From positions 124,001 to 188,000 of the forward strand of contig JBBCGY010000002.1 in assembly GCA_037200005.1 (NCBI GenBank): a DNA stretch of 64,000 bases, given 5' to 3'. The notes under the pieces were generated by a model. That model had not been told where the DNA came from, did no database searches, and worked only from the letters and a program-made list of their open reading frames with translations. Each line of letters opens with the position of its first letter. Positions within the stretch are counted from its first letter, which is position 1. Shown here piece by piece: positions 1 to 64,000 of this stretch. The position numbers and the translations under genes are program-made. The DNA comes from Alphaproteobacteria bacterium (GTDB taxonomy: Bacteria; Pseudomonadota; Alphaproteobacteria; UBA9219; RFNS01).

Positions 1-446
1 GAATAGGGGCAGTCATAATCCCGATGCCAATGCGCTTCTCTGACAAAATTTGGGCTAGGCTGGTCTTGGGCAAAGGCAAGGCCTATAGCGACGTAACGAT
101 CAGCATGCTTCTTATAATCTCGTTCAAGAAAATCGGCCGTCAGGGGAATAGATTTCTCGATCTGTATGAGCTGTCCGGCAGACAGGCGGTTCGTGCCGGC
201 GATAGCCTGCGCCGTAACAATCGCCGCGGCATCGCGAAAGGGATGCAACGCTTTGAGATTATAGGCAGTCTCTACGGCCCATATATTGATAGAGAAAGGG
301 CTAAGCCGCGGATCGGGGGCGAAGGCGCGCTGCTGAGCCGAAGTCAGCCAGCCCTCACGCGATGGATAATTTTCTTGCTCGGCCAGGTTCCGCGAAATAT
401 ATCGCGCTCCATAATCGGCATGGGATATTGTTGTGGTCGGCTGCAT
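1..446 (-). CDS. Hypothetical protein, cut by window edge
   Basis: On the minus strand an open frame begins with ATG at 446 and runs off the left edge without a stop, giving about 148 residues. It starts MQPTTTISHADYGARYISRN and contains a mixed, natural-looking composition (WAVETAYNLKALHPFRDAAA region), with codon use like the neighbours. It lies downstream of ispDF on the same strand, 128 bases away. No family is recognised, and no signal peptide or membrane segment is visible. The plus-strand frame over the same bases has poorer protein character, so the minus strand is preferred. The C-terminus is outside the window. Confidence 0.6.
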   Translation of the reverse strand, partial: MQPTTTISHADYGARYISRNLAEQENYPSREGWLTSAQQRAFAPDPRLSPFSINIWAVETAYNLKALHPFRDAAAIVTAQAIAGTNRLSAGQLIQIEKSIPLTADFLERDYKKHADRYVAIGLAFAQDQPSPNFVREAHWHRDYDCPY

Positions 447-574
447 AAAAATTCCAAGGCTAATCAATCAAAAATACACTCGAGCGATTTTGCAAAATAT
501 CCGCAGATCGTGAAGGCGGCAAGCGCCACAATACTTTCATGTCGGCGACGGATGACGGTTAACGCCGCGGCCTT

Positions 575-1732
575 TTAAACATGCGGCAATCTCACGGTCG
601 CGACCGCCTGCGCGACGATGCCCTCCTCGCGGCCGGTGAAGCCGAGCCTTTCGGTGGTGGTGGCTTTCACCGCCACGCGCGACAGGTCGATCTCCAGCAT
701 TTCGGCGAGCTTGGCCCGCATGGCTTCGCGATGCGGGCCGATCTTGGGCTGCTCGGCCAGAATCGTCACGTCCAGATGCGCGATGGTGCCGCCGCGCTTG
801 CGCACCAGATTGGCGGCGTAATGCACGAAATGCGAGCTGTCCTTGCCTTTCCACTGCGGATCGGTATTGGGAAAGTGCGAACCGATATCGCCGTCGCCGA
901 GCGCGCCGAACAGGGCGTCGCATACGGCGTGGAGCGCAACGTCGGCATCGGAATGGCCTTCCAGCATCTTCGTGTGCGGAATCTTCACGCCGCAGAGATT
1001 AACGAACTCGCCGGGAATGAGCGCGTGAACGTCATAGCCGAAGCCGGTTCGTATATCGTCCATTTGTTCCCCCAAAAGGCGCGCGGCGCGGCCCAGATCG
1101 TCAGGATTGGTGATTTTCATGTTGTCGGGATTGGAAGGCACCAGCATCACCGGAATGCCCGCTTTCTCGGCCACGGCGGCGTCATCGGTCAGCGATGCGC
1201 CCCGGGACGCGCGATGCGCGGCCAGGATCGCCGGATAATGAAATCCTTGCGGCGTATGCGCCTGCCACAGGCTGGTACGGTCGATGGTATCGGTGATGAC
1301 GGCGCCCGTGCCGCGCTTCAAGGTATCCACCAAAGGCTTGGCCGCGATGGCGCCCTGGTTGTTCTTAAGCGCCGTGCAGACGGCGCTGATGGTTGCCGCG
1401 TCGATCAGCGGGCGGGCGGCGTCGTGAATCAGGATATTGTCCGGCGGATCGGCGGCCAGCGCTTCCAGCCCGTTCAGCACGCTCTGCTGGCGAGTATTGC
1501 CGCCCGGCACCGGGTCCGGCAGGCCGAGGTCGCCGACGGCTTTGTCGTACAAAGTACGATGCTGGGGGCTGATCGCCACCATGACGCCGCTGATATCGGG
1601 ATGTTGCAGGAAAGCCAGCACGCTACGCCGCAGAATCGGCTGTCCCGCCATGTCCATATATTGCTTGGGAATAGCGCCGCCGAACCGTTCGCCGCTTCCC
1701 GCGGCGACAATCAAAGCCATAATTTTACTCAT
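575..1732 (-). CDS. ispDF: Bifunctional IspDF (MEP cytidylyltransferase / MEcPP synthase)
   Basis: Two enzymes of the non-mevalonate isoprenoid pathway are fused in 385 residues. IspD (about residues 1-225) transfers CMP to methylerythritol 4-phosphate; its signature ALIVAAGSGERFG and PKQY are at the N-terminus, and a D-A-A-R-P motif is near residue 105. IspF (about 228-385) forms the cyclodiphosphate; FGYDVHAL, GHSDADVALHAVCDAL (metal-binding Asp/His) and the C-terminal TTTERLGFTGREEGI are present. The IspE-catalysed step between them is not encoded here. The fusion is common in Alphaproteobacteria. The start is the ATG at 1732, which opens directly on the nucleotide-binding loop as the family does. 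Confidence 0.96.
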   Translation of the reverse strand: MSKIMALIVAAGSGERFGGAIPKQYMDMAGQPILRRSVLAFLQHPDISGVMVAISPQHRTLYDKAVGDLGLPDPVPGGNTRQQSVLNGLEALAADPPDNILIHDAARPLIDAATISAVCTALKNNQGAIAAKPLVDTLKRGTGAVITDTIDRTSLWQAHTPQGFHYPAILAAHRASRGASLTDDAAVAEKAGIPVMLVPSNPDNMKITNPDDLGRAARLLGEQMDDIRTGFGYDVHALIPGEFVNLCGVKIPHTKMLEGHSDADVALHAVCDALFGALGDGDIGSHFPNTDPQWKGKDSSHFVHYAANLVRKRGGTIAHLDVTILAEQPKIGPHREAMRAKLAEMLEIDLSRVAVKATTTERLGFTGREEGIVAQAVATVRLPHV

Positions 1733-1877
1733 GCGCAGCGTTTATTAGAGTTTTGCGCCGCGCACAACAGAAAAGGTATTTCATGAATTTACCAAGGTTA
1801 ATTTTTGAGCATGCCTGCCCTATAGTGTTGCACGGGAACAACGCTCACCCAGCTTGTTCCTAAGGCGATTAACCAAA

Positions 1878-1904
1878 TTGTTTTTCTGGTTGCCTCGATA
1901 TAAA
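1878..1904 (+). promoter_or_regulatory. Possible sigma-70 promoter of the outer-membrane protein gene
   Basis: TTGTTT (1878-1883) and TATAAA (1899-1904) are separated by 15 bases, slightly short of ideal, about 70 bases upstream of the barrel-protein start. This is prediction by eye only. Confidence 0.25.
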
Positions 1905-1972
1905 AGACGGGTCATAAGACTTCATCTGGATTCCTTATCTCCCGCCATCGTCCAACCTCCAAGGGCAAAACC

Positions 1973-2833
1973 ATGAAAAACTCGAAATTCCTGATCGCGG
2001 CCATCGTATGCGGTATTGCCGTAGCCGTGGCTCCCGTATCGGTAAAGGCCGCTGCCGCGACCCCTACCGCGACTGCGCCTGCTAAAAAGGCCAAGAAGCA
2101 CAAGAAGACCAAGCCGCCGGTTGTCGCCGTTGCCCCAGTGCCCGGCGATGGTTTTGCTCCTGCTCCTGCAGAAGCGCCTAAGCCGCGCTATACTGGTTTC
2201 TATGTCGGTGCGCATGGCGGTTATGGTTGGGGTGACTCAGATTGGACGTTCATCGATGCCGGGTCGACGGCCAGCCATGGCATAAACGGCGCGCATATCG
2301 GCGGCCATGTTGGCTACAGCTATCAATTCGCCAACAACATCGTTCTCGGCGTTGAAGGCGCTGGTTCATGGGTTGATTGGTCGGGCGAAAGCGTATGCCC
2401 TAATCCTTCCGCCCGTTGCCGGACGAAGCTGTATGGCGTAGGCGATGCCACGGTTCGCGCTGGTTATGCTTTCGAGAATGTGCCCTATATCGGCAATATC
2501 CTGCCTTATGTCAGGGGTGGCGTCACGATGGCGGGAGCGGAAAGCTTCGTGTCTTTCCCCGGCGCGGAAGCGTTTAACGAAACCAGCCATCACCGCAACC
2601 TGTTCGGCTATACGGCCGGCGGCGGGTTTGAGTATGCGCTGTGCCCGAAGACGTCGGTTGCGGCCGGATACGACTATCGTGACTACGGCACCAGCAAGTT
2701 CGACATGGTGCGGGCTAACACCCATGCATTTGTCGAGCGCGTCCGCGAACACGACGTCGAGCACTCGGTCTACTTCGCTGTGAATTATAAGTTCAGCGAC
2801 TATGCGCTTGGCCCCGTCGAGATGCCCTGGTAA
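1973..2833 (+). CDS. Outer-membrane beta-barrel protein (Omp25/RopB-like)
   Basis: 286 residues. A signal peptide (MKNSKFLIAAIVCGIAVAVA, cleavage near VKAAAA) is followed by a short Ala/Pro/Lys-rich linker with a KKAKKHKKTK stretch, then a barrel domain from about residue 70 that begins GFYVGAHGGYGWG, the typical opening strand of small alphaproteobacterial outer-membrane proteins. Alternating glycine/aromatic strands follow (GAHIGGHVGYSY, PYVRGGVTMAG, AGGGFEYAL). The last residue is Trp rather than the usual Phe, preceded by a short tail after the final strand SVYFAVNYKF. Role: probably structural, in the outer membrane. It stands alone with its own terminator. Confidence 0.85.
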   Translation: MKNSKFLIAAIVCGIAVAVAPVSVKAAAATPTATAPAKKAKKHKKTKPPVVAVAPVPGDGFAPAPAEAPKPRYTGFYVGAHGGYGWGDSDWTFIDAGSTASHGINGAHIGGHVGYSYQFANNIVLGVEGAGSWVDWSGESVCPNPSARCRTKLYGVGDATVRAGYAFENVPYIGNILPYVRGGVTMAGAESFVSFPGAEAFNETSHHRNLFGYTAGGGFEYALCPKTSVAAGYDYRDYGTSKFDMVRANTHAFVERVREHDVEHSVYFAVNYKFSDYALGPVEMPW

Positions 2834-2862
2834 GCTGGAGCTTATCAAGCTCTAACAATCTT

Positions 2863-2893
2863 AAAGCCCGGCCAGTGATGGCCGGGCTTTTTG
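2863..2893 (+). terminator. Rho-independent terminator after the barrel protein gene
   Basis: An 11-base GC-rich stem (AAAGCCCGGCC pairing with GGCCGGGCTTT) with a short loop runs into a T-rich tract, 30 bases after the stop codon. Confidence 0.9.
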
Positions 2894-2964
2894 TTTGTGG
2901 AGAGAGTTGGAAACTGGTATATCCTATGCATAAATTTTATGCAGAGCGGACCTAACAGTTTCAC

Positions 2965-3978
2965 ATGTCAGATAAAATTTTGCTCAAGCCGATTAAAATC
3001 GGCGATCTGGAAATAGCGGAGCCGGTTTTCCTCGCACCGATGTCGGGCGTCAGCGATATGCCGTTCCGCCGCCTGGTGAAGCGTTTCGGCGCGGGGCTGG
3101 TCGTGTCGGAAATGATCGCCAGCGAGGCCATGGTGCGCGAAAACCGCAAAACCCTGCATATGGCCGACCACACCCCCGACGAATATCCCATCGCCCTGCA
3201 ATTGGCGGGATGCGAGCCGGGCGTCATGGCGGAAGCCGCCAAGATGAACGAAGACCGGGGCGTCAATATCATCGACATCAATTTCGGCTGCCCGGTGAAA
3301 AAGGTCGTCAACGGCCATGCCGGCTCTTCGCTGATGCGCGACGAGATTCATGCGGCGCGTATCCTGGAAGCGACCGTCAAGGCGGTCAAAATTCCGGTCA
3401 CGCTTAAAATGCGCATGGGCTGGGATCACCAGAATCTGAACGCGCCGAACCTTGCCCGGATCGCCGAAGAATGCGGCATCAAGATGCTGACCATCCATGG
3501 CCGCACGCGCTGCCAGTTCTATGAGGGGCAGGCCGACTGGAAATTCATCCGCCATGTCAAAGACGCGGTCAAAATCCCGGTGATCGCCAACGGCGATATC
3601 CTGGATTTCGCCGACGTGACCATGGCGCTGGAGCAATCCGGGGCCGACGGAGTCATGATTGGGCGCGGCACCTATGGCCGTCCGTGGTTCGTGCGGCAGG
3701 CCATCGATTTCCTGCGCACCGGCGAGGCGCCCCCGCCGCCCTCCCTGACGCAGCAATTGAGGCTGATGCTGGAGCATATGGAGGCGATGCTGTCGCATTA
3801 CGGCGTCCATGCGGGCATCAAGATCGCGCGCAAGCATATCGGCTGGTACAGCAAGGGGCTGCCTGAATCGGCGGCTTTCCGGGCGCAGGTCAACCGGGTG
3901 GAAGAGCCGTCGGCCGTGCGGCGCATGATCGAAGAATTTTACGACGGACTGTTATCCGTACCGGCGGTGGCGGCATGA
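2965..3978 (+). CDS. dusB: tRNA-dihydrouridine synthase DusB
   Basis: 337-residue FMN enzyme that reduces uridine in the tRNA D-loop using NADPH. The FMN-barrel opening [14 protein letters not shown] is at residues 24-37. The active-site motif [16 protein letters not shown] supplies the catalytic Cys, and [18 protein letters not shown] and [16 protein letters not shown] follow in the normal order. The length fits the family. It is the first gene of a run with 4-base ATGA overlaps into the next two genes, so co-transcription is very likely. In Alphaproteobacteria this gene (also named nifR3) usually precedes ntrB-ntrC; here it precedes only a small DNA-binding protein. Confidence 0.95.
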
Positions 3979-4346
3979 ACGATATGTCGGCAAACAAGGC
4001 CCAATCCGGCCTCTCGGCCATGATCGAACATCACCTGCGCGATTATTTCGCCGCGCATGAAGGAATCCTGCCGAGCGCCGGCCTGTATGACCGCATCCTC
4101 CAGGAACTAGAACGCCCGCTGCTGACGCTGACGCTGCAAGCCTGCCAGGGCAATCAGGTCAAGGCCGCGCTTCTTCTCGGCATCAACCGCAACACGCTGC
4201 GGAAAAAAATCCGCCTGCGGGGCATCAAGGTGAAGCGGGGACGTCCGTTAAGGGACGACGAGCGCGAAATCATCGAAAGAGCCACGGCGCTGATTGCCAA
4301 TAATCCGACGCTGCGCCACTTGCTGCCGCGGGAGAAAAGCCAATGA
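3975..4346 (+). CDS. Stand-alone Fis/NtrC-type DNA-binding protein
   Basis: 123 residues. The segment from about residue 12 ([17 protein letters not shown]) through [18 protein letters not shown] and [20 protein letters not shown] (an HTH_8/Fis helix-turn-helix, about residues 60-87) reads like the C-terminal DNA-binding domain of alphaproteobacterial NtrC and like enterobacterial Fis. A basic/acidic tail of about 30 residues follows. There is no receiver and no AAA+ domain. It overlaps dusB and ntrY by ATGA at each end, exactly where ntrB-ntrC normally sit. Likely role: DNA bending or regulation of the ntr locus or nitrogen genes, inferred from domain and context. It may be a remnant of ntrC or a Fis equivalent. 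Confidence 0.85.
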
Positions 4347-5038
4347 ATACCGTGACCGCGACATCCGGCGGCTTCGCGCGCTTCGGCGAATGGGCCAGGC
4401 GCGTGCGGCTGCGCGCGCGGCTGGCGATTGCCTTGACGATTGCCGCCGCCATCGCGGGCATCGCCACCTATGCCGCGATGACGGAAGCGCCGTTATTGAC
4501 GGGCGACCGCGCCAATCTGACGGCGCTGCTGCTGCTCGATCTGGTGCTGCTGCTGCTGCTCGCGGCGCTTATCGCGCACCGGCTCGTCAAGATTTTCGTG
4601 ACGCGGCAGCGCAATCAGGCGGGATCGCGGCTTCACGTCAAGATGGTCAGCGTCTTTACGCTGCTCGCGGTTACGCCTTCCATCATTGTCGCCGTCTTCG
4701 CCGGAGCCTTCTTTTATTTCGGCGTCCAGGCATGGTTCACCGACCGGGTTCGGACCGCCGTCAATGAATCCCTGGAAGTCGCCCAGGCGTATCTTAAGGA
4801 ACATCAGCAGGTCTTGCGCGCCGACGCGCTCGCCATGGCCAGCGACATTAACCGAGAAGCCTTTCGCGTCAGCGAAGACCGCGTGCTGTTTGCCCAGCTG
4901 GTGGCGGCGCAGGCGTCGGTGCGCTCATTGACCGAGGCCATCGTTTTCGACGGATCGGGAAAAATTCTGGCGCGGTCGGGGCTTAGTTTTTTCCTTGAGC
5001 CTGGAGCCGATCACGGACGATATGCTCGAGCGCGCTAA
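4343..5038 (+). pseudogene. ntrY: ntrY histidine kinase, segment 1: membrane sensor part (frameshifted)
   Basis: The first 216 or so residues read as the NtrY sensor: cytoplasmic Arg-rich start, membrane helices at about residues 27-46, 60-79 and 101-128, then the extracytoplasmic region (VRTAVNESLEVAQAYLKEHQ). The frame is lost at the T-run 4987-4992: removing one T joins ARSGLSF to SLEPITDDMLERAKKG in the next frame, whereas the reading as given ends 16 codons later. The start overlaps the preceding gene by ATGA. NtrY is the sensor kinase partner of NtrX, implicated in nitrogen, redox and envelope control. Real loss of function and a sequence error are both possible. Confidence 0.8.
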
Positions 5039-5966
5039 AAAAGGCGAAGTCGTCCTGCGGGTCAGCGACGGCGACGCCAGGGTGCGGGCGTTGCTGCGGC
5101 TGGATAATTTCATCGACGCGTATCTTTTCGTCGGCAGGCTGGTCGAGCCGAAGGTGCTCGGCCATATGGCGACCACCCAGGGCGCAGTGATGGAGTATAA
5201 GGAGCTGGAGGCGAGGCGAACCCGGATCGAAATCGTCATCACGCTGGCCTTCATCATTGTCGCGGTATTGCTGCTGCTGGTCGCGGTGTGGTTCGGGCTT
5301 AATTTCGCCGGGCAGCTGGTACGTCCGATCGGCAGCTTGATCAGCGCGGCGGAGCGCGTGCGGGCCGGAGACTTGACCGCCCGCGTCAGCGAGCAGGATA
5401 CCGATACGGATAACGAGCTTGGCGCTCTTGGCCGGTCTTTTAACCGCATGACCAGCCAGATCGAAAGCCAGCGCAATGAATTGATCGAGGCGAACCGCCT
5501 GCTCGATCACCGGCGGCGCTTTACCGAGGCCATTCTGGCGGCGGTTCCGGCCGGAGTTATCGGGATCGACGCTCGGCAAAGCGTCACCCTTATCAACAAC
5601 GCCGCCAGGGATTTATTCCAGTTCCGGCAGGACGCCGTCCTTGGCCATCAACTGACGGATGTCATACCCGAGCTTGAGGAGATTTTGGACAAGCTCCCTC
5701 CGGGCGCGAGACAGGCTGAAGGACAAATCGAAGTGCGGCGCGAAGGACAGCCGACGCGAACCCTGCTGGTGCGCATTGCCGCCGATATCGTTGGCAATGA
5801 AACCCGGAGTTTCGTGGTCACCTTCGACGACGTCTCCGATCTGTTATCGGCACAGCGCAAGGCGGCCTGGGGCCGACGTGGCGCGCCGCATCGCGCACGA
5901 AATCAAGAATCCATTGACTCCCATTCAACTTTCGGCGGAACGCTTGCGGCGGCGGTATCTGCATGA
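4995..5966 (+). pseudogene. ntrY: ntrY segment 2: last membrane helix, HAMP and PAS (frameshifted)
   Basis: This frame continues NtrY after the first slip. It holds the end of the sensor loop, a membrane helix (IVITLAFIIVAVLLLLVAVW), a HAMP linker (RPIGSLISAAERVRAGDLTA), a coiled stretch and a PAS domain (AVPAGVIGIDARQSVTLINN). The NtrY frame is lost again at the G-run 5869-5872. Removing one G restores KAAWADVARRIAHEIKNPLT, so the phosphoacceptor-His box lies in a third frame between 5873 and about 5997. The apparent start at 4995 is not a real start. Confidence 0.8.
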
Positions 5967-6568
5967 AATCAAATCCGATCCCGAGACTTTTCATAGCCTG
6001 CACCGATACCATCGTGCGGCAGGTCGACGATATCGGACGCATGGTGGACGAATTCTCCGCTTTCGCCCGCATGCCTTCGCCGGTCTTGATGGAGCATGAC
6101 ATCGTTCAGCTGTGCCGCCAGGCCGTGTTCATGCATAACACAGGCCGCTCCGACATCGTTTTCGAGCAGGATTTGCCCGCGGAGCCGGTTATCGCGGTAT
6201 GCGACGGCCGCCAGATCGCGCAGGCGCTCACCAATATTCTCAAGAACGCGACCGAGGCGGTGGAAAGCCGCATGGCGTCGGAAAACGCGGCACAGCAGAC
6301 CGGACATGTCATCTTGAAGCTCGACGCCGACCAGGACAAAGCAAGAATTACGGTTGCGGACAATGGCCGTGGCTTGCCGATCGAAGACCGGCATCGTTTG
6401 ACCGAGCCTTATGTCACCACGCGCAGCAAGGGAACCGGACTCGGTCTGGCTATTGTCAAAAAGATCATGGAAGACCATCATGGTTCGCTGGAGCTTGACG
6501 ATCGCGCGGGAGGCGGGGCGGTCGTAACCCTGACCCTGCAGCGGCAGAGTCAGATTCAAGCAGCGTAG
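5963..6568 (+). pseudogene. ntrY: ntrY segment 3: dimerisation end and ATPase domain (frameshifted)
   Basis: After a third slip at CC (5997-5998) the kinase resumes with CTDTIVRQVDDIGRMVDEFS, which is the second helix of the dimerisation domain. It then gives a complete GHKL ATPase domain: N-box ALTNILKNATEAVE, G1 box VADNGRGLP, and GTGLGLAIVKKIMEDHHG. The end is the normal NtrY end, 86 bases before ntrX. Three one-base insertions return this piece to the frame of segment 1. The conserved sequence is found by switching frames, and no in-frame nonsense codon is needed to explain the breaks. Confidence 0.8.
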
Positions 6569-6654
6569 GCACTGGTATGCGAATGTAAACTAAAGCATAA
6601 TGACCATCTTCGTTGATTCGAATTCCCTAGAATTCCTCAGATAGGAAGGACAGC

Positions 6655-8106
6655 ATGAAAGACGAAAAGACTTTAGTGCATGACATTCTGATCGTCGATG
6701 ACGAGACGGACATCCGCTCTCTGATCGAAGGAATTCTCAACGACGAAGGCTATAAAACCCGTCAGGCCGCCAGCGCCGAAGAAGCCCTCAGCGCGATAGC
6801 AGCGCGGCGTCCCAGCCTCGTCATCCTTGACATATGGCTGCAGAACGGCCGCATGGACGACGGCATGCAAATTCTCGATCAGCTGATGCGCGATCATTGC
6901 GACATGCCGGTCATCATGATCAGCGGCCACGGCAATATCGAAACGGCGGTCGCCGCGATCAAGAAAGGCGCTTATGATTTCCTCGAGAAGCCGTTCAAGG
7001 CTGACAGGCTGATTCTTCTCGTCCATCGGGCGCTGGAGGCCGCGCGGCTCAAGCGCGAAAATACCGAATTGCGCTTCCGCGCTCATACCGAGCAGGATTT
7101 GATCGGCAAATCTCCCGCCGTCAACCAATTGCGCCAGCTGATCGACCGCGTGGCGCCGACCAGCAGCCGCGTGCTCATCACCGGCCCGGCAGGCGCGGGC
7201 AAGGAAGTCGTCGCCCGCATGATTCATGCGAAGTCAAAGCGCGCAGGCGCGCCGTTCATCGTCATCAATTGCGCTACCATGAGGCCGGAACAGCTTGAAG
7301 TGGAATTATTCGGCGTCGAGCCAAACGCCAATGGCGGCGTGCGCAAGGCCGGAACCTTCGAACAGGCTCACGGCGGCACGTTGTTTCTCGACGAAATCGC
7401 CGACATGCCGATCGAGACGCAGGGCAAGATCGTGCGCGCCCTGCATGAGCAGGTGTTTTGCCGCGTCGGCGGCTCGACCAAGGTCGAAGTCGACGTGCGC
7501 GTCATCGCCGCCAGCAATCACGATCTGCAGGCCGAGATGGAAGCGGGCCGTTTGCGCCAGGACCTCTATTACCGTCTTAGCGTCGTGCCGATCAAGATGC
7601 CGGCGCTCGCGGAACGCCGCGACGATATCCCGATGCTCGCCAAATACTTCCTGCAGCGCGCCACCGAGATATCCGGGTTGCTGCCGCGCGATCTGAGCGA
7701 AGAAGCCGTCGCGGCCCTGCAGGCCTATAGCTGGCCCGGCAACGTGCGGCAATTGCGCAACGCAATGGAATGGCTCCTTATCATGGCGAGCGACACGATG
7801 GGGTTGATCCGCTCCGACGCTTTGCCGCCGGAAATCACCTCGTCTTCGCCCAATGTGCTGCGCTGGGAGCGAGGAGGGGAGATCATGGCCCTGCCGCTGC
7901 GGGACGCGCGCGAGATGTTCGAGCGCGAATATCTTCTTGCCCAGGTCACGCGCTTCGGCGGCAATATTTCCCGCACGGCGAGCTTCATCGGCATGGAACG
8001 GTCGGCGCTGCACCGCAAGCTGAAGCTGCTCGGCGTCCACGGCAATAACGACAACAAGATCATCGCTGCCGTTGCCGAGCATACCGGGTCTGAACGAGTC
8101 AATTAG
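6655..8106 (+). CDS. ntrX: NtrX response regulator
   Basis: 483 residues: receiver domain (about 10-125; ILIVDDETDIRS, phospho-Asp in LVILDIW, conserved Lys in FLEKPFKAD), AAA+ domain (about 145-380; Walker A GPAGAGKEVVARMIH, Walker B GTLFLDEIADMP) and a C-terminal Fis-type HTH (NISRTASFIGMERSALHRKL). The sigma-54 contacting GAFTGA loop is missing (NANGGVRKAGTFEQAHG instead), as is usual for alphaproteobacterial NtrX, so it is unlikely to open sigma-54 promoters. The gene is intact although its kinase gene upstream is broken. The start is preceded by an AGGAAGGA ribosome site. Confidence 0.95.
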   Translation: MKDEKTLVHDILIVDDETDIRSLIEGILNDEGYKTRQAASAEEALSAIAARRPSLVILDIWLQNGRMDDGMQILDQLMRDHCDMPVIMISGHGNIETAVAAIKKGAYDFLEKPFKADRLILLVHRALEAARLKRENTELRFRAHTEQDLIGKSPAVNQLRQLIDRVAPTSSRVLITGPAGAGKEVVARMIHAKSKRAGAPFIVINCATMRPEQLEVELFGVEPNANGGVRKAGTFEQAHGGTLFLDEIADMPIETQGKIVRALHEQVFCRVGGSTKVEVDVRVIAASNHDLQAEMEAGRLRQDLYYRLSVVPIKMPALAERRDDIPMLAKYFLQRATEISGLLPRDLSEEAVAALQAYSWPGNVRQLRNAMEWLLIMASDTMGLIRSDALPPEITSSSPNVLRWERGGEIMALPLRDAREMFEREYLLAQVTRFGGNISRTASFIGMERSALHRKLKLLGVHGNNDNKIIAAVAEHTGSERVN

Positions 8107-8121
8107 AGGGATTAGCCGGGC

Positions 8122-8796
8122 GTGTCTTCCTTTGCCGGAGCGACTCCGCAATTTCCTCGATCTCTTCCCGATCTCGTGATCTTCGACTGGGACGATACGC
8201 TGGTCGATAGCTATGCCGCCATTCATGCCGCGATCAACGCGGCGCGGGCGGCTTTCGGCATGGAAGCCTGGAGCTTGGAAGAGGCCAGGCATAACTGCCG
8301 CCGGGCGCTCACGGAGACATTTCCCGAATGGTTCGGCGCGGACTGGCATCGGGCGCGTGATGTTTTCTACGCGACGTTCGCCGACAATCATCTCAGCCTG
8401 CTGAAAGCCATGCCCGGCGCGGAAGACTTGCTTGATGTCCTATGCCAAAAGAAAATTCCGCTTGCCGTTTGCAGCAATAAGAATGCCGCATATCTGCGCC
8501 AGGAAATCAGTTTTCTCGGTTGGGACCGGTATTTCGGAGCTGTCGCGGGGGCAGGCGACGCGCCGCGAGGCAAGCCTGCTCCGGATGGGATTTATCTAAT
8601 CTGCAAACAGCTTGGGCTGAAGGATGACAGCGTTTCCTGGTATGTCGGCGACAACGATATTGACATCCAAACGGCGGAAGCTGGAAGCTGTTTACCCATC
8701 ATTTTGGGAAATAACGTAAGCAATGCAACGCTTGGTACGTGGATACCATTTGGTAACTGTATTGAATTAGCGGACATTATTAGAAAAATTTGTTGA
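8122..8796 (+). CDS. HAD-family phosphatase, phosphoglycolate phosphatase-like
   Basis: 224 residues with all haloacid-dehalogenase motifs: nucleophile Asp in FDWDDTLVDS (about residues 22-31), AVCSNKN (motif II), the Lys of GKPAPDG (motif III) and YVGDNDIDIQTAEAG (motif IV). A helical cap sits between motifs I and II. It probably hydrolyses a small phosphate ester; the substrate is not evident. It starts with GTG 15 bases after ntrX and is likely co-transcribed with it. A HAD gene between ntrX and hfq is noticeable, but its link to either is unknown. Confidence 0.85.
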   Translation: MSSFAGATPQFPRSLPDLVIFDWDDTLVDSYAAIHAAINAARAAFGMEAWSLEEARHNCRRALTETFPEWFGADWHRARDVFYATFADNHLSLLKAMPGAEDLLDVLCQKKIPLAVCSNKNAAYLRQEISFLGWDRYFGAVAGAGDAPRGKPAPDGIYLICKQLGLKDDSVSWYVGDNDIDIQTAEAGSCLPIILGNNVSNATLGTWIPFGNCIELADIIRKIC

Positions 8797-8979
8797 AGAC
8801 AGCTGAATACATTGACCCTCAATTAAGTATTTGTTTAATCGGTTATGTCTTAATAACAATTCGCTTATGTTTGTCGAGCAGATCCACGCGATCAAACGCC
8901 CTCTGTTTGATGTGATTGCGGTCTGCGCTAATACCGCCATCAAAGGCATATAAGTTAGTTCAGCTTGGGAGCAATGTTT

Positions 8980-9234
8980 ATGACTGATAATAAGTCGCAG
9001 AATGTGCAAGATGTTTTTCTCAACTATCTGCGCAAAAATAAAACGCCGGTGACGGTATTTTTGGTCAATGGCGTTAAGCTTCAGGGCATTATTACGTGGT
9101 TCGATAATTTTTCGATGCTGCTGCGGCGCGACTCCCACGCTCAATTGGTCTATAAGCACGCCATATCGACCGTCATGCCGACCGTACCGATACAGCTATT
9201 CGAACCGTCGGTCGATGATGCGGATCAGACCTAA
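8980..9234 (+). CDS. hfq: RNA chaperone Hfq
   Basis: 84 residues from ATG 8980. The Sm1 motif ([21 protein letters not shown], shown here only in part) and Sm2 region with YKHAIST are intact, as are the distal-face residues around [12 protein letters not shown]. Hfq forms a hexamer that pairs small RNAs with mRNAs. The start was chosen because GGGAG (8967-8971) lies 8 bases ahead of it; a longer reading from TTG 8965 or ATG 8974 would overlap or crowd that site. hflX begins 2 bases after its stop, the standard hfq-hflX pairing. Confidence 0.96.
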
Positions 9235-9236
9235 GC

Positions 9237-10262
9237 TTGACAGTCATACCTCATGATTCCGGCAAAAGAACCACGGCTTTAATCGTCAAGCCGATCCTTT
9301 CCGGCTCCCATGCCGCGCGCAGCCATGAGTCCATGCTGGCCGAGGCGCGGGGCCTCGCCGAAGCCATCGACCTTGCCGTCATCGATGCCGTCATTGCCAA
9401 GGTGTCTTCGCCATCCGCCGCGCACCTGCTTGGAAAGGGATGGGTCGAGAAAATCGGCCAGCAGATCGAAGAACATAAAATAGACCTGGCGATCGTCGAT
9501 CACGCTCTGGCGCCGATCCAGCAGCGCAATCTGGAACGCGCATGGAAAACCAAGGTTATCGACCGCACCGGCCTGATCCTGGAAATATTCGGCGCGCGCG
9601 CCCGGACGAAGGAAGGCCAGCTGCAGGTGGAACTGGCGTCGCTGAACTACCAGCGTTCCCGCCTGGTGCGGTCATGGACTCACCTTGAACGGCAGCGCGG
9701 CGGTTTCGGCTTTCTCGGCGGCCCCGGCGAATCTCAAATCGAGCTCGACCGCCGCCTGATCGATCATCGTATCCTCAAGATCAAAAACGAGCTGAAAGAT
9801 GTCCGCCGCACCCGTTCCTTGCAGCGCCGCGCCAGGGAAAAAGCGGCCATGCCCACGGTGGCGCTGGTGGGCTACACCAACTCCGGAAAATCGACTCTGT
9901 TCAACCGCCTCACGGCAGCGGACGCTCTAGCCAAAGACATGCTGTTCGCCACGCTCGATCCCGCCATGCGTTCGTTGAAGCTGCCGGGCAATCGAGAAGC
10001 GATCCTGTCCGATACGGTCGGATTTATCGCCGATCTGCCGACGCAGCTTATCGCCGCGTTCCGCGCTACGCTGGAAGAAGTCCAAAGCGCCGACGTTATT
10101 CTCCACGTCCGCGACATCGCGCATCCCGACACCAAGGCGCAGATGCAGGATGTCGAAACCGTTCTTGGCGAACTGGACATTCAGCCCGGCGACGCGCGCA
10201 TCATCCAGGTCTGGAACAAAATCGACTGCCTGCCCGAGGGAAGACCGGAAATTACTGGCTGA
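9237..10262 (+). CDS. hflX: GTPase HflX, main open frame (C-terminus frameshifted)
   Basis: Ribosome-associated GTPase that rescues or splits stalled ribosomes. The N-terminal HflX domain, the Gly-rich hinge (RQRGGFGFLGGPGESQIELD) and the G domain are present: G1 GYTNSGKST, G3 DTVGF and G4 NKID. The frame then ends at LPEGRPEITG, before the G5 motif and the C-terminal domain. Removing one G at 10238-10240 extends it as PEEDRK. The start is TTG 9237, with no in-frame ATG near the expected N-terminus and no strong ribosome site, suggesting translational coupling to hfq. As it stands the protein lacks about the last 100 residues. Confidence 0.85.
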   Translation: MTVIPHDSGKRTTALIVKPILSGSHAARSHESMLAEARGLAEAIDLAVIDAVIAKVSSPSAAHLLGKGWVEKIGQQIEEHKIDLAIVDHALAPIQQRNLERAWKTKVIDRTGLILEIFGARARTKEGQLQVELASLNYQRSRLVRSWTHLERQRGGFGFLGGPGESQIELDRRLIDHRILKIKNELKDVRRTRSLQRRAREKAAMPTVALVGYTNSGKSTLFNRLTAADALAKDMLFATLDPAMRSLKLPGNREAILSDTVGFIADLPTQLIAAFRATLEEVQSADVILHVRDIAHPDTKAQMQDVETVLGELDIQPGDARIIQVWNKIDCLPEGRPEITG

Positions 10263-10590
10263 AGAAGCATCTCGCCAAAGTTTCGACGCTACCCATGCTT
10301 CGCCGGACTCGCCGAAGTCAAGCATCACGGCGGCGCGGGCGTGGCGGCGATATCGGCCCTGACGGGAGAGGCATTCCGGTATTGCTGCGGCAAATAGAAG
10401 CGGCCCTGGGCCCAAGCGGAGGAAATCGTCCGGATCAAAATTCCTCTGGCCGACGGCGCCGCGATGGCCTGGATCCATTCGCATGGAAGAATTATCAGCC
10501 GTCAATGACATAAACGAGACAGCCGAGGTAGAAATAGCGTTGTATCAAGCCGATCTTGGCCGTTTCGGCAGCGGTTTATGGGGTAGACTG
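10263..10590 (+). pseudogene. hflX: hflX 3' remnant spread over several frames
   Basis: The missing HflX C-terminus can be read here only by changing frame repeatedly. Pieces seen: FAGLAEVKHHGGAGVAAISA followed by LTGE (the G5 SALTGEG region), then IPVLLRQIEAAL, then AQAEEIVRIKIPLADGAAMA and WIHSHG, then NDINETAEVEIALYQADLGR. The slips fall near 10281-10298, at 10368-10371 (one G missing), at 10408-10410 (one G extra) and near 10484-10503. No promoter or new start makes sense of these fragments separately. Confidence 0.75.
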
Positions 10591-10616
10591 CAAAGAATCA
10601 TAACGAGTCCCGCAAA

Positions 10617-11468
10617 ATGCTCCCTATCGATCCCCAGAAAGTCACGGAATTCCTGCGCGAGGTAGGGCGCACCGTTATCATGCCGCGATGGCGTAATCTG
10701 CAGGCCGGAGACATCGCCGAAAAAAGCGGCCCGCATGATCTGGTGACGATCGCCGACAAGGAAGCGGAGAAGGCCTTAGCGCCTATGCTTCAGGGTATTC
10801 TGCCGGGGTCCCTGGTTCTCGGCGAGGAGAGCTATGCCGCCGACCCGGCCGTGCTCAAGGCGCTGCAATCGGAATATCCCGTATGGATCATCGATCCCAT
10901 CGACGGGACAAGCTCATTCGCTTCCGGCAAGGAAGATTTCGGCACCATCGTCGCGCTGGCACATCGCGGCGAGGTTCTAACGGGATGGATTCACCATACG
11001 ATCACGGGGGATACATTGACCGTCGAACGAGGCGGGGGGGCGTGGTTCCGGGGCGAACGATTAAAGATGCTGCCCTCGGTTCCGTTCGCGCAAATGCACG
11101 GCATCGTCGGCATCCGCCTGCAGCCATGGCTCAAGAAATATCCGGAAAAAGACAAGCCGACCTATGACGCGCGCGGCTTCATGGCCTGCGATGTTTACGC
11201 AACGCTTCTGACGCCGCAGAAACTTTTCAACAGAAGCGAAGGCAGGCAATATCATTTTCGTGCCTCCAGCGGCTTCACCCATCCGTGGGACGACGCCGCC
11301 GGGGTTCTGGCGATACGCGAATCCGGGGGCGAAGTCATGAACTGGGACGGCGAGCTATACCGCCCCGACATGTTCGATGACGGCCTTATCATCGCGCCCT
11401 GTTATGACGATTGCGTCAGGCTGCGCGACTGGCTTAACCCGGCTTATCTGGCTTTTCGCGGGAAGTAA
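10617..11468 (+). CDS. Inositol monophosphatase-family protein
   Basis: 283 residues of the Mg-dependent IMPase/FBPase fold. Metal-binding motifs are GEESY (about residues 62-66), WIIDPIDGTSSF (about 89-100) and WDDAAGVLAIRESGG near the C-terminus. Possible substrates are inositol phosphates, histidinol phosphate or PAP; the sequence does not decide between them. It is distinct from the SuhB-like copy at 46224. The start ATG 10617 lies just beyond the decayed end of hflX, and the two may share a transcript. Confidence 0.88.
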   Translation: MLPIDPQKVTEFLREVGRTVIMPRWRNLQAGDIAEKSGPHDLVTIADKEAEKALAPMLQGILPGSLVLGEESYAADPAVLKALQSEYPVWIIDPIDGTSSFASGKEDFGTIVALAHRGEVLTGWIHHTITGDTLTVERGGGAWFRGERLKMLPSVPFAQMHGIVGIRLQPWLKKYPEKDKPTYDARGFMACDVYATLLTPQKLFNRSEGRQYHFRASSGFTHPWDDAAGVLAIRESGGEVMNWDGELYRPDMFDDGLIIAPCYDDCVRLRDWLNPAYLAFRGK

Positions 11469-11477
11469 AAAAGAGAT

Positions 11478-11744
11478 TTATGATTGCTGCTTGCCATGGC
11501 GAACGCGCAGGATGAAGACTTGGTTTGCCACGACGGAATAGCGGATAATGTAGGGATATACGAGGGTGAGTTCGCGCAAATTCTGGCTAACCAGCCTTCC
11601 TCTATGCGGGAATAGAGCCAGGTCGTTTCCGGCCTCTATGAGACGCACGCCCATATCCTCTGCCGCTCTTGGACGAAAGTCGCTGATATAACTGCGGATT
11701 CTTTGAACATCGGCGAGGGCCGATGCCGTCCATACGATGTCCAT
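11478..11744 (-). CDS. ParE/RelE-superfamily toxin
   Basis: 88 residues of the ParE/RelE fold: MDIVWTASALADVQRIRSYI opens the domain, PRAAEDMGVRLIEAG and LFPHRGRLVSQNLRELTL form the middle, and YIIRYSVVANQVFILRVRHGKQ is the usual last strands with the conserved R-x-R-H-G-x-Q tail. ParE members inhibit gyrase and RelE members cut mRNA; this one looks more ParE-like by its RIRSYI and R.RHG motifs, but activity cannot be told. It starts on the last base of the antitoxin stop (TGATG), so the pair is translationally coupled. Confidence 0.88.
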   Translation of the reverse strand: MDIVWTASALADVQRIRSYISDFRPRAAEDMGVRLIEAGNDLALFPHRGRLVSQNLRELTLVYPYIIRYSVVANQVFILRVRHGKQQS

Positions 11745-11923
11745 CAGCGGAGGGGCGGAGCCGGGCAGGGCAATTCATCGGGCTTGCCCCAAGATCGCAG
11801 CCATCGCACGACATCCTTATGCGGTACGACGCGCCCGGCGGCGACATCTGCCTGAGCTTCGGCCAAAGCGCGCTTCTCCGCATCCTCGTCAATGGCGTCA
11901 AAAATAGGGCTAGGATCTGTCAT
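11744..11923 (-). CDS. Antitoxin of the ParE/RelE-like pair
   Basis: 59 residues from MTDPSPIFDAIDEDAEKRAL. The acidic helix plus AEAQADVAAGRVVPHKDVVR and the end WLRSWGKPDELP match small antitoxins paired with ParE toxins, which bind the toxin and repress the operon. The ATG at 11923 was chosen over the frame's upstream ATG because GGAGAA precedes it at good spacing on the minus strand. The pair sits alone between two plus-strand operons. Confidence 0.82.
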   Translation of the reverse strand: MTDPSPIFDAIDEDAEKRALAEAQADVAAGRVVPHKDVVRWLRSWGKPDELPCPAPPLR

Positions 11924-12067
11924 GCTCGGGATTCTCCATATCCTCAATCGAGACCAATGCATCATATCATACTATTTTTATAACCGACACAATTTTAAGA
12001 TTTGCTTAGCAACCTCTTGGAATGCTTTTATAAAGGCTCTAGAATATAAGTGAAAAACAGGATCATT

Positions 12068-13144
12068 ATGAAAACCATCATCGTCGACAAAATCGCATCC
12101 ATCGCCCAGGCCTGCAATCTGCGGCATGAATTGCGCGTCGCCACCGACAATATCCCGAGCGAGGAAGGCACGGTGCTGGTCGTGGAAATTCTGACCAACA
12201 AATCCACCTACAACACGTTGGAGCTTATCGACGGACGCATGGCGAAGGTTGCCAAGGGCGATATCGTCGTCGGCGCGCTCGGCCATCGCCAGGCCTTGTT
12301 CGGCTATTCGGGGCATCTGCCGGAGCAGGTGAAAGAAGGCGACGTTATTCAGATGCTGAATATCGGCGGCGTTCTCGGCATCTGCGATTCCATCAATCCC
12401 GACAGGGGCACGCCGTTCGATTGCCGGGTTCTCGGCGTTGTGCTGCAGTTCCCTTATCTGGGTGAGCGGATCGGCGTTCCGGCGCGGGTCGGCTATGGGC
12501 CGCTGGATTACAGCGCCGGGGTCAACATCCAGGGCGTACCCGTGGTCGCGCTGGCGGGCACTTGCATGGAAGCGGGAAAGACCGCCGCCGCTTGCGCCAT
12601 CATCAGCCGGATGAAACGGCGCGGATTGTCGGTCCACGCCTTCAAGGCGACGGGGGTTTCGCTACGGCGCGATATTCTGGCGATGGAAGACGCGGGAGCC
12701 AAGCGCAGCGCGATCTTCACCGACTTCGGCATCGTCACGACCACGGCCAAGACCGGCCCGGCGATCACGCGCACCCTGCTTACGGAAATGGCGCAGGGTA
12801 AGCCGGATGTCATCGTCTTTGAACTCGGCGACGGGCTGCTCGGCGCGTATGGCGTGGAAGCGATCCTTTTGCAGGAAGATATCCGCACGGCGCTGACCGC
12901 CGTCGTGCTGTCGGCGAACGATCCTGTCGCGGCCTGGGGCGGCGTAAAATTGCTGCGGGAGAGATTCAATATCGAGCCAAGCGCCGTGACCGGCCCGGCG
13001 ACCGACAATGCCGTCGGCGTCAATATCATCCACGAGCAGATGGGCGTTCCCGCGATCAACGCCATTACTAATGGCGCTGCCCTTGGCGATCAAATCATCG
13101 GCAAGGTATCTCCGGAATGGCGCGATAAGGCTGCCGGAGAATGA
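12068..13144 (+). CDS. P-loop NTPase of unknown function, coupled to argC
   Basis: 358 residues. The N-terminal half (to about residue 150) is a beta-rich unknown domain with GDIVVGALGHRQALFGYSGH. The second half is a CobQ/dethiobiotin-synthetase-like P-loop fold: Walker A AGTCMEAGKTAAACAI, KATGVSLRRD, and an acidic strand VIVFELGDGLLG. The fold resembles DUF1611-type proteins, but the N-terminus does not obviously match. It overlaps argC by ATGA and so probably works with the arginine or a related pathway; the reaction is unknown. The start is ATG 12068 with AGGA 6 bases ahead; an upstream GTG at 12050 is less likely. Confidence 0.75.
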   Translation: MKTIIVDKIASIAQACNLRHELRVATDNIPSEEGTVLVVEILTNKSTYNTLELIDGRMAKVAKGDIVVGALGHRQALFGYSGHLPEQVKEGDVIQMLNIGGVLGICDSINPDRGTPFDCRVLGVVLQFPYLGERIGVPARVGYGPLDYSAGVNIQGVPVVALAGTCMEAGKTAAACAIISRMKRRGLSVHAFKATGVSLRRDILAMEDAGAKRSAIFTDFGIVTTTAKTGPAITRTLLTEMAQGKPDVIVFELGDGLLGAYGVEAILLQEDIRTALTAVVLSANDPVAAWGGVKLLRERFNIEPSAVTGPATDNAVGVNIIHEQMGVPAINAITNGAALGDQIIGKVSPEWRDKAAGE

Positions 13145-14211
13145 GCGCGGCGGCAGGAAAAATACCCACCATCGTTCTTGGCGGCACAGGCTATGTCGCC
13201 GGGGAACTGCTGCGGCTGGTGGCGGGTCATCCGGGGCTGGAGCTTAGAGCGGCGCTGTCCGACAGCCAGCCGGGCGAGTTGGTGGCCGCGTCCTTCGCGC
13301 ATTTGCGCCCAGCCTATCCCGAACTTAAATTTTCCTCGCTCGATGAAGTCAGGCAAATCGTCGCGTCGCTTCCGGTTTCCGCTATTTTGTCCGCGGCCCC
13401 GCATGGCGTGTCGGCGGGATTGATCGACAGCCTGCTTTCGGCGGCGGAAGCGAAAGGCGCCGCGCCGCGCGTCGCCGATATATCGGCGGATTTCCGTTAT
13501 GCCACGGCTGCGGCCTATGAGGCCGTCTATAAGCATCCGCATGGCGCGCCTGGAAGGCTCGCGCAATTCACCTGCGCCGTGCCGGAGCATCTCGATAAAC
13601 TGGCGACCAGGCATGTCGCTCATCCCGGCTGCTTCGCCACCGCCATTCTGCTGGCCAGTGTGCCGCTGCTTAAGCTGAAGCTCATAGAGCCGGCGCTGTT
13701 CGTCGCGGGCATTACCGGCAGCACGGGTTCCGGACGCTCGCCGACGCCGGGCACGCATCACCCGCAACGCCATAGCGACCTATATGCCTATAACGCCCTT
13801 GGGCATCGGCATACGCCGGAGATTACGGCGCTCGCCGCCGCCGCATCGGGCGTCGAGGCTAATTTCCGTTTCGTGCCGCATTCCGGCCCGTTCGCGCGCG
13901 GCATTCACGTCACGGTTCAGGCCAAGGCGCGACAGCCCATTAAGACCGGCGATCTGCTGGCCGCGCTCGGCGATTTTTATCAATCGTCGCCCCTCGTGCA
14001 TGTCGGCAAAGACATGCCGCGCATCAAGGATGTCGCCGCCAGCAATTACGCGCGCATCGGCGCGGTTGCCGATGGCGAGACTGTTGCCGTCATGTGCGCG
14101 ATCGATAATCTGGCCAAGGGCGCGGCGGGCGGCGCGATCCAGTGGATGAACCGGATGCTCGGTTTGCCGGAAACGATGGGCCTCGCCGCGCCCGCGCCGG
14201 GATGGACCTAA
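13141..14211 (+). CDS. argC: N-acetyl-gamma-glutamyl-phosphate reductase ArgC
   Basis: 356 residues. It carries an NAD(P)-binding start (IVLGGTGYVAGELLRL), the active-site Cys in VAHPGCFATAILL, the GITGSTGSGRSPTPGTHHPQ loop, and the C-terminal NLAKGAAGGAIQWMN signature. It reduces N-acetylglutamyl phosphate to the semialdehyde, the third step of arginine synthesis. The loop with THHPQRH and YNALGHRHTPE recalls the longer ArgC/LysY subtype. It overlaps the preceding P-loop gene by 4 bases and the argD start by about 10. Confidence 0.93.
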   Translation: MSAAAGKIPTIVLGGTGYVAGELLRLVAGHPGLELRAALSDSQPGELVAASFAHLRPAYPELKFSSLDEVRQIVASLPVSAILSAAPHGVSAGLIDSLLSAAEAKGAAPRVADISADFRYATAAAYEAVYKHPHGAPGRLAQFTCAVPEHLDKLATRHVAHPGCFATAILLASVPLLKLKLIEPALFVAGITGSTGSGRSPTPGTHHPQRHSDLYAYNALGHRHTPEITALAAAASGVEANFRFVPHSGPFARGIHVTVQAKARQPIKTGDLLAALGDFYQSSPLVHVGKDMPRIKDVAASNYARIGAVADGETVAVMCAIDNLAKGAAGGAIQWMNRMLGLPETMGLAAPAPGWT

Positions 14212-15344
14212 GCCCCATGGACCATCTCGCGCCGGTCTATTCGCAATATCCTCTCGATATAATTGGAGGGGAGGGCGTTTATCTCACCACGAAGGATGGA
14301 CGCCGTATCCTGGATTTATATGGCGGCCATGCGGTCGCGGCCTTGGGCTACGGCCATCCGCGCTGGCTGGCGGTTCTGGAAGCGCAGGCGAAATCGCTGG
14401 TGTTTCAAAGCAACGCCGTGGCCGTCGATGTGCGGCATAGGGCGGCGAAAAGACTGGCGGAATTTTGCGGTCTTGGCCTCGATACGGTCTTCTTCGTCAA
14501 TTCCGGGGCGGAAGCCAACGAAAATGCCCTCAAAATCGCCTGCAAGCTGACCGGCAGAAGAAAGATCGTCGCCGTCGAGGGGAGCTTTCACGGACGGACC
14601 GCGGCGGCCGGTGCGGTGACGTGGGGCGCGCAGAAGAAATGGTACGGCTTTCCGCAAGCGCCCTTCGACGCGGTTTTTATTCCCGGCACGGTCGAAGCGG
14701 CGTCGGGCATTTCTGACGATACAGCAGGAATCATCGTCGAGCCGGTTCAGGGCGTCGCCGGAGCGCTCGATCTGCCTCAGGAATTTTTGCAGGCGCTGCG
14801 CAAGCGCGCTACCGAAATCGGCGCGGTGCTGATTTTCGACGAGGTGCAATCCGGCGTGGGGCGCACCGGCTATCCCTTCGCCGCCAATATGGTCGGCGTT
14901 ACGCCCGATATCATCACGACGGCTAAGGCGCTGGGCGCTGGATTTCCGGTTTCGGCGATACTGCTCGCGGCATCCGTGGCATCTGAACTAAAGACCGACG
15001 ATCTGGGCACGACCTTTGGTGGAGGCCCGATGGCTTGCGCGCTGGTCGAGGCCGTGGTCGACATCATCGAGTCCGAGAAGCTCATGGATAATGTGCGGGC
15101 GCGTTCGGAGCAGATACGGCAGCGCTGTATCATCGGGCCGGTGACCGGCGCGCAGGGCGCGGGCCTTTTGCTGGGCCTGAGAACGTCCCGCCCGGCCAAG
15201 GACGTGCAGGCGGAACTGCTGCGGCATGACATATTCCTGGGCGGCAGCGCCGATCCGAACGTCATGCGCATTCTCGCGCCTTATACCTTAGGCGGCGAGC
15301 ATGTCAAGCAATTGCGGGATGCGCTGTTACGGATTGGCGGCTAA
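14202..15344 (+). CDS. argD: Acetylornithine aminotransferase family ArgD
   Basis: 380 residues, class-III PLP aminotransferase. It shows LDLYGGHAVAALGYGHP, the phosphate-binding NSGAEANENALKIA, the FHGRT motif, Asp of FDEVQSG, and the PLP Lys in TTAKALGAGFP. It converts N-acetylglutamate semialdehyde to acetylornithine. The frame extends upstream inside argC, but homologs begin near DHLAPVYSQYPLDI, so ATG 14202 or 14217 is the start. The stop overlaps that of the convergent membrane-protein gene by four bases. Confidence 0.92.
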   Translation: MDLSPMDHLAPVYSQYPLDIIGGEGVYLTTKDGRRILDLYGGHAVAALGYGHPRWLAVLEAQAKSLVFQSNAVAVDVRHRAAKRLAEFCGLGLDTVFFVNSGAEANENALKIACKLTGRRKIVAVEGSFHGRTAAAGAVTWGAQKKWYGFPQAPFDAVFIPGTVEAASGISDDTAGIIVEPVQGVAGALDLPQEFLQALRKRATEIGAVLIFDEVQSGVGRTGYPFAANMVGVTPDIITTAKALGAGFPVSAILLAASVASELKTDDLGTTFGGGPMACALVEAVVDIIESEKLMDNVRARSEQIRQRCIIGPVTGAQGAGLLLGLRTSRPAKDVQAELLRHDIFLGGSADPNVMRILAPYTLGGEHVKQLRDALLRIGG

Positions 15345-16825
15345 CGCCGCAGAAGCCAAGAGGCGCTCTCCGGCAGCGGCGCGACATATTGCGATCTGGC
15401 TTTGGGCACCATGGATGTGATCGAAGTCGAATAGTCGCCTGGGGTCTGCGGCCTGATTGCCATGCCGACGGCCTCGCCAAAGCCGCTAAACACGCCGATG
15501 AACACCATGATCCCGAGGATCGCCCTGGATGCATGTCGCTCCGGCGTGCGCAGCCCCTCGATCGTGTTGAGAATAACGAGCGTTATGGGCAGCATTGAGC
15601 CGTGCAACATGATTTCGTTGCACAATCCTACTTTAAAGAACGGCATGGCCAGCAACAGGCCGACAGCGGCGGCGGCTGGCGGCTCAATGGCGCGCCGAGC
15701 GGCATATGCCGCCAGCGCGAAAACGCCGAATTCGAGCATGACGAAAAGCGCATAGCGTCCGACGAATTCAGCAAGCGGCATGTCGCCTAGCGTAGTCCAT
15801 TTCTCCTGCAAAAATGGGCCAAGGCTGTAATAAGCAGCGAGCAGCGCCAGAGGAATAAGGGCGGCTATGTTCCGCGCGCTCAGGAGGCTGGGGATATTCC
15901 GCAGATGGAGCGCCGCGACGATGATGGCGAAGGAAAGAGCGGTGAAGGGCGACCAGAACGCCAGCACGGTAAAAATACCCGCCGCTCTTTTCATAAACCA
16001 GGGTTTGTCCCAGCCTTGATAAAGCAGCGAAGCTCCAAGCCATGCCGCGACGGCATGCTGCGGCATCCATGACAGGGAGTAGCTTTGCGCCCCCATGATC
16101 CATCCATGAGGAAACCTCATCCATTCTTCGATATATAGCTCGGCTTCGGTTCCCTTCGGGTGCGGATGAACCCAATGGATAAAATCCGATTTGATGATAT
16201 CCAGCCCGATGAAATCCAATCCGCCGAAAAACAGGACGATCAGGACAATGGCGGCGATCCATGCCGGATTCTTCGTCTCGCGCGTGGCAAGAAGGAGGAA
16301 AAGCAGAACGCCGAGCGCCATCCAGGCGCAGAACAGAAATTGCGAGGGCTGGCCGATCAGCTTCGACAGCAGCGCGGGCACGACGTAAAAACCGATTCCG
16401 TAACGCAGGATTTCCGGGCTTTGGGTGCTTTGGAAGATGACCGGCCAGTCATGTTTGACCAGATCGTTGTATATCAAGCGATGCTTGACCAAATCTATAA
16501 ACGCCACGCCTTCGATCAGCGGGCTGGTTCCGCTTAAGGCGACGACGATGATCGCCGCCAGCGCCAGAACGATGAGGCGCGCGGCGGGAATTTTCGCGGT
16601 GCGCTCGAAATCCGGCAGCACGCACCATAGGGTGAGAAGGGCTAAGGGGACGCCAATCCATGGCGTAAGCCATCCCAGTTCGACGGCAACCGCCGGAAGC
16701 GCGAGATAGGCAATGGCAAGAAAATGCAGGCCATCGGCTTTGGAACGAACCAAGGAGGCGCATGCTGCGCCTCGGTCTTTACGGAAAATCGAATGCCGGA
16801 TTAATGTTTCAAAACGTTGCAGCAT
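15341..16825 (-). CDS. Polytopic membrane protein, paralog 1
   Basis: 494 residues with about ten hydrophobic segments (for example LALAAIIVVALSGTSPLI and LFLLLATRE flanks). It is similar along its whole length to the next gene: shared K-A-D-x-L start, AIAYL.LP, VELGWL.PWIG, LVKHDWPVIF-type loop and an almost identical C-terminus YVAPLPESASWLLRR. A large loop has E-x-R-F-P-H-G-W-I-M and SWMPQHAVAAWLGASL. The overall look is that of a GT-C-like or other lipid/sugar membrane enzyme, but no catalytic motif is clear, so function is unknown. The stop overlaps that of argD on the opposite strand. Confidence 0.8.
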   Translation of the reverse strand: MLQRFETLIRHSIFRKDRGAACASLVRSKADGLHFLAIAYLALPAVAVELGWLTPWIGVPLALLTLWCVLPDFERTAKIPAARLIVLALAAIIVVALSGTSPLIEGVAFIDLVKHRLIYNDLVKHDWPVIFQSTQSPEILRYGIGFYVVPALLSKLIGQPSQFLFCAWMALGVLLFLLLATRETKNPAWIAAIVLIVLFFGGLDFIGLDIIKSDFIHWVHPHPKGTEAELYIEEWMRFPHGWIMGAQSYSLSWMPQHAVAAWLGASLLYQGWDKPWFMKRAAGIFTVLAFWSPFTALSFAIIVAALHLRNIPSLLSARNIAALIPLALLAAYYSLGPFLQEKWTTLGDMPLAEFVGRYALFVMLEFGVFALAAYAARRAIEPPAAAAVGLLLAMPFFKVGLCNEIMLHGSMLPITLVILNTIEGLRTPERHASRAILGIMVFIGVFSGFGEAVGMAIRPQTPGDYSTSITSMVPKARSQYVAPLPESASWLLRR

Positions 16826-16910
16826 AACCGGCGTGCCTCACGACAAAGAATTTCAGTAATTTAATGTCCTGAAAATTAACAAACGGCTAAATTGTCCGGC
16901 AATGGCGCGA

Positions 16911-18344
16911 TTAGCGCCGCAGAAGCCATGAGGCGCTCTCCGGCAGCGGCGCGATATATTGCGGCCTTAATTCCGGCGGCATGGACGCGATCGAAGCTTC
17001 ATAATCTCCGGGGTTCGGTTTTCGCGCCGCGTCGATCACCGCATAGCTGAAACCCGTGGTCAGGCCGATAATCACCAGGCCTTTGAGCGCCATTTTCGCG
17101 ACAGAGCGCTCATGCAGGCGCAAGGTGTCGATGACGTAAAAGATCATGAGCGTCAGCGGCAAAATCGTTCCGTGCAGCATGATTTCGTTGCCCCGTCCGA
17201 CATATAAGAACGGCAGCGCCAGCAGCAGTCCGGCGGCGGCGGCGGCGGGCGGATCGATGGAACGCCGCACGGCATAGGCCGCCACGACGAAAACCCCGAA
17301 TTCGAGCACGACGAAAAGCGCATAGCGCCACGCGTATTCAAAGAGCCGATGGCTTTCGGAAATATTCCACTCGGCTTGCAGAAAGGGGCCGAGGCGGTAA
17401 TAGGCGGCGAGCAGAGCGAGGGGGGCGAGGGCCGCGATATTCCTTGTGCTCAGAATGGCGACGATATTTCGCAGATGAAGCGCCGCGACGATGGCGGCGA
17501 AGGAAAGCGCCGTGAAGGGCGACCAGAACGCCAGCACGGTAAAAATGCCGACGGCTCTTTTCTTGAACCACGGCTTGTTCCAGCCCTGATGGATCAGCGA
17601 GGCTCCGAGCCACGCCGCGACGGCATGCTGCGGCAGCAGCGACAGGGAATTTTCCTGCGACGGCATGATCCAGCCGAACGGGATTCTCGCCCATTCCTCG
17701 ATGTGAATGTGAAGTTTTTCGTTCATCGCGGCGGAAAGAAACAATCGGCCCAAGACATCCAGCCCGCTGAAGAACAGCAGGATGAAGGCGGCGAACGCGA
17801 CCCATGTCGCGCGCTCGATATGCCGCGTGCCCAGAAGCAGAAAAATCCAGACCCCCAGCGCGAGCCACGCGCAAAGCAGGAATTGCACCGGATGTCCCGC
17901 GAGCTTCGACAGCAAGGCGGGCACGGCATAGAACCCGATGCCGTAGCGCAGGATTTCCCGCTCCTGGCCGCCATGAAAGACAACAGGCCAGTCATGCCTC
18001 ACCAGATCGTTATAGAGCCAGCGATGCTTCGCCAAATCCATGAACGATCCGTTGGCGATTAGCGGGCTTATGCCGGTGAAGGCGACAATCGCGATGGCGG
18101 CCAAGGCCAAACCCGCCAAATGCCATAAAGGAATTTTTTCTCGAAACGCGCATCCAGGCCACACGCACCATAGGGTAAGAATGGCGCAGGGAATTCCAAT
18201 CCATGGCGCAAGCCATCCCAGTTCGACGAGAACCACGGGAAGCGTTAAATAAGCAATGGCCGCGCATTGCAGGCTATCGGCCTTGTCGGATGAAATGATG
18301 GGGCGGGACGGCATTCCGGGCAATCTACAGCAGGAGGCCGCCAC
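16911..18344 (-). CDS. Polytopic membrane protein, paralog 2
   Basis: 477 residues, a tandem copy of the gene at 15341. It conserves the loops LVRHDWPVVFHGGQEREILR, WARIPFGWIM and LPQHAVAAWLGASLIHQGW, and the tail YIAPLPESASWLLRR. The last 49 coding bases differ from those of paralog 1 at only two positions, which points to recent duplication or gene conversion. The conserved His/Asp in HDWP and the E-x-x-R-I/F-P-x-G-W-I-M loop are candidates for an active site on the outer face. It diverges from the pterin dehydratase gene 52 bases away. Confidence 0.8.
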   Translation of the reverse strand: MAASCCRLPGMPSRPIISSDKADSLQCAAIAYLTLPVVLVELGWLAPWIGIPCAILTLWCVWPGCAFREKIPLWHLAGLALAAIAIVAFTGISPLIANGSFMDLAKHRWLYNDLVRHDWPVVFHGGQEREILRYGIGFYAVPALLSKLAGHPVQFLLCAWLALGVWIFLLLGTRHIERATWVAFAAFILLFFSGLDVLGRLFLSAAMNEKLHIHIEEWARIPFGWIMPSQENSLSLLPQHAVAAWLGASLIHQGWNKPWFKKRAVGIFTVLAFWSPFTALSFAAIVAALHLRNIVAILSTRNIAALAPLALLAAYYRLGPFLQAEWNISESHRLFEYAWRYALFVVLEFGVFVVAAYAVRRSIDPPAAAAAGLLLALPFLYVGRGNEIMLHGTILPLTLMIFYVIDTLRLHERSVAKMALKGLVIIGLTTGFSYAVIDAARKPNPGDYEASIASMPPELRPQYIAPLPESASWLLRR

Positions 18345-18396
18345 CGATCAATTCTTCTCTCTTGCGGCTTTGCGTCTCTGCCGCTAGCTTTCGCCC

Positions 18397-18729
18397 ATGA
18401 ACGATCTGGCCCAAAAAGACTGCGTGCCTTGCAAGGGAAATGTCTTGCCCTTAAAACAGCATGAGATCGCCGCGCTTATGCCTCAACTGGCGGATGGCTG
18501 GCGCGTCGTGGACGCGCACCATCTTGAGAAAGAATACGCGTTCAAGGATTTCCGCGAGGGGCTCGATTTCGTCAATAAGGTCGGCGAACTCGCCGAGCGG
18601 CAGAGCCATCATCCCGATCTCTACCTCGCCTGGGGCAAGGCGAAAGTGACTTTGTGGACTCATAAAATCGACGGCCTCGCCGAAAGCGATTTTGTCATGG
18701 CAGCCAAGATAGACGAGATTCACGGCTGA
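18397..18729 (+). CDS. 4a-hydroxytetrahydrobiopterin dehydratase
   Basis: 110 residues of the PCD/DCoH family. The signature H-H-P-D within RQSHHPDLYLAWGKAKVTLW is at residues 69-88, followed by HKIDGLAESDFVMAAKID. The enzyme dehydrates pterin-4a-carbinolamine, recycling the cofactor of aromatic amino-acid hydroxylases; in bacteria without a hydroxylase it may act in molybdopterin or folate repair. No hydroxylase gene is nearby. It is followed 27 bases later by argB on the same strand. Confidence 0.92.
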   Translation: MNDLAQKDCVPCKGNVLPLKQHEIAALMPQLADGWRVVDAHHLEKEYAFKDFREGLDFVNKVGELAERQSHHPDLYLAWGKAKVTLWTHKIDGLAESDFVMAAKIDEIHG

Positions 18730-18755
18730 GTTTTATAAACGAAAGAGGCTTATCA

Positions 18756-19679
18756 ATGGTCAAGCACCATACCAATACCGATCCTTCCGCCACGGTTCGC
18801 GCGCTGAAGAAGGCGACGCCCTATATCCGCATGTTCAAGGGCAAGGTTTTCATCGTCAAGGCGAGCGGCGGCGTTTTCGGCGACATGGCCGCGACGCACG
18901 CGCTGCTGGAGCAGGTGGCGATTTTGCTGCAGGTCGGAATCCGCGTCGTCATCGTGCATGGCGGCGGGCAGCAGCTTACCGACATCCAGAAATCGATGGG
19001 CATCGAGACGATCATGGTGGCGGGACGGCGCGTGACCGACGCCAAATCGATCGAAATCACCAGCATGGTGCTGAACGGCCTGGTCAATACGCAAATCCTC
19101 GGCATATGCCGTGAACTCGGCATCGGCGCGGTGGGGATTAGCGGCGTCGCGGGAGGGCTTATCCAGGCCCATAAGCGCCCGCCGGTCATGGTCGAGGGCG
19201 AGAATGTCGATTACGGCTTCGTCGGCGATATCGACCTGGTCGATTCCAAGGTATTGCGGCAATTGCTCGATGACGGCCTGATGCCGGTGGTCAGCCCGGT
19301 CTCCGCCGACGACAAGGGCACGCTGCTCAATATCAACGCGGACACGGTCGCGGCGGCGATAGGCGCGGCGCTGAAGGCCGAAAAGCTGATCGTCTGCACG
19401 GGCGCGCCGGGCATCATGGAATCGCTCGACGATCCCCGGTCGCTGGTTTCCTATACCGATCTCGACGGGCTGAAGAAGCTTCAGGAGAAGGGCAGCCTCA
19501 AGGACGGCATGCTGCCCAAGGCCAAGGCCATCGAGGAGGCGATCCGCGGCGGCGTGCGCCGGGTGCATATCATCTCCTATAAGGCCGAAGACAGCATTCT
19601 GGCCGAAGTCTTCACGAATGAAGGCACCGGCACGATGATCGTCGAGGACATCAAGGCATTGAGCGCGGCGGAGAAGTGA
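18756..19679 (+). CDS. argB: Acetylglutamate kinase ArgB
   Basis: 307 residues. It carries the amino-acid kinase motifs VIVHGGGQQLTD (about 67-78), the GRRVTD segment that binds acetylglutamate, MPVVSPVSAD, LNINADTVAAAIGAAL, and DGMLPKAKAIEEAIRGGV with the catalytic Lys. It phosphorylates N-acetylglutamate in the second step of arginine synthesis. It has the N-terminal helix extension seen in arginine-inhibited hexameric forms. GAAAGAGG lies about 12 bases ahead of the ATG. It is separated from argC-argD by the two inverted membrane-protein genes. Confidence 0.95.
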   Translation: MVKHHTNTDPSATVRALKKATPYIRMFKGKVFIVKASGGVFGDMAATHALLEQVAILLQVGIRVVIVHGGGQQLTDIQKSMGIETIMVAGRRVTDAKSIEITSMVLNGLVNTQILGICRELGIGAVGISGVAGGLIQAHKRPPVMVEGENVDYGFVGDIDLVDSKVLRQLLDDGLMPVVSPVSADDKGTLLNINADTVAAAIGAALKAEKLIVCTGAPGIMESLDDPRSLVSYTDLDGLKKLQEKGSLKDGMLPKAKAIEEAIRGGVRRVHIISYKAEDSILAEVFTNEGTGTMIVEDIKALSAAEK

Positions 19680-19854
19680 TCCTAAGCTTATCAATGAAAA
19701 TATCCATATATTCTAATGATATATAAGCAAGAATAGCATTGCATTGAATCATTGAATCAAGATTTTCAGGCTCGATTTCGAAGCGGGAATGAGTCTGGCA
19801 TAAAAAGCACCCCATAATTTTTATATATATTATTATATATCAATTATTTATATG
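19680..19854. other. AT-rich gap between convergent argB and mazG
   Basis: This gap of about 175 bases is very AT-rich compared with the flanking genes, with runs of alternating A/T (for example around 19820-19850). No open frame, clear hairpin terminator or RNA gene was recognised in it. Confidence 0.5.
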
Positions 19855-20691
19855 TTATTCTTGATTTTTTACTTTAATCCATGCCTGTTCCCACTCCTGC
19901 AGGCTAATAGGGGTGGTTTGCAGGTTTTTTATGCTTAAAACGGCTTCCATGCCCCTAAAACGGCGTTCGAACTTGCGATTTGCTCCTCGAAGAGCCGTTT
20001 CAGGGTCGATTTTGAGCTTATTGGCCAGGCAAACGACCGTAAACAGCACGTCTCCCAGCTCATCGACCAGTCTATCCCGGTCGCCGGACGGGATTTCGGC
20101 TTTAAGCTCCGTGATCTCTTCTTCGAGCTTCGGAAATACATCTTCGGCCTTTTCCCAGTCGAAACCGGCACGCGTCGCGCGCTGGACGATCTTCTGCGTG
20201 CGGCTCAACGCGGGCAGGGCCATCATAACGCCGTCCAGGACGCTCGGCGGCGCGCCGTCAGTCTGCTTCGCGGCGCGCTCTTTGGCCTTATCCTGCTCCC
20301 AGCGTTCGGTCATGGCCTCGGCGGTAGCGATCGTTTCGTCGCCGAAGACATGGGGATGCCGCCGAACCAGCTTATCGGCGATGCCCTGGGCGATGGCGGC
20401 GAAGTCGAACCGGCCTTCCTCGCGCGCCATCTGGGCGTAAAACACGATCTGCAGCAAAAGGTCGCCGAGTTCTTCCTTCAGCCCCTCGAAATCGCCTTTT
20501 TCGATGGCGTCCACGACCTCATAGGCTTCCTCGAGCGTATGTTTGGCGATGCTGGAGAAATCCTGCTTCAAGTCCCATGGGCAGCCGCCGTCCGGATCGC
20601 GCAGCCGAGCCATGACGGCCAGCAGGCGCTCCATCGGGTCCGCTGGCAGGCCGAGAAGGGCGTCATGGGATGAGGCGGGAAGGGTGGTCAT
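19855..20691 (-). CDS. mazG: Nucleoside triphosphate pyrophosphohydrolase MazG
   Basis: About 278 residues with two MazG domains. The first has LRDPDGGCPWDLKQDFSSI, EEAYEVVDAIEKGDFEGLKE and E-L-G-D-L-L-L; the second has EEEITELKAEIPSGD and LVDELGDVLFTVVCLANKLK. The E-E-x-x-E and E-L-G-D metal ligands are present in both. It removes pyrophosphate from NTPs, cleaning house of aberrant nucleotides. The start ATG 20691 is preferred, with GGAG upstream; an in-frame GTG at 20721 would add ten residues. Confidence 0.93.
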   Translation of the reverse strand: MTTLPASSHDALLGLPADPMERLLAVMARLRDPDGGCPWDLKQDFSSIAKHTLEEAYEVVDAIEKGDFEGLKEELGDLLLQIVFYAQMAREEGRFDFAAIAQGIADKLVRRHPHVFGDETIATAEAMTERWEQDKAKERAAKQTDGAPPSVLDGVMMALPALSRTQKIVQRATRAGFDWEKAEDVFPKLEEEITELKAEIPSGDRDRLVDELGDVLFTVVCLANKLKIDPETALRGANRKFERRFRGMEAVLSIKNLQTTPISLQEWEQAWIKVKNQE

Positions 20692-20866
20692 GGGCAATGC
20701 ATCTCCGTCATAAGCTCTCACGATAAGTCGGGCTATTGACCAGAAATGTCAATTTTCGTGCAGGCATTAAATCCTAATTACTTTCAGGAAAATCGAATAA
20801 GGTGAGGCCATTGAAATGACAATGATTAACGCGCGCGATTATTAAGAAAGACATTGGGGGCCGGGT

Positions 20867-22330
20867 ATGAGCCAAGAGAGCAAGATTTCAAAACTGATGC
20901 GACAAGCCGGGCGGGCTTTGACCTTTCCGGTGCGCGAAGTTGCCGCGCGCTATCAGCATGCACGGCGTTGGGGCCGGAGTTCTACGCGAGCGGCGCTGAT
21001 GGCTACAGGCGCACCTGTATTGGCAACCGGAACGGCGGCAGGCCTTGCCGACATCGCGGCGGCTCATTATGCCAGTCATCCCGTCATAGCCGCCGTTGCG
21101 GTGGGAACCGCTGCCTTGTTCGTCGTGACAGGAAGATCTGCCGCGAGGCGCGAGCGCCAAGCTAAGAAGTTATCCTCCCATGATAAAAAAATGCTGCAGC
21201 GGCAAGAGGATATATATTTGGATTTTAAAGCAAGCGGTCGCTTAACAAACAAGCCGACTATCGCGGAACGGCTCAATCAGCTTGATTGCGACGTTCAATA
21301 TCATGGCCCTTCAGGTCTCACCTCATGGGAACATGTGACCAATTCTCTTATTGCCGGGCTGGTGAGCGTTAGAAAACAAATTGAAATCTGTCCAGCCATG
21401 GCCAACCAAGGCATTATCAATCAACTTGCCAATATCCGTGACGGAATTGAACCTCCTTCCGCAGCGGATATACGCCTCGTCCGTTATAATAACCTCCATA
21501 ATATCAGCCTTCTTCGGCATTGCGTCGAGCATAGCATTGAATCTATCGCCGCGCTGGATCCCGCCATTAAAATTCCTCCGTCGATGAGCCGGGACATGTC
21601 TAATGCCGTGAGGAATGCCGCGCGTTCCTTCATCGGCCGCGCCGATGCCGTCAATCTCGATGCCGATACCCGCCTGGAAGCCATTACGGAATACACGCAA
21701 TTGATCGGCCATGAATATCCGCGTTTTGCGCATCGCGAGCATGTAATAACGTTGGGAAAGATTGCCGAAAAAGACAGTTCCATAGCCGTCAGGCAGGCGG
21801 CGCTGGAGGCGATCAAAATTCTTGGGGAGGCCGCGCCGCAGGTCAGGCCGCCGGAAAGCGCCACCAATAACTGGCTCGCGATCAGCGCCGCCCAGAACCA
21901 GGGCAATCCTGACCTTCTGCTCTCCATGGTTATCGGCAATGAGGACCCGGAAGTGCAACTCGCCGCAATAGAAAAATTCGACAATTTGCTTGCGGGCGAC
22001 GCTTCTCCCGCCGGTTTCTCGACCCAGCGCCGGGCCGAAAAGGTCGAAATGATTCTTGATCGCTGCCATGCGCGCTTCACGAAACTATGCGCGGAAATCG
22101 ACGGCGCCGCGGATCAAACCCGCCGTGATGAAATGATCGGCCAGGCCAAAGGCGTCGTCGCCGTCGCCGAAGCCGCGAAGAATGTTCGCCAAATCATGAT
22201 GGCCGTAAATCCTGCCATCATCCTGAATATGGAAGATTATGCTTTTCTATCGCAGGACACTCTTCCGGAATGGGCGCGCGGCGTCGGCAAGAAAAATGTC
22301 CGCATCACAATAGACCTCCGCGCCGAATGA
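20867..22330 (+). CDS. Unknown helical-repeat protein with N-terminal membrane helices
   Basis: 487 residues. The N-terminus is basic (QAGRALTFPVREVAARYQHA) and is followed by two hydrophobic segments (about 41-66 and 71-88), then a soluble region rich in helices. From about residue 300 it shows HEAT-like repeats: DSSIAVRQAALEAIKILGEA and NEDPEVQLAAIEKFDNLLAG. No catalytic motif is seen. The repeats resemble those of the proteins at 47702 and 59302, suggesting a lineage-specific scaffold family. A TAAGAAAGACATTGGGGG stretch, with weak ribosome-site character, precedes the ATG. Confidence 0.75.
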   Translation: MSQESKISKLMRQAGRALTFPVREVAARYQHARRWGRSSTRAALMATGAPVLATGTAAGLADIAAAHYASHPVIAAVAVGTAALFVVTGRSAARRERQAKKLSSHDKKMLQRQEDIYLDFKASGRLTNKPTIAERLNQLDCDVQYHGPSGLTSWEHVTNSLIAGLVSVRKQIEICPAMANQGIINQLANIRDGIEPPSAADIRLVRYNNLHNISLLRHCVEHSIESIAALDPAIKIPPSMSRDMSNAVRNAARSFIGRADAVNLDADTRLEAITEYTQLIGHEYPRFAHREHVITLGKIAEKDSSIAVRQAALEAIKILGEAAPQVRPPESATNNWLAISAAQNQGNPDLLLSMVIGNEDPEVQLAAIEKFDNLLAGDASPAGFSTQRRAEKVEMILDRCHARFTKLCAEIDGAADQTRRDEMIGQAKGVVAVAEAAKNVRQIMMAVNPAIILNMEDYAFLSQDTLPEWARGVGKKNVRITIDLRAE

Positions 22331-22687
22331 TAAACCGCCGCCCCCGCCAGCGCCCGCCGGCGCCGCCGCGCCATTGCCGCTGCGGCCGGAGGATGATACC
22401 GCCGTTCTCGCCGCAGGCCCGCCCTCGTCGCAACGTCGGTTAAGCGCGGGGTAGAAGAAGGAAGGGCGAGGAGGGGCGGTTTTCTGGTCAAAAACCCCCC
22501 TTGCCTGGGCAATGCGCGTCAATATATAGTTGTCGCGATACAAGCTTGCCTAGAACTTAAAGTCATATTTTACCCGGTTTCGTTGACGTCTGGATTATTG
22601 ACATGAATCAGATAATGCCGCCTGCGGCGGCGACTGCACCTCGCGCCGAAGCCTTGGGTATAGGACGATATCAGCACCCATCCGAGC

Positions 22688-23962
22688 ATGGCCGGCGCCC
22701 TGAACATGGCTCGCCGCGCGGCAGCCTCGCGGGCCACGCCGCCGGTTTCCGTGCTCATCACGGGCGAAACCGGCACCGGCAAGGAACTTCTGGCCCGCGC
22801 CATCCATAACGAAAGTCCGCGCAAGCATGGGCCGTTCATTGCCATCAACTGCAGCGGCATTCCCGAAACTCTGCTCGAAAGCGAGTTATTCGGATACAAG
22901 CAGGGCGCTTTCACCGGAGCGGTCAGGGACAAGAGGGGCATGTTCGGCGCGGCGGAAGGCGGCACGCTGTTCCTGGACGAAATCGGCGACATGCCCATGG
23001 CGTCTCAGGCCAAATTGCTGCGCGTTTTGCAGGAACATGAATATACGCCGCTCGGCAGCACGCAGCCCCAGCGCACCAATGTGCGCATCATCACGGCCAC
23101 GCATCGCGATCTCGAGAAGGCCATCGCCAAATCCAAATTCAGGAGCGATCTGTATTACCGCCTGAGCGCCGTTCCGATCCATCTGCCTCCGCTGCGCGAA
23201 CGGCCGGAAGACACCCTGCGTCTGGCCGAGGAATTATGCGAGCGTTACAATGCCGAGGAGGGAAGAAAATCCGCGGGATTTCAGGAGTCAGCCCGAAAAG
23301 CTATGGCGGAATATTCATGGCCCGGCAATGTGCGCGAACTGCAAAACGTCGTCCAGCGCGCCGTCATTATGACGGACGAAGGCCAGCCCATCGGCCTGGA
23401 ATATGTGAGGGTCGAAAATATGCGCGAGCTGCAAAATATCATCCAGCGTTCTGGAATGGCGACGGAGGAGGGCAGGCAGCGTCCGATCCTCGTTCCTGAA
23501 CATGCAAAGATCGCCTCGCCGCAGGATAAAGACGACTTGCCGGTATTGGCCGGGGCGGAAAACAAGAGCGGAGACATCATATCTTTGAACTCGAATAAAA
23601 TAATCGCAGCGGAAGAGGCTGGGATGGGCGCTGACGCCGAACCCGTCTCCTCTGCGCCGCCGCCTCCCGCCAATCCGCCTGTTATCAGCGATGCGCCCGC
23701 GCCCCCGGTTCCGGTTGCAGCATCTAGCCCTACGGAATTATACCGGCTGTCGTCGATACGCCAGTCGCGGCGGTTACCGTTGCCGAAGCATCATCATCCG
23801 CCCCCGTGGACGCTTTGCCGCCGATTGCCGATAAGCCCGTTTCGATTCCTGCTCCCGCAATATCATCTGTGCCTGCGGAATCTTTGCCTCCTGTCGCCGA
23901 TGACAAGCCGCCCGTTTTGTCCGCTTCCGCGCTGGATGCGGCGGCAGAAGCATCAAGCATAG
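22688..23962 (+). CDS. Sigma-54 enhancer-binding protein, AAA+ part (frameshifted at both ends)
   Basis: The AAA+ domain of a sigma-54 activator without receiver: Walker A GETGTGKELLARAIH, intact GAFTGA loop (22904-22921), Walker B GTLFLDEIGDMP, arginine finger region FRSDLYYRLSAVPIHLPPLR and the WPGNVRELQN motif. The true start is probably ATG 22603 (MNQIMPPAAATAPRAEALGI), separated from DDISTHPSMAGALNM by one extra base near 22662. After about 23735 this frame becomes meaningless; restoring one G near 23735 continues into the frame of 23806. The full protein would be about 980 residues. VRELQNVVQR is duplicated 90 bases later as MRELQNIIQR. Confidence 0.8.
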   Translation: MAGALNMARRAAASRATPPVSVLITGETGTGKELLARAIHNESPRKHGPFIAINCSGIPETLLESELFGYKQGAFTGAVRDKRGMFGAAEGGTLFLDEIGDMPMASQAKLLRVLQEHEYTPLGSTQPQRTNVRIITATHRDLEKAIAKSKFRSDLYYRLSAVPIHLPPLRERPEDTLRLAEELCERYNAEEGRKSAGFQESARKAMAEYSWPGNVRELQNVVQRAVIMTDEGQPIGLEYVRVENMRELQNIIQRSGMATEEGRQRPILVPEHAKIASPQDKDDLPVLAGAENKSGDIISLNSNKIIAAEEAGMGADAEPVSSAPPPPANPPVISDAPAPPVPVAASSPTELYRLSSIRQSRRLPLPKHHHPPPWTLCRRLPISPFRFLLPQYHLCLRNLCLLSPMTSRPFCPLPRWMRRQKHQA

Positions 23963-25545
23963 GTCCTGCGACGCCGCTCGCGTTGCCTTCTTCCGAGGCA
24001 GCTATGGAACGCAGTTTCGTTCTTTTAGTCCGGGAGGACGGCACCAGAAAATCCTTGGACGAAATTGTCGGGGAAACATATGCGACTACGATTAGAGCCG
24101 CCCGCGGCAATATCGCGGAGGCTGCCCGCATGCTGCAAACTCACTGGAAAACCGCGCGGAAGCATATTGCCAAGGCTTCGCTTCCTAAAGCATTCAGCTC
24201 TCCGGAATCCTTGCCTGCCCATAGCGTTGTGTTTTTAACCGAGAAGGATGGCTCCTGGAAATCTATCGGCCAGATTAAGGATGAAGCATGCGCGGTCACT
24301 CATGCATTCGCCCAAGGCAATGTCGCGCAGGCCGCCGGCCTATTGGGGATTTGTTCGGACAGCATGCGGCGCAAAATTGCCGATCATCTTTCTCGGACTC
24401 CCTCCGCGGAATCGGATAACATCATCCCACAGCCGCCACAGAAACAGAATAATGACTGGCGCGCGGCGACCGGACAATTCATCAGGGACGTACGCTACGA
24501 AAAAGGCGACAACGTCCGGGATGTCGTTTCCGATGTTACCATTCCTCATCTCACGAATCCCAAAGTATGGAGAGAGATCGAAGCGGGGTCTCCGAATATC
24601 GCGCCGAACCTTTTCAGGGCGGCCATCCAGGAGACATGCAGGCTGTATGCTATCGCGCCGGACGCAGGAGAACCGAAGCGTCTTCTCGGGCTTATGCAAT
24701 CGGAGGCGGGAATTCAGCTCGAGCGGCAGCCTCTGCCGGGTTCGGAAAAAAAGCCGGTGGCCGGTCCGCAGAACGCTGCCGGTCTTTGGAGCCATCCTTT
24801 CTTCCAGGCCGCTCCGGAAATGACCGGCAAGCTTCAGGCGAGAAGAAATATTTCAACCCAGGCCGACATTGCCAGGCTGTTATATGAGCGTGGACACCAT
24901 AAAAACATTCATGCTGCCCAATCTGCCTTGTCAGGGTTTCTTAATAGCAGTGGACAGGAATTCGGCAAAGCCGGCATGGCTTCCGCGCCGCCTATGGCCG
25001 TCCATATTGCCAGCCTCGTCAATATGACGCCGCAGGAAGCCTTTCTGACCCTGGCCGTTGAGCAAGAGAAGGGGGGCGGCAAAAAGCGTCCTGAAGCCGA
25101 GAGTCTCCGGAAGGACAATCATCGTTCTGAATCCACGGCTCCGCGGCCGAAGGGCAACCCGGGCAAACCGCTTATCAATTATCTCTTTTTTCAGAGCGCT
25201 ACCGAACTGACGGCCAGACTGAAGGAAAGGGGCATTCGCACCATGGCCGATCTTAGCAAAGACTTGGTCCAGCGTGGAAAATACGCGAACACGAATAGTG
25301 CCAACACAGGGCTGTGGAAGTTCCTCAAACAGTGGGAAGACCTCTCTGCCAAAACATCTCCTTTGCTGACGCCGGTTGTGGAAAGCATCATTTCCGAATG
25401 CGGCGGGTTTTCACCGCATGAGACTAAGGCGTTATGGGGAGGCTGGGTGGCGGAAAGAATTCAGCAGGCGAACCATTATGCTCCCGAACCTCCAACCGGT
25501 CATTCTGGCCCGGGAACGCCTCTGCCGGAATCGAAGCCAGCATAA
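23806..25545 (+). CDS. Multi-HTH C-terminal part of the enhancer-binding protein
   Basis: 579 residues in this frame. Residues 1-65 are a Pro/Ala-rich linker that reads back in frame to about 23740. Two Fis-type HTH repeats follow: 68-121 (VREDGTRKSLDEIVGE, GNIAEAARML) and 138-193 (LTEKDGSWKSIGQIKDE, GNVAQAAGLLGI). Next is an unassigned helical stretch (220-300), then two copies of a module with FF-Q-x-A-x-E-[LM]-T (328-416 and 457-545), each of which ends like a small XRE-type HTH. Most likely it is the C-terminus of the AAA+ protein upstream, split by one missing base; it could instead be translated from ATG 23806. Confidence 0.8.
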   Translation: MDALPPIADKPVSIPAPAISSVPAESLPPVADDKPPVLSASALDAAAEASSIGPATPLALPSSEAAMERSFVLLVREDGTRKSLDEIVGETYATTIRAARGNIAEAARMLQTHWKTARKHIAKASLPKAFSSPESLPAHSVVFLTEKDGSWKSIGQIKDEACAVTHAFAQGNVAQAAGLLGICSDSMRRKIADHLSRTPSAESDNIIPQPPQKQNNDWRAATGQFIRDVRYEKGDNVRDVVSDVTIPHLTNPKVWREIEAGSPNIAPNLFRAAIQETCRLYAIAPDAGEPKRLLGLMQSEAGIQLERQPLPGSEKKPVAGPQNAAGLWSHPFFQAAPEMTGKLQARRNISTQADIARLLYERGHHKNIHAAQSALSGFLNSSGQEFGKAGMASAPPMAVHIASLVNMTPQEAFLTLAVEQEKGGGKKRPEAESLRKDNHRSESTAPRPKGNPGKPLINYLFFQSATELTARLKERGIRTMADLSKDLVQRGKYANTNSANTGLWKFLKQWEDLSAKTSPLLTPVVESIISECGGFSPHETKALWGGWVAERIQQANHYAPEPPTGHSGPGTPLPESKPA

Positions 25546-25569
25546 AAACTTTATGACAGGATCGGCCTT

Positions 25570-26451
25570 ATGGATCATATAGCAGCGCGCGCGGCGGCAG
25601 TAAAATCCCGCGCCAACATGGACCCAACAACGCCCACGGCTCTGCTTTTGATCCGGGACGATGGCACCAGGAAATCCATGAAACAAACCGTCGCGGAAAT
25701 ATACGCGGCGACGATTAAAGCCGCCAAAGGCAATAAGGCGCGCGCTGGCCGCATGCTGAAGGCTGCCCCGAAAATTGTGCGCAAGCGCGCTCGCGGGATT
25801 CCGGACTTTCATGCAGAAGCGCCCGGCCTCTCGGAATCCTTGCCTGCTCATAGTGTTTTATTTTTGACTAAAAAGAACGGCGCTCGAAAGTCCCTTAGCC
25901 AGCTCAAGGGAGAAATATATGCGGCGGCGCTTGAAGCCGCTGAAGGCCATCAAGCCCTGGCCGCCCATGCGCTCGATATTGACCGCACTACCCTGTACCG
26001 GCATAGGGACGACTGGGCAGGCCAAATATCGAAAGAGAAGAAAGCGTCGCCGCGCAGCAAGCCGCTTGTCAGCCATATCTTTTTCCAAGCCGCCACCGAA
26101 TTGACGGCCCGGCTGCAAGACATGGGCATGCATACGGTAAACGATCTTGGAAAAAAATTGATCGAGCAGGGAATATATAAGAATACCAATAGCGTCGGCG
26201 CTTCAATGTGCGTTTTCCTTCGGCGGTGGCAACGAAAGGACAATTTATCGAAACGCACTTCCATCATGCTGCCTCCGGTTGGCCGGTATATCGTCCTGGA
26301 TGTCGCCCATTTCAAGGCGCGTGACGTCCCGACGCTGATGAAGGCTTGGCGGGAGAGGGCAAGCGAAATGCTCGAACATAAATTTGTTCCAGAGCCGCCA
26401 TCGGACAAATATTCCGGCCCGGCTTCCGTGCCTTTGGTGACGCCTAGATAA
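25570..26451 (+). CDS. Twin Fis-HTH protein with FFQ module, paralog 2
   Basis: 293 residues, no AAA+ domain. Fis-type repeats lie at about 23-73 (LLIRDDGTRKSMKQTVAEIY) and 93-147 (LFLTKKNGARKSLSQLKGEI, DIDRTTLYRHRDD). One C-terminal module follows at 167-255 (IFFQAATELTARLQDMGMHT, EQGIYKNTNS). It matches the second half of the preceding gene, including the linker SESLPAHSV and the tail PEPPSDKYSGP. The first repeat has lost the classic recognition helix (KAAPKIVRKRA), so DNA binding by that copy is doubtful. AGGA lies 8 bases before the ATG, and the gap to the previous gene is 24 bases. Confidence 0.82.
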   Translation: MDHIAARAAAVKSRANMDPTTPTALLLIRDDGTRKSMKQTVAEIYAATIKAAKGNKARAGRMLKAAPKIVRKRARGIPDFHAEAPGLSESLPAHSVLFLTKKNGARKSLSQLKGEIYAAALEAAEGHQALAAHALDIDRTTLYRHRDDWAGQISKEKKASPRSKPLVSHIFFQAATELTARLQDMGMHTVNDLGKKLIEQGIYKNTNSVGASMCVFLRRWQRKDNLSKRTSIMLPPVGRYIVLDVAHFKARDVPTLMKAWRERASEMLEHKFVPEPPSDKYSGPASVPLVTPR

Positions 26452-26499
26452 GAAAATAACGCGGCCTCTTTTTCATTTTATTAGGGAGATTGTATCGCC

Positions 26500-27300
26500 A
26501 TGAACGACATCGTTGATCTGAATCGCCAGAATCCAGCCGAGGATAAGGCTCCGGGTGAAACGCTCAATCTGCTCCGCGCGGGCGGCGCGAGAAAAACTCA
26601 AAAGGAAGTTGTAGAAGAAGCCTTGGCGGCGGCACTGGCGGCGCATGGCAACAATACAACGAAAATGGCGGCTGTTATGGGTATCGGTCGGGCCACCATC
26701 TACAGGAGGTATGATCCTCATGCCTTGCTAAGGCTACATGGACAGACTTCGGCCGAGAATGAGATGGGCGCGGTTGAGACGCTCAATTTGCTCCGCCCGG
26801 ACGGCACGAGAAAAACCGTAAAACAAATCGGGCGAGAAACTTTGGCGGCGGCGCTGAAGGCGCATGGCGGCAGCGTAATCAAGGCCGCGAGTGCCGTGTG
26901 CGTCGGTCGAAGCACCTTATACAGGCGCGATCCGGAAAGCTTGTTTAGCGCGTTATTGGATGATCATCCTTTTTTTAGCGCCGCGCAGGAGATGACTCGC
27001 AGACTGAAGGAGAGGGGCGTTGCAAGCCGGGCCGATTTGGCCAAGCTGTTGCATCAGAAGCAATTATATAAAGACTTCAAATATACCCAATCTGTCTTAT
27101 CGGCGTTTCTTACGCGCGAGTCATATAACCATCCTTGCCGGATGCCCGCGATCGCTGCTCATATCGCAGGCCTCGTCGATATGACGCCCCAGGAAGCCTT
27201 TCCGCCTAATCTTTATGCCGGCGGCTGTAGGCCAAGAAAATCGCGAATGAATAATTATTCTGCGCCAGCGGCGGAATTGCCTGCATCAAAGCCTGTGTGA
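26500..27300 (+). CDS. Twin Fis-HTH protein with FFQ module, paralog 3
   Basis: 266 residues. Repeats at 19-71 (ETLNLLRAGGARKTQKEVVE, MGIGRATIYRR) and 92-144 (ETLNLLRPDGTRKTVKQIGR, VCVGRSTLYRR) are close copies of each other and keep the canonical G-R-[AS]-T-[IL]-Y-R-R helix. The module at 156-234 (PFFSAAQEMTRRLKERGVAS, VDMTPQEAFPP) matches the first of the two modules of the large gene. GGGAGA lies 10 bases upstream of the ATG. With its two neighbours it forms a same-strand cluster; the best-kept HTHs of the three are here. Confidence 0.84.
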   Translation: MNDIVDLNRQNPAEDKAPGETLNLLRAGGARKTQKEVVEEALAAALAAHGNNTTKMAAVMGIGRATIYRRYDPHALLRLHGQTSAENEMGAVETLNLLRPDGTRKTVKQIGRETLAAALKAHGGSVIKAASAVCVGRSTLYRRDPESLFSALLDDHPFFSAAQEMTRRLKERGVASRADLAKLLHQKQLYKDFKYTQSVLSAFLTRESYNHPCRMPAIAAHIAGLVDMTPQEAFPPNLYAGGCRPRKSRMNNYSAPAAELPASKPV

Positions 27301-27407
27301 ACTCAAGAACTGGTGGTCGGTGGGGAGCATGGCCAGCATCGCCCGACCTACATCCAATTGCCGCATAAGATATATTATGTTAAATAATATGGTCATGAGA
27401 GAGGGCG

Positions 27408-28193
27408 CTAAACGCGCATCTTCAGGAAGAATGCTTTGTGGCGGTTGAAGAAATAGGCCGTGCCGGCGGTGACGGCAATGGCGATGAAATAGAGTGCGGG
27501 AATGTTATCGACGGGAATGAACGCAATCGCCGCCGTAAATACGACCATGCTGTAATTGCCGATAACCGCCCCGCGAAAGAAAGTGATCAGCGCGTCGTAG
27601 CCCCACTGAATTTGAGTCATGATAAACAGTACGGTCCAGAAAACCGGAAATGAAGAAAACATGCCGCTATATTTCGGCCCTATGATGTGCGCCAGCCCGG
27701 TAATCAGTAAAAGCGGAATTAATACGGCCACGGCGCGGATGGGAATGTCCCATGATGTTCCCGCCGGATGGATATGCGGTTTGGGCGGAATCCGGGATAT
27801 AAAAATCGTATTGATTGCCATGGCTAGAATGCCCAGGACTATTTGAAAGACAGGAGAAATCTGCAGCAAAGACTGGAGATAAAATACGCTCAGGCATGCG
27901 CCCATGCCGCAAATCCAGCAGAAATACCATGGCCTGGATTGGGCAAGATGCATATAGGTCAGCGCATAAGCCGAAGTGCCGAGCAGCGCCGCCGCCGTTT
28001 CCGGCGCTGCCGCGCGGGCAAAAGGCAAGCCTTGCTCTACGGCCAGGAATATCGAGATCGGCCCCGCCACCAGCGGCAATCCGCCGATCATGCCGCCTAT
28101 GCTGTGACCCCACCGCTTTTGGGCATAGGACACGACGGCGATTAAGGCCGGAATAACGCACAGCTTGAATAAAAAGAGCGAGCTAAAAATCAT
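27408..28193 (-). CDS. Integral membrane protein of unknown function
   Basis: 261 residues, strongly hydrophobic, with about eight membrane helices. The N-terminal segment reads MIFSSLFLFKLCVIPALIAV and is followed by a Gly-rich turn GHSIGGMIGGLPLVAGPIS, which also appears in small transporter-like proteins. No catalytic or binding motif is recognised. It lies 13 bases downstream of the permease-family gene on the same strand, so the two are probably co-transcribed. Confidence 0.72.
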   Translation of the reverse strand: MIFSSLFLFKLCVIPALIAVVSYAQKRWGHSIGGMIGGLPLVAGPISIFLAVEQGLPFARAAAPETAAALLGTSAYALTYMHLAQSRPWYFCWICGMGACLSVFYLQSLLQISPVFQIVLGILAMAINTIFISRIPPKPHIHPAGTSWDIPIRAVAVLIPLLLITGLAHIIGPKYSGMFSSFPVFWTVLFIMTQIQWGYDALITFFRGAVIGNYSMVVFTAAIAFIPVDNIPALYFIAIAVTAGTAYFFNRHKAFFLKMRV

Positions 28194-28206
28194 TATGTTC
28201 TGTGCT

Positions 28207-28749
28207 TCACGGAATGGCTTGCCCCTTCTCCTCCTCGATTTCCATGCCCTGCTGCTTCACATGGATCATTTTCCGCCTATGACGGATCTCAGCCTCCTCG
28301 ATGGAATGGGATTTCGTCAGCACCGTGTCCTTCTTGGCCATCAGCGCGAGCTTTGTATAATGCAGATGCAGAATATCGAGCTCGTCTTCGGGAAGATTTT
28401 CGACATCAATCAGACGGTTGCTCGCGCCTTCGATGGCCGCGACGATTTCGTTGAGCTTCAAGGCAATCGCTTTGGCATCCTTATTCTGAGCGCGCTGGAT
28501 CAAAAAGACCATAAGAAAGGTCACGATCGTCGTGCCCGTATTGATGACAAGCTGCCATGTGTCGGAATAGTGAAACAGCGGCCCCGACAGAATCCATAGG
28601 ATAATGACTCCCAGCGCGATCATGAAGGCCGTCGTCGTTCCCGTCCATTTCGTTACGGCGTGCGAAAAATGCTCGAATATGTTGTTTTTCTTCTTCATGG
28701 GAGGGGCTTTCTTTTCCTGCAGCGCGAGGGCCGGATTGAATTTGGTCAC
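28207..28749 (-). CDS. Low-affinity iron permease family protein
   Basis: 180 residues. Two membrane helices (about residues 35-57 and 64-86; FMIALGVIILWILSGP and LVINTGTTIVTFLMVFLIQR) are followed by QNKDAKAIALKLNEIVAAIE and a helical tail, the typical arrangement of the low-affinity iron permease family (named after yeast Fet4). In bacteria the transport activity is poorly established. The GTG at 28749 is used; MKKKNNIFEHF at 28698 is a possible internal start. It diverges from the metE leader. Confidence 0.85.
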   Translation of the reverse strand: MTKFNPALALQEKKAPPMKKKNNIFEHFSHAVTKWTGTTTAFMIALGVIILWILSGPLFHYSDTWQLVINTGTTIVTFLMVFLIQRAQNKDAKAIALKLNEIVAAIEGASNRLIDVENLPEDELDILHLHYTKLALMAKKDTVLTKSHSIEEAEIRHRRKMIHVKQQGMEIEEEKGQAIP

Positions 28750-28761
28750 GGCAAATTATAG

Positions 28762-28790
28762 TTTTCAATACAAAATTTACTATGTATGAT
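28762..28790 (+). promoter_or_regulatory. Predicted metE promoter
   Basis: TTTTCA (28762-28767) and TATGAT (28785-28790) are 17 bases apart. Transcription would begin near 28797, exactly where the SAM-II aptamer starts, which supports the call. Confidence 0.45.
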
Positions 28791-28796
28791 TATGCC

Positions 28797-28853
28797 TCGT
28801 GTCTCATTTGATCCATCAGCTTGCGGGCACGTTAAAGGAATGGCTAAAGCGGT
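28797..28853 (+). ncRNA. SAM-II riboswitch upstream of metE
   Basis: The conserved SAM-II core is present: GCTTGCGGGCACGTTAAA (28819-28836) and GCTAAAG (28843-28849). Stem P1 is CGTGTC (28798-28803) with GGCACG (28826-28831), one G-U pair. The pseudoknot can form between CCAT/AGC (28813-28820) and ATGGCT (28840-28845). SAM-II elements bind S-adenosylmethionine and switch off methionine genes, typically by hiding the ribosome site; here the site is about 65 bases further on, so the expression platform may differ. Confidence 0.88.
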
Positions 28854-28928
28854 GGGCCGGGCATATTGACGAAAAATATGCGCGTTCCCCGCCCGCATCA
28901 CACTCTCTTTCTTGGCGAAGGAACAACC

Positions 28929-31223
28929 ATGGCGCTCTCGACCATTCTCGGCTTCCCCCGCATCGGCAAATCCCGCGAGCTTAAATCGGCGCTGGAAAGC
29001 TATTGGAAGGGCCAGACTTCCGAGGCCGACCTGCAAAAAACCGCCGCCGATCTGCGCGCCCTCCATTGGCAGCAGCAGCGCGATGCGGGCATCGATGCCA
29101 TCCCGTCCAACGATTTTGCGCTCTATGACCAGATGCTGGACATGTCCGCCCATCTTGGCGCCGTGCCCGCGCGCTATGGCTGGCAAGGCGGACAGGTCGA
29201 TCCGGCGACCTATTTCGCGATGGCGCGCGGCGCGCAGCAGCAGGGCATGGACGTGCCCGCCGCGGAAATGACCAAATGGTTCGATACCAACTATCATTAT
29301 ATCGTGCCGGAATTCGCCGCCGATCAGACTTTCAAGCTTTCCACGACGAAGCCCGTGGATCAATTCAACGAGGCTAAAGCCCTGGGCATCGTGACGCGCC
29401 CGGTTCTCATCGGCCCCCTCACCTATCTGATGCTCGGCAAACGCCATGGCGGCGGACGCAATCTCGATTTGCTGGATCGCATCCTGCCCGCCTATGTAGA
29501 AAGCCTGAAGCAATTGGAACAGGCGGGCGCGCAATGGGTGCAGCTTGACGAACCCGCTCTGGTCATGGACCTCAGCGATACGGCGCGCGCGGCCTATGCC
29601 AAAGCCTATGCCGCGTTGCGCCAGGCCACCGGCCTGAAATTATTCGTGGCGACGTATTTCGGCGGCCTGGGCGATAATCTTGACACGGCGCTGCAGCTTC
29701 CCGTCGACGCGTTGCATATCGACCTGACGCGCGGCGGCGAGCTTGACGCGGCGCTGGCGAAGATTCCGCCATCGATGACCTTGTCGCTTGGCGTCGTCGA
29801 TGGCCGCAACATATGGCGGAATAACCTGGATCAATCCTTACGGCTTTTGGAACGTGCTGCGGAGAGATTGGGCAAAGACAGAATATGGGTCGGCACTTCG
29901 TCGTCGCTTCTGCATGTTCCCTACGATCTCGATCTGGAGACTAATCTCGATCCGGAACTGAAAGGCTGGATGGCGTATGCCAAGCAAAAGCTGCAGGAAG
30001 TGGCCGTTCTCACCAAGGGCCTGAATCAGGGCCGCGCCGCGATTGCCGACGCTCTCGCTGCCAGCAATCAGGCGGCAGAATCGCGCGGCAAATCGTCTCG
30101 GATTCATGATCCGGCGGTGGCGCAGCGTCTGGCAAAGCAGCCTCTCGCGGACGCCGGGCGCAAGACCCCCTTTCCCGCGCGCCAGAAATTGCAGAAACAG
30201 CGTTTCGAGCTGCCGCTTTATCCCACGACGACGATCGGCTCCTTTCCGCAAACCCAGGACGTACGCAAGGCTCGTGCCGACGCCAAGGCCAAACGCATCA
30301 CCGCCGAAGCTTATGATTCCTTTCTCAAGGAACAAGTAAAGGCGTCCGTCGCGTTCCAGGAGGAAATCGGCATCGACGTGCTGGTGCATGGTGAGTTCGA
30401 GCGCAATGACATGGTGGAATATTTCGGCGAGCAACTGTCCGGTTTCGCTTTTACGAAAAACGGCTGGGTGCAATCCTACGGCTCGCGCTGCGTGAAGCCG
30501 CCGGTGATTTTCGGCGATGTGTCGCGGCCGCATCCGATGACGGTGTACTGGTCGCAATACGCGCAAAGCCTGACCAAGCTGCCGATGAAGGGCATGCTGA
30601 CCGGCCCGGTCACCATTCTGCAATGGTCGTTCGTGCGCGACGATCAGCCGCGCTCGGTGACGACGCATCAAATCGCGCTGGCGCTGCAGGACGAGGTGCT
30701 GGATTTGGAAAAGGCGGGCATCCGCATCATTCAGATCGACGAGCCGGCGTTCCGCGAGGGCCTGCCGCTGCGGCGCGCGGCGTGGAACGATTATTTCGCA
30801 TGGGCGGGACAGGCGTTTCGGCTTTCCTATACCGGCGTGCAGGACGACACGCAGATTCACACCCATATGTGCTATTCGGAATTCAACGACATCATGGACG
30901 CGATCAAGTCACTGGATGCCGACGTCATTTCCATCGAGACGAGCCGGTCGCAGATGGAATTGCTCGACGCTTTCATCACCGACAAATATCCGAATGAAAT
31001 CGGCCCCGGCGTCTACGATATCCATAGCCCGCGCGTTCCGACGCAGGAAGAGATGAGCGCGCTGCTGGAAAAAGCGAGCGCGCGCATCGATGCGAGCCAG
31101 ATATGGGTCAATCCCGATTGCGGCCTGAAGACCCGCGCCTGGCCGGAAACCAAAACCGCGCTGATTAAAATGGTGGCAGCCGCCAAAGCCATGCGCGAAA
31201 GCGCGCGGCGGAAGGTGGCGTAA
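28929..31223 (+). CDS. metE: Cobalamin-independent methionine synthase MetE
   Basis: 764 residues. MetE transfers the methyl group of 5-methyltetrahydrofolate-glutamate to homocysteine without B12. The N-terminal half opens STILGFPRIGKSRELK; the C-terminal catalytic barrel has TTTIGSFPQT, VHGEFERNDMVEYF, a QIDEPAFREGLP strand, the zinc ligands in HTHMCYSEF (His, Cys) and the final Cys in WVNPDCGLKTR. The ATG at 28929 was chosen because GAAGGA lies 6 bases ahead and the protein then begins as homologs do; the frame extends 21 codons further up. metF follows after 9 bases. Confidence 0.97.
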   Translation: MALSTILGFPRIGKSRELKSALESYWKGQTSEADLQKTAADLRALHWQQQRDAGIDAIPSNDFALYDQMLDMSAHLGAVPARYGWQGGQVDPATYFAMARGAQQQGMDVPAAEMTKWFDTNYHYIVPEFAADQTFKLSTTKPVDQFNEAKALGIVTRPVLIGPLTYLMLGKRHGGGRNLDLLDRILPAYVESLKQLEQAGAQWVQLDEPALVMDLSDTARAAYAKAYAALRQATGLKLFVATYFGGLGDNLDTALQLPVDALHIDLTRGGELDAALAKIPPSMTLSLGVVDGRNIWRNNLDQSLRLLERAAERLGKDRIWVGTSSSLLHVPYDLDLETNLDPELKGWMAYAKQKLQEVAVLTKGLNQGRAAIADALAASNQAAESRGKSSRIHDPAVAQRLAKQPLADAGRKTPFPARQKLQKQRFELPLYPTTTIGSFPQTQDVRKARADAKAKRITAEAYDSFLKEQVKASVAFQEEIGIDVLVHGEFERNDMVEYFGEQLSGFAFTKNGWVQSYGSRCVKPPVIFGDVSRPHPMTVYWSQYAQSLTKLPMKGMLTGPVTILQWSFVRDDQPRSVTTHQIALALQDEVLDLEKAGIRIIQIDEPAFREGLPLRRAAWNDYFAWAGQAFRLSYTGVQDDTQIHTHMCYSEFNDIMDAIKSLDADVISIETSRSQMELLDAFITDKYPNEIGPGVYDIHSPRVPTQEEMSALLEKASARIDASQIWVNPDCGLKTRAWPETKTALIKMVAAAKAMRESARRKVA

Positions 31224-31232
31224 AAGAGTCTC

Positions 31233-32105
31233 ATGGCCGGTAAATTCACCACGTCCGATATCGATTTCAGCCTCGAGGTTTTCCCGCCAAAAAGCCAGGC
31301 GGGAATGGCCAAGCTGCTGGAAACGGTCGATGCCTACGCGGCGCTGAAACCGTCCTATGTCACGGTGACGTTCGGCGCCGGAGGCTCGAAGGAAATCGTC
31401 GACTATGTGCGCCAGGTGGTCAACCGCATTGCGACACAAACGGGAGTTCCGGTCGCGGCGCATATGACCTGCGCGGAACGAAGCCGCGAGGAAGTCGATT
31501 CCATCATCGATAATTTCTGGAATGACGGCGTGCGACATATCGTCGCCTTGCGCGGCGATCTGTTGACGCAGAACGAGCCATACCACCCTCACCCCGACGG
31601 ATATTTCTATACGTCCGATTTCGTGACCGGGATCAAAAAGCGGCATCCGGACATGACCGTTTCCGTGGCGGGCTATCCGGAAACCCATCCGGAATCGCCG
31701 TCGGAATCATTCGATCTCGACCACCTCAAGGGCAAGGCGGACGCGGGCGCCGACCGCGTGCTGACGCAGTTCTTTTTCGATCCGGAAGTTTTTCTGCGCT
31801 GGCGCGACAAGGTTACCGCTCACGGCATCGATATTCCGCTGGTGCCGGGCCTGCTGCCTATCCTGAACTTTCCCCGCATGCTGGGTTTTGCGAAAAAGTG
31901 CAACGCCAAGGTGCCGGGATTTCTCCACACGATGTTCGAAGGCGTCGATCCCGAAAGCATCGATCACAAGCTGCTGGCGATGAACGTGCTGTCGCACCAG
32001 ATCACCCGCCTGATCGAGCATGACGTGAAGTCATTCCATTTCTATACGCTGAACGACACCTTGCTCACCAAGCATCTCTGCACATGGATGCGGGCGGGAT
32101 TCTAA
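31233..32105 (+). CDS. metF: Methylenetetrahydrofolate reductase MetF
   Basis: 290 residues, an FAD enzyme making the 5-methyl-THF used by MetE. It has SLEVFPPKS near the start, PSYVTVTFGAGGS, HMTCAERSREEV, NDGVRHIVALRGD (folate/FAD site), VAGYPETHPES and QFFFDPEVFLRWRD. Co-transcription with metE under the SAM-II switch is likely. The stop codon overlaps the kup stop by four bases in convergent orientation. Confidence 0.96.
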   Translation: MAGKFTTSDIDFSLEVFPPKSQAGMAKLLETVDAYAALKPSYVTVTFGAGGSKEIVDYVRQVVNRIATQTGVPVAAHMTCAERSREEVDSIIDNFWNDGVRHIVALRGDLLTQNEPYHPHPDGYFYTSDFVTGIKKRHPDMTVSVAGYPETHPESPSESFDLDHLKGKADAGADRVLTQFFFDPEVFLRWRDKVTAHGIDIPLVPGLLPILNFPRMLGFAKKCNAKVPGFLHTMFEGVDPESIDHKLLAMNVLSHQITRLIEHDVKSFHFYTLNDTLLTKHLCTWMRAGF

Positions 32106-33991
32106 ATCTCGATCTGCGTCCCAAGCTCCAGCACCTGCTCGGGCGGGATGCGAAAGTAATGCGTGGCGTTTTCCGCCGCTGTCGACAGAGCGATGAAAAG
32201 CTGCTCCTCGATCGGCCCCATGGTAGGAACGTGCGAGGCGATAAGAGTCTCTCGGCTCAGGAAATAGGATACCGCCTTCAAATCTATATCCCAGCCGTCG
32301 AGCGCAAGCAGTGCCAGAGCCTGCGGCACGTCGGGTTGATCCATAAAGCCGTATTTGGCGACCACCGTGTAGAAATTACGGCCCAAATCCTCGAGTTCCA
32401 GCCGGTCTCCGATGCTGACCCACGGCACATCGAGCACCTTGACCCGCATGAAAATAATGCGCTCATGCAAGACGCGGTTATGGCGAAGATTATGAAGCAT
32501 GGCCTTGGGCACGCGCTCGACATTGGCCGTCATGAAGATCGCCGTGCCGGGAACGCGAGGAACATTTTCGTTCAGGCTGGTGATGAATTCCCTGCTGGAC
32601 AATACCTTTTTATAAAGCGCGTCGTAAAGAACGCCTCGTCCATGCCGCCAGACCATGACAATGCTGCAGAGAATAAAGGCGATGCCGATCGGGAACCAGC
32701 CGCCGTCGAAAATTTTCAGCATCGTCGAGGCAAAGAATACGGTATCGACAAGCAGCAGCGAGCCGAATACGGCGACGCTTATGATGACGGGCCAGCGCCA
32801 TAGCGATACAGCGACGAACCCGGCTATTATAGTCGTGACCATCATCAGGCCGGTTACGGCGACGCCGTAAGCATGACCGAGATTGTCCGAACTGCGGAAT
32901 CCCAGCACAAGCGCGACGACGCCGAGCATCGCCAGCCAATTCATGCGGGACACGTAGACTTGGCCGATTTCCCTGGCCGAAGTATGCCTGATCCGCATGC
33001 GCGGCAGAAAGCCGAGCGAAACCGCCTGCTGCGTCACGGTGAATAACCCCGATATGACCGCTTGCGACGCGATGATCGTCGCCAGGGCCGAAAGGCCGAT
33101 AAGCGGATATAGCGCCCATGGCGGCGCCATTTCGAAAAAGATGCTATCCAGAACTTCCGGATGCTGCATCAAGAGCGCGCCCTGGCCGAAATAATTCAGA
33201 ACCAATGCCGGAAACACAATCCAAAACCAGGCCATCCGGATAGGACGGGCGCAGAAATGGCCCATATCGGCGTAGAGCGCCTCGCCGCCGGTTACGGCAA
33301 GAAACACGAAGCCCATGACCGCAAAAACCTTGCCGGGTTCGCGAAGCGCCATGTTGATAGCGTAAGAAGGGTCGATCGCCTCCAAAACGGAGGATTCGCG
33401 CATAATCTGGAACGCGCCTAAAAAACCGATGGTTGAAAACCACAATATCATAATCGGCCCAAACCACGCGCCGATCCGGTGCGTGCCGTGGGATTGGATC
33501 ATGAACAGGCCGACCAGAATGATCAGCGTAATAGGCACGATATAATGATCGAACGCCACCGTCGCTGTTTTCAATCCTTCGACGGCGCTCAAAACGGAAA
33601 TGGCGGGAGTAATGAGGCTGTCGCCGACGAATAACGCAAACCCTAAAATCGCAAGCGCCGTGAAAAATGCCCGCATTCGCGAAGTTTTGCGGAGTCCCCT
33701 GCTCGCTAGGGTTCCGAGCGCCAAAACGCCGCCTTCGCCGTTATTGTCGGCCCGCATGATCAGCATGACGTATTTGATCGTAACCGTGATCGTCAGCGAC
33801 CAGAAAATCAGGGACAAGGAACCGAGAAGATATTCCGGCTTCAGCGCCGCATTCTCCCCAAGGCCAAGCAGTACTAATTTGAGTGCGTAAAGCGGGCTGG
33901 TTCCGATATCGCCATAGACGACGCCAAGCGCGCCGAGAATGAGCGTGCCGGTTAAATTGCCTTTTTTCGAGCGGAATTCAGCTTCGGCCAT
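32102..33991 (-). CDS. kup: Potassium uptake protein Kup
   Basis: 629 residues, about 12 membrane helices and a C-terminal cytoplasmic domain. The family start LILGALGVVYGDIGTSPLYA is followed by DNNGEGGVLAL, the GDSLITPAISVLSAVEGL motif and VTGGEALYADMGHF. Kup is a proton-coupled K+ importer for low-potassium or acid conditions. No regulator is adjacent; the gap upstream is shared with the rpsF operon. The conserved charged residues of the pore region are present. Confidence 0.96.
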   Translation of the reverse strand: MAEAEFRSKKGNLTGTLILGALGVVYGDIGTSPLYALKLVLLGLGENAALKPEYLLGSLSLIFWSLTITVTIKYVMLIMRADNNGEGGVLALGTLASRGLRKTSRMRAFFTALAILGFALFVGDSLITPAISVLSAVEGLKTATVAFDHYIVPITLIILVGLFMIQSHGTHRIGAWFGPIMILWFSTIGFLGAFQIMRESSVLEAIDPSYAINMALREPGKVFAVMGFVFLAVTGGEALYADMGHFCARPIRMAWFWIVFPALVLNYFGQGALLMQHPEVLDSIFFEMAPPWALYPLIGLSALATIIASQAVISGLFTVTQQAVSLGFLPRMRIRHTSAREIGQVYVSRMNWLAMLGVVALVLGFRSSDNLGHAYGVAVTGLMMVTTIIAGFVAVSLWRWPVIISVAVFGSLLLVDTVFFASTMLKIFDGGWFPIGIAFILCSIVMVWRHGRGVLYDALYKKVLSSREFITSLNENVPRVPGTAIFMTANVERVPKAMLHNLRHNRVLHERIIFMRVKVLDVPWVSIGDRLELEDLGRNFYTVVAKYGFMDQPDVPQALALLALDGWDIDLKAVSYFLSRETLIASHVPTMGPIEEQLFIALSTAAENATHYFRIPPEQVLELGTQIEI

Positions 33992-34347
33992 TAGGGTCGG
34001 GACTCAAAAGAAGGTTATAGGGGCGTCATAGCGGATGATATAAATAATAGAGTATCTCTTAGTATTAAAAGCGATTTTTCAGTTTGCCCATTATATATTA
34101 ACTTAAGTTCAAGGATGTGGATAAGGCTTGCTTTCCTCGTTCAGTGAACTATAGTGGCGCCCGTTAAGGTGCGGGGTCATAAGATAGCCTTGTGCTCATA
34201 TAACTCCTTGCTGGTGTCATGGCTTGACGATACCGGCTAGTGGATCGCCGCTTTGGCGGATAGATCCGGGGTTCGTGCGGCTGATGTGTGCGGAATTGTT
34301 CCGGAACCAGCGATGAACTGCAAATGTCCATAGGGGAGAGCCGATTT
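33992..34347 (+). promoter_or_regulatory. rpsF-operon promoter and leader
   Basis: A 356-base gap between divergent kup and rpsF. A good sigma-70 promoter is TTGCTT (34128-34133), 16 bases, TATAGT (34150-34155), giving a leader of roughly 185 bases. The leader contains a hairpin near 34241-34269 (GATC-GCCG stem) and a second weaker fold near 34285-34310 with CGGAA/TTCCG. S6-S18 autoregulatory leaders exist in other bacteria; whether this is one cannot be decided by eye. AT-rich bases before 34110 may hold the kup promoter. Confidence 0.5.
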
Positions 34348-34791
34348 ATGCCATACTACGAGTCCGTCTTTATTGCGCGGCAGGATATCACCACGCCTCA
34401 GGTCGAAGCGCTGGCCACTGAATTTGCGGAAATCGTCCGCAAGAGCGGGGGCGAAGTGACCAAAACCGAACAATGGGGCCTGCGTAACCTTGCTTATCGC
34501 ATCAAAAAGAACCGCAAGGGACATTATGTCCTGTTCAATATCGATGGCCCTTCGGCCGCAATCCAGGAGCTGGAACGCAATTTGCGCCTGCATGAGGATG
34601 TGCTGCGTTATCTGACGGTCGCTGTCGAAGAGCTTGAGGCCGGGCCTTCGGCCATCATGCGCCGCGATGAGCGCGACGGCGAACGCGGCGAGCGTTTCGA
34701 CCGCAGCGGCCCGCCGCGCCGGGATGGTTCGGGCCGTCCGCCGCGCCATGACCATTCAGCATCCGATACCCCAGAGGAGAACCGGGCATGA
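34348..34791 (+). CDS. rpsF: 30S ribosomal protein S6
   Basis: 147 residues: [19 protein letters not shown], the [20 protein letters not shown] segment and [14 protein letters not shown]-type helix (here [14 protein letters not shown]). An Arg/Asp/Gly-rich tail from about residue 108 is usual in Alphaproteobacteria. The start ATG 34348 follows GGGGAGA; an upstream in-frame start would add 20 unrelated residues. It overlaps rpsR by ATGA. Confidence 0.96.
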
Positions 34792-35060
34792 GCACCGATA
34801 CCGCAGCAGCAGCAGGCGGCGCTCGCCGCACCGCCTTTTTCCGCCGGCGCAAAAGCTGCCCGTTCAGCAATCCGCAGGCGCCGAAAATCGATTATAAAAA
34901 TCCCAAGCTTTTGGTCCGATATATTTCCGAGCGCGGCAAGATCATGCCGAGCCGGATATCAGCCGTGTCGGTGAAAAAGCAGCGCGAATTGGCCATAGCC
35001 ATCAAGCGCGCGCGGGAATTGGCGCTGTTGCCATATTGCGACAAGAAGGCGGGCGGCTAA
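34788..35060 (+). CDS. rpsR: 30S ribosomal protein S18
   Basis: 90 residues. The Arg-rich start [16 protein letters not shown] is followed by the core [20 protein letters not shown] and the rRNA-binding end [21 protein letters not shown]18 pairs with S6 on the small subunit platform. It is the second gene of the operon, starting inside the rpsF stop. Confidence 0.96.
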
Positions 35061-35076
35061 CCCGCCCTGGCGTTCC

Positions 35077-36087
35077 ATGGATATGGAAGCGATCACTCCC
35101 CCTTCTCCCCTTCCCAGGCGTGGGGTTCAGGGTTTCCTGGCGGCTGTTCTCGCCGGCTTGTTCGCGGGCGTCCTATCGGTCATCGCAATCAGTAGCCAAA
35201 ACAGTTTGCTGCTGTCCGGTTTGGTTCTGATCGTGCCGGTTCCGCTATGCCTGGTTGGGCTTGGGGTCGGCGGCGGCGATGCTATCGTGGCGGCGATGGT
35301 GGCTACGGCGACCATCATGTTCGGGGTCAATGACATCGTCATGACGATGGCGATCGTGGTGGTCTATATTCTGCCCGCGCTTCTTTTGTGCTTACTTGCA
35401 TTGCGTTATCGTTATGACGGCGATAAAAATTTATATTGGTATCCGGCGGGACGGCTGCTGACGGCCGTTGCGGTATATCCGGTGATTGCTTTCGGGCTGT
35501 TATGTTTGTTCGCGGGCAATGGCGGCATAGAGAAAACGCTGCACGATGCTTTCGCGCAGTATTTCGAGCAAATGATCGCCTTCGATAACGATCTGTCGAA
35601 AGCCGACAAGGCCGCGCTCATCGAAAGCATCAAGGCGCCGCTCGATATGCTTATCGCCGTCATGCCTGGGCTGACCATCTCGTTCTGGATGACCGGCATG
35701 ATGGTTTCCGCGATGTGGGCGCAATATGCGCTGACGGCCAATAAGATGGCGTTGCGCCCGACGCCGTGCCTAACGGACCTTGATTTGCCTTACGCGTTGC
35801 TTATTCTGCTGGCCTTAATGGGCTTGATCGGCTTTTTCTTTGTCGGTCCGGCCGCCTATTTCGCCCGCAACACTTTTCTGCCGCTATCGATGCCGTATTT
35901 TTTCGTCGGCATATCGCTGATGCACTTGTGGGCCGGCAAGCGGAGTCATAAGTATCTATGGTTGCTGGGGTTTTATGTGCTGATTATGTTCGGGTGGCCC
36001 GCGATCGTCGTCGCGGCGGTCGGGGTATTGGAGCCATGGCTGCATCTTCGCATAAAAATAAATGGCAAGACTAAAGCAAGCATCTAA
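35077..36087 (+). CDS. DUF2232 membrane protein
   Basis: 336 residues with about eight membrane helices. It belongs by position and character to the YybS-like DUF2232 family found between rpsR and rplI in many Alphaproteobacteria. Helices include LAAVLAGLFAGVLSVIAISS and VVAMVATATI-like stretches, and the last ones VLIMFGWPAIVVAAVGVLEP. Function is unknown. The N-terminus before the first helix is Pro-rich (ITPPSPLPRRGVQ). It sits 16 bases after rpsR and 29 bases before rplI. Confidence 0.85.
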   Translation: MDMEAITPPSPLPRRGVQGFLAAVLAGLFAGVLSVIAISSQNSLLLSGLVLIVPVPLCLVGLGVGGGDAIVAAMVATATIMFGVNDIVMTMAIVVVYILPALLLCLLALRYRYDGDKNLYWYPAGRLLTAVAVYPVIAFGLLCLFAGNGGIEKTLHDAFAQYFEQMIAFDNDLSKADKAALIESIKAPLDMLIAVMPGLTISFWMTGMMVSAMWAQYALTANKMALRPTPCLTDLDLPYALLILLALMGLIGFFFVGPAAYFARNTFLPLSMPYFFVGISLMHLWAGKRSHKYLWLLGFYVLIMFGWPAIVVAAVGVLEPWLHLRIKINGKTKASI

Positions 36088-36116
36088 AGACAACTTGAAA
36101 CACTGGAGAAGATAAC

Positions 36117-36767
36117 ATGATTGAAGTCATTCTTATGGAACGCATCGAGCGTCTCGGACAATTGGGCCAGGTGGTCAAAGTCCGCCCCGGCTACGCGCGC
36201 AATTATCTGTTGCCGGAAAAGAAGGCGCTGCGCGCCACGAAGACGAATATGGAATTCTTCGAGAAGCAGCGCGTTCAGATTGAAGCGCAGAACGCTAAAT
36301 TGCGCGAAGATTCCGAGGCTCAGGCCAAGAATCTAAGCGGCATTTCCGTTCTTATCATCCGTCAGGCGAGCGAAGCCGGACAGCTTTACGGTTCAGTGAC
36401 CGGCCGCGACGTCGCGGAGGCTGCCGCCGAAGCCGGGCATAAGATCGAGCGCCGCACTGTCGAAATCCCCTCGCCGATCAAGACCATCGGCTTGTTCCAG
36501 GTCAAAGTGCGGTTGCATCCGGAAGTGAGCGTGCCGGTCACCGTCAACATCGCCCGCACCGAAGAAGAAGGCAAGATGCAGGCGCAAAAAAGCGCCGCCG
36601 TGAAGGCGAAAGCCGAGGCAGCCGAGGCGGAATCCGCAGCCGCGGTTTTTGCGGAGGCCCCTGCCCCCGCCGCCGAAGCTGCTCCCGCTGCTGAAGACAT
36701 CGAAGCCAAGCCCGCCAAAAAGCGCGCGAGCAAGAAGAAGGCCGACACTGGCGAGGATGCCGCTTAA
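36117..36767 (+). CDS. rplI: 50S ribosomal protein L9 with long C-terminal tail
   Basis: 216 residues against about 150 in the usual protein. The N-terminal RNA-binding domain MIEVILMERIERLGQLGQVV with KPGYARNYLLP-like RPGYARNYLLPEKKALRAT is normal, as are the connecting helix and C domain (GQLYGSVTGRDVAEA, PIKTIGLFQVKVRLHPEVSV). From about residue 150 the protein continues in an Ala/Glu/Lys-rich, low-complexity tail ending KKRASKKKADTGEDAA. Such tails are common in alphaproteobacterial L9. Confidence 0.95.
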   Translation: MIEVILMERIERLGQLGQVVKVRPGYARNYLLPEKKALRATKTNMEFFEKQRVQIEAQNAKLREDSEAQAKNLSGISVLIIRQASEAGQLYGSVTGRDVAEAAAEAGHKIERRTVEIPSPIKTIGLFQVKVRLHPEVSVPVTVNIARTEEEGKMQAQKSAAVKAKAEAAEAESAAAVFAEAPAPAAEAAPAAEDIEAKPAKKRASKKKADTGEDAA

Positions 36768-36780
36768 GAAAGGGAGGGCT

Positions 36781-37008
36781 ATGTCGAAAAGAACGCGACA
36801 GCCCGTAAAAGTGACCATAGGTCCGCACCGGCCCTATCCTCCGGCGCTGACCGAAGGATGTCCTTTCAAAAATGGGGGCGGCTCTTTGGTTGAAGGCGAG
36901 CGTGGCATGGCTCAACATCAATTTAGCGTTGATCCTGAAACGGCAAGGCGGCAAGCTGCCCAGACGCTCGCGCTCCTTCAAAGAAGCCGTAGAACTCCTT
37001 CTCTATAG
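36781..37008 (+). CDS. Small hypothetical protein after rplI
   Basis: 75 residues from MSKRTRQPVKVTIGPHRPYP, with an N-terminal basic part and a helical end DPETARRQAAQTLALLQRSR. An excellent AGGGAGG ribosome site lies just before the ATG, and the gap to rplI is only 13 bases, so it is probably translated in the ribosomal operon. No family is recognised. It has one Cys and no membrane segment. Confidence 0.6.
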   Translation: MSKRTRQPVKVTIGPHRPYPPALTEGCPFKNGGGSLVEGERGMAQHQFSVDPETARRQAAQTLALLQRSRRTPSL

Positions 37009-37150
37009 TTATTCTGGCACACGGCCCTATGCTTCTGTGCCCCAACAACCACACTCATCAATGAATTGTTAAGATTGTGGTCATTTTCTGTTAACCATAA
37101 TCCTAATTCGCGTTAATATTCTGTGCATAACTTGCGTAGGAGACGCTCAG

Positions 37151-38086
37151 TTGGGCAGCGATAAACAATCACAACAGGCGCAACAAAAACGGCCGCAACC
37201 ACAGGCGGGCGCGCCTCTTTTCCCCCATGACCGGCTGATGGCGCTTGTGCAGAGGCTGGCTAAAAGCCAGATCGATCTTCAGCATATCAGATCTATCTTG
37301 CCGGACGAACAGGCCGAAGGAAGCCGCAATAACCTGGCTACCGGCGATGATTGGGACGCGATCAAGGGCGTCTGCGGCTATGGCCGCGATGATTTTGACG
37401 GAGCGGGCGCTCCCCTGCCCCTCACTGCGGCTGAAATTCATCATTTCTGCCGTAATCACCGCGAATGCGACATGAGCCTCGGCGACCAATTCGCCGTCAT
37501 GGACGGCACGTTGCCGGAATCGCTGGAAGCGCTCTATAGCGTATATTCCGGCCAAGCTCGTGTCGACGCGGAATCGACGTTGTTCCTGGCTCAAGCCAGC
37601 GGCGTAACGAGGGTCGCGCGCATGATGGCCGATTTGTTCGCCCTGGGCGGGTTCAATCATGCCGACAAATCGGTATTCTGCGAGGGCCGGGTCTATGCCG
37701 TCGCCGCCGCTTTCGATACCGCCACCGTCATCGACGCGGCGAATCATGAGGCAGCCAAAAGACTGGCGCTTTCCGCCGATCACCCGGATCATCTGCTTCG
37801 CCTCAGTCCGGACGATATCGGCCTCCTTGCCGCCGAGCTCGTGACGCGGCACCGCTGCAACGCCGAAGCGTTCCTTAAGAAAGCCAACCTGCTTGCGGAA
37901 GCGCGGCAGGATGTGAATCGGTTCTCGTCCAAAGAACGGCTGGCCAAAGCGATTCACGAAGGCGATCTGCCGACCGATCTTGCATGGGTCGACCGTTTGC
38001 TCGCCGCTGTCCGCCGGATCATTCCCGCCTTCGCCGGAGATACCAGCGACCACCAGAATCCCGATCGTCATCAAGCCTCGGCATGA
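37151..38086 (+). CDS. Hypothetical protein upstream of hisI
   Basis: 311 residues starting at TTG 37151, supported by AGGAG (37138-37142) 8 bases ahead. A Gln-rich start (SDKQSQQAQQKRPQPQ) is followed by a soluble, mostly helical protein: HDRLMALVQRLAKSQIDLQH, an FCRNHRECDMSLGDQFAVMD segment, and AEAFLKKANLLAEARQDVNR. No known motif is seen. Its stop overlaps the hisI start. Function is unknown. Confidence 0.72.
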   Translation: MGSDKQSQQAQQKRPQPQAGAPLFPHDRLMALVQRLAKSQIDLQHIRSILPDEQAEGSRNNLATGDDWDAIKGVCGYGRDDFDGAGAPLPLTAAEIHHFCRNHRECDMSLGDQFAVMDGTLPESLEALYSVYSGQARVDAESTLFLAQASGVTRVARMMADLFALGGFNHADKSVFCEGRVYAVAAAFDTATVIDAANHEAAKRLALSADHPDHLLRLSPDDIGLLAAELVTRHRCNAEAFLKKANLLAEARQDVNRFSSKERLAKAIHEGDLPTDLAWVDRLLAAVRRIIPAFAGDTSDHQNPDRHQASA

Positions 38087-38457
38087 CAAAAACCGTCTAT
38101 CAAGACAGCGTCATAGAAGATTTCGTATCCAAAATAAAATTCGACGCGCAAGGGCTGGTACCTGCCGTCGCCCAGCAATGGGACACGGGAAAAGTTCTCA
38201 TGCTCGCCTGGATGGACAAGGATGCCGTAGGCGCGACGATGCGCACCGGCGACGTGACTTATTGGTCCCGCGCGCGCCGCGAGCTGTGGCGCAAAGGCGC
38301 GACGTCCGGCCATGTTCAGGAACTACGCGGCATCGTGCTGGATTGCGACGGTGACGCCCTTCTGCTGCAGGTCGATCAAACCGGCCCCGCCTGCCATACC
38401 GGCGCGGCAAGCTGCTTTTTTACCGTAACGGCGGGAATGCCTGGGGAAGTTTCGTAA
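38083..38457 (+). CDS. hisI: Phosphoribosyl-AMP cyclohydrolase HisI
   Basis: 124 residues. LVPAVAQQWDTGKVLMLAWM opens the domain; the metal ligands are in LDCDGDALLLQVDQTGPACH and HTGAASCFF (Asp-x-Asp-x-Asp replaced here by DCDGD, plus two Cys and a His). It opens the adenine ring of PR-AMP in histidine synthesis. The GATSGH and YWSRARRELW motifs fit. The ATG at 38083 overlaps the preceding stop (ATGA); an upstream extension of the frame is unrelated in sequence. No other his gene is in the window. Confidence 0.95.
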   Translation: MTKTVYQDSVIEDFVSKIKFDAQGLVPAVAQQWDTGKVLMLAWMDKDAVGATMRTGDVTYWSRARRELWRKGATSGHVQELRGIVLDCDGDALLLQVDQTGPACHTGAASCFFTVTAGMPGEVS

Positions 38458-38553
38458 AATTTTTGCCGCGCAACATGGGACGGCATCCGCTATAATCGGC
38501 ATGGATAATCCCTCTCGCTGTTTGCAAAGAAAACCCCGGCAAGAAATACTCCA

Positions 38554-39519
38554 ATGACAAAAATATTCCGTGCCATCGCCCCCCTGCTCATCCTCGCGTG
38601 CCTTGCGTCCTGCAAGCCGGACGGGGAAAAGGTCAACGGTTATGTCGAAGGAGAATTCGTCCGCATGGCGCCTTCCTCCGGCGGCATTCTGCAAACACTT
38701 TCGGTCGAGCGCGGCGATAAGGTCAAAACCGGCGATCCTCTCTTCTCGCTTGACCTTACATCCCTCAAAGCCGCGCGCGATTCTGCCGACGCGGCGCTAA
38801 GAGAGGCCGAGGCCAACTGGAAAGACCTTACCAAGGGTCTGCGCCCGGAGGAGATCGAAGTTATTATCCAGCAAAAAGCCCAGGCGCAGGCGGTGCTGGA
38901 TAATGCCGAAAAGCAATTCGCGCGGTCGGAGTCGTTGGTCAGGAAAAATGCCGGCAGCGCCATGCAGCGTGACGCCGACAAAGCGGCATTCGAAAGTGCG
39001 CAGGCGCGGATGATCGAACTGGAGGCGCAGCTGAAAGTGGCGGGACTGGCGGGACGCGAGGACCGTCTGGCCGCGGCGAACGCCGTCATCGACGCCGCGC
39101 GCAACAATCTTGCCGAGGCCGAAAAACGATTGATCGAGGCGCATCCTGAAGCTCTCGCCGCCGCGCAGGTGGAGGATACGTTCTATCGCCCCGGCGAATT
39201 CGTGGCGGCGGGATCGCCGGTCGTAAGCCTGCTGCCGCCGGAAAACGTGAAACTGCGCTTCTTCGTCCCCGAAAAAACGCTGCCGAAAATCCATCCCGGC
39301 AAAAAAATAACCGTCACCTGCGACGGCTGCAAGGAACCCATCACGGCCGACGTCAGCTATATCTCAAATCAGTCGGAATTCACTCCGCCCGTTATCTACA
39401 GCGTGGAATCGCGCGACAAACTTGTCTTCCTCATTGAAGCGAAGCCCGAAAGTTTTCACCCGGAACTGAGGCCCGGCCTACCGGTCGATATCACCCTCGA
39501 AAAAGACGATGCGCCATGA
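38554..39519 (+). CDS. HlyD/YbhG-type membrane-fusion lipoprotein
   Basis: 321 residues. The signal LLILACLASCK carries a lipobox with Cys near residue 20. A biotinyl-lipoyl-like half (GGILQTLSVERGDKVKTGDP), a long coiled-coil hairpin (about 70-190, Ala/Glu/Arg-rich) and a beta-barrel end (FYRPGEFVAAGSPVVSL) follow. It is the periplasmic adaptor of the ABC exporter encoded next (ATGA overlap). A -10 like TATAAT occurs near 38490 upstream. Confidence 0.88.
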   Translation: MTKIFRAIAPLLILACLASCKPDGEKVNGYVEGEFVRMAPSSGGILQTLSVERGDKVKTGDPLFSLDLTSLKAARDSADAALREAEANWKDLTKGLRPEEIEVIIQQKAQAQAVLDNAEKQFARSESLVRKNAGSAMQRDADKAAFESAQARMIELEAQLKVAGLAGREDRLAAANAVIDAARNNLAEAEKRLIEAHPEALAAAQVEDTFYRPGEFVAAGSPVVSLLPPENVKLRFFVPEKTLPKIHPGKKITVTCDGCKEPITADVSYISNQSEFTPPVIYSVESRDKLVFLIEAKPESFHPELRPGLPVDITLEKDDAP

Positions 39520-40442
39520 TGGGCGAAAACATCATCGACGTGCATGGTTTGACCAAGAGATATAACGGCCATGCGGTCGTCGATCATGCGAGCATCGCCG
39601 TGCCTAAGGGGCGCATCTACGGATTTCTCGGCGCGAACGGCAGCGGCAAGACAACGACCATCCGCATGCTGTGCGGCCTTCTCACGCCCGACGAGGGCGA
39701 AGGCACATGTCTGGGCCTTGATCTGCGCCGGAACGCGATGGAAATACGCAGCCGCGTCGGCTACATGACGCAGAAATTCAGCTATTGGGAAGATTTGACC
39801 GTACGCGAGAATTTGAGCTTCGTCGCCACGATGTACGGGCTTGATCGCCCTGATGACCGCGTCAACGAAGCTTTGGAAGGCCTGGGACTTCAGAAACGCG
39901 ACAATCAGCTGGCGGGCACGCTTTCGGGCGGCTGGAAGCAGCGGCTCGCGCTGGCCGCCTGCATCATGCACGATCCGGCGCTGCTGCTTCTCGACGAGCC
40001 GACGGCGGGCGTCGATCCGCAGGCGCGGCGCGAATTCTGGGACGAAATCCATCGCCTCGCCGCCAAGGGCATCACCGTTCTCGTCAGCACGCACTATATG
40101 GACGAAGCCGAGCGCTGCCATGAGATCATCTATATGTCGCAGGGCAGGATCATCACGCGGGGCACCGTTCCCGATGTCATCCGCCATGCGGGCCTCGTCA
40201 CCTGGACGGTAAAGGGGGAAAACCTCATGAGCCTCATGGCGATTCTGGAAAAAGACCCCGCCGTTAGCACTGTCGCCGCCTTCAGCGACAGCCTGCATGT
40301 GAGCGGCATAGACGAGCAGACGCTCGACAGGGCCATCGCGCCGTTTCGCGAAGGGCGAGGCTATGCATGGGTGAAGACGGAAACGCGGCTGGAGGACGTT
40401 TTCATCCATTACATGGCCGGAATGAAGAAGGAGGCCGCGTGA
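39516..40442 (+). CDS. ABC-2 type exporter ATP-binding protein
   Basis: 308 residues. Walker A GANGSGKTTTI, Q-loop YMTQKFSYW, ABC signature LSGGWKQRLALAA, Walker B LLLLDEPTAGVDPQ and the H-loop STHYMDEAERC are all intact. It is of the multidrug/antibiotic exporter subfamily (DrrA/YbhF-like), with a C-terminal regulatory extension to EKDPAVSTVAAFSD. It powers the permease next door. It is in an overlapping operon with the adaptor and the permease. Confidence 0.93.
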   Translation: MMGENIIDVHGLTKRYNGHAVVDHASIAVPKGRIYGFLGANGSGKTTTIRMLCGLLTPDEGEGTCLGLDLRRNAMEIRSRVGYMTQKFSYWEDLTVRENLSFVATMYGLDRPDDRVNEALEGLGLQKRDNQLAGTLSGGWKQRLALAACIMHDPALLLLDEPTAGVDPQARREFWDEIHRLAAKGITVLVSTHYMDEAERCHEIIYMSQGRIITRGTVPDVIRHAGLVTWTVKGENLMSLMAILEKDPAVSTVAAFSDSLHVSGIDEQTLDRAIAPFREGRGYAWVKTETRLEDVFIHYMAGMKKEAA

Positions 40443-41575
40443 AGAGCGGATTCTCCCTGCGCCGCGTTCGCGCCGTGATGGTGAAGGAATTCACCCAGCT
40501 GAGGCGGGACCGCACCACCTTCTCGATGATCCTGTTCGTGCCGCTGATGCAGCTCATTTTGTTCGGTTACGCCATCGACACCGATCCGAGGCACCTGCCC
40601 ACCGCCGTGCTGGTGCGCGACGGTTCCGAATTCGCGCGCACCTTCGTCGCGGGGCTGGAGAATTCCGGCTATTTCTCCATCGACCATCGCGTCGGATCGG
40701 AGGAGGAAGCGCGGCTTCTCCTGCAGCGCGGCGAGGTGCAGTTTGCCGTCACCATCCCCGAAAATTTCGGGCGCGAGCTTGTGCGTGGCGCAAGGCCGCA
40801 GGTGCTCGTGGAGGCCGACGCGACCGACCCCGTCGCCATCGGCGGCGCGCTCGGCGCCGTGGGAGGCGTGATGGATACAGCACTGCGACATGATCTCAAG
40901 GGGACGATTTCCTCTCTCCGGGAAAAAGCCGGGCCAGTCGATGTCGTGCTCCATCGCAGCTATAACCCCGAGGGGCTGTCGCGCTATAACGTCGTGCCCG
41001 GCTTGATGGGGGTCGTGCTGACCATGACGGGCATCATGATGACGGCGCTGTCCATTACGCGCGAGCGCGAGCGCGGTACGATGGAGAATCTGCTCGCCAT
41101 GCCCGCCAGGCCGATCGAGGTGATGGCGGGCAAGATCGCGCCCTATGTGATGATCGGTTATATCCAGTCCGCCATCATCGTGCTGGCGGCGAAGCTGTTG
41201 TTCAGCGTGCCCATGCTGGGAAGCCTGTGGCTGCTTTCCGCCGTCCTGATCGTTTTTATTTCCTGCAATCTCGCGCTCGGCTTCACCCTCTCGGCGAATG
41301 CCGGAAATCAGATGCAGGCGATGCAAATGTCGATGATGATGACGCTGCCCTCGATTCTGCTGTCGGGCTATATCTTCCCGTTTCGAGGTATGCCGCTGTG
41401 GGCGCAGGCTATCGGCAGTATGCTGCCCGTTACCTATTTCATGCGCATCGTGCGCGGGGTTCTTCTGAAGGGGAACGGGTTCGAGGAAATATGGCCAAAC
41501 CTATGGCCGCTCTTCATCTTTCTGGCGGCCATTACCTCTTTTGCGATGAAACGCTACAAGCGCACGCTGGATTAG
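40439..41575 (+). CDS. ABC-2 type exporter permease
   Basis: 378 residues of the YbhR/YbhS type. Basic start RRVRAVMVKEFTQLRRDRTT, one membrane helix, a large extracytoplasmic domain (about 45-175), then five C-terminal helices including MGVVLTMTGIMMTALSITRE-type and the motif RERGTMENLLAMPARPIEVM. The GTG at 40439 overlaps the ATPase stop; reading further upstream lies inside that gene. With a single permease gene present, it probably forms a homodimer. Confidence 0.92.
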   Translation: MKSGFSLRRVRAVMVKEFTQLRRDRTTFSMILFVPLMQLILFGYAIDTDPRHLPTAVLVRDGSEFARTFVAGLENSGYFSIDHRVGSEEEARLLLQRGEVQFAVTIPENFGRELVRGARPQVLVEADATDPVAIGGALGAVGGVMDTALRHDLKGTISSLREKAGPVDVVLHRSYNPEGLSRYNVVPGLMGVVLTMTGIMMTALSITRERERGTMENLLAMPARPIEVMAGKIAPYVMIGYIQSAIIVLAAKLLFSVPMLGSLWLLSAVLIVFISCNLALGFTLSANAGNQMQAMQMSMMMTLPSILLSGYIFPFRGMPLWAQAIGSMLPVTYFMRIVRGVLLKGNGFEEIWPNLWPLFIFLAAITSFAMKRYKRTLD

Positions 41576-41580
41576 CGGCC

Positions 41581-42570
41581 TCAGCGCACCATCTGCTTGA
41601 AGTGGTTCCAGATCACGGTGCCGGAGTCGATATCCATATTGCTGCGGCCGATGATCATTTCGGCTATGGGCGATGACAGTCCCGGCCACATATGGCCGCC
41701 ATGATCGATGACATAGAAACTCGACGTCGTATTCGCGAAGCAATCTCCACGGCTATCCAGGCGGACGGTCGAATTGTCCCGTTTGTGAAGATTTGGCAAT
41801 CTGGTTTCGACGACGCGGGAATCGCAGCGCGCGTTATCGGCCCAGAATTCGAAGCTTTCCGCCGCGCTAAGCATGATCGGATCGTCGGATTTGCCCCTGC
41901 TCCCTCCGCCATTCTGCGGGCCGCCGTTAAAATTGAAAAACTTGTCTTCCGTGCCGTTGACGGCGATCCACGGCACCGCTTTATCCGGATGGCATTGCGC
42001 CTGCTGCAACACGGGCAGCGCCGCGACGACATAACCGCCGCCTGCGAGAAGATGCGCTTTATGGCAGGCAAAATTTTCTGTCATCAAACCGCCGTTCGAC
42101 GCCCCGATCATGAACACTTGGTTCGGATTGGCCGCATAACGGTTGACGGCCACGGTGATCAGCCGTTCCAGGAATTTGATATCGTCGGCGGTCGAGGGCT
42201 TGCCGCTCACGACCTTATGCCGTCCGTCGTTCCAGTGGCCGCCGTCGGCGGCGTCCGGCGCGATCAGGATGAATCGCTCCGATTGGGCAAGCACCGGCAG
42301 GCTGGTCTGTTTCCAGACCTTGCGCCCGCTTTGCGTTCCGCCATGCAGCAGGATGACGACCGGAAACGGCCCGCCGCCGGGCGGACGGTAAAACAGGTAA
42401 CTGCGCGGAATGCCCTCAACCTCGATGGAATCTTTTTGCGCGGTGCGCAGCGATCCTTTGTCCGGAAATCGAATATCGTCATTCTGGCGCGGGGCGGCAT
42501 AAGCATAGAAAGGCGTCATGGCCGATATCGCCATGAGAATGAGCGCCGTCATGACATGGATATGCCGCAT
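41581..42570 (-). CDS. Secreted PHB-depolymerase/feruloyl-esterase family hydrolase
   Basis: 329 residues. A signal peptide (LILMAISAMTPFYAYA) is followed by an alpha/beta hydrolase of the LpqC/Esterase_PHB type: oxyanion region FPVVILLHGGTQ, nucleophile Ser in MIGASNGGLM, Asp within NGTED, and His in VIDHGGHMWPG. Four or more Cys suggest disulphides. The substrate could be a polyhydroxyalkanoate or a phenolic ester. It lies 15 bases downstream of the giant OmpA-like gene, so the two may be co-transcribed. Confidence 0.86.
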   Translation of the reverse strand: MRHIHVMTALILMAISAMTPFYAYAAPRQNDDIRFPDKGSLRTAQKDSIEVEGIPRSYLFYRPPGGGPFPVVILLHGGTQSGRKVWKQTSLPVLAQSERFILIAPDAADGGHWNDGRHKVVSGKPSTADDIKFLERLITVAVNRYAANPNQVFMIGASNGGLMTENFACHKAHLLAGGGYVVAALPVLQQAQCHPDKAVPWIAVNGTEDKFFNFNGGPQNGGGSRGKSDDPIMLSAAESFEFWADNARCDSRVVETRLPNLHKRDNSTVRLDSRGDCFANTTSSFYVIDHGGHMWPGLSSPIAEMIIGRSNMDIDSGTVIWNHFKQMVR

Positions 42571-42585
42571 GATGCTATCGGTGAT

Positions 42586-45500
42586 CTATTGGGCCACTAA
42601 ATCCACGCGGTCGGCCTCATGGTCGTCCGGTGTATTCGCTCCCATGGCTCGAAGCGTAATCTGCTCGCTTCTGGCTCCCACGGCGATAAGCGCGTCGCGA
42701 ACCGCCAGCGCCCGCGCCAGGGAAAGGCGGCGCGCTTCCCGCGCATCCCCCGATTTCGCATAAGCGATGACGGTCAGACGCATGCCGGGATTATCGGCAA
42801 GCTGGCCGCCCGCCGAAGCGATCCCATCCAGGACGCTGCTTTTCAGCACTTCGGAATCTTCGCTGAATTCTAGGCTGATGATGCTGGAATGGCCTGTTTG
42901 ATGCAATTTAGCCACGCCGTTATCCGAAGGCCGCATATTGAGAGTGCCGGGAGAACGAATGGCTGGCGCGGGCACATAACTCTGGGTGCCAGGCGTCAGA
43001 TCATTCGTATCAAGACGCGGCGTCGTAAGAGCCGCAACCGGAGCTGCTGGAGCCGCGAATGATGGAGGCGTCAGAAGCGGCGCTTGCGGAACGGCGACAA
43101 GAGGCGGCGGAGCCAATTTTGGCGTCACGACAGCGACGACGGGTGCGATGGGCGGCGGCGGCGCAGTCACGGGCACGATAACCGGTGGTTCCGGTTGCGG
43201 TGCGGGAGGCGACGCGAAAACCGGAGGTTCCGGCGCTGGATGCAGAACGATAGGCGCGGCGGCGGGTTCCTGGGCCGGAGGCATCGGCGGTTCCACGACA
43301 GGAAGCGGGGCCGGTGGCGGCATGGGCGCCGGAGGAGGAGCGATAGGCTCGACTTCCACGGCGGTGGTTTTCGGTTCGTCCGAAGAGAATATCGAAAACA
43401 CGGAACCGAATACCGATTTCTTTTCAGGGGGCGGCGGCGCTGGTGGCGCGGTCACGGCAACCGGCTCTGGCGGCTGAATGGGGGCAGGAGCTGGCGTCGG
43501 CGGGGGCACGGAATAAATATAGTCCGATTTTTCTTCCCGCTTCTTTTTAGTCTTCTGATGTTTTGGTTTCTTTGGCTTGGCTTCCGGTTTCGGCGCCGAT
43601 GGAGCCGGGACGGACGCCGTCGGGACAGGCGCGGATGGCGGCACTATGACCAGCGGCGGCTCAACCGTGGGCAGGGCTGCTTCCGGTTCGGCTTTCGGCG
43701 GCGATGTTTCCACAGCGACCGGTTCTTCCGCCGCCAGGGCGGCCAGAGAACCTTCACCGATAGGCGCTTCTTTTTCTTTAGGCGTCCCATCGACAGGCGC
43801 GGATGCCGATACGGATGACGACGGTTCTGCCGGAGGCATCTCTGCCGCGACCGCCTCTTCCGGGGATACCCACGAGATGAGGGACTTGAAAATGGATTTC
43901 TTCGGCGCAGCCGGTGAAACTACGGCCTCGGCGACAAGTTCGGGCTTCGGTTCTTCGATGGCAGGTTCCGCGACGGCCAAGGCAGGTTTTGGCGATAACG
44001 CCACCATGGACAGGAAAGTGGCGAGAGCGGGTTTTTCTTCAACCGGCGTCGATGAAGGCGTCAAAGGCGCTTCGTCCTGATCCGGCTGACGTGCGGGCAA
44101 TGCCGCCATGACAGGAGCGGGTTCAGGAGCGGGCGGAGGGGACGATGGCTGCGGCGCGCTGGCTGCAACGATCTCCGGCATCGTCCATTTGGCGAGAAGC
44201 GGAAGAATAAACGCCGGCTGTTCCGGCGGCGCGGGTATCGGTTGCGCCGGAGTATGGGCGGCAATAATCTTGAGCTTTGGCGGCGTTAATCCGGTATCGT
44301 GCGAAGCTACAGCCGGATTAGAAGCGGGCGCTTGCTCTTGCGCCGGGGGCTTTGCATCCGATTCTTCCCAGGCGATCCAGGACATCATCGAGGCAAAAAC
44401 GCCTTTTTCTTGCGCGGGAGACGATGATGCGGAGGACGCGGCGATTTTCGTTTCAGGCGATGTGACCGTTTCCGCCGTGGCTGTTGGCGTGGCTTTTTGC
44501 CGGGTCGCCAGCAATGCAGCTGCAATTTGCTCATAGGCTGGCGGCGCTATGGGCTGAATCAAATAGGGTGCGTTGCATGAAATAGAGACGCCGCCATTGA
44601 CGCCCGCGCACTGCCAATTCCAGGGGCCCCGCCCATTAATCTCGCCCGGCAGCCCGGATGCGCAAAAATGACTGGCCGGAATTTCCGATACCGCGACATT
44701 CGAGACTTCGCCGCATGCGCCGTTAATGGCGGGTAATACCGTTGGCGCAATTGGCGCGGCGGCTGCAGCAACCGCGGCTTCTTTGTCGGCCTTTTCTTTG
44801 GCCTTGACCGTTTCCGCCTCTTTGATCCTGCTCTCTTCGGCTTCTTTAACTTTAGCGGCCTCAGTCTCTTGGGCTTTAGCTTCCTCGATTTCTTTAATCT
44901 TGGCCGCTTCTGCCTCTTTAGCTTTCGCCGCTTCCGCTTCTTTGGCTTCGTTTACAGCATTTTTCGCGGGATCGGTGGCCGGCGCTGCTTCGCTTCTCGC
45001 AAAGCTTACCGGCTCTTCTGTTTTCTGAGATATGACCGGTGAAGCGGACGGTTCGGAAACCATCGCTTGCTTTTCTCCGACGAGAGCCATGCATTGCACG
45101 CTGGTGCCGCCATCGCCGCCATCGCAGATCCAGCGCCACGGCCCGCTGCCAAGAACCGTCCCCGGCGTTCCGGCATTGCATAGCGCGATGGTCGGCGCGC
45201 TCGGCAAGGCCATGTTGTTAGCCGTGCCGCATTCGGCCAGCACCGGCAAATTCACCGTGCATGATACCAGGCGGGCCTGAGTATCGGCGCATGTCCAATT
45301 CCAAGGCCCTTCGCCCGTAACCTGGCTCGGCGAGCCTTTGGCGCATAAATCCTGGGTCGGAGAGATAATCGTCGCCGTTTTAACGGCAGCGCCGCAGGAG
45401 GCATCGGCAGTTGCTACCGTGACGGAATCTCCGGATGAAGCAGAAGGCGGCGGCACGACAGCTTCCGGCGCTTTTGTCTTGATGGCATGAGGCGCAGGCT

Positions 45501-46110
45501 CAACCGGCGCGGCCGCCGCTGCTTTAATTTTCGTCGGCGCAGCGGCTGGGATTCGATTGGTCAAGGAAACGGGCTGGAAGATTTTCTGAGCTTCGGCGGC
45601 AGCCGTAACAGCGGGACCGCACGTATTGGCAAGCCATACGTCCTGCAGTTCCCCCGAGCCGCATTTGACACGGGTTTCGCCGTGAATGTCGCCGGTGAAC
45701 TCGGCGGGATAACCGGCATCGACGCAGCGCCTGACCCATGGCACGGCTTTATCGACGCAGGGGCTGCTTACGGTTACTAACGGGGCTGTATTCTCGGGCG
45801 CGGGAGCGGCAAGCGCCGCTGAAGCCGCCGCCGTGGCGCTGGGAGCGCTGAATAAAGGACGCGCTACCGGCTTCGGATCGCGTATATGCACTGTCGAAAG
45901 CGCCGCCTTGACGGCTTCGGGCCCCATGCGGCGCACGCCCGGCAATACCGGAGGCCGCAAGGGCTGAACGACAACCAATGCGTCTTGTTTCGATGCCCGC
46001 GGCGGACGGATATCTCCAGGAGCCATATTTTGAGCAGACGCGGGCCCGATCGTCGCCGCCAGCGCGGCAACCGAGAATAATCCCCATCGCAATGTTCCGT
46101 ATGAGAACAT
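42586..46110 (-). CDS. Giant Pro/Ala-rich envelope protein with OmpA-like end
   Basis: 1174 residues. Signal peptide (LFSVAALAATIGPASAQ). Four Cys-bearing units follow; three share C-G...L-C-x-x-G-x-P...G-x-G-P-W-x-W-x-C (about residues 240-290, 295-345, 465-515), as seen in various bacterial surface proteins. A charged coiled-coil stretch (EAAKAKEAEAAKIKEIEEAK) lies between units. Then come about 500 residues rich in Pro/Ala, interrupted by three aromatic motifs (KGVFASMMSWIAWEES, KKSIFKSLISWVSPEE, KKSVFGSVFSIFSSDE). The end is an OmpA-like peptidoglycan-binding domain (REARRLSLARALAVRDALIA, LRAMGANTPDD). It probably bridges envelope layers; that role is inferred. Confidence 0.82.
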   Translation of the reverse strand: MFSYGTLRWGLFSVAALAATIGPASAQNMAPGDIRPPRASKQDALVVVQPLRPPVLPGVRRMGPEAVKAALSTVHIRDPKPVARPLFSAPSATAAASAALAAPAPENTAPLVTVSSPCVDKAVPWVRRCVDAGYPAEFTGDIHGETRVKCGSGELQDVWLANTCGPAVTAAAEAQKIFQPVSLTNRIPAAAPTKIKAAAAAPVEPAPHAIKTKAPEAVVPPPSASSGDSVTVATADASCGAAVKTATIISPTQDLCAKGSPSQVTGEGPWNWTCADTQARLVSCTVNLPVLAECGTANNMALPSAPTIALCNAGTPGTVLGSGPWRWICDGGDGGTSVQCMALVGEKQAMVSEPSASPVISQKTEEPVSFARSEAAPATDPAKNAVNEAKEAEAAKAKEAEAAKIKEIEEAKAQETEAAKVKEAEESRIKEAETVKAKEKADKEAAVAAAAAPIAPTVLPAINGACGEVSNVAVSEIPASHFCASGLPGEINGRGPWNWQCAGVNGGVSISCNAPYLIQPIAPPAYEQIAAALLATRQKATPTATAETVTSPETKIAASSASSSPAQEKGVFASMMSWIAWEESDAKPPAQEQAPASNPAVASHDTGLTPPKLKIIAAHTPAQPIPAPPEQPAFILPLLAKWTMPEIVAASAPQPSSPPPAPEPAPVMAALPARQPDQDEAPLTPSSTPVEEKPALATFLSMVALSPKPALAVAEPAIEEPKPELVAEAVVSPAAPKKSIFKSLISWVSPEEAVAAEMPPAEPSSSVSASAPVDGTPKEKEAPIGEGSLAALAAEEPVAVETSPPKAEPEAALPTVEPPLVIVPPSAPVPTASVPAPSAPKPEAKPKKPKHQKTKKKREEKSDYIYSVPPPTPAPAPIQPPEPVAVTAPPAPPPPEKKSVFGSVFSIFSSDEPKTTAVEVEPIAPPPAPMPPPAPLPVVEPPMPPAQEPAAAPIVLHPAPEPPVFASPPAPQPEPPVIVPVTAPPPPIAPVVAVVTPKLAPPPLVAVPQAPLLTPPSFAAPAAPVAALTTPRLDTNDLTPGTQSYVPAPAIRSPGTLNMRPSDNGVAKLHQTGHSSIISLEFSEDSEVLKSSVLDGIASAGGQLADNPGMRLTVIAYAKSGDAREARRLSLARALAVRDALIAVGARSEQITLRAMGANTPDDHEADRVDLVAQ

Positions 46111-46223
46111 GGAAGCTTCTACCGGCCCTGTTTATAAAACGATTCAGACTATATGCCGTCCGTTCTTCATGGCAAGAAAATCAAAAGGGTTCAATGGGAT
46201 ATAATGAAAAAGTGCGACATACT

Positions 46224-47009
46224 TCACGCACTGCGCAGCGTGCCGAGCAGGGGTTCGTGAATGCCTTGATTGCTGACGAAGATCGTCCCGCCGGTTAGCG
46301 GATCTGTATTCGGCGTGAGCGGGCTTACTCTGCCGCCCGCCTCCATGACGAGCAGCATGCCCGCCGCGATATCCCAAATCTTTATGCCGTCTTCCCAGTA
46401 GCCGTCGAACTTTCCGGCCGCCACGTAAGCCAGATCCAGCGAAGCCGCCCCAAATCTCCTGATTCCAGCCACTTGCGATGAAACGCTTACAAGTTGATTG
46501 AAGAATCCTGGAATTTCGTGTCCTTTGAATGGGATACCGGTCGCAATTAAACATTCGCTTAAATCGCTGCGTTGAGACACGCGCAGCCTGCGGGAATTGC
46601 TGTAGGCGCCCATGCCTCGTTCCGCCCAGAACATTTCATCGCTGATCGGGTTATAGACGATACCGGCCATGATCTTGTCGCCCTCGGCGGCGGCGAGAGA
46701 AATCGCCCAATGCGGCACGCCATGCAGGAAATTGGTCGTGCCGTCGAGCGGGTCGATGATCCATCGCCAGGGCTTGTCGGTCTGCTTTTCGTCGCCCTCT
46801 TCCATGATGAAGCCGAATTCGGGACGCGCTCTGGCAAGTTCCGAGCGCAGCACCTCTTGCGCGCGCAAATCGGCGGCGGAAACGAAATCGGCCGGCCCCT
46901 TGCGCGATACCTGAAGATGCTCGACTTCACCGAAATCGCGTTTAAGCCCTTTCGCGGCCTTTTCGACCGCGCGAACCATGACGGTAATCAATGCGCTGCG
47001 GATAGCCAC
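46224..47009 (-). CDS. suhB: Inositol-1-monophosphatase SuhB
   Basis: 261 residues. Motifs: IMEEGD (about 71-76), WRWIIDPLDGTTNFLHGVPH (about 83-102) and WDIAAGMLLVMEAGGRV near the end, all metal-binding and catalytic. In E. coli SuhB also joins the rRNA antitermination complex. The internal GPADFVSAADLRAQEVLRSE is typical. It follows efp by 8 bases on the same strand, a common alphaproteobacterial arrangement, and precedes the giant envelope protein gene. Confidence 0.93.
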   Translation of the reverse strand: MAIRSALITVMVRAVEKAAKGLKRDFGEVEHLQVSRKGPADFVSAADLRAQEVLRSELARARPEFGFIMEEGDEKQTDKPWRWIIDPLDGTTNFLHGVPHWAISLAAAEGDKIMAGIVYNPISDEMFWAERGMGAYSNSRRLRVSQRSDLSECLIATGIPFKGHEIPGFFNQLVSVSSQVAGIRRFGAASLDLAYVAAGKFDGYWEDGIKIWDIAAGMLLVMEAGGRVSPLTPNTDPLTGGTIFVSNQGIHEPLLGTLRSA

Positions 47010-47017
47010 GATATGTC

Positions 47018-47584
47018 CTAATCTCTTGCGCGTTCGACGTACGAACCGTCAACGGTGTTGACGACGATTTTGGTTCCGGCCTCGATGAAGGGCGGCACCA
47101 TGACGCGCTCGCCGTTTTCGAGGATGGCGGGCTTATAGGAAGAAGACGCCGTTTGCCCTTTCACGACCGGGTCGGCTTCAACGATCCTGAGCGCGACGTT
47201 CGGCGGCAGCTCGACGGATAGCGGCGCGCCCTCGAAGCTCTTCACCGAACAAATCATGCCGTCCTGCAAAAACACCGCGGGCTGGCCGATGACGTCGCGC
47301 GGGATGGTCATCTGCTCGAAATTGGCCTGGTCCATGAAGGTGAACATGTCGCCCTCGGCGTACAGAAATTGCATGTCCTGTTCGCTCACCTGCACGCGCT
47401 CGACTGTTTCCTGCGTCCGGTAGCGGATGTCGGTCTTCGTGCCGGTGCGGATGTCTTTCATCTCGACCTGCACGATGGCGTTGCCCTTGCCGGGGATCAT
47501 GATCTCGGATTTGATGACGACCCATAATTTGTTGTTGTAATCGACGACATGGCCCTTGCGTAGCGTATTGGCATTAACCTGCAT
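47018..47584 (-). CDS. efp: Elongation factor P
   Basis: 188 residues, full length. MQVNANTLRKGHVVDYNNKL is the start of the KOW-like domain; the tip loop has PGKGNA with the Lys that EpmA modifies, followed by IRTGTKTDIRYRTQETVERV; the C-terminal OB domain has ILENGERVMVPPFIEAGTKI and ends ERARD. EF-P relieves ribosome stalling at polyproline, fitting for a genome with very Pro-rich proteins. The ATG at 47584 was chosen; 13 upstream codons in frame do not look like EF-P. Confidence 0.96.
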   Translation of the reverse strand: MQVNANTLRKGHVVDYNNKLWVVIKSEIMIPGKGNAIVQVEMKDIRTGTKTDIRYRTQETVERVQVSEQDMQFLYAEGDMFTFMDQANFEQMTIPRDVIGQPAVFLQDGMICSVKSFEGAPLSVELPPNVALRIVEADPVVKGQTASSSYKPAILENGERVMVPPFIEAGTKIVVNTVDGSYVERARD

Positions 47585-47701
47585 TTTCGACGTCCAATGA
47601 TGTAAATACGGATTGCGGAACATGCCCTGAAAGCATGGGAATTCCGCCTTGTTGTTGACGTTTTCCGGATATTTGTCAACTGACGGGCTTGATTTCCGGT
47701 A

Positions 47702-48649
47702 TCAGGACGGATGCGATTGCGGCGGGCTGCCGCCGCCCGGGCGCGATGGAGGCTTTTGCGGCGCGAGGTATTGGAGCTCGAAAGCCGTCATCCTTTGAAG
47801 GTTAGCATCTCCGCTGAGCAAAGCGCGGTCATGCGCGAATTGCGCGACCTCGACCTGCCGCTCGGGTTCAGGCAAGCGGTGGGCATGAGCGCTAAGAGAC
47901 ATGATGGCTTTTCTTCCAAGTTCCGATCCGGGCGAAGTGCCAGCCAGAATGTTCTTGGAATGCTCTATCAGCTTTTCCACCGCCGATTGTTCAAGCGCCG
48001 AACCTTTGGGAAAATGCTGGATCGCCGAATCAAAGCCTTCCAGCGCTTTGACTTTATACAACATGCCGGCCATCGGAGTTGCCGCGTTCGATTGCATGAG
48101 ATGATCGGTGCCCTCTAACAGAGGTTCAGCGTAGGCATGACACTCAACTCCTCGCTCGCACCACGTGCCCAGAGTTATGACCATATCGCATAGCAATTCA
48201 GGATCGTCGTCGGCGATGGCAGACTTCAAAACGGCGCTAATGCTGCGCGCGGCCCGTTGCGAAGCCTGCATTTTCAAAGCTTCAGGCGCATACGTCGCCG
48301 CGGTTATGAACCCCTGTATAGCCAGCATTTTGTGTTCGTCTCTGGGCGATGCGGCGAGGCGTTCGGAGATATCGTTCAGCGAGTCGATATAGCCGATTTC
48401 TCCTTTCTGCGTCAGCCGGTCGATCATTTGACGCGTCGAGCTTTCGAAACCGTCCATGGCCGTCTTTTTATGCGCTTGGTCCGGGGAGCGACTCAGGCAT
48501 ACCGAGACGACATTCAAAAACTCGATATAGCGGGGATGATCCTGTTCATGGATCCATCGCGTCAATTGAGGAATGGCATCGTTCAAAACCGGGTAATCCT
48601 CGGCTTGGATCGCCTTGTCTATCTGCTCGACATATTCTTTGACGGACAT
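47702..48649 (-). CDS. Helical-repeat (HEAT-like) protein of unknown function
   Basis: 315 residues, almost entirely predicted helices, with pairs such as PVLNDAIPQLTRWIHEQDHP and RYIEFLNVVSVCLSRS. A repeated Ala/Leu pattern (LAIQGFITAATYAPEALKMQ, KALEGFDSAIQHFPKGSALE) suggests an alpha-solenoid. The C-terminus is disordered (KPPSRPGGGSPPQS). No signal peptide. It is upstream of and divergent from the small gene pair at 48814. Function is unknown. Confidence 0.75.
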   Translation of the reverse strand: MSVKEYVEQIDKAIQAEDYPVLNDAIPQLTRWIHEQDHPRYIEFLNVVSVCLSRSPDQAHKKTAMDGFESSTRQMIDRLTQKGEIGYIDSLNDISERLAASPRDEHKMLAIQGFITAATYAPEALKMQASQRAARSISAVLKSAIADDDPELLCDMVITLGTWCERGVECHAYAEPLLEGTDHLMQSNAATPMAGMLYKVKALEGFDSAIQHFPKGSALEQSAVEKLIEHSKNILAGTSPGSELGRKAIMSLSAHAHRLPEPERQVEVAQFAHDRALLSGDANLQRMTAFELQYLAPQKPPSRPGGGSPPQSHPS

Positions 48650-48813
48650 GGTTATTTTTCTCCTATACGCTTCGCATTATAGAAGAGATTCATGAAAGTA
48701 TATGCGTCATTCATGGTTAACGCGCGGATGTACGGCGCATATGATGTTTTACTTTCAGGAAAATTCGTTAGTATCAGGGGCGATCATTACATTAAACGCG
48801 GGGATATAATCTC

Positions 48814-49275
48814 ATGACCGAAGTCACTTTCCGGAACGCCGCCAAGCAATTTCTTGCCACTCCTCAACCCCGTGCCGGCGACATCGCCGCTCTGGACAAG
48901 GCGATGCATCGGATGCCGGGCGGCGATATCGAGTATTTGGAAAAAACAGGCAAATCGATTGTCGATAAGTTGCTGGTTGCCGCGACCGGGTCGCTTGCTT
49001 CATTGCCGCCTACTGACAGGCAGACAAACGCCGTTGCCCTGATCGGTTATATTTTCCAGAAAACGCCGAAGGTTATTCTTCAAATTCCGGATATGAGGGC
49101 CAAATTCGACGAGGCGTTGAAAGTCCAGGTAGCTCCAAGGAGAACGGTCGTCAAGGCTTTGCGATTCATCGAGGGCGCGGGGCAAACTTACCGCTTCGCA
49201 ATGGAATCGCCCCAGCCGTCTAGGCCAGAAGCAACCGCGCAGACGGAAAAACCAGCGGATAAAAATTTAGGATAA
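48814..49275 (+). CDS. Small helical protein of unknown function
   Basis: 153 residues: FRNAAKQFLATPQPRAGDIA and LPPTDRQTNAVALIGYIFQK are helix pairs similar in feel to the HEAT-like proteins nearby, with a disordered end rich in Pro, Gln and Thr. No motif is recognised. The start ATG 48814 is preceded by AACGCGGGG. It is followed 15 bases later by a 57-residue gene and is probably in one unit with it. Confidence 0.68.
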   Translation: MTEVTFRNAAKQFLATPQPRAGDIAALDKAMHRMPGGDIEYLEKTGKSIVDKLLVAATGSLASLPPTDRQTNAVALIGYIFQKTPKVILQIPDMRAKFDEALKVQVAPRRTVVKALRFIEGAGQTYRFAMESPQPSRPEATAQTEKPADKNLG

Positions 49276-49290
49276 CGGAAGGATATATTT

Positions 49291-49464
49291 ATGAGTGTAG
49301 ATAAGACGCAAAAAACTACGCAGCCAGATCCTACCGTTCATCCGGCGCCGGCGAGCGAACCGGCCTTTCCGCTGGTGGATTCTCCTTGGGGAATTCAGCC
49401 ACGACGGCCTGAACCGGCGACCCGTCAAGGCTGGGGTTTCCAGTACGAGCCGAAGAAACCGTAA
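49291..49464 (+). CDS. 57-residue Pro-rich protein
   Basis: A short frame of 57 codons, MSVDKTQKTTQPDPTVHPAP onward to WGFQYEPKKP, with a strong GGAAGGA ribosome site 7 bases ahead of the ATG. It is Pro-rich, has three Trp and no hydrophobic segment, and sits 15 bases after the previous gene and convergent with ppdK. It is likely expressed given the ribosome site, but its function is unknown. Confidence 0.55.
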   Translation: MSVDKTQKTTQPDPTVHPAPASEPAFPLVDSPWGIQPRRPEPATRQGWGFQYEPKKP

Positions 49465-49477
49465 TTGAGTCTAAATC

Positions 49478-52177
49478 CTAAGCCGCGCTGCGCTGCATTT
49501 CCTTTTTCGCCAATTCGGAGAGCATGGCCTGCGCCGCCGCCAGCCGGGCAATCGGCACGCGATAAGGCGAACAGGACACATAATCCAACCCGACCGCGTG
49601 GCAGAATTTGACCGATGCCGGATCGCCGCCATGTTCGCCGCAGATGCCGGTTTTGAGGTCGTGTCGCACCGCGCGCCCACGCTCGAAAGCGATCTTGATA
49701 AGCTCGCCCACGCCGTCCTGGTCGATGGTGACGAAGGGATCATTCTCCATGATCCCCTGCCCTATATAGTCGCCTAGAAACAACCCCGCGTCGTCGCGGC
49801 TGATGCCGAACGCCGTTTGCGTCAGGTCGTTGGTGCCGAAGCTGAAGAATTGCGCGCTTTGAGCGATGTCGCCCGCCCGCAGGGCCGCGCGCGGCAATTC
49901 GATCATCGTGCCGACGAGATAATCGATATGCGCGCCGGAATCTTCCATCGCTTCCGCCGCTGCCTGATCGATGACGGTTTTGAGAATATCGAATTCCTTG
50001 CGATCCATGATCAGCGGCAGCATGATTTCCACCAGCGGCGCGGTTCCGAGCTTTTCCTGCACGTCGAGAGCCGCCGCGACGATTGCCCGGGCCTGCATGG
50101 CGTATATTTCCGGATAAGTGATGCCGAGACGGCAGCCGCGATGCCCGAGCATCGGATTAGATTCATGCAGCTGCAAAGCCCGCGCCCGCACCCGCGCCGG
50201 ATCGACGCCGGAAGCTTTGGCCACGGCATCGATTTCCGCATCCGACTTCGGCAAAAATTCATGCAGCGGCGGATCGAGCAGACGGATGGTTACGGGCAGC
50301 CCGGCCATGATCGTGAACAGTTCGACGAAATCGTCGCGCTGCATCGGCTCCAGGATGGCGAGCGCGTCGCGGCGTCCCGCCTCGTCATCGGCGACGATCA
50401 TCGCGCGCATGGCGGAAATACGGCTTTCGTCGAAGAACATATGCTCGGTACGGCAAAGCCCGATCCCTTCCGCGCCGAATTGCCGCGCGGTTTGCGCGTC
50501 GAGCGGCGTTTCAGCGTTAGCGCGCACCTTGAGCCGCCGCACGTCATCCGCCCATCCCATGATCGTGGCGAAATCATCCGACAGTTCCGGCTGCACCGTC
50601 GGCACCGCGCCCAGCATCACCTCGCCCGATGCGCCGTCGACGGTGATGTCGTCGCCCTGTTTCAGGACATGCGCGCCGATCGTCATCGTGCCGTTTTTCT
50701 CGTCGATGCGGATCGCGCCCGCTCCGGCGACGCATGCGCGCCCCATGCCGCGCGCCACGACCGCCGCATGGCTGGTCATGCCGCCGCGCGTGGTCAGGAT
50801 CGCCCGCGCCGCATGCATGCCGTGAATATCTTCGGGGCTGGTTTCGATTCGGCACAGAATCACCGCTTCGCCCTTTGCCGCCCATTTCTCCGCCGTGTCG
50901 GCATCGAGGACGATCTTGCCGGAGGCCGCGCCCGGCGACGCAGGCAAGCCCTTCGTCAAAACGACGCGCTTCGCCTTGGGGTCGAGCGTGGGATGCAAAA
51001 GCTGATTCAGCGCATGCGGATCGAGGCGGAGCAACGCCATTTCCTTGTCGATCAGCCCTTCCTGCACCATGTCGGCGGCGATCTTGAGCGCCGCCGCCGC
51101 CGTGCGCTTGCCGCTGCGGGTTTGCAGCATATAAAGCTTGCCCTGTTGCACGGTGAATTCGATGTCCTGCATGTCGCAATAATGCGCTTCGAGCTTGCGA
51201 CGGACATGATCGAGCTGGGCGAAAACATAGGGCATGATTTCTTCCATGGCCGGTTCGGCGATGCCTTGCTCCTGCTTGCCCTTGATCGTGATCTGCTGCG
51301 GCGTGCGGATTCCCGCGACGACATCCTCGCCCTGCGCGTTGACCAGATATTCGCCATAGAATGCATTTTCGCCGGTAGAAGGATTGCGGGTGAAAGCGAC
51401 GCCGGTGCAGCAGTCCATGCCCATGTTGCCGAACACCATCGCCTGGACGTTCACCGCCGTGCCCCAATCGCTGGGAATATCATTCAGCTTGCGATAGGTT
51501 ATCGCGCGCTGATTCATCCATGAGCCGAACACCGCGCCGATAGCGCCCCACAACTGCTCTCCGGCATCCTGCGGGAAAGGCTTGCCCAGATTCTTCTCGA
51601 CGACCGCGAGATAGCCTTCGATGACTTCCCGCCAATGATCGGCCTGCATCTCCGTATCCTGGCGCAATCCCTTGGCGAGCTTCACGTCATCCAGCACTTC
51701 CTCGAATTTGTAATGAGGGACGTCGAGAACGACATTGCCGTACATCTGGATAAAACGGCGATAACTGTCATAGGCAAAGCGGGCGTCGCCGCTCTTCCGC
51801 GCCATGCCTTCGACCGTCTGGCTATTGAGTCCGAGATTGAGGACGGTGTCCATCATGCCCGGCATCGATACGCGCGCGCCAGAGCGCACCGAAACCAGAA
51901 GCGGGTTCTCCGCGTCGCCGAATTTCGCGCCGACGAGGGCTTCGACTTTCTTCAGCGCCTCGGCAGCCTGACGTTCCAGATCGGCCGGATAATGTTGGTG
52001 GTGCGCGTCGTAATAAGCGCAAGCTTCGGTGGTGATCGTAAATCCCGGAGGCACCGGCAGTCCCAGATTGGACATTTCGGCGAGGCCCGCCCCCTTCCCG
52101 CCCAGCAGGTTTTTCATGGACGCGTTGCCTTCAGCCTTACTGTCGCCGAAGCCGTAAACCCACTGCGTCGCAGTCAT
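49478..52177 (-). CDS. ppdK: Pyruvate, phosphate dikinase
   Basis: 899 residues. It interconverts pyruvate + ATP + Pi with PEP + AMP + PPi. The N-terminal ATP-grasp part has LLGGKGAGLAEMSNLGLPVP and FTITTEACAYY; the phosphohistidine is in TRGGMTSHAAVVARGMGRAC; the C-terminal PEP barrel has GIGLCRTEHMFF, MLGHRGCRLGITYPE, FSFGTNDLTQTAFG and the Cys in GLDYVSCSPYRVPIAR. Length and motifs are complete. It gives a reversible link between glycolysis and gluconeogenesis, common in Alphaproteobacteria. Confidence 0.97.
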   Translation of the reverse strand: MTATQWVYGFGDSKAEGNASMKNLLGGKGAGLAEMSNLGLPVPPGFTITTEACAYYDAHHQHYPADLERQAAEALKKVEALVGAKFGDAENPLLVSVRSGARVSMPGMMDTVLNLGLNSQTVEGMARKSGDARFAYDSYRRFIQMYGNVVLDVPHYKFEEVLDDVKLAKGLRQDTEMQADHWREVIEGYLAVVEKNLGKPFPQDAGEQLWGAIGAVFGSWMNQRAITYRKLNDIPSDWGTAVNVQAMVFGNMGMDCCTGVAFTRNPSTGENAFYGEYLVNAQGEDVVAGIRTPQQITIKGKQEQGIAEPAMEEIMPYVFAQLDHVRRKLEAHYCDMQDIEFTVQQGKLYMLQTRSGKRTAAAALKIAADMVQEGLIDKEMALLRLDPHALNQLLHPTLDPKAKRVVLTKGLPASPGAASGKIVLDADTAEKWAAKGEAVILCRIETSPEDIHGMHAARAILTTRGGMTSHAAVVARGMGRACVAGAGAIRIDEKNGTMTIGAHVLKQGDDITVDGASGEVMLGAVPTVQPELSDDFATIMGWADDVRRLKVRANAETPLDAQTARQFGAEGIGLCRTEHMFFDESRISAMRAMIVADDEAGRRDALAILEPMQRDDFVELFTIMAGLPVTIRLLDPPLHEFLPKSDAEIDAVAKASGVDPARVRARALQLHESNPMLGHRGCRLGITYPEIYAMQARAIVAAALDVQEKLGTAPLVEIMLPLIMDRKEFDILKTVIDQAAAEAMEDSGAHIDYLVGTMIELPRAALRAGDIAQSAQFFSFGTNDLTQTAFGISRDDAGLFLGDYIGQGIMENDPFVTIDQDGVGELIKIAFERGRAVRHDLKTGICGEHGGDPASVKFCHAVGLDYVSCSPYRVPIARLAAAQAMLSELAKKEMQRSAA

Positions 52178-52343
52178 ATTCCACTCCCCCCTAGGACGGT
52201 ATAATCGAGCATTAACCTAACCAGGAAGCCAAAGCGAGAGAAGAAATTAACGCCGTCTCATGCCGGGAGGATCGCTTGCCATCGAACTGCATTTTATATA
52301 TATGTGCCGCAGGGAATTTGACCCTTGGCGCAGGTATGACGGC

Positions 52344-53072
52344 ATGTCGAAGGGCCATATAAGCTTATATTCGCTAGCGGCGGCTTCGCTGCTGACGTCG
52401 GCGACCTCTTCATTTCCATCGAAAAGCCCTGTGATGCCACCAAGCATTTCGGACAGCGACGGGCCGATCATCGAAGCAGAAATATCCCCTCCCGCCGATT
52501 CTGCAGTCGCACCGGATAATAAGCCTTCTCTTTCGCAGCAGAGCCGCGCGCCGGTCGGGACCGTGTCCTCCGGCATGAAGCGCAGCGCCAGAGCCGGGAT
52601 ACTCCCGCCTCTCCGCGCCATAAGACGCATTCAGGCCGTCAGAATCGACGCCCCGCCGGTTGCAATTGAGCAGCCGGACGTCGCGCTGGAGAAACCTGTT
52701 CCGCCGCTCAAGAATGACCTGCATGCTTTGGGGATGGATTTACATGGCGGCATGGGCATGGCCGCTCGCATGATGCTGCAGAGGCAGAACAACCAGAACA
52801 ATTCTCCGGCATGGCTCGCGAACGATCCCAGGCTGCGCAGGCCGGATGAGCCTTTTTCCTATGCGAAGCGCAGGGCTTCGTCGCCGGGGAGCGCGCGAGG
52901 CGTCAATCCCGACGCGTATGAACCGCCGTTTTATAGAGTCGATAAAAATTCCAAAGAAGTCATGCCGACAGGGACAGGAACCGGCATTCCCGTTTTTAGC
53001 AACGAGAGTATATGCGCCGGGATCAACCCCTCGTTCAGCGGCATTATCGTTAAGATGCGCCTGAATTACTGA
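52344..53072 (+). CDS. Hypothetical secreted protein
   Basis: 242 residues from MSKGHISLYSLAAASLLTSA, which looks like a signal peptide; the frame continues 28 codons upstream but that part has no secretion character. The mature part is rich in Pro, Ser and Arg, with HGGMGMAARMMLQRQNNQNN in the middle and a C-terminal strand-like NPSFSGIIVKMRLNY. The end resembles the terminal strand of an outer-membrane protein, but one strand is not enough to call a barrel. No family is known. It is divergent from ppdK. Confidence 0.6.
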   Translation: MSKGHISLYSLAAASLLTSATSSFPSKSPVMPPSISDSDGPIIEAEISPPADSAVAPDNKPSLSQQSRAPVGTVSSGMKRSARAGILPPLRAIRRIQAVRIDAPPVAIEQPDVALEKPVPPLKNDLHALGMDLHGGMGMAARMMLQRQNNQNNSPAWLANDPRLRRPDEPFSYAKRRASSPGSARGVNPDAYEPPFYRVDKNSKEVMPTGTGTGIPVFSNESICAGINPSFSGIIVKMRLNY

Positions 53073-53094
53073 ACCGTCGGGGACGGTTTGTCTT
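53072..53094. terminator. Possible terminator hairpin between convergent genes
   Basis: AACCGTC and GACGGTT (53072-53088) form a 7-base stem with a 3-base GG-G loop, followed by TGTCTT. It lies between the stop codons of the secreted protein gene and sucB. The T-run is imperfect. Confidence 0.35.
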
Positions 53095-54313
53095 ATACAT
53101 CCAGCAAAATACGTTCCGGATTTTCGATGCAATCCTTGACGCGGACGAGGAAGGTCACGGCTTCGCGGCCGTCGATGACGCGATGATCGTAGGATAGCGC
53201 GACATACATCATTGGCCGGATTTCAACCTTGCCGTTGACGGCGATGGGACGTTCCTTGGTAGCATGCATCCCCAGAATGCCGGATTGCGGCGGATTCAAA
53301 ATCGGCGTGCTCATCAGCGAGCCATAGATGCCGCCATTGGTGATGGTGAAAGTGCCGCCGGTCAGTTCGGGAATGCTCAGCTTGCCGTCGCGGGCCTTGC
53401 CGCCAAGCTCGCCGATGGTTTTTTCCACCCCCGCGAAGCTTAGCTTGTCCGCGTCGCGTACGACCGGAACCACCAGTCCTTGCGGCGTGCCGACCGCGAC
53501 GCCGATATCGTAGTAATTCTTGTAGACCAGGTCTTCGCCGTCGATTTCGGCATTGACCGCGGGCAATTCCTTGAGCGCGACGATGCATGCCTTGATGAAG
53601 AAGCTCATGAAGCCCAGCTTCACGCCGTGCTTCTTCTCGAAGCTTTCCTTATGCTGGTTGCGCAGCGCGATGACGTTGCTCATGTCGATTTCGTTGAATG
53701 TCGTGAGCATCGCGGCGGTGTTCTGCGCCTCTTTGAGGCGTTCGGCGATGCGCTGGCGCAGACGCGTCATGCGGACGCGTTCCTCAAGATCGGCGCGCGA
53801 GCGCGGCCCGGACGGCGCGGCAGGCGCTTTGGCGGCCGGAGGCGCTGCCTTCGCTGCCGGAGCGGAAGGCGGCGCATAAGCGGCGACATCCTCTTTCAGA
53901 ATGCGGCCATCGCGGCCCGTTCCCGCCACTTGCGCGGGATCGACGCCTTTTTCATCGGCCAGCTTGCGCGCGGCGGGCATGAGGACGGGAGCGGTAGGAG
54001 CCGCCGATACAGCCGGGGCAGGCGCAGCGGCGGCGGCGACAGGCGCGGGCTTGGCCGCGTCGGCTGAGGCGGACGCGCTTTCATCGATGATTCCGAGAAG
54101 CGCCCCGACGCCGACATTGCTGCCAGCCGGAGCCTTGATTTCCGTGATAACGCCTGCTTTTGCGGCATTCACTTCAAGCGTCACCTTATCGGTTTCCAGC
54201 TCGACCAGAGGTTCGTCGGCCTTTACGGCATCGCCGACATTTTTCAGCCATTTGGCGACGGTGGCTTCGGTGACGGATTCGCCCATGGTCGGAACGAGGA
54301 TTTGCGTGGTCAT
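53093..54313 (-). CDS. sucB: Dihydrolipoyl succinyltransferase (2-oxoglutarate dehydrogenase E2)
   Basis: 406 residues. The lipoyl domain has the lipoyl-Lys in [13 protein letters not shown] (about residue 43), then an Ala/Pro linker, the E3-binding domain ([30 protein letters not shown]), a second Ala/Pro linker, and the catalytic domain with [20 protein letters not shown] (His/Asp). It transfers the succinyl group to CoA. It is on the same strand as sucA but two unrelated genes stand between them; no E3 (lpd) follows in the window. Confidence 0.96.
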
Positions 54314-54391
54314 GATGATATCTTTGGAAGGATTAAGGATCGACTCAGTCTAACAATTCCGTCGTCCGGGCGAAAGCGGGAATATTCCTTA

Positions 54392-55474
54392 TTAATCGGG
54401 GCCGGGAACATCGAGCCGCGCGGCGATTTTGCCCAAATGGCGGCTTCGCCGGTCCTCTCCCGGATGGGTGGCGAATATGATTTCTTTAGCTCTTTTGAAG
54501 GCGTGAAGGATTCCGGAGCGCTTCTTGCCTCCGCGTTCGCGGCTGATTTGGTCGTTATGCTGACGCATTTTCAGCAATGCGGAGGATAGCGACCATGGCT
54601 CTTTGCTGACCTCGCCCGCGATCCGGTCCGCCTGCCGTTCAGCGGATCTTGAAAAGCTGGCGTCGAAAAGTTTGGTGGCGCTATAGACCAGCGCCGATAC
54701 CGCCAGTGCTTTGCCCGATCCCGGTACCTTCATCATCAAACCCGTTCCGGTAGCCAAGGCCATCGATGACGGCAAAGCGACATGTTTTATATGTTTCACG
54801 AAGCGCCTTGCATCCTGCATGGTGATGAAATTGTTATTGGCCGCTCCGGCAACGAGATAAAAACCGACCGCTCCCACGCCAAGCGCAACAATCCCCTTGG
54901 AGTTGAAGAGATTGGCATAGAGATCGATCGCGGCGTTCGCGGTTGCCGTCGATCCGAGCATCACCAGGGCGGCGCGTTTGTATTCGTGCTTGGCGGCCAA
55001 ATGAGCGACTTCATGAGCTACCACGACACCCTTTTCCTTGACATTTAATACGTTCAGCAGGGAGGTCGTAATCCGGATAACGGACGGCTTTTGCTCCATG
55101 TCGATATCAGCTTCGGCGGGGCCGTTGATATCGTTATCCTCGATAATCAGGGCGGGCTTCTTTTTAACGCCTAAAGCTGTCGAGTATAAATGCCTAAACC
55201 CGGAAAGCTCGCGCTGGGTTTCAGCGAGATGATCGGAACCAGTCTTTTTTTCTTTGTCTGTCGCGGATGGAGAAGCCGACGATTCCGGCTCTTTATCGCC
55301 GAAGGGAGAGAAATAATACGACAGAACGGAAACCAGCAGCGCCGCAGTCGTTTCTATCGGCGAAGCCGCATAGACGGCGACGGCCGTCATGATGGCGGCT
55401 TGCATGCCCCCATGCGCGACCAGGCTGGCGACATCCCCGGGCGTATCGATGCGGACTGTTCGATGGCGATGCAT
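54392..55474 (-). CDS. Membrane M48-type zinc metallopeptidase
   Basis: 360 residues. The catalytic motif HEVAH is at residues 154-158 and a second acidic motif ERQAD at 278-282, the order of M48 (Ste24/HtpX-like) peptidases. Hydrophobic stretches are at about 23-55, 167-210 and 232-265. A charged stretch (SPSATDKEKKTGSDHLAE) separates the first helix from the protease. HtpX homologs degrade misfolded membrane proteins. Its place between the two sucAB genes is unusual and its target unknown. Confidence 0.83.
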   Translation of the reverse strand: MHRHRTVRIDTPGDVASLVAHGGMQAAIMTAVAVYAASPIETTAALLVSVLSYYFSPFGDKEPESSASPSATDKEKKTGSDHLAETQRELSGFRHLYSTALGVKKKPALIIEDNDINGPAEADIDMEQKPSVIRITTSLLNVLNVKEKGVVVAHEVAHLAAKHEYKRAALVMLGSTATANAAIDLYANLFNSKGIVALGVGAVGFYLVAGAANNNFITMQDARRFVKHIKHVALPSSMALATGTGLMMKVPGSGKALAVSALVYSATKLFDASFSRSAERQADRIAGEVSKEPWSLSSALLKMRQHNDQISRERGGKKRSGILHAFKRAKEIIFATHPGEDRRSRHLGKIAARLDVPGPD

Positions 55475-55522
55475 GGAGCATGCATATCACGCTCCACGGC
55501 AAAAATAATCCGGAAGTTTTGG

Positions 55523-56053
55523 TTAACCGAACTTAAATCGGTCGGGAGGCAAACGCCGCTCCAGCGGCCGAAGCGGCTCCCGCCCCGACAGTTCCGGCTG
55601 GCGCGAGCCAAGCATCATCCATGCTTGAGCGCCGAATTCTTCCGTGAGGCTCTCGGCATTTCGTGTCATTCGCCAATAGCTTCCGTCGATATAGGGCGTC
55701 GCATCATATTCCGTGCCGATTAGATTCATCCATTCGAGCTTAGGCAGGCGGCCTTGTTGCACGCCTTCGGCAATGGCGCGCACGCCATCGCGCGCGATGC
55801 CGGAATTACCCGCGAGATCGAGCCACCATAGATTTTTTATCGTCTCGCAGCCCGCGAGCGCCACGGCAAAATCGTCTTGGACAGCCAGTTGGGAAGCGTT
55901 GAGCGACTTGGTCAGCGACCAATCCACGAGGCGGAACAAGTCCTCCACCGAAACGCCCTCCGCCTTCCACAATTCCACATGGCTCGGCGCGCGGCCCGCC
56001 TTGATGATCTCATGGGCCGCAAGCAATTTGGTGTGTCTTCTTGTTTTGGCCAT
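55523..56053 (-). CDS. Small repeat protein between sucA and the M48 peptidase
   Basis: 176 residues. The middle reads like two leucine-rich repeat units: IKNLWWLDLAGNSGIARDGV and LPKLEWMNLIGTEYDATPYI. An N-terminal helix (HTKLLAAHEIIKAGRAPSHV) and a basic end (EPLRPLERRLPPDRFKFG) frame it. It begins 6 bases after sucA's stop and is probably on the same transcript. No known function. Confidence 0.68.
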   Translation of the reverse strand: MAKTRRHTKLLAAHEIIKAGRAPSHVELWKAEGVSVEDLFRLVDWSLTKSLNASQLAVQDDFAVALAGCETIKNLWWLDLAGNSGIARDGVRAIAEGVQQGRLPKLEWMNLIGTEYDATPYIDGSYWRMTRNAESLTEEFGAQAWMMLGSRQPELSGREPLRPLERRLPPDRFKFG

Positions 56054-56059
56054 AGGTTT

Positions 56060-59005
56060 CTACCCCGCCACGGCTTTTACGCCGACGGCCTTTTGCTCCA
56101 TGCCGAGCGCCGCCGCGATCAGCTCTTCCTGCTCCTTGGTATGGCGCTTGAGCGAGCCGGTGGCGGGCGCGGCTGCCGCGGGACGGCCGATATAGCCCGG
56201 ACGCTTGGTCTTGCCGCGCAATTCGGTGAGCACGGCTTCGATGCGGCGATCAACGAAAGTCCAGGCGCCCTGATTTTCCGGCTCTTCCTGGCACCAGATG
56301 ATTTCGGCGTTAAGGTAACGCGACAGTTCTTTGGCGAGCAGCTTGTGCGGGAAAGGATAGAACTGTTCGAGCCGCAGGATCGCCACATCGTCAAGGCCCT
56401 GCTTCTCCCGCGCTTCGAGCAGATCGTAATAGACCTTGCCGCTGCAGATCACGGCGCGGCGGATTTTGGCGTCGGGACGCAAATTCGCCGCCGTCTCGCC
56501 GATAACCTGCCGGAAAGCCGTGCCCGGCCCAAAATCCGCCAGTTTGGAGACGCATGACTTATGCCGAAGCAGGGATTTCGGCGTGGCGAGGATAAGCGGC
56601 TTGCGGAACTTGCGGCGTATCTGGCGGCGCAAGGCGTGGAAATAATTCGCGGGCGTCGTGCAATTCGCCACTTGGAGATTGTCTTCGGCGCATAATTGCA
56701 GGAAACGCTCGACGCGGCATGAGCTATGCTCGGGCCCCTGCCCTTCATGGCCGTGCGGCAGCAGCATCGTAATGCCCGACATGCGCAGCCATTTCGATTC
56801 CGACGAGGCGATGAACTGGTCGATGATGACCTGCGCGGTATTGACGAAATCGCCGAACTGCGCCTCCCAGCAAACCAGGGCATGAGGCTCGGCCAGCGAG
56901 AAGCCGTAATCGAACCCCAGCACCGCCGCTTCGGACAAGGGGCTGTCATGCACCTCGAACGTCGCCTGATCCGGGCGGATGTTCGACAAAGGCCGGTAGC
57001 GATTTTCATTGGTCTGATCGTAGAGAGTCGCATGGCGCTGCGAGAATGTGCCGCGCCCGACATCCTGCCCGGAAAGGCGCACGGGCGTATCTTCCGCCAG
57101 CAACGTGCCGAAAGCCAACGCCTCCGCCGTCGCCCAGTCGACGCCCTCGCCGGTTTCGATCATGGCTTTCTTGGCTTCGAGCTGCTTGGCGATCTTGGGA
57201 TTGATATTGAAATTTTCCGGGACTTTGGCCAAGGCGAGGCCGACTTCGCGCAATAATTCAGGCGCGACGCCCGTGCCGCCGTCTTCCTGGCCGGCGGCTT
57301 CGAGGCCGAGCCATTTGCCTTCGAGCCAGTCGGCCTTGTTGGGCTTATAGCCGCTGGCGGCCTGGAAATCCTGCTCCAGCTGGGCGAGGAAAGCGCGGTT
57401 GATCTCCTCGACCTCGGCCTCGGAGAAGCTGCCTTCTGCCACCAGTTTTTTGCCGTAGACTTCGCGGGTCGTCGGCTGCTGCTTGATCGCGGCATACATC
57501 AGCGGCTGGGTAAAGGCCGGCTCGTCGCCTTCGTTATGGCCGTGGCGGCGATAGCAGACCATGTCGATGACGACATCGCGATGGAATTGCTGGCGGTATT
57601 CCATCGCCCATTGCGCGCAGCGCGCCACGGCTTCGACATCGTCGCCATTGACGTGGAAAATTGGCGCCTGGATCATCTTGGCGACGTCGGTGCAATAAAC
57701 GCCGGAGCGGGCATATTGCGGGCTGGTCGTGAAGCCGACCTGGTTATTGATGACGAAATGCAGCGTGCCTCCGGTGCGATATCCCAGCAACTCGGACAGC
57801 ATCAGCGTTTCGGCGATGACCCCCTGCCCCGCGAACGCGGCGTCGCCATGGATTAATAGCGCCACGACCTGATCGCGTGCGTCGTCCGACGTTCTGTGGC
57901 TGCCGGAATATTGCTGCTGTTTGGCGCGCACCCGTCCGACGACGATGGGATCGACCCATTCCAGATGCGAAGGATTGGCGTTCATGGTCAGATGCACCAT
58001 CTTGCCGCCGAATTCGCGGTCGGTCGAGGTGCCGAGATGGTATTTCACGTCGCCGGAACCCTGGACGCTGGTCGGGGAAGACGGCGTACCCTGGAACTCC
58101 GCGAACATGGCGGTAAAAGGCTTGCGCAGGATGTTGGTGAGGACGTTCAGCCGTCCGCGATGCGCCATGCCGATCACGACTTCCTTCAGCCCCAGCGCGG
58201 CACCGCGCTCGATCATCGTCTCCAGGGCCGGAATCATGGTTTCGCCGCCTTCGAGGCCGAAACGCTTCACGCCAGTAAATTTAATTTGCAGGAATCTCTC
58301 GAATCCCTCGCCCGCCGTCAGGCGCTCCAGCAATTTCTTTTTGGCGGCCTTATCGATCCCCGCGGCTGCGCTGCCTTCGATGCGCGATTGCAGCCAGGCT
58401 TTTTCCGCCGGGCTCTGGATATGGGCGAATTCGACGCCGATCGTTCCGCAATAGGCGGTTTGCAGCACGGCCATGATCTGGCGGATGCTAGCCTTCTCCA
58501 TGCCCAGAAGCCCGTCGATGAAAATCGGGCGATCCATGTCGGCTTCGGCAAAGCCATAGGTGCGGGGGTCGAGCTCCGGCTGAGGCTCGCGTTGCATAAG
58601 GCCCAGCGGGTCAAGCGTGGCCGCCAGATGGCCGCGCACGCGATGAACATGCACGAGCCGGATGGCGCGGATGCTGTCGAGCGTTGCTTGCTTCAATTGC
58701 TCGAAGGACGGCGTGGCGGCAGTGGCAGCAGGAGTCTGCGGGGCTTTGTCCGCTTTGGCGGAAAGGGGCTTCGACGGCTTGCCGTCGTCGATGGCTCCGT
58801 TGCCGACGATCGTGGCCGTCGCGGCGGGCGCCCATGAAGCGCCCCGCATATCGTTCAGTATAGAGCGCTCGTCATCATTCAATTCGTTAAAGAACGCCGT
58901 CCAGCTTGGGTCCACCGCCGATGGATTTTGGCGATAGCGGGCATAAAGCTCGGCGACAAAACCGGCGTTCGCGCCGGTGAGGAATGAAGTTTGCGGCAGG
59001 TTCAT
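56060..59005 (-). CDS. sucA: 2-oxoglutarate dehydrogenase E1
   Basis: 981 residues, thiamine diphosphate enzyme. The N-terminal segment has GFVAELYARYRQNPSAVDPS; ThDP-site and catalytic regions follow: KRFGLEGGETMIPALE, IGMAHRGRLNVLTNILRKP, HLTMNANPSHLEWVDPIVVG, FHVNGDDVEAV, YRRHGHNEGDEPAF, and LPHGHEGQGPEHSSCRVERF. The ATG at 59005 starts the protein at MNLPQTSFLTGANAG; 19 more in-frame codons upstream look unrelated. It decarboxylates 2-oxoglutarate and feeds SucB in the TCA cycle. Confidence 0.97.
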   Translation of the reverse strand: MNLPQTSFLTGANAGFVAELYARYRQNPSAVDPSWTAFFNELNDDERSILNDMRGASWAPAATATIVGNGAIDDGKPSKPLSAKADKAPQTPAATAATPSFEQLKQATLDSIRAIRLVHVHRVRGHLAATLDPLGLMQREPQPELDPRTYGFAEADMDRPIFIDGLLGMEKASIRQIMAVLQTAYCGTIGVEFAHIQSPAEKAWLQSRIEGSAAAGIDKAAKKKLLERLTAGEGFERFLQIKFTGVKRFGLEGGETMIPALETMIERGAALGLKEVVIGMAHRGRLNVLTNILRKPFTAMFAEFQGTPSSPTSVQGSGDVKYHLGTSTDREFGGKMVHLTMNANPSHLEWVDPIVVGRVRAKQQQYSGSHRTSDDARDQVVALLIHGDAAFAGQGVIAETLMLSELLGYRTGGTLHFVINNQVGFTTSPQYARSGVYCTDVAKMIQAPIFHVNGDDVEAVARCAQWAMEYRQQFHRDVVIDMVCYRRHGHNEGDEPAFTQPLMYAAIKQQPTTREVYGKKLVAEGSFSEAEVEEINRAFLAQLEQDFQAASGYKPNKADWLEGKWLGLEAAGQEDGGTGVAPELLREVGLALAKVPENFNINPKIAKQLEAKKAMIETGEGVDWATAEALAFGTLLAEDTPVRLSGQDVGRGTFSQRHATLYDQTNENRYRPLSNIRPDQATFEVHDSPLSEAAVLGFDYGFSLAEPHALVCWEAQFGDFVNTAQVIIDQFIASSESKWLRMSGITMLLPHGHEGQGPEHSSCRVERFLQLCAEDNLQVANCTTPANYFHALRRQIRRKFRKPLILATPKSLLRHKSCVSKLADFGPGTAFRQVIGETAANLRPDAKIRRAVICSGKVYYDLLEAREKQGLDDVAILRLEQFYPFPHKLLAKELSRYLNAEIIWCQEEPENQGAWTFVDRRIEAVLTELRGKTKRPGYIGRPAAAAPATGSLKRHTKEQEELIAAALGMEQKAVGVKAVAG

Positions 59006-59210
59006 GGTTGTATCCGGTGGATTTTGACTGTTCCCAAAGGCCCATAGAAAAACCGGCCTCATGGGTCAACAAGATAGACCTTTCAGTAGATTTTGGTAGC
59101 GTTGTTTAAGGGTTAACCTGAACGGCTCCGCTACCACAGATTGTGACCTGAACGCTTGATCGAGAGTGGTTATGTTCCCTAATTCCAATAGAAACTAATT
59201 CTATGAATTT

Positions 59211-59241
59211 TTTGATATTAAAAACCCAATTATTGTTATAA
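59211..59241 (+). promoter_or_regulatory. Possible promoter of the HEAT-repeat gene
   Basis: TTGATA (59211-59216) and a perfect TATAAT (59236-59241) lie 19 bases apart in an AT-rich gap. The spacing is wide but tolerable. Confidence 0.35.
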
Positions 59242-59301
59242 TTTCTATTATTATTTCGATGAATCGTTATATCCTGCATTCGTATTTTTGAGGTCAGACC
59301 C

Positions 59302-61188
59302 ATGCAAGCTGCTGGCGGACATGTCATTTTAGACACTCTTAAAAAACGCTCGACTCGGGAACAGGTCGACCTTCTCCATGATATGAGTAAAACCGCCCTC
59401 GCTTCCGGCACTGTCGACGAAGCGTTTGTCCGGGATGTCGTCAATATCGCCAGAGATAGCGTATCAGGGAAAGGGGGTAGAGGACTTCCCCGGCTCGTGC
59501 GCATGGAGGCGCTGCGTATTTTTACGAACGTCGCGGAGGTTCGACCCGATCTCATCACGAGCGATCATGTGAATGGCATGAAAGCTATCGTTCGCAATCC
59601 TCTCGATGAGGATACCTGCATCGCAGCATATCAATGCTTGGAAGTGGTCTCCAGGAAATGCCCTCAAACCCTTAGCCCCTCGAACGGCTACGCTGCCGAA
59701 GACTTGGCGGTAGATGGCACCAACCAGCAGAAGAACATGCATATACGCCAAGCCTCCCTGCAGGTTTTGGAGAATCTCAGCGGCCTGGGCCCGGATGATG
59801 GGCGACTTCATTATCCCGTTAGCCGGTATATTGCCGCGCCGCTTATAGGCGCTGCTGTAGGGGACGCCGACAAATCCATTCGTTCGTCTGCGCTGCGAAT
59901 ACTTGGCGCCATAGGGAACAACGCTTCGCCGCGCGAGGCCGCCATGCTGGTCGATGTCGTCATGGATCATCCATGCAAGCAGCCTGAACTTTTCATGCAA
60001 GCTCTTGCAGTCACGCTGGCGAATGCCCCTCAAGCCGCCACTGAATCCATGGTTCGGGTCTTTGCCAGGCGCGCCATCAAGGAAGAAGACAGGCATGTTC
60101 GCGCCGCCGCTCGTCAGGTGCTTGGAGCCGCTCTCGAAAGACGTCCCGATCATGCTCAGATCGTTTTTGATATCGTGGAATCTGCCGCGATTTCTAGGGA
60201 CGCGGATATTCGCCTTGATGCCCAACGCGTCCTCGCGGTTATGGCCGAGAAATGCCCTTCATTCGGCACGCAGATAAGCTCACTCCTATACAAGACAATG
60301 GAAGACAAGGATTGGGAAGTCCGGGCAGCCACCCAGGAAACGGGCGCGGTCCTCGCCAAAAACCGGAAGGCCGCTGTTAACGCGACGTTGATACGGGTGG
60401 TTGCGAAAACTGCCCTTCACGATATCGACGCGGATGTTCGCCAAGCCGCGTTGAAGCATTTGACTGTGATAGCCAAGGATCGCCCGGAACAAGCCAATGA
60501 GGTTCGCAAGTATGCGCGCGCCGCGCAATCAAGCGTACGGGGTCTCTATGTAGATGCCGCCCGTGAATCCGTCGATGAAATTCTGAACTATATGGACACC
60601 GTCCACGAAGCCGCCGATGCAATCCTGCGGGGCGTTCCAGAATATTATAGTTCCCCATCTGCCGGTGCGAATGCCGCAACCGTCATGCCGGTCAGCCCTG
60701 CCGATGAAATGCCGGATTTCGCTCTTCGGGGCTCATTTGTTGCCATGGCCGCCGCGCAGCAGAAAGCCGAACCGGCTAGTGTGCCGGCGGCGCAGCCGTT
60801 CTGGGAATCTCCTCAGCAAATTCAGGAAATTGCCGATAAGGCTCCCAGAATTGTCTCACTTCCCGTGCCAGCAGCCGGTTCTGAAACGCAAAGAAACGAC
60901 AAAGAATCTGGAGCAAGCCAGCATACGACTCCTGCGTTATTAAAGGCGCGGAACATAACGGAGACTGGGACGCTTCCCGAAGTGCCGTTTGTTCTTCGGA
61001 GTTCTCTGGTTAGCCTTCTGGCCGCTTCGGAACTTCTGGTCGTGCCTCGGGAAGATGCGGTATCCGTCACGAGCGATACCGGCAAGGCGCGTCCTCATAA
61101 GCCCGTTCAACATGACAAAAACAGGCTTCATGCGCCGAGCCGCCCGGCGGGCCGCGTCAAACATAATCAAATTCTGCAAGCAGGGTAA
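59302..61188 (+). CDS. HEAT-repeat protein of unknown function
   Basis: 628 residues. From residue 10 to about 420 it is a chain of HEAT-like helix pairs, such as VRMEALRIFTNVAEVRPDLI, IRSSALRILGAIGNNASPRE, VRAAARQVLGAALERRPDHA, IRLDAQRVLAVMAEKCPSFG and VRQAALKHLTVIAKDRPEQA. A long low-complexity C-terminal part (about 430-628, Pro/Ala/Ser with Arg) ends in HNQILQAG. No enzymatic motif or signal peptide. It could be a scaffold. GAGG precedes the ATG, and the next gene, a sigma factor, is 141 bases on in the same direction. Confidence 0.82.
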   Translation: MQAAGGHVILDTLKKRSTREQVDLLHDMSKTALASGTVDEAFVRDVVNIARDSVSGKGGRGLPRLVRMEALRIFTNVAEVRPDLITSDHVNGMKAIVRNPLDEDTCIAAYQCLEVVSRKCPQTLSPSNGYAAEDLAVDGTNQQKNMHIRQASLQVLENLSGLGPDDGRLHYPVSRYIAAPLIGAAVGDADKSIRSSALRILGAIGNNASPREAAMLVDVVMDHPCKQPELFMQALAVTLANAPQAATESMVRVFARRAIKEEDRHVRAAARQVLGAALERRPDHAQIVFDIVESAAISRDADIRLDAQRVLAVMAEKCPSFGTQISSLLYKTMEDKDWEVRAATQETGAVLAKNRKAAVNATLIRVVAKTALHDIDADVRQAALKHLTVIAKDRPEQANEVRKYARAAQSSVRGLYVDAARESVDEILNYMDTVHEAADAILRGVPEYYSSPSAGANAATVMPVSPADEMPDFALRGSFVAMAAAQQKAEPASVPAAQPFWESPQQIQEIADKAPRIVSLPVPAAGSETQRNDKESGASQHTTPALLKARNITETGTLPEVPFVLRSSLVSLLAASELLVVPREDAVSVTSDTGKARPHKPVQHDKNRLHAPSRPAGRVKHNQILQAG

Positions 61189-61329
61189 TAGCCCCGCCAT
61201 TCAACGGCAACCCATGGCGGTAATCTTAGCGTGAAACTATTTCGGCATTTGCAGCCGATGCTAAAATCGGCATAATGCTCTCATTGTTGGATATTTTGTT
61301 ACTCAATATATAGCTCCAGGATCATAAAT

Positions 61330-62643
61330 ATGCCGAAGCAGGCCATATCGGAAGAATATCGCGCGTCGTCGGACGCCTTGTCGGCGTATATAAAAGAAAT
61401 CCACGCGGAGGCCAATCTGTTGACTCGGGAAGCGGAGTCGGAGCTTGCCCAGAGCATCCACGACGGACGGAAGAACGTCGTCAAAGAGATTTTGGCAACG
61501 CCGGAAGGCGCCGAAAATCTTCAATATTTCTACAGCACCATTGTTCAAAGCAACGTGCCAAAAGAAACCGACCATGAATCGGATGACGATGAAGACATCG
61601 GCAAATTCCGCAGCCCCGAAGAAATAGAACATGCTGCGGGACTTGTTTCAAAACTAGATGTTCACCTGAAGAATCTTGAACGGCAGGCAGGAAAAAAACC
61701 TCTGAGATCCACCATTACCGCTTTGGAAGAGAAAAAAGATCAATTGGCCGATCTGATACTGGGCACATTCAGGCCGGCGGATAAGGATTTGGACGAGGTT
61801 GCCGCACTGAAGCCTTCTTCCGCGCTACGCCAGGCGCAACGCGAGAGAAATGCCGCCAAGGACAAAATGGTCAAGAGCAATCTCAGGCTGGTGATCAGCG
61901 TGGCGAAGAAATACAGGCGGACCAGCGTGCCGTTGATAGACCGTGTCCAGGACGGAAATCTCGGGCTGATCAAGGGCATCGAGGTATTCGATCATACGCT
62001 AGGCAACAGGATTTCCACCTATGTCACATGGTGGATCAGGCATTATATCAGCCGGGGAGCCGACAATACCGGCAGAACGATCCGCCACCCGGTGCATGCG
62101 CTGGAAAAATTTAAAAAAATCAAGGAAGCCGAACGGAGCATGTTCAATCAAACGGGCGTAGACCCCACGGATGAAGATGTCGCGGCGAAATTGAAAATGA
62201 AACCAGAAGAGGTCGCCAAGTTTCGTTATCTTACTATCGGCGAGCCTTTAAGCTTGGATGCCCCCGTTGGCGAGAAGGACAGCATAAGCTTCGGGGACAT
62301 GCTTGCGTCCGACAAATCGCCTCCCGATGCGGGCATAGAGGAAAAACAAAGGGCCGAACTCGCCCGGAGGGTGCTGGAAAAATTGGATGGCATAGATAAA
62401 AGGGTTATCCTCAAACGGTTTGGGTTCGACAATAAAGGCGAAGGGTACACGTTCCAAGAAATCGGTGACGTCTATGAGCTTTCGCGGGAAAGAATTCGCC
62501 AGATCGAAAGCCGTGGGAAAGAGAAGCTTCGTATCATCGCCAAGCACGAACCGGCGAGCGCGGAATTGTTCCCGACCGGCCCTACCAAACCAACGACTTC
62601 CCATGCGCCGAAACGACCGGCGCCCGAAGCAAAGATTGCTTAA
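61330..62643 (+). CDS. Divergent RpoD-like sigma-70 factor
   Basis: 437 residues. Region 1.2 (DALSAYIKEIHAEANLLTRE) is followed by an NCR-like acidic insertion of about 100 residues. Region 2: NLRLVISVAKKYRRTSVPLI, VQDGNLGLIKGIEVFD and ISTYVTWWIRHYISRGADNT. Region 3 has a GVDPTDEDVAAKLKMKPEEV helix, and region 4.2 is YELSRERIRQIESRGKEKLR. Region 1.1 is missing. In E. coli numbering Gln437 is His and Thr440 is Ser. The region 4.2 helix that reads the -35 element keeps the RERIRQIE sequence. It is probably a group-2 alternative sigma. Confidence 0.9.
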   Translation: MPKQAISEEYRASSDALSAYIKEIHAEANLLTREAESELAQSIHDGRKNVVKEILATPEGAENLQYFYSTIVQSNVPKETDHESDDDEDIGKFRSPEEIEHAAGLVSKLDVHLKNLERQAGKKPLRSTITALEEKKDQLADLILGTFRPADKDLDEVAALKPSSALRQAQRERNAAKDKMVKSNLRLVISVAKKYRRTSVPLIDRVQDGNLGLIKGIEVFDHTLGNRISTYVTWWIRHYISRGADNTGRTIRHPVHALEKFKKIKEAERSMFNQTGVDPTDEDVAAKLKMKPEEVAKFRYLTIGEPLSLDAPVGEKDSISFGDMLASDKSPPDAGIEEKQRAELARRVLEKLDGIDKRVILKRFGFDNKGEGYTFQEIGDVYELSRERIRQIESRGKEKLRIIAKHEPASAELFPTGPTKPTTSHAPKRPAPEAKIA

Positions 62644-62655
62644 TTAAGAAGCTTA

Positions 62656-63924
62656 TTAAGCCGTCGCGCCCGCGCCCTTGGCGCGCGCCGACCCGTGGAC
62701 GAAAACCGGCTTGGCTTTGCCTTCGACGACTTCCCGGTTGACGATGACTTTCTCGACATCTTCCTGGCCGGGAATATCGAACATAGGCTCAAGCAGAATT
62801 TGCTCCATGATCGAGCGAAGACCGCGCGCCCCTGTTTTGCGGGCTATAGCCTTCTGCGCGATGCCGGACAAAGCGTCGGCGGTGACTTCAAGCTGCACAT
62901 CTTCCATCTCGAACAAGCGCTGATACTGCTTGACGATGGCATTCTTGGGCTTGGTCAGGATATCGACCAGCGCCGCTTCGTCGAGATCGCCCAATGTCGC
63001 GATGACGGGCAGCCGTCCGATGAATTCTGGGATCAGTCCGAATTTCAGCAGATCGTCCGGTTCCGTTTGTTGCAAAAGCTCTCCGGTGCGGCGCTCTTCC
63101 GGCCCGCGCACGTCGGCGCCGAAGCCGATGGATGAGCCGCGCCCGCGCTGGGAGATGATTTTCTCCAGCCCGGCGAACGCACCGCCGCAGATGAACAGGA
63201 TGTTGGTGGTATCGACCTGCAGGAACTCCTGCTGCGGATGCTTGCGCCCGCCCTGTGGCGGCACGGAAGCGACCGTGCCTTCCATGATTTTCAGCAGGGC
63301 CTGCTGCACGCCTTCGCCCGACACGTCGCGCGTGATCGAGGGATTATCGGACTTGCGGCTGATTTTATCGACTTCGTCGATATAGACGATGCCGCGCTGG
63401 GCGCGTTCGACATTATAATCGGCGGCCTGAAGCAGCTTCAGGATGATATTCTCGACATCTTCGCCGACATAGCCCGCCTCGGTCAGAGTCGTGGCATCGG
63501 CCATCGTGAACGGCACGTCGATGATTCGGGCCAAGGTTTGCGCCAGCAGCGTCTTGCCGCTGCCGGTCGGTCCGACCAGCAGAATATTGGATTTCGCCAA
63601 TTCCACGTCAGCTTGCTTCGCGCCATGCGCCAGGCGCTTATAGTGGTTATGCACCGCGACCGACAGCACGCGCTTGGCGTGATCCTGGCCGATGACATAA
63701 TCATCCAGCACCTGCTTGATATCCCGTGGAGAAGGCACGCCGTCGCGGGATTTGACCAGCGTGGTCTTGCTCTCCTCGCGGATGATGTCCATGCATAGCT
63801 CGACGCATTCATCGCAGATGAATACCGTTGGCCCGGCAATGAGCTTGCGCACTTCGTGCTGGCTTTTGCCGCAGAAAGAGCAATAGAGCGTATTCTTTGA
63901 GTCCGTGCCTGCCGACTTGGTCAT
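62656..63924 (-). CDS. clpX: ClpX, ATPase of the ClpXP protease
   Basis: 422 residues. The N-terminal zinc finger has [20 protein letters not shown] and [13 protein letters not shown]+ motifs are [34 protein letters not shown] and the sensor regions; pore loops [12 protein letters not shown] (GYVG) and [12 protein letters not shown], and the IGF-like loop for ClpP binding ([10 protein letters not shown]) are intact. It unfolds tagged proteins for ClpP. Its upstream partner clpP would lie beyond the right edge on the same strand. Confidence 0.97.
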
Positions 63925-64000
63925 GATGGGTGCCTGTTTCTCCTAAACTTCCCCTGAACGATAGCCAGTCAAAAGCCGTCTGTCCATATGGCAAGCCTAG

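Follow-up and report, generated by a model that had tools for sequence, protein, structure and literature searches.

Short segments that attach a disordered protein region to a membrane are known from RNase E, where a short amphipathic helix within a disordered region targets the membrane on its cytoplasmic side, and TolA and TonB-type linkers provide a charged helix or a Pro-rich tether. The protein described here would resemble both in working only, as a short amphipathic segment within a disordered region and as a tether; Pfam, NCBIfam and PDB searches showed no sequence kinship with either, and no inner-membrane anchor was seen by eye. The OmpA C-terminal family (PF00691) includes OmpA, Pal, MotB and YiaD; the OmpA of A. 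baumannii binds diaminopimelate through Asp271 and Arg286 (PMC5974059). With this family our protein shares a match over the Pfam cut-off, an LSxxRAxxV core and the Arg, while it differs in having Lys in place of the Asp and in belonging to a clade separate from the other OmpA ends of its genome. The order's giant Cys-unit proteins, such as L069 (labelled Rhodospirillaceae bacterium isolate UBA8914, for which a literature search found nothing), share with it an N-unit, Cys units, an LxTPxL motif and an OmpA-like end, but carry up to 12 units and a patch-free tail of 49-151 aa, compared to 3 units and 557 aa.

The gene was found on the minus strand of the window, by which we mean the whole stretch of 64,000 nucleotides that was analysed, as an open reading frame (42586-46110) of 1174 aa, matching the strand and length first reported for it. 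The original prediction of a multidomain protein was borne out, with Cys groups, a helix-like stretch (by eye), a Pro/Ala tail and an OmpA-family end. The features are as follows.

42586..46110, minus strand: whole gene, 1174 aa; matches in 28 of 32 other order genomes
46030..46110, minus strand: apparent signal peptide, residues 1-27, without a lipobox Cys; by eye
45619..45759, minus strand: N-unit, a 4-Cys module, residues 118-164; pattern also matched by 23 of the 24 other members that have an OmpA end
45259..45396, minus strand: Cys unit 1, residues 239-284; sequence, and predicted beta domain (units 1 and 2 as a pair)
45091..45231, minus strand: Cys unit 2, residues 294-340; sequence, and predicted beta domain (units 1 and 2 as a pair)
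44746..44979, minus strand: charged Glu/Lys/Ala helix-like stretch, residues ~378-455; by eye
44575..44715, minus strand: Cys unit 3, residues 466-512; sequence
42904..44574, minus strand: Pro/Ala tail, expanded to 557 aa, residues 513-1069; the tails of 24 relatives measure 49-151 aa
44362..44409, minus strand: patch 1, EKGVFASMMSWIAWEE, residues 568-583; pattern, shuffles
43855..43902, minus strand: patch 2, KKSIFKSLISWVSPEE, residues 737-752; pattern, shuffles
43375..43422, minus strand: patch 3, KKSVFGSVFSIFSSDE, residues 897-912; pattern, shuffles
43114..43131, minus strand: tail motif VVTPKL, residues 994-999; motif search
43012..43029, minus strand: tail motif LTTPRL, residues 1028-1033; motif shared by the tails of 22 of 25 members
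42598..42867, minus strand: OmpA-like domain, residues ~1082-1171, with Lys at the diaminopimelate-binding Asp; Pfam, alignment, tree
46224..47009, minus strand: inositol-monophosphatase family gene, upstream neighbour; Pfam PF00459, synteny
47018..47623, minus strand: efp, elongation factor P gene; Pfam, synteny

All 16 Cys residues of the protein sit in four groups of four. The Cys units had been described as N-terminal, but they do not all precede the helix-like stretch, since Cys unit 3 comes after it. When the whole protein was searched against Pfam, the OmpA end was the sole match over its cut-off; a match at residues 692-745, which ends inside patch 2, was under its cut-off (E 0.37) and was taken as chance rather than as a real domain. 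NCBIfam returned OmpA-type families, all under their cut-offs, plus one chance-level match, and the single hit from the PDB sequence search, over the OmpA-like end, was weak (E 0.75). The view that the patches lie outside the known domains was thus upheld, with no real Pfam, NCBIfam or PDB sequence match over them. Scans of the sequence found promoters no more numerous than in shuffles and terminators about as many as in shuffles.

The relatives were drawn from an order set of 33 genomes, the window's own included, in which 29 were matched by the window protein, again counting its own and mainly through the Cys units. We examined 32 loci from 27 of the 28 other matching genomes (G028 was left out). 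Thirty of these gave an open reading frame with Cys units, while L063 and L067, which had no first-unit pattern, were dropped. Six of the 30 had no OmpA end (L037, at a contig end, and L058, L059, L060, L066 and L068) and are excluded from the counts on 24 relatives (Asp column, LxTPxL motif and tails), as are L069 and L070, whose contigs seem identical to those of L057 and L056. The window protein has the build of this giant family, with its N-unit, 4-Cys units and OmpA-like end, and its 3 Cys units compare with 1-12 in the 24 relatives with an OmpA end. Its tail, measured from the last Cys unit to the OmpA-like end, is 557 aa long versus 49-151 aa in the same 24. The nearest relative in the tree (L041, of the same family) is a protein of 506 aa that has a single unit and no patches in its 129-aa tail.

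Searching for the OmpA-like end in 240 genomes of the class gave matches in 105 at 1e-6, which points to an OmpA-like protein in 105 of the 240 sampled class genomes, apparently often without the classic wall-binding residue. Twenty class loci were picked by hand, mostly from the best matches and with some near contig ends passed over, so the sample is not random; in 19 of the 20, all but L146, a script relocated the OmpA end. An inositol-monophosphatase gene was near in all 20 picked loci and efp in 18, as in the window. The 19 class proteins that were read measure 312-622 residues from stop to stop and combine an OmpA-like end with a linker that is Pro/Ala-rich or similar; none contained Cys units. 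Seven further class matches, outside these 19, sit in open frames longer than 800 aa. Among the order loci with an OmpA end, both neighbours were observed at 10 of the 25 others and unseen at 15 of 25, partly through contig ends. In a tree of 49 OmpA ends (midpoint root, for drawing only), the window protein, 24 giants and the 19 short relatives formed one 44-row clade with support of 97/89. The genome's five other OmpA proteins fell outside this clade, three of the five on long branches.

These observations describe a class-wide OmpA-like protein linked to efp and inositol-monophosphatase, which the window protein resembles in neighbourhood, Pro/Ala linker, OmpA-like end and a mostly missing Asp, and from which it differs in that the 19 short members are without Cys units, patches and LxTPxL. 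On the best reading, the window protein is an enlarged local version of this class-wide envelope protein, which would consist of a signal peptide, a Pro/Ala linker and a divergent OmpA-like end and which in this order has gained arrays of small 4-Cys beta domains. The class-wide protein is apparently uncharacterised, to judge from a literature search and family names alone: the literature on the neighbourhood terms (efp, inositol-monophosphatase) held nothing related, judged by title, and that on the GPWxW string nothing bearing on the protein, judged by title and abstract.

The OmpA-family end scored 32.6 bits against PF00691 (cut-off 27.2) and 37.3 bits in the genome scan, which confirms the family. 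Its original description as a peptidoglycan end fits the family and the diaminopimelate-binding Arg, retained in the window protein, in 24 of 24 giants and in 19 of 19 short members, but not the diaminopimelate-binding Asp, which is Lys in the window protein. At this column Asp was found in 14 of the 24 other giants, 1 of the 19 short class relatives and all five of the genome's other OmpA proteins; two other members of the window's family, L039 and L041, have Ala and Ser. Because the Asp is Lys in the window, wall binding by its OmpA-like end appears doubtful, a reading taken from one alignment column. This weighs on the first proposal for the protein as a whole, namely that it is anchored to peptidoglycan and either spans the periplasm or holds surface structures. 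The over-cut-off family match, the Arg and the Asp in more than half of the other giants all argue for such an anchor, while the Lys, the lack of Asp in L039 and L041, and its rarity in the short class relatives compared to the genome's other OmpA proteins argue against it, and we consider this proposal unlikely.

Three similar patches in the Pro/Ala part, each by acidic residues, had been proposed, and this was confirmed. Matches to the pattern [KG]x[VI]FxSxxS[WI][IFV] begin at residues 569, 738 and 898, spaced 169 and then 160 residues apart, and the acidic residues follow as WEESD, SPEEA and SSDEP for patches 1, 2 and 3, respectively. The pattern was taken from the original prediction and had been derived from these very sites. 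When residues 540-1080 were shuffled 20,000 times it never matched, and it matched once elsewhere, among 3668 stop-to-stop open reading frames drawn from the window and 32 related loci. Once Pro/Ala matches had been masked, the three patch 16-mers were the best triple in residues 540-1080, with a score of 109 compared to a maximum of 51 in 200 shuffles. When Pro/Ala matches were counted, plain Pro/Ala segments outscored the patches with 137, a score reached by 3 of 200 shuffles. The shuffles rule out the patches as chance in a low-complexity sequence, though the unmasked Pro/Ala segments outscore them. Eight of the 16 aromatic residues of 540-1080 are held in the patches. Pairwise, the copies are identical at 26-29 of 48 nucleotides and 6-8 of 16 amino acids, and the nucleotide identity speaks against a recent tandem duplication. 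That the pattern was kept in spite of this divergence suggests that the patches may be under upkeep.

The patches had also been called amphipathic, which was only partly the case. The best helical moment over three offsets was 0.31 for patch 1, 0.56 for patch 2 and 0.41 for patch 3, corresponding to the 84th, 98th and 93rd percentiles of 11-mers of the same protein, so that patch 2 is strongly and patch 3 moderately amphipathic but patch 1 less so. A single-sequence structure prediction of residues 559-925 had a mean pLDDT of only 46.8 and showed neither a fold nor a helix.

Outside the window protein the patches were not observed. The pattern and three looser forms matched 0 of the 30 related order frames with Cys units, and the pattern had no match in the frames of L063 and L067; none of the 19 class proteins read contained patches, and a profile of the three window patches found no other giant, its next-best match being an unrelated frame at 9.0 bits. 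The original prediction had staked the patches on their conservation in homologs of similar length, and by this measure they are not conserved: they were absent from 30 of 30 related frames, in a comparison that covers other genera, the window genome being alone in its genus among the genomes compared. Aromatic tail patches were thus found in the window protein alone and are not a feature of the order's giant Cys-unit proteins as a family, and their absence from relatives would make them, on present evidence, specific to the window's lineage. Searches of the window's own genome with the patches returned the window protein as the only match (one of the search patterns fits patches 1 and 2 only), which lends no support to a genome-wide motif.

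Patch-like segments of another kind were observed elsewhere in the order. A segment such as DKSLFDRMAEPFTSIFGEPVEKKE precedes the N-unit in 5 of 6 genomes of another genus, the sixth having it in shortened form. L065, of a further genus, has a comparable segment, YKKSGGFFSFITDFFGSGDSES. These segments and the window patches have a common order of Lys (or Glu/Lys), hydrophobic or aromatic residues and acidic residues. A profile built from the window patches and one built from the segments in the first of these genera did not detect each other, and the resemblance was treated as a parallel rather than as homology. A mixed patch profile, searched in the 33 order genomes, gave matches at E <= 0.01 that were all in Cys-unit giants, from 8 genomes, 7 of which had themselves supplied rows to the profile.

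A second short motif was found in the tail. The search string [LVYA]xTP[RQKNH][LFY], applied to the region from the last unit to the OmpA-like end, reduces to an LxTP[RQKNH][LFY] motif observed in the tail of 22 of 25 order proteins including the window protein, which has two copies. The motif was present in each of the order's three families, compared to an expectation of 0.16 from shuffles, a contrast to be read with the motif having been picked after viewing the sequences and with rows that share ancestry. It was found in 0 of the 19 short class relatives. Its presence in 22 of 25 members indicates that short motifs in the Pro/Ala linker seem to matter.

In the explanation that we favour, to which we give a probability of roughly 0.4, the protein is exported and acts as a tether, folded at its ends and with repeated short docking motifs in a disordered tail. 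Export would follow from the apparent signal peptide and the family context. The folded parts (the Cys units and the OmpA-like end) would meet partners at either end, with the disordered Pro/Ala tail as a flexible tether between them. Each patch, with its Lys, hydrophobic or aromatic residues and then acidic residues, may be a copy of one weak docking motif, and avidity could let the three together bind either a membrane face or a protein partner that is itself repeated. We infer docking from the repetition of the patches, from a pattern that has persisted while the DNA diverged, and from the tail's second motif. The excess of the patches over chance, the lack of a fold in the tail model and the patch-like segments of other genera also favour this reading. 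Against it are the lack of patches in the relatives examined, including the 129-aa tail of the nearest one, the failure of the two patch profiles to find each other, strong amphipathicity in patch 2 only, a low-confidence tail model without helix, and the 15 of 25 order loci at which the two neighbour genes were not seen. If the reading holds, the patches would exemplify avidity-based docking in a periplasmic disordered tail.

Two other accounts of the patches draw on the same evidence. They could be lipid-binding amphipathic helices that lay the tail on the periplasmic face of either the inner or the outer membrane, consistent with Lys followed by hydrophobic and aromatic residues and with the moments of patches 2 and 3. 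Patch 1 reaches only the 84th percentile, however, the hydrophobic cores of the patches are short, and the low-confidence single-sequence model shows no helix. We regard this account as improbable. Alternatively, the tail could be a weakly constrained, slippage-prone linker, and the patches ancient internal duplications that serve no function by themselves, as is suggested by its Pro/Ala-rich composition and by a long tail and patches seen in the window protein only, among 24 relatives' tails and 30 frames. Such neutrality would have to accommodate a pattern that survived divergence to 26-29 of 48 nucleotides and a best Pro/Ala-masked triple that is exactly the three patches, and we find it rather unlikely; if it did hold, the case would show the extent of drift in such linkers. 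More broadly, with the docking tether as the preferred reading for the window, we tentatively suggest, with less assurance than for the tether, that a widespread alphaproteobacterial envelope factor may serve as a scaffold to which lineages add new modules: a 4-Cys array in the order and, in the window, a triple docking motif with multivalent binding to a specific partner in the envelope.

The Cys units were also examined as a domain. A structure of the window's pair, modelled together with 16 of the 19 tandem pairs found, had a mean pLDDT of 91.6 and showed small beta domains. Compared with solved structures, the best Foldseek match had an E of 0.23 (none <= 0.001) and the best VIA match a Z of 3.8, with an rmsd of 3.0 over 57 aligned residues. 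For a known fold, such as the Ig-like or Rib-like small beta domains, the structure matches obtained among the families compared were thus weak. Three proteins, two of which carry 12 and 14 copies of the unit, were searched for it in Pfam and NCBIfam at E 0.1 without a match, which points to a 4-Cys domain not represented there. No sign of a mobile origin was seen, with no match at E 1e-5 for the window pair in plasmids or for the array from L060 in phages. In an even sample of the phylum (299 genomes), the unit was observed in 5 of the 298 other genomes, from two genera. One contig labelled Staskawiczbacteria encodes a Cys unit too.

A short motif, LxTP[RQKNH][LFY], preceded the OmpA-like end in 22 of the 25 members, being observed in the tail of the window protein and in those of 21 relatives. 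This motif and the gene neighboring that of the window protein are located as follows:

43012-43131, part of the tail with the LxTP[RQKNH][LFY] motif
41581-42570, (-) strand, esterase-like gene (NCBIfam comparison)

The neighboring gene resembles short-chain polyhydroxyalkanoate depolymerases, but its score for them, 106.4 bits, is below the NCBIfam cut-off of 150.

Module order differed between members with the 4-Cys N-unit near the start and one family of the order (L044, L045, L051, L061), in which the N-unit was observed directly ahead of the OmpA end. Patch-like segments, e.g. KSLFDRMAEPFTSIFGEPV, were observed ahead of the N-unit at five loci of a single genus (L046, L049, L055, L056, L057), while segments with a SIFG core matched more weakly, with 12.3 bits at L038 and 5.5 bits, close to background, at L054.

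Cys units like those of the window protein were also observed in further frames of the order (L059, L060, L066, L068), with the largest number, 14 copies, in L060. No OmpA end was seen in these four frames, some of which are cut by contig ends. Another Cys-rich protein of the own genome, encoded beyond the window (L164:2241-5063, G000:C1), likewise contains Cys units; it is a 941-aa frame with 51 Cys for which a Pfam search returned no match. The 4-Cys unit was additionally observed, perhaps through a binning error or transfer, on L071, a contig labelled Candidatus Staskawiczbacteria and assigned to a distant phylum.
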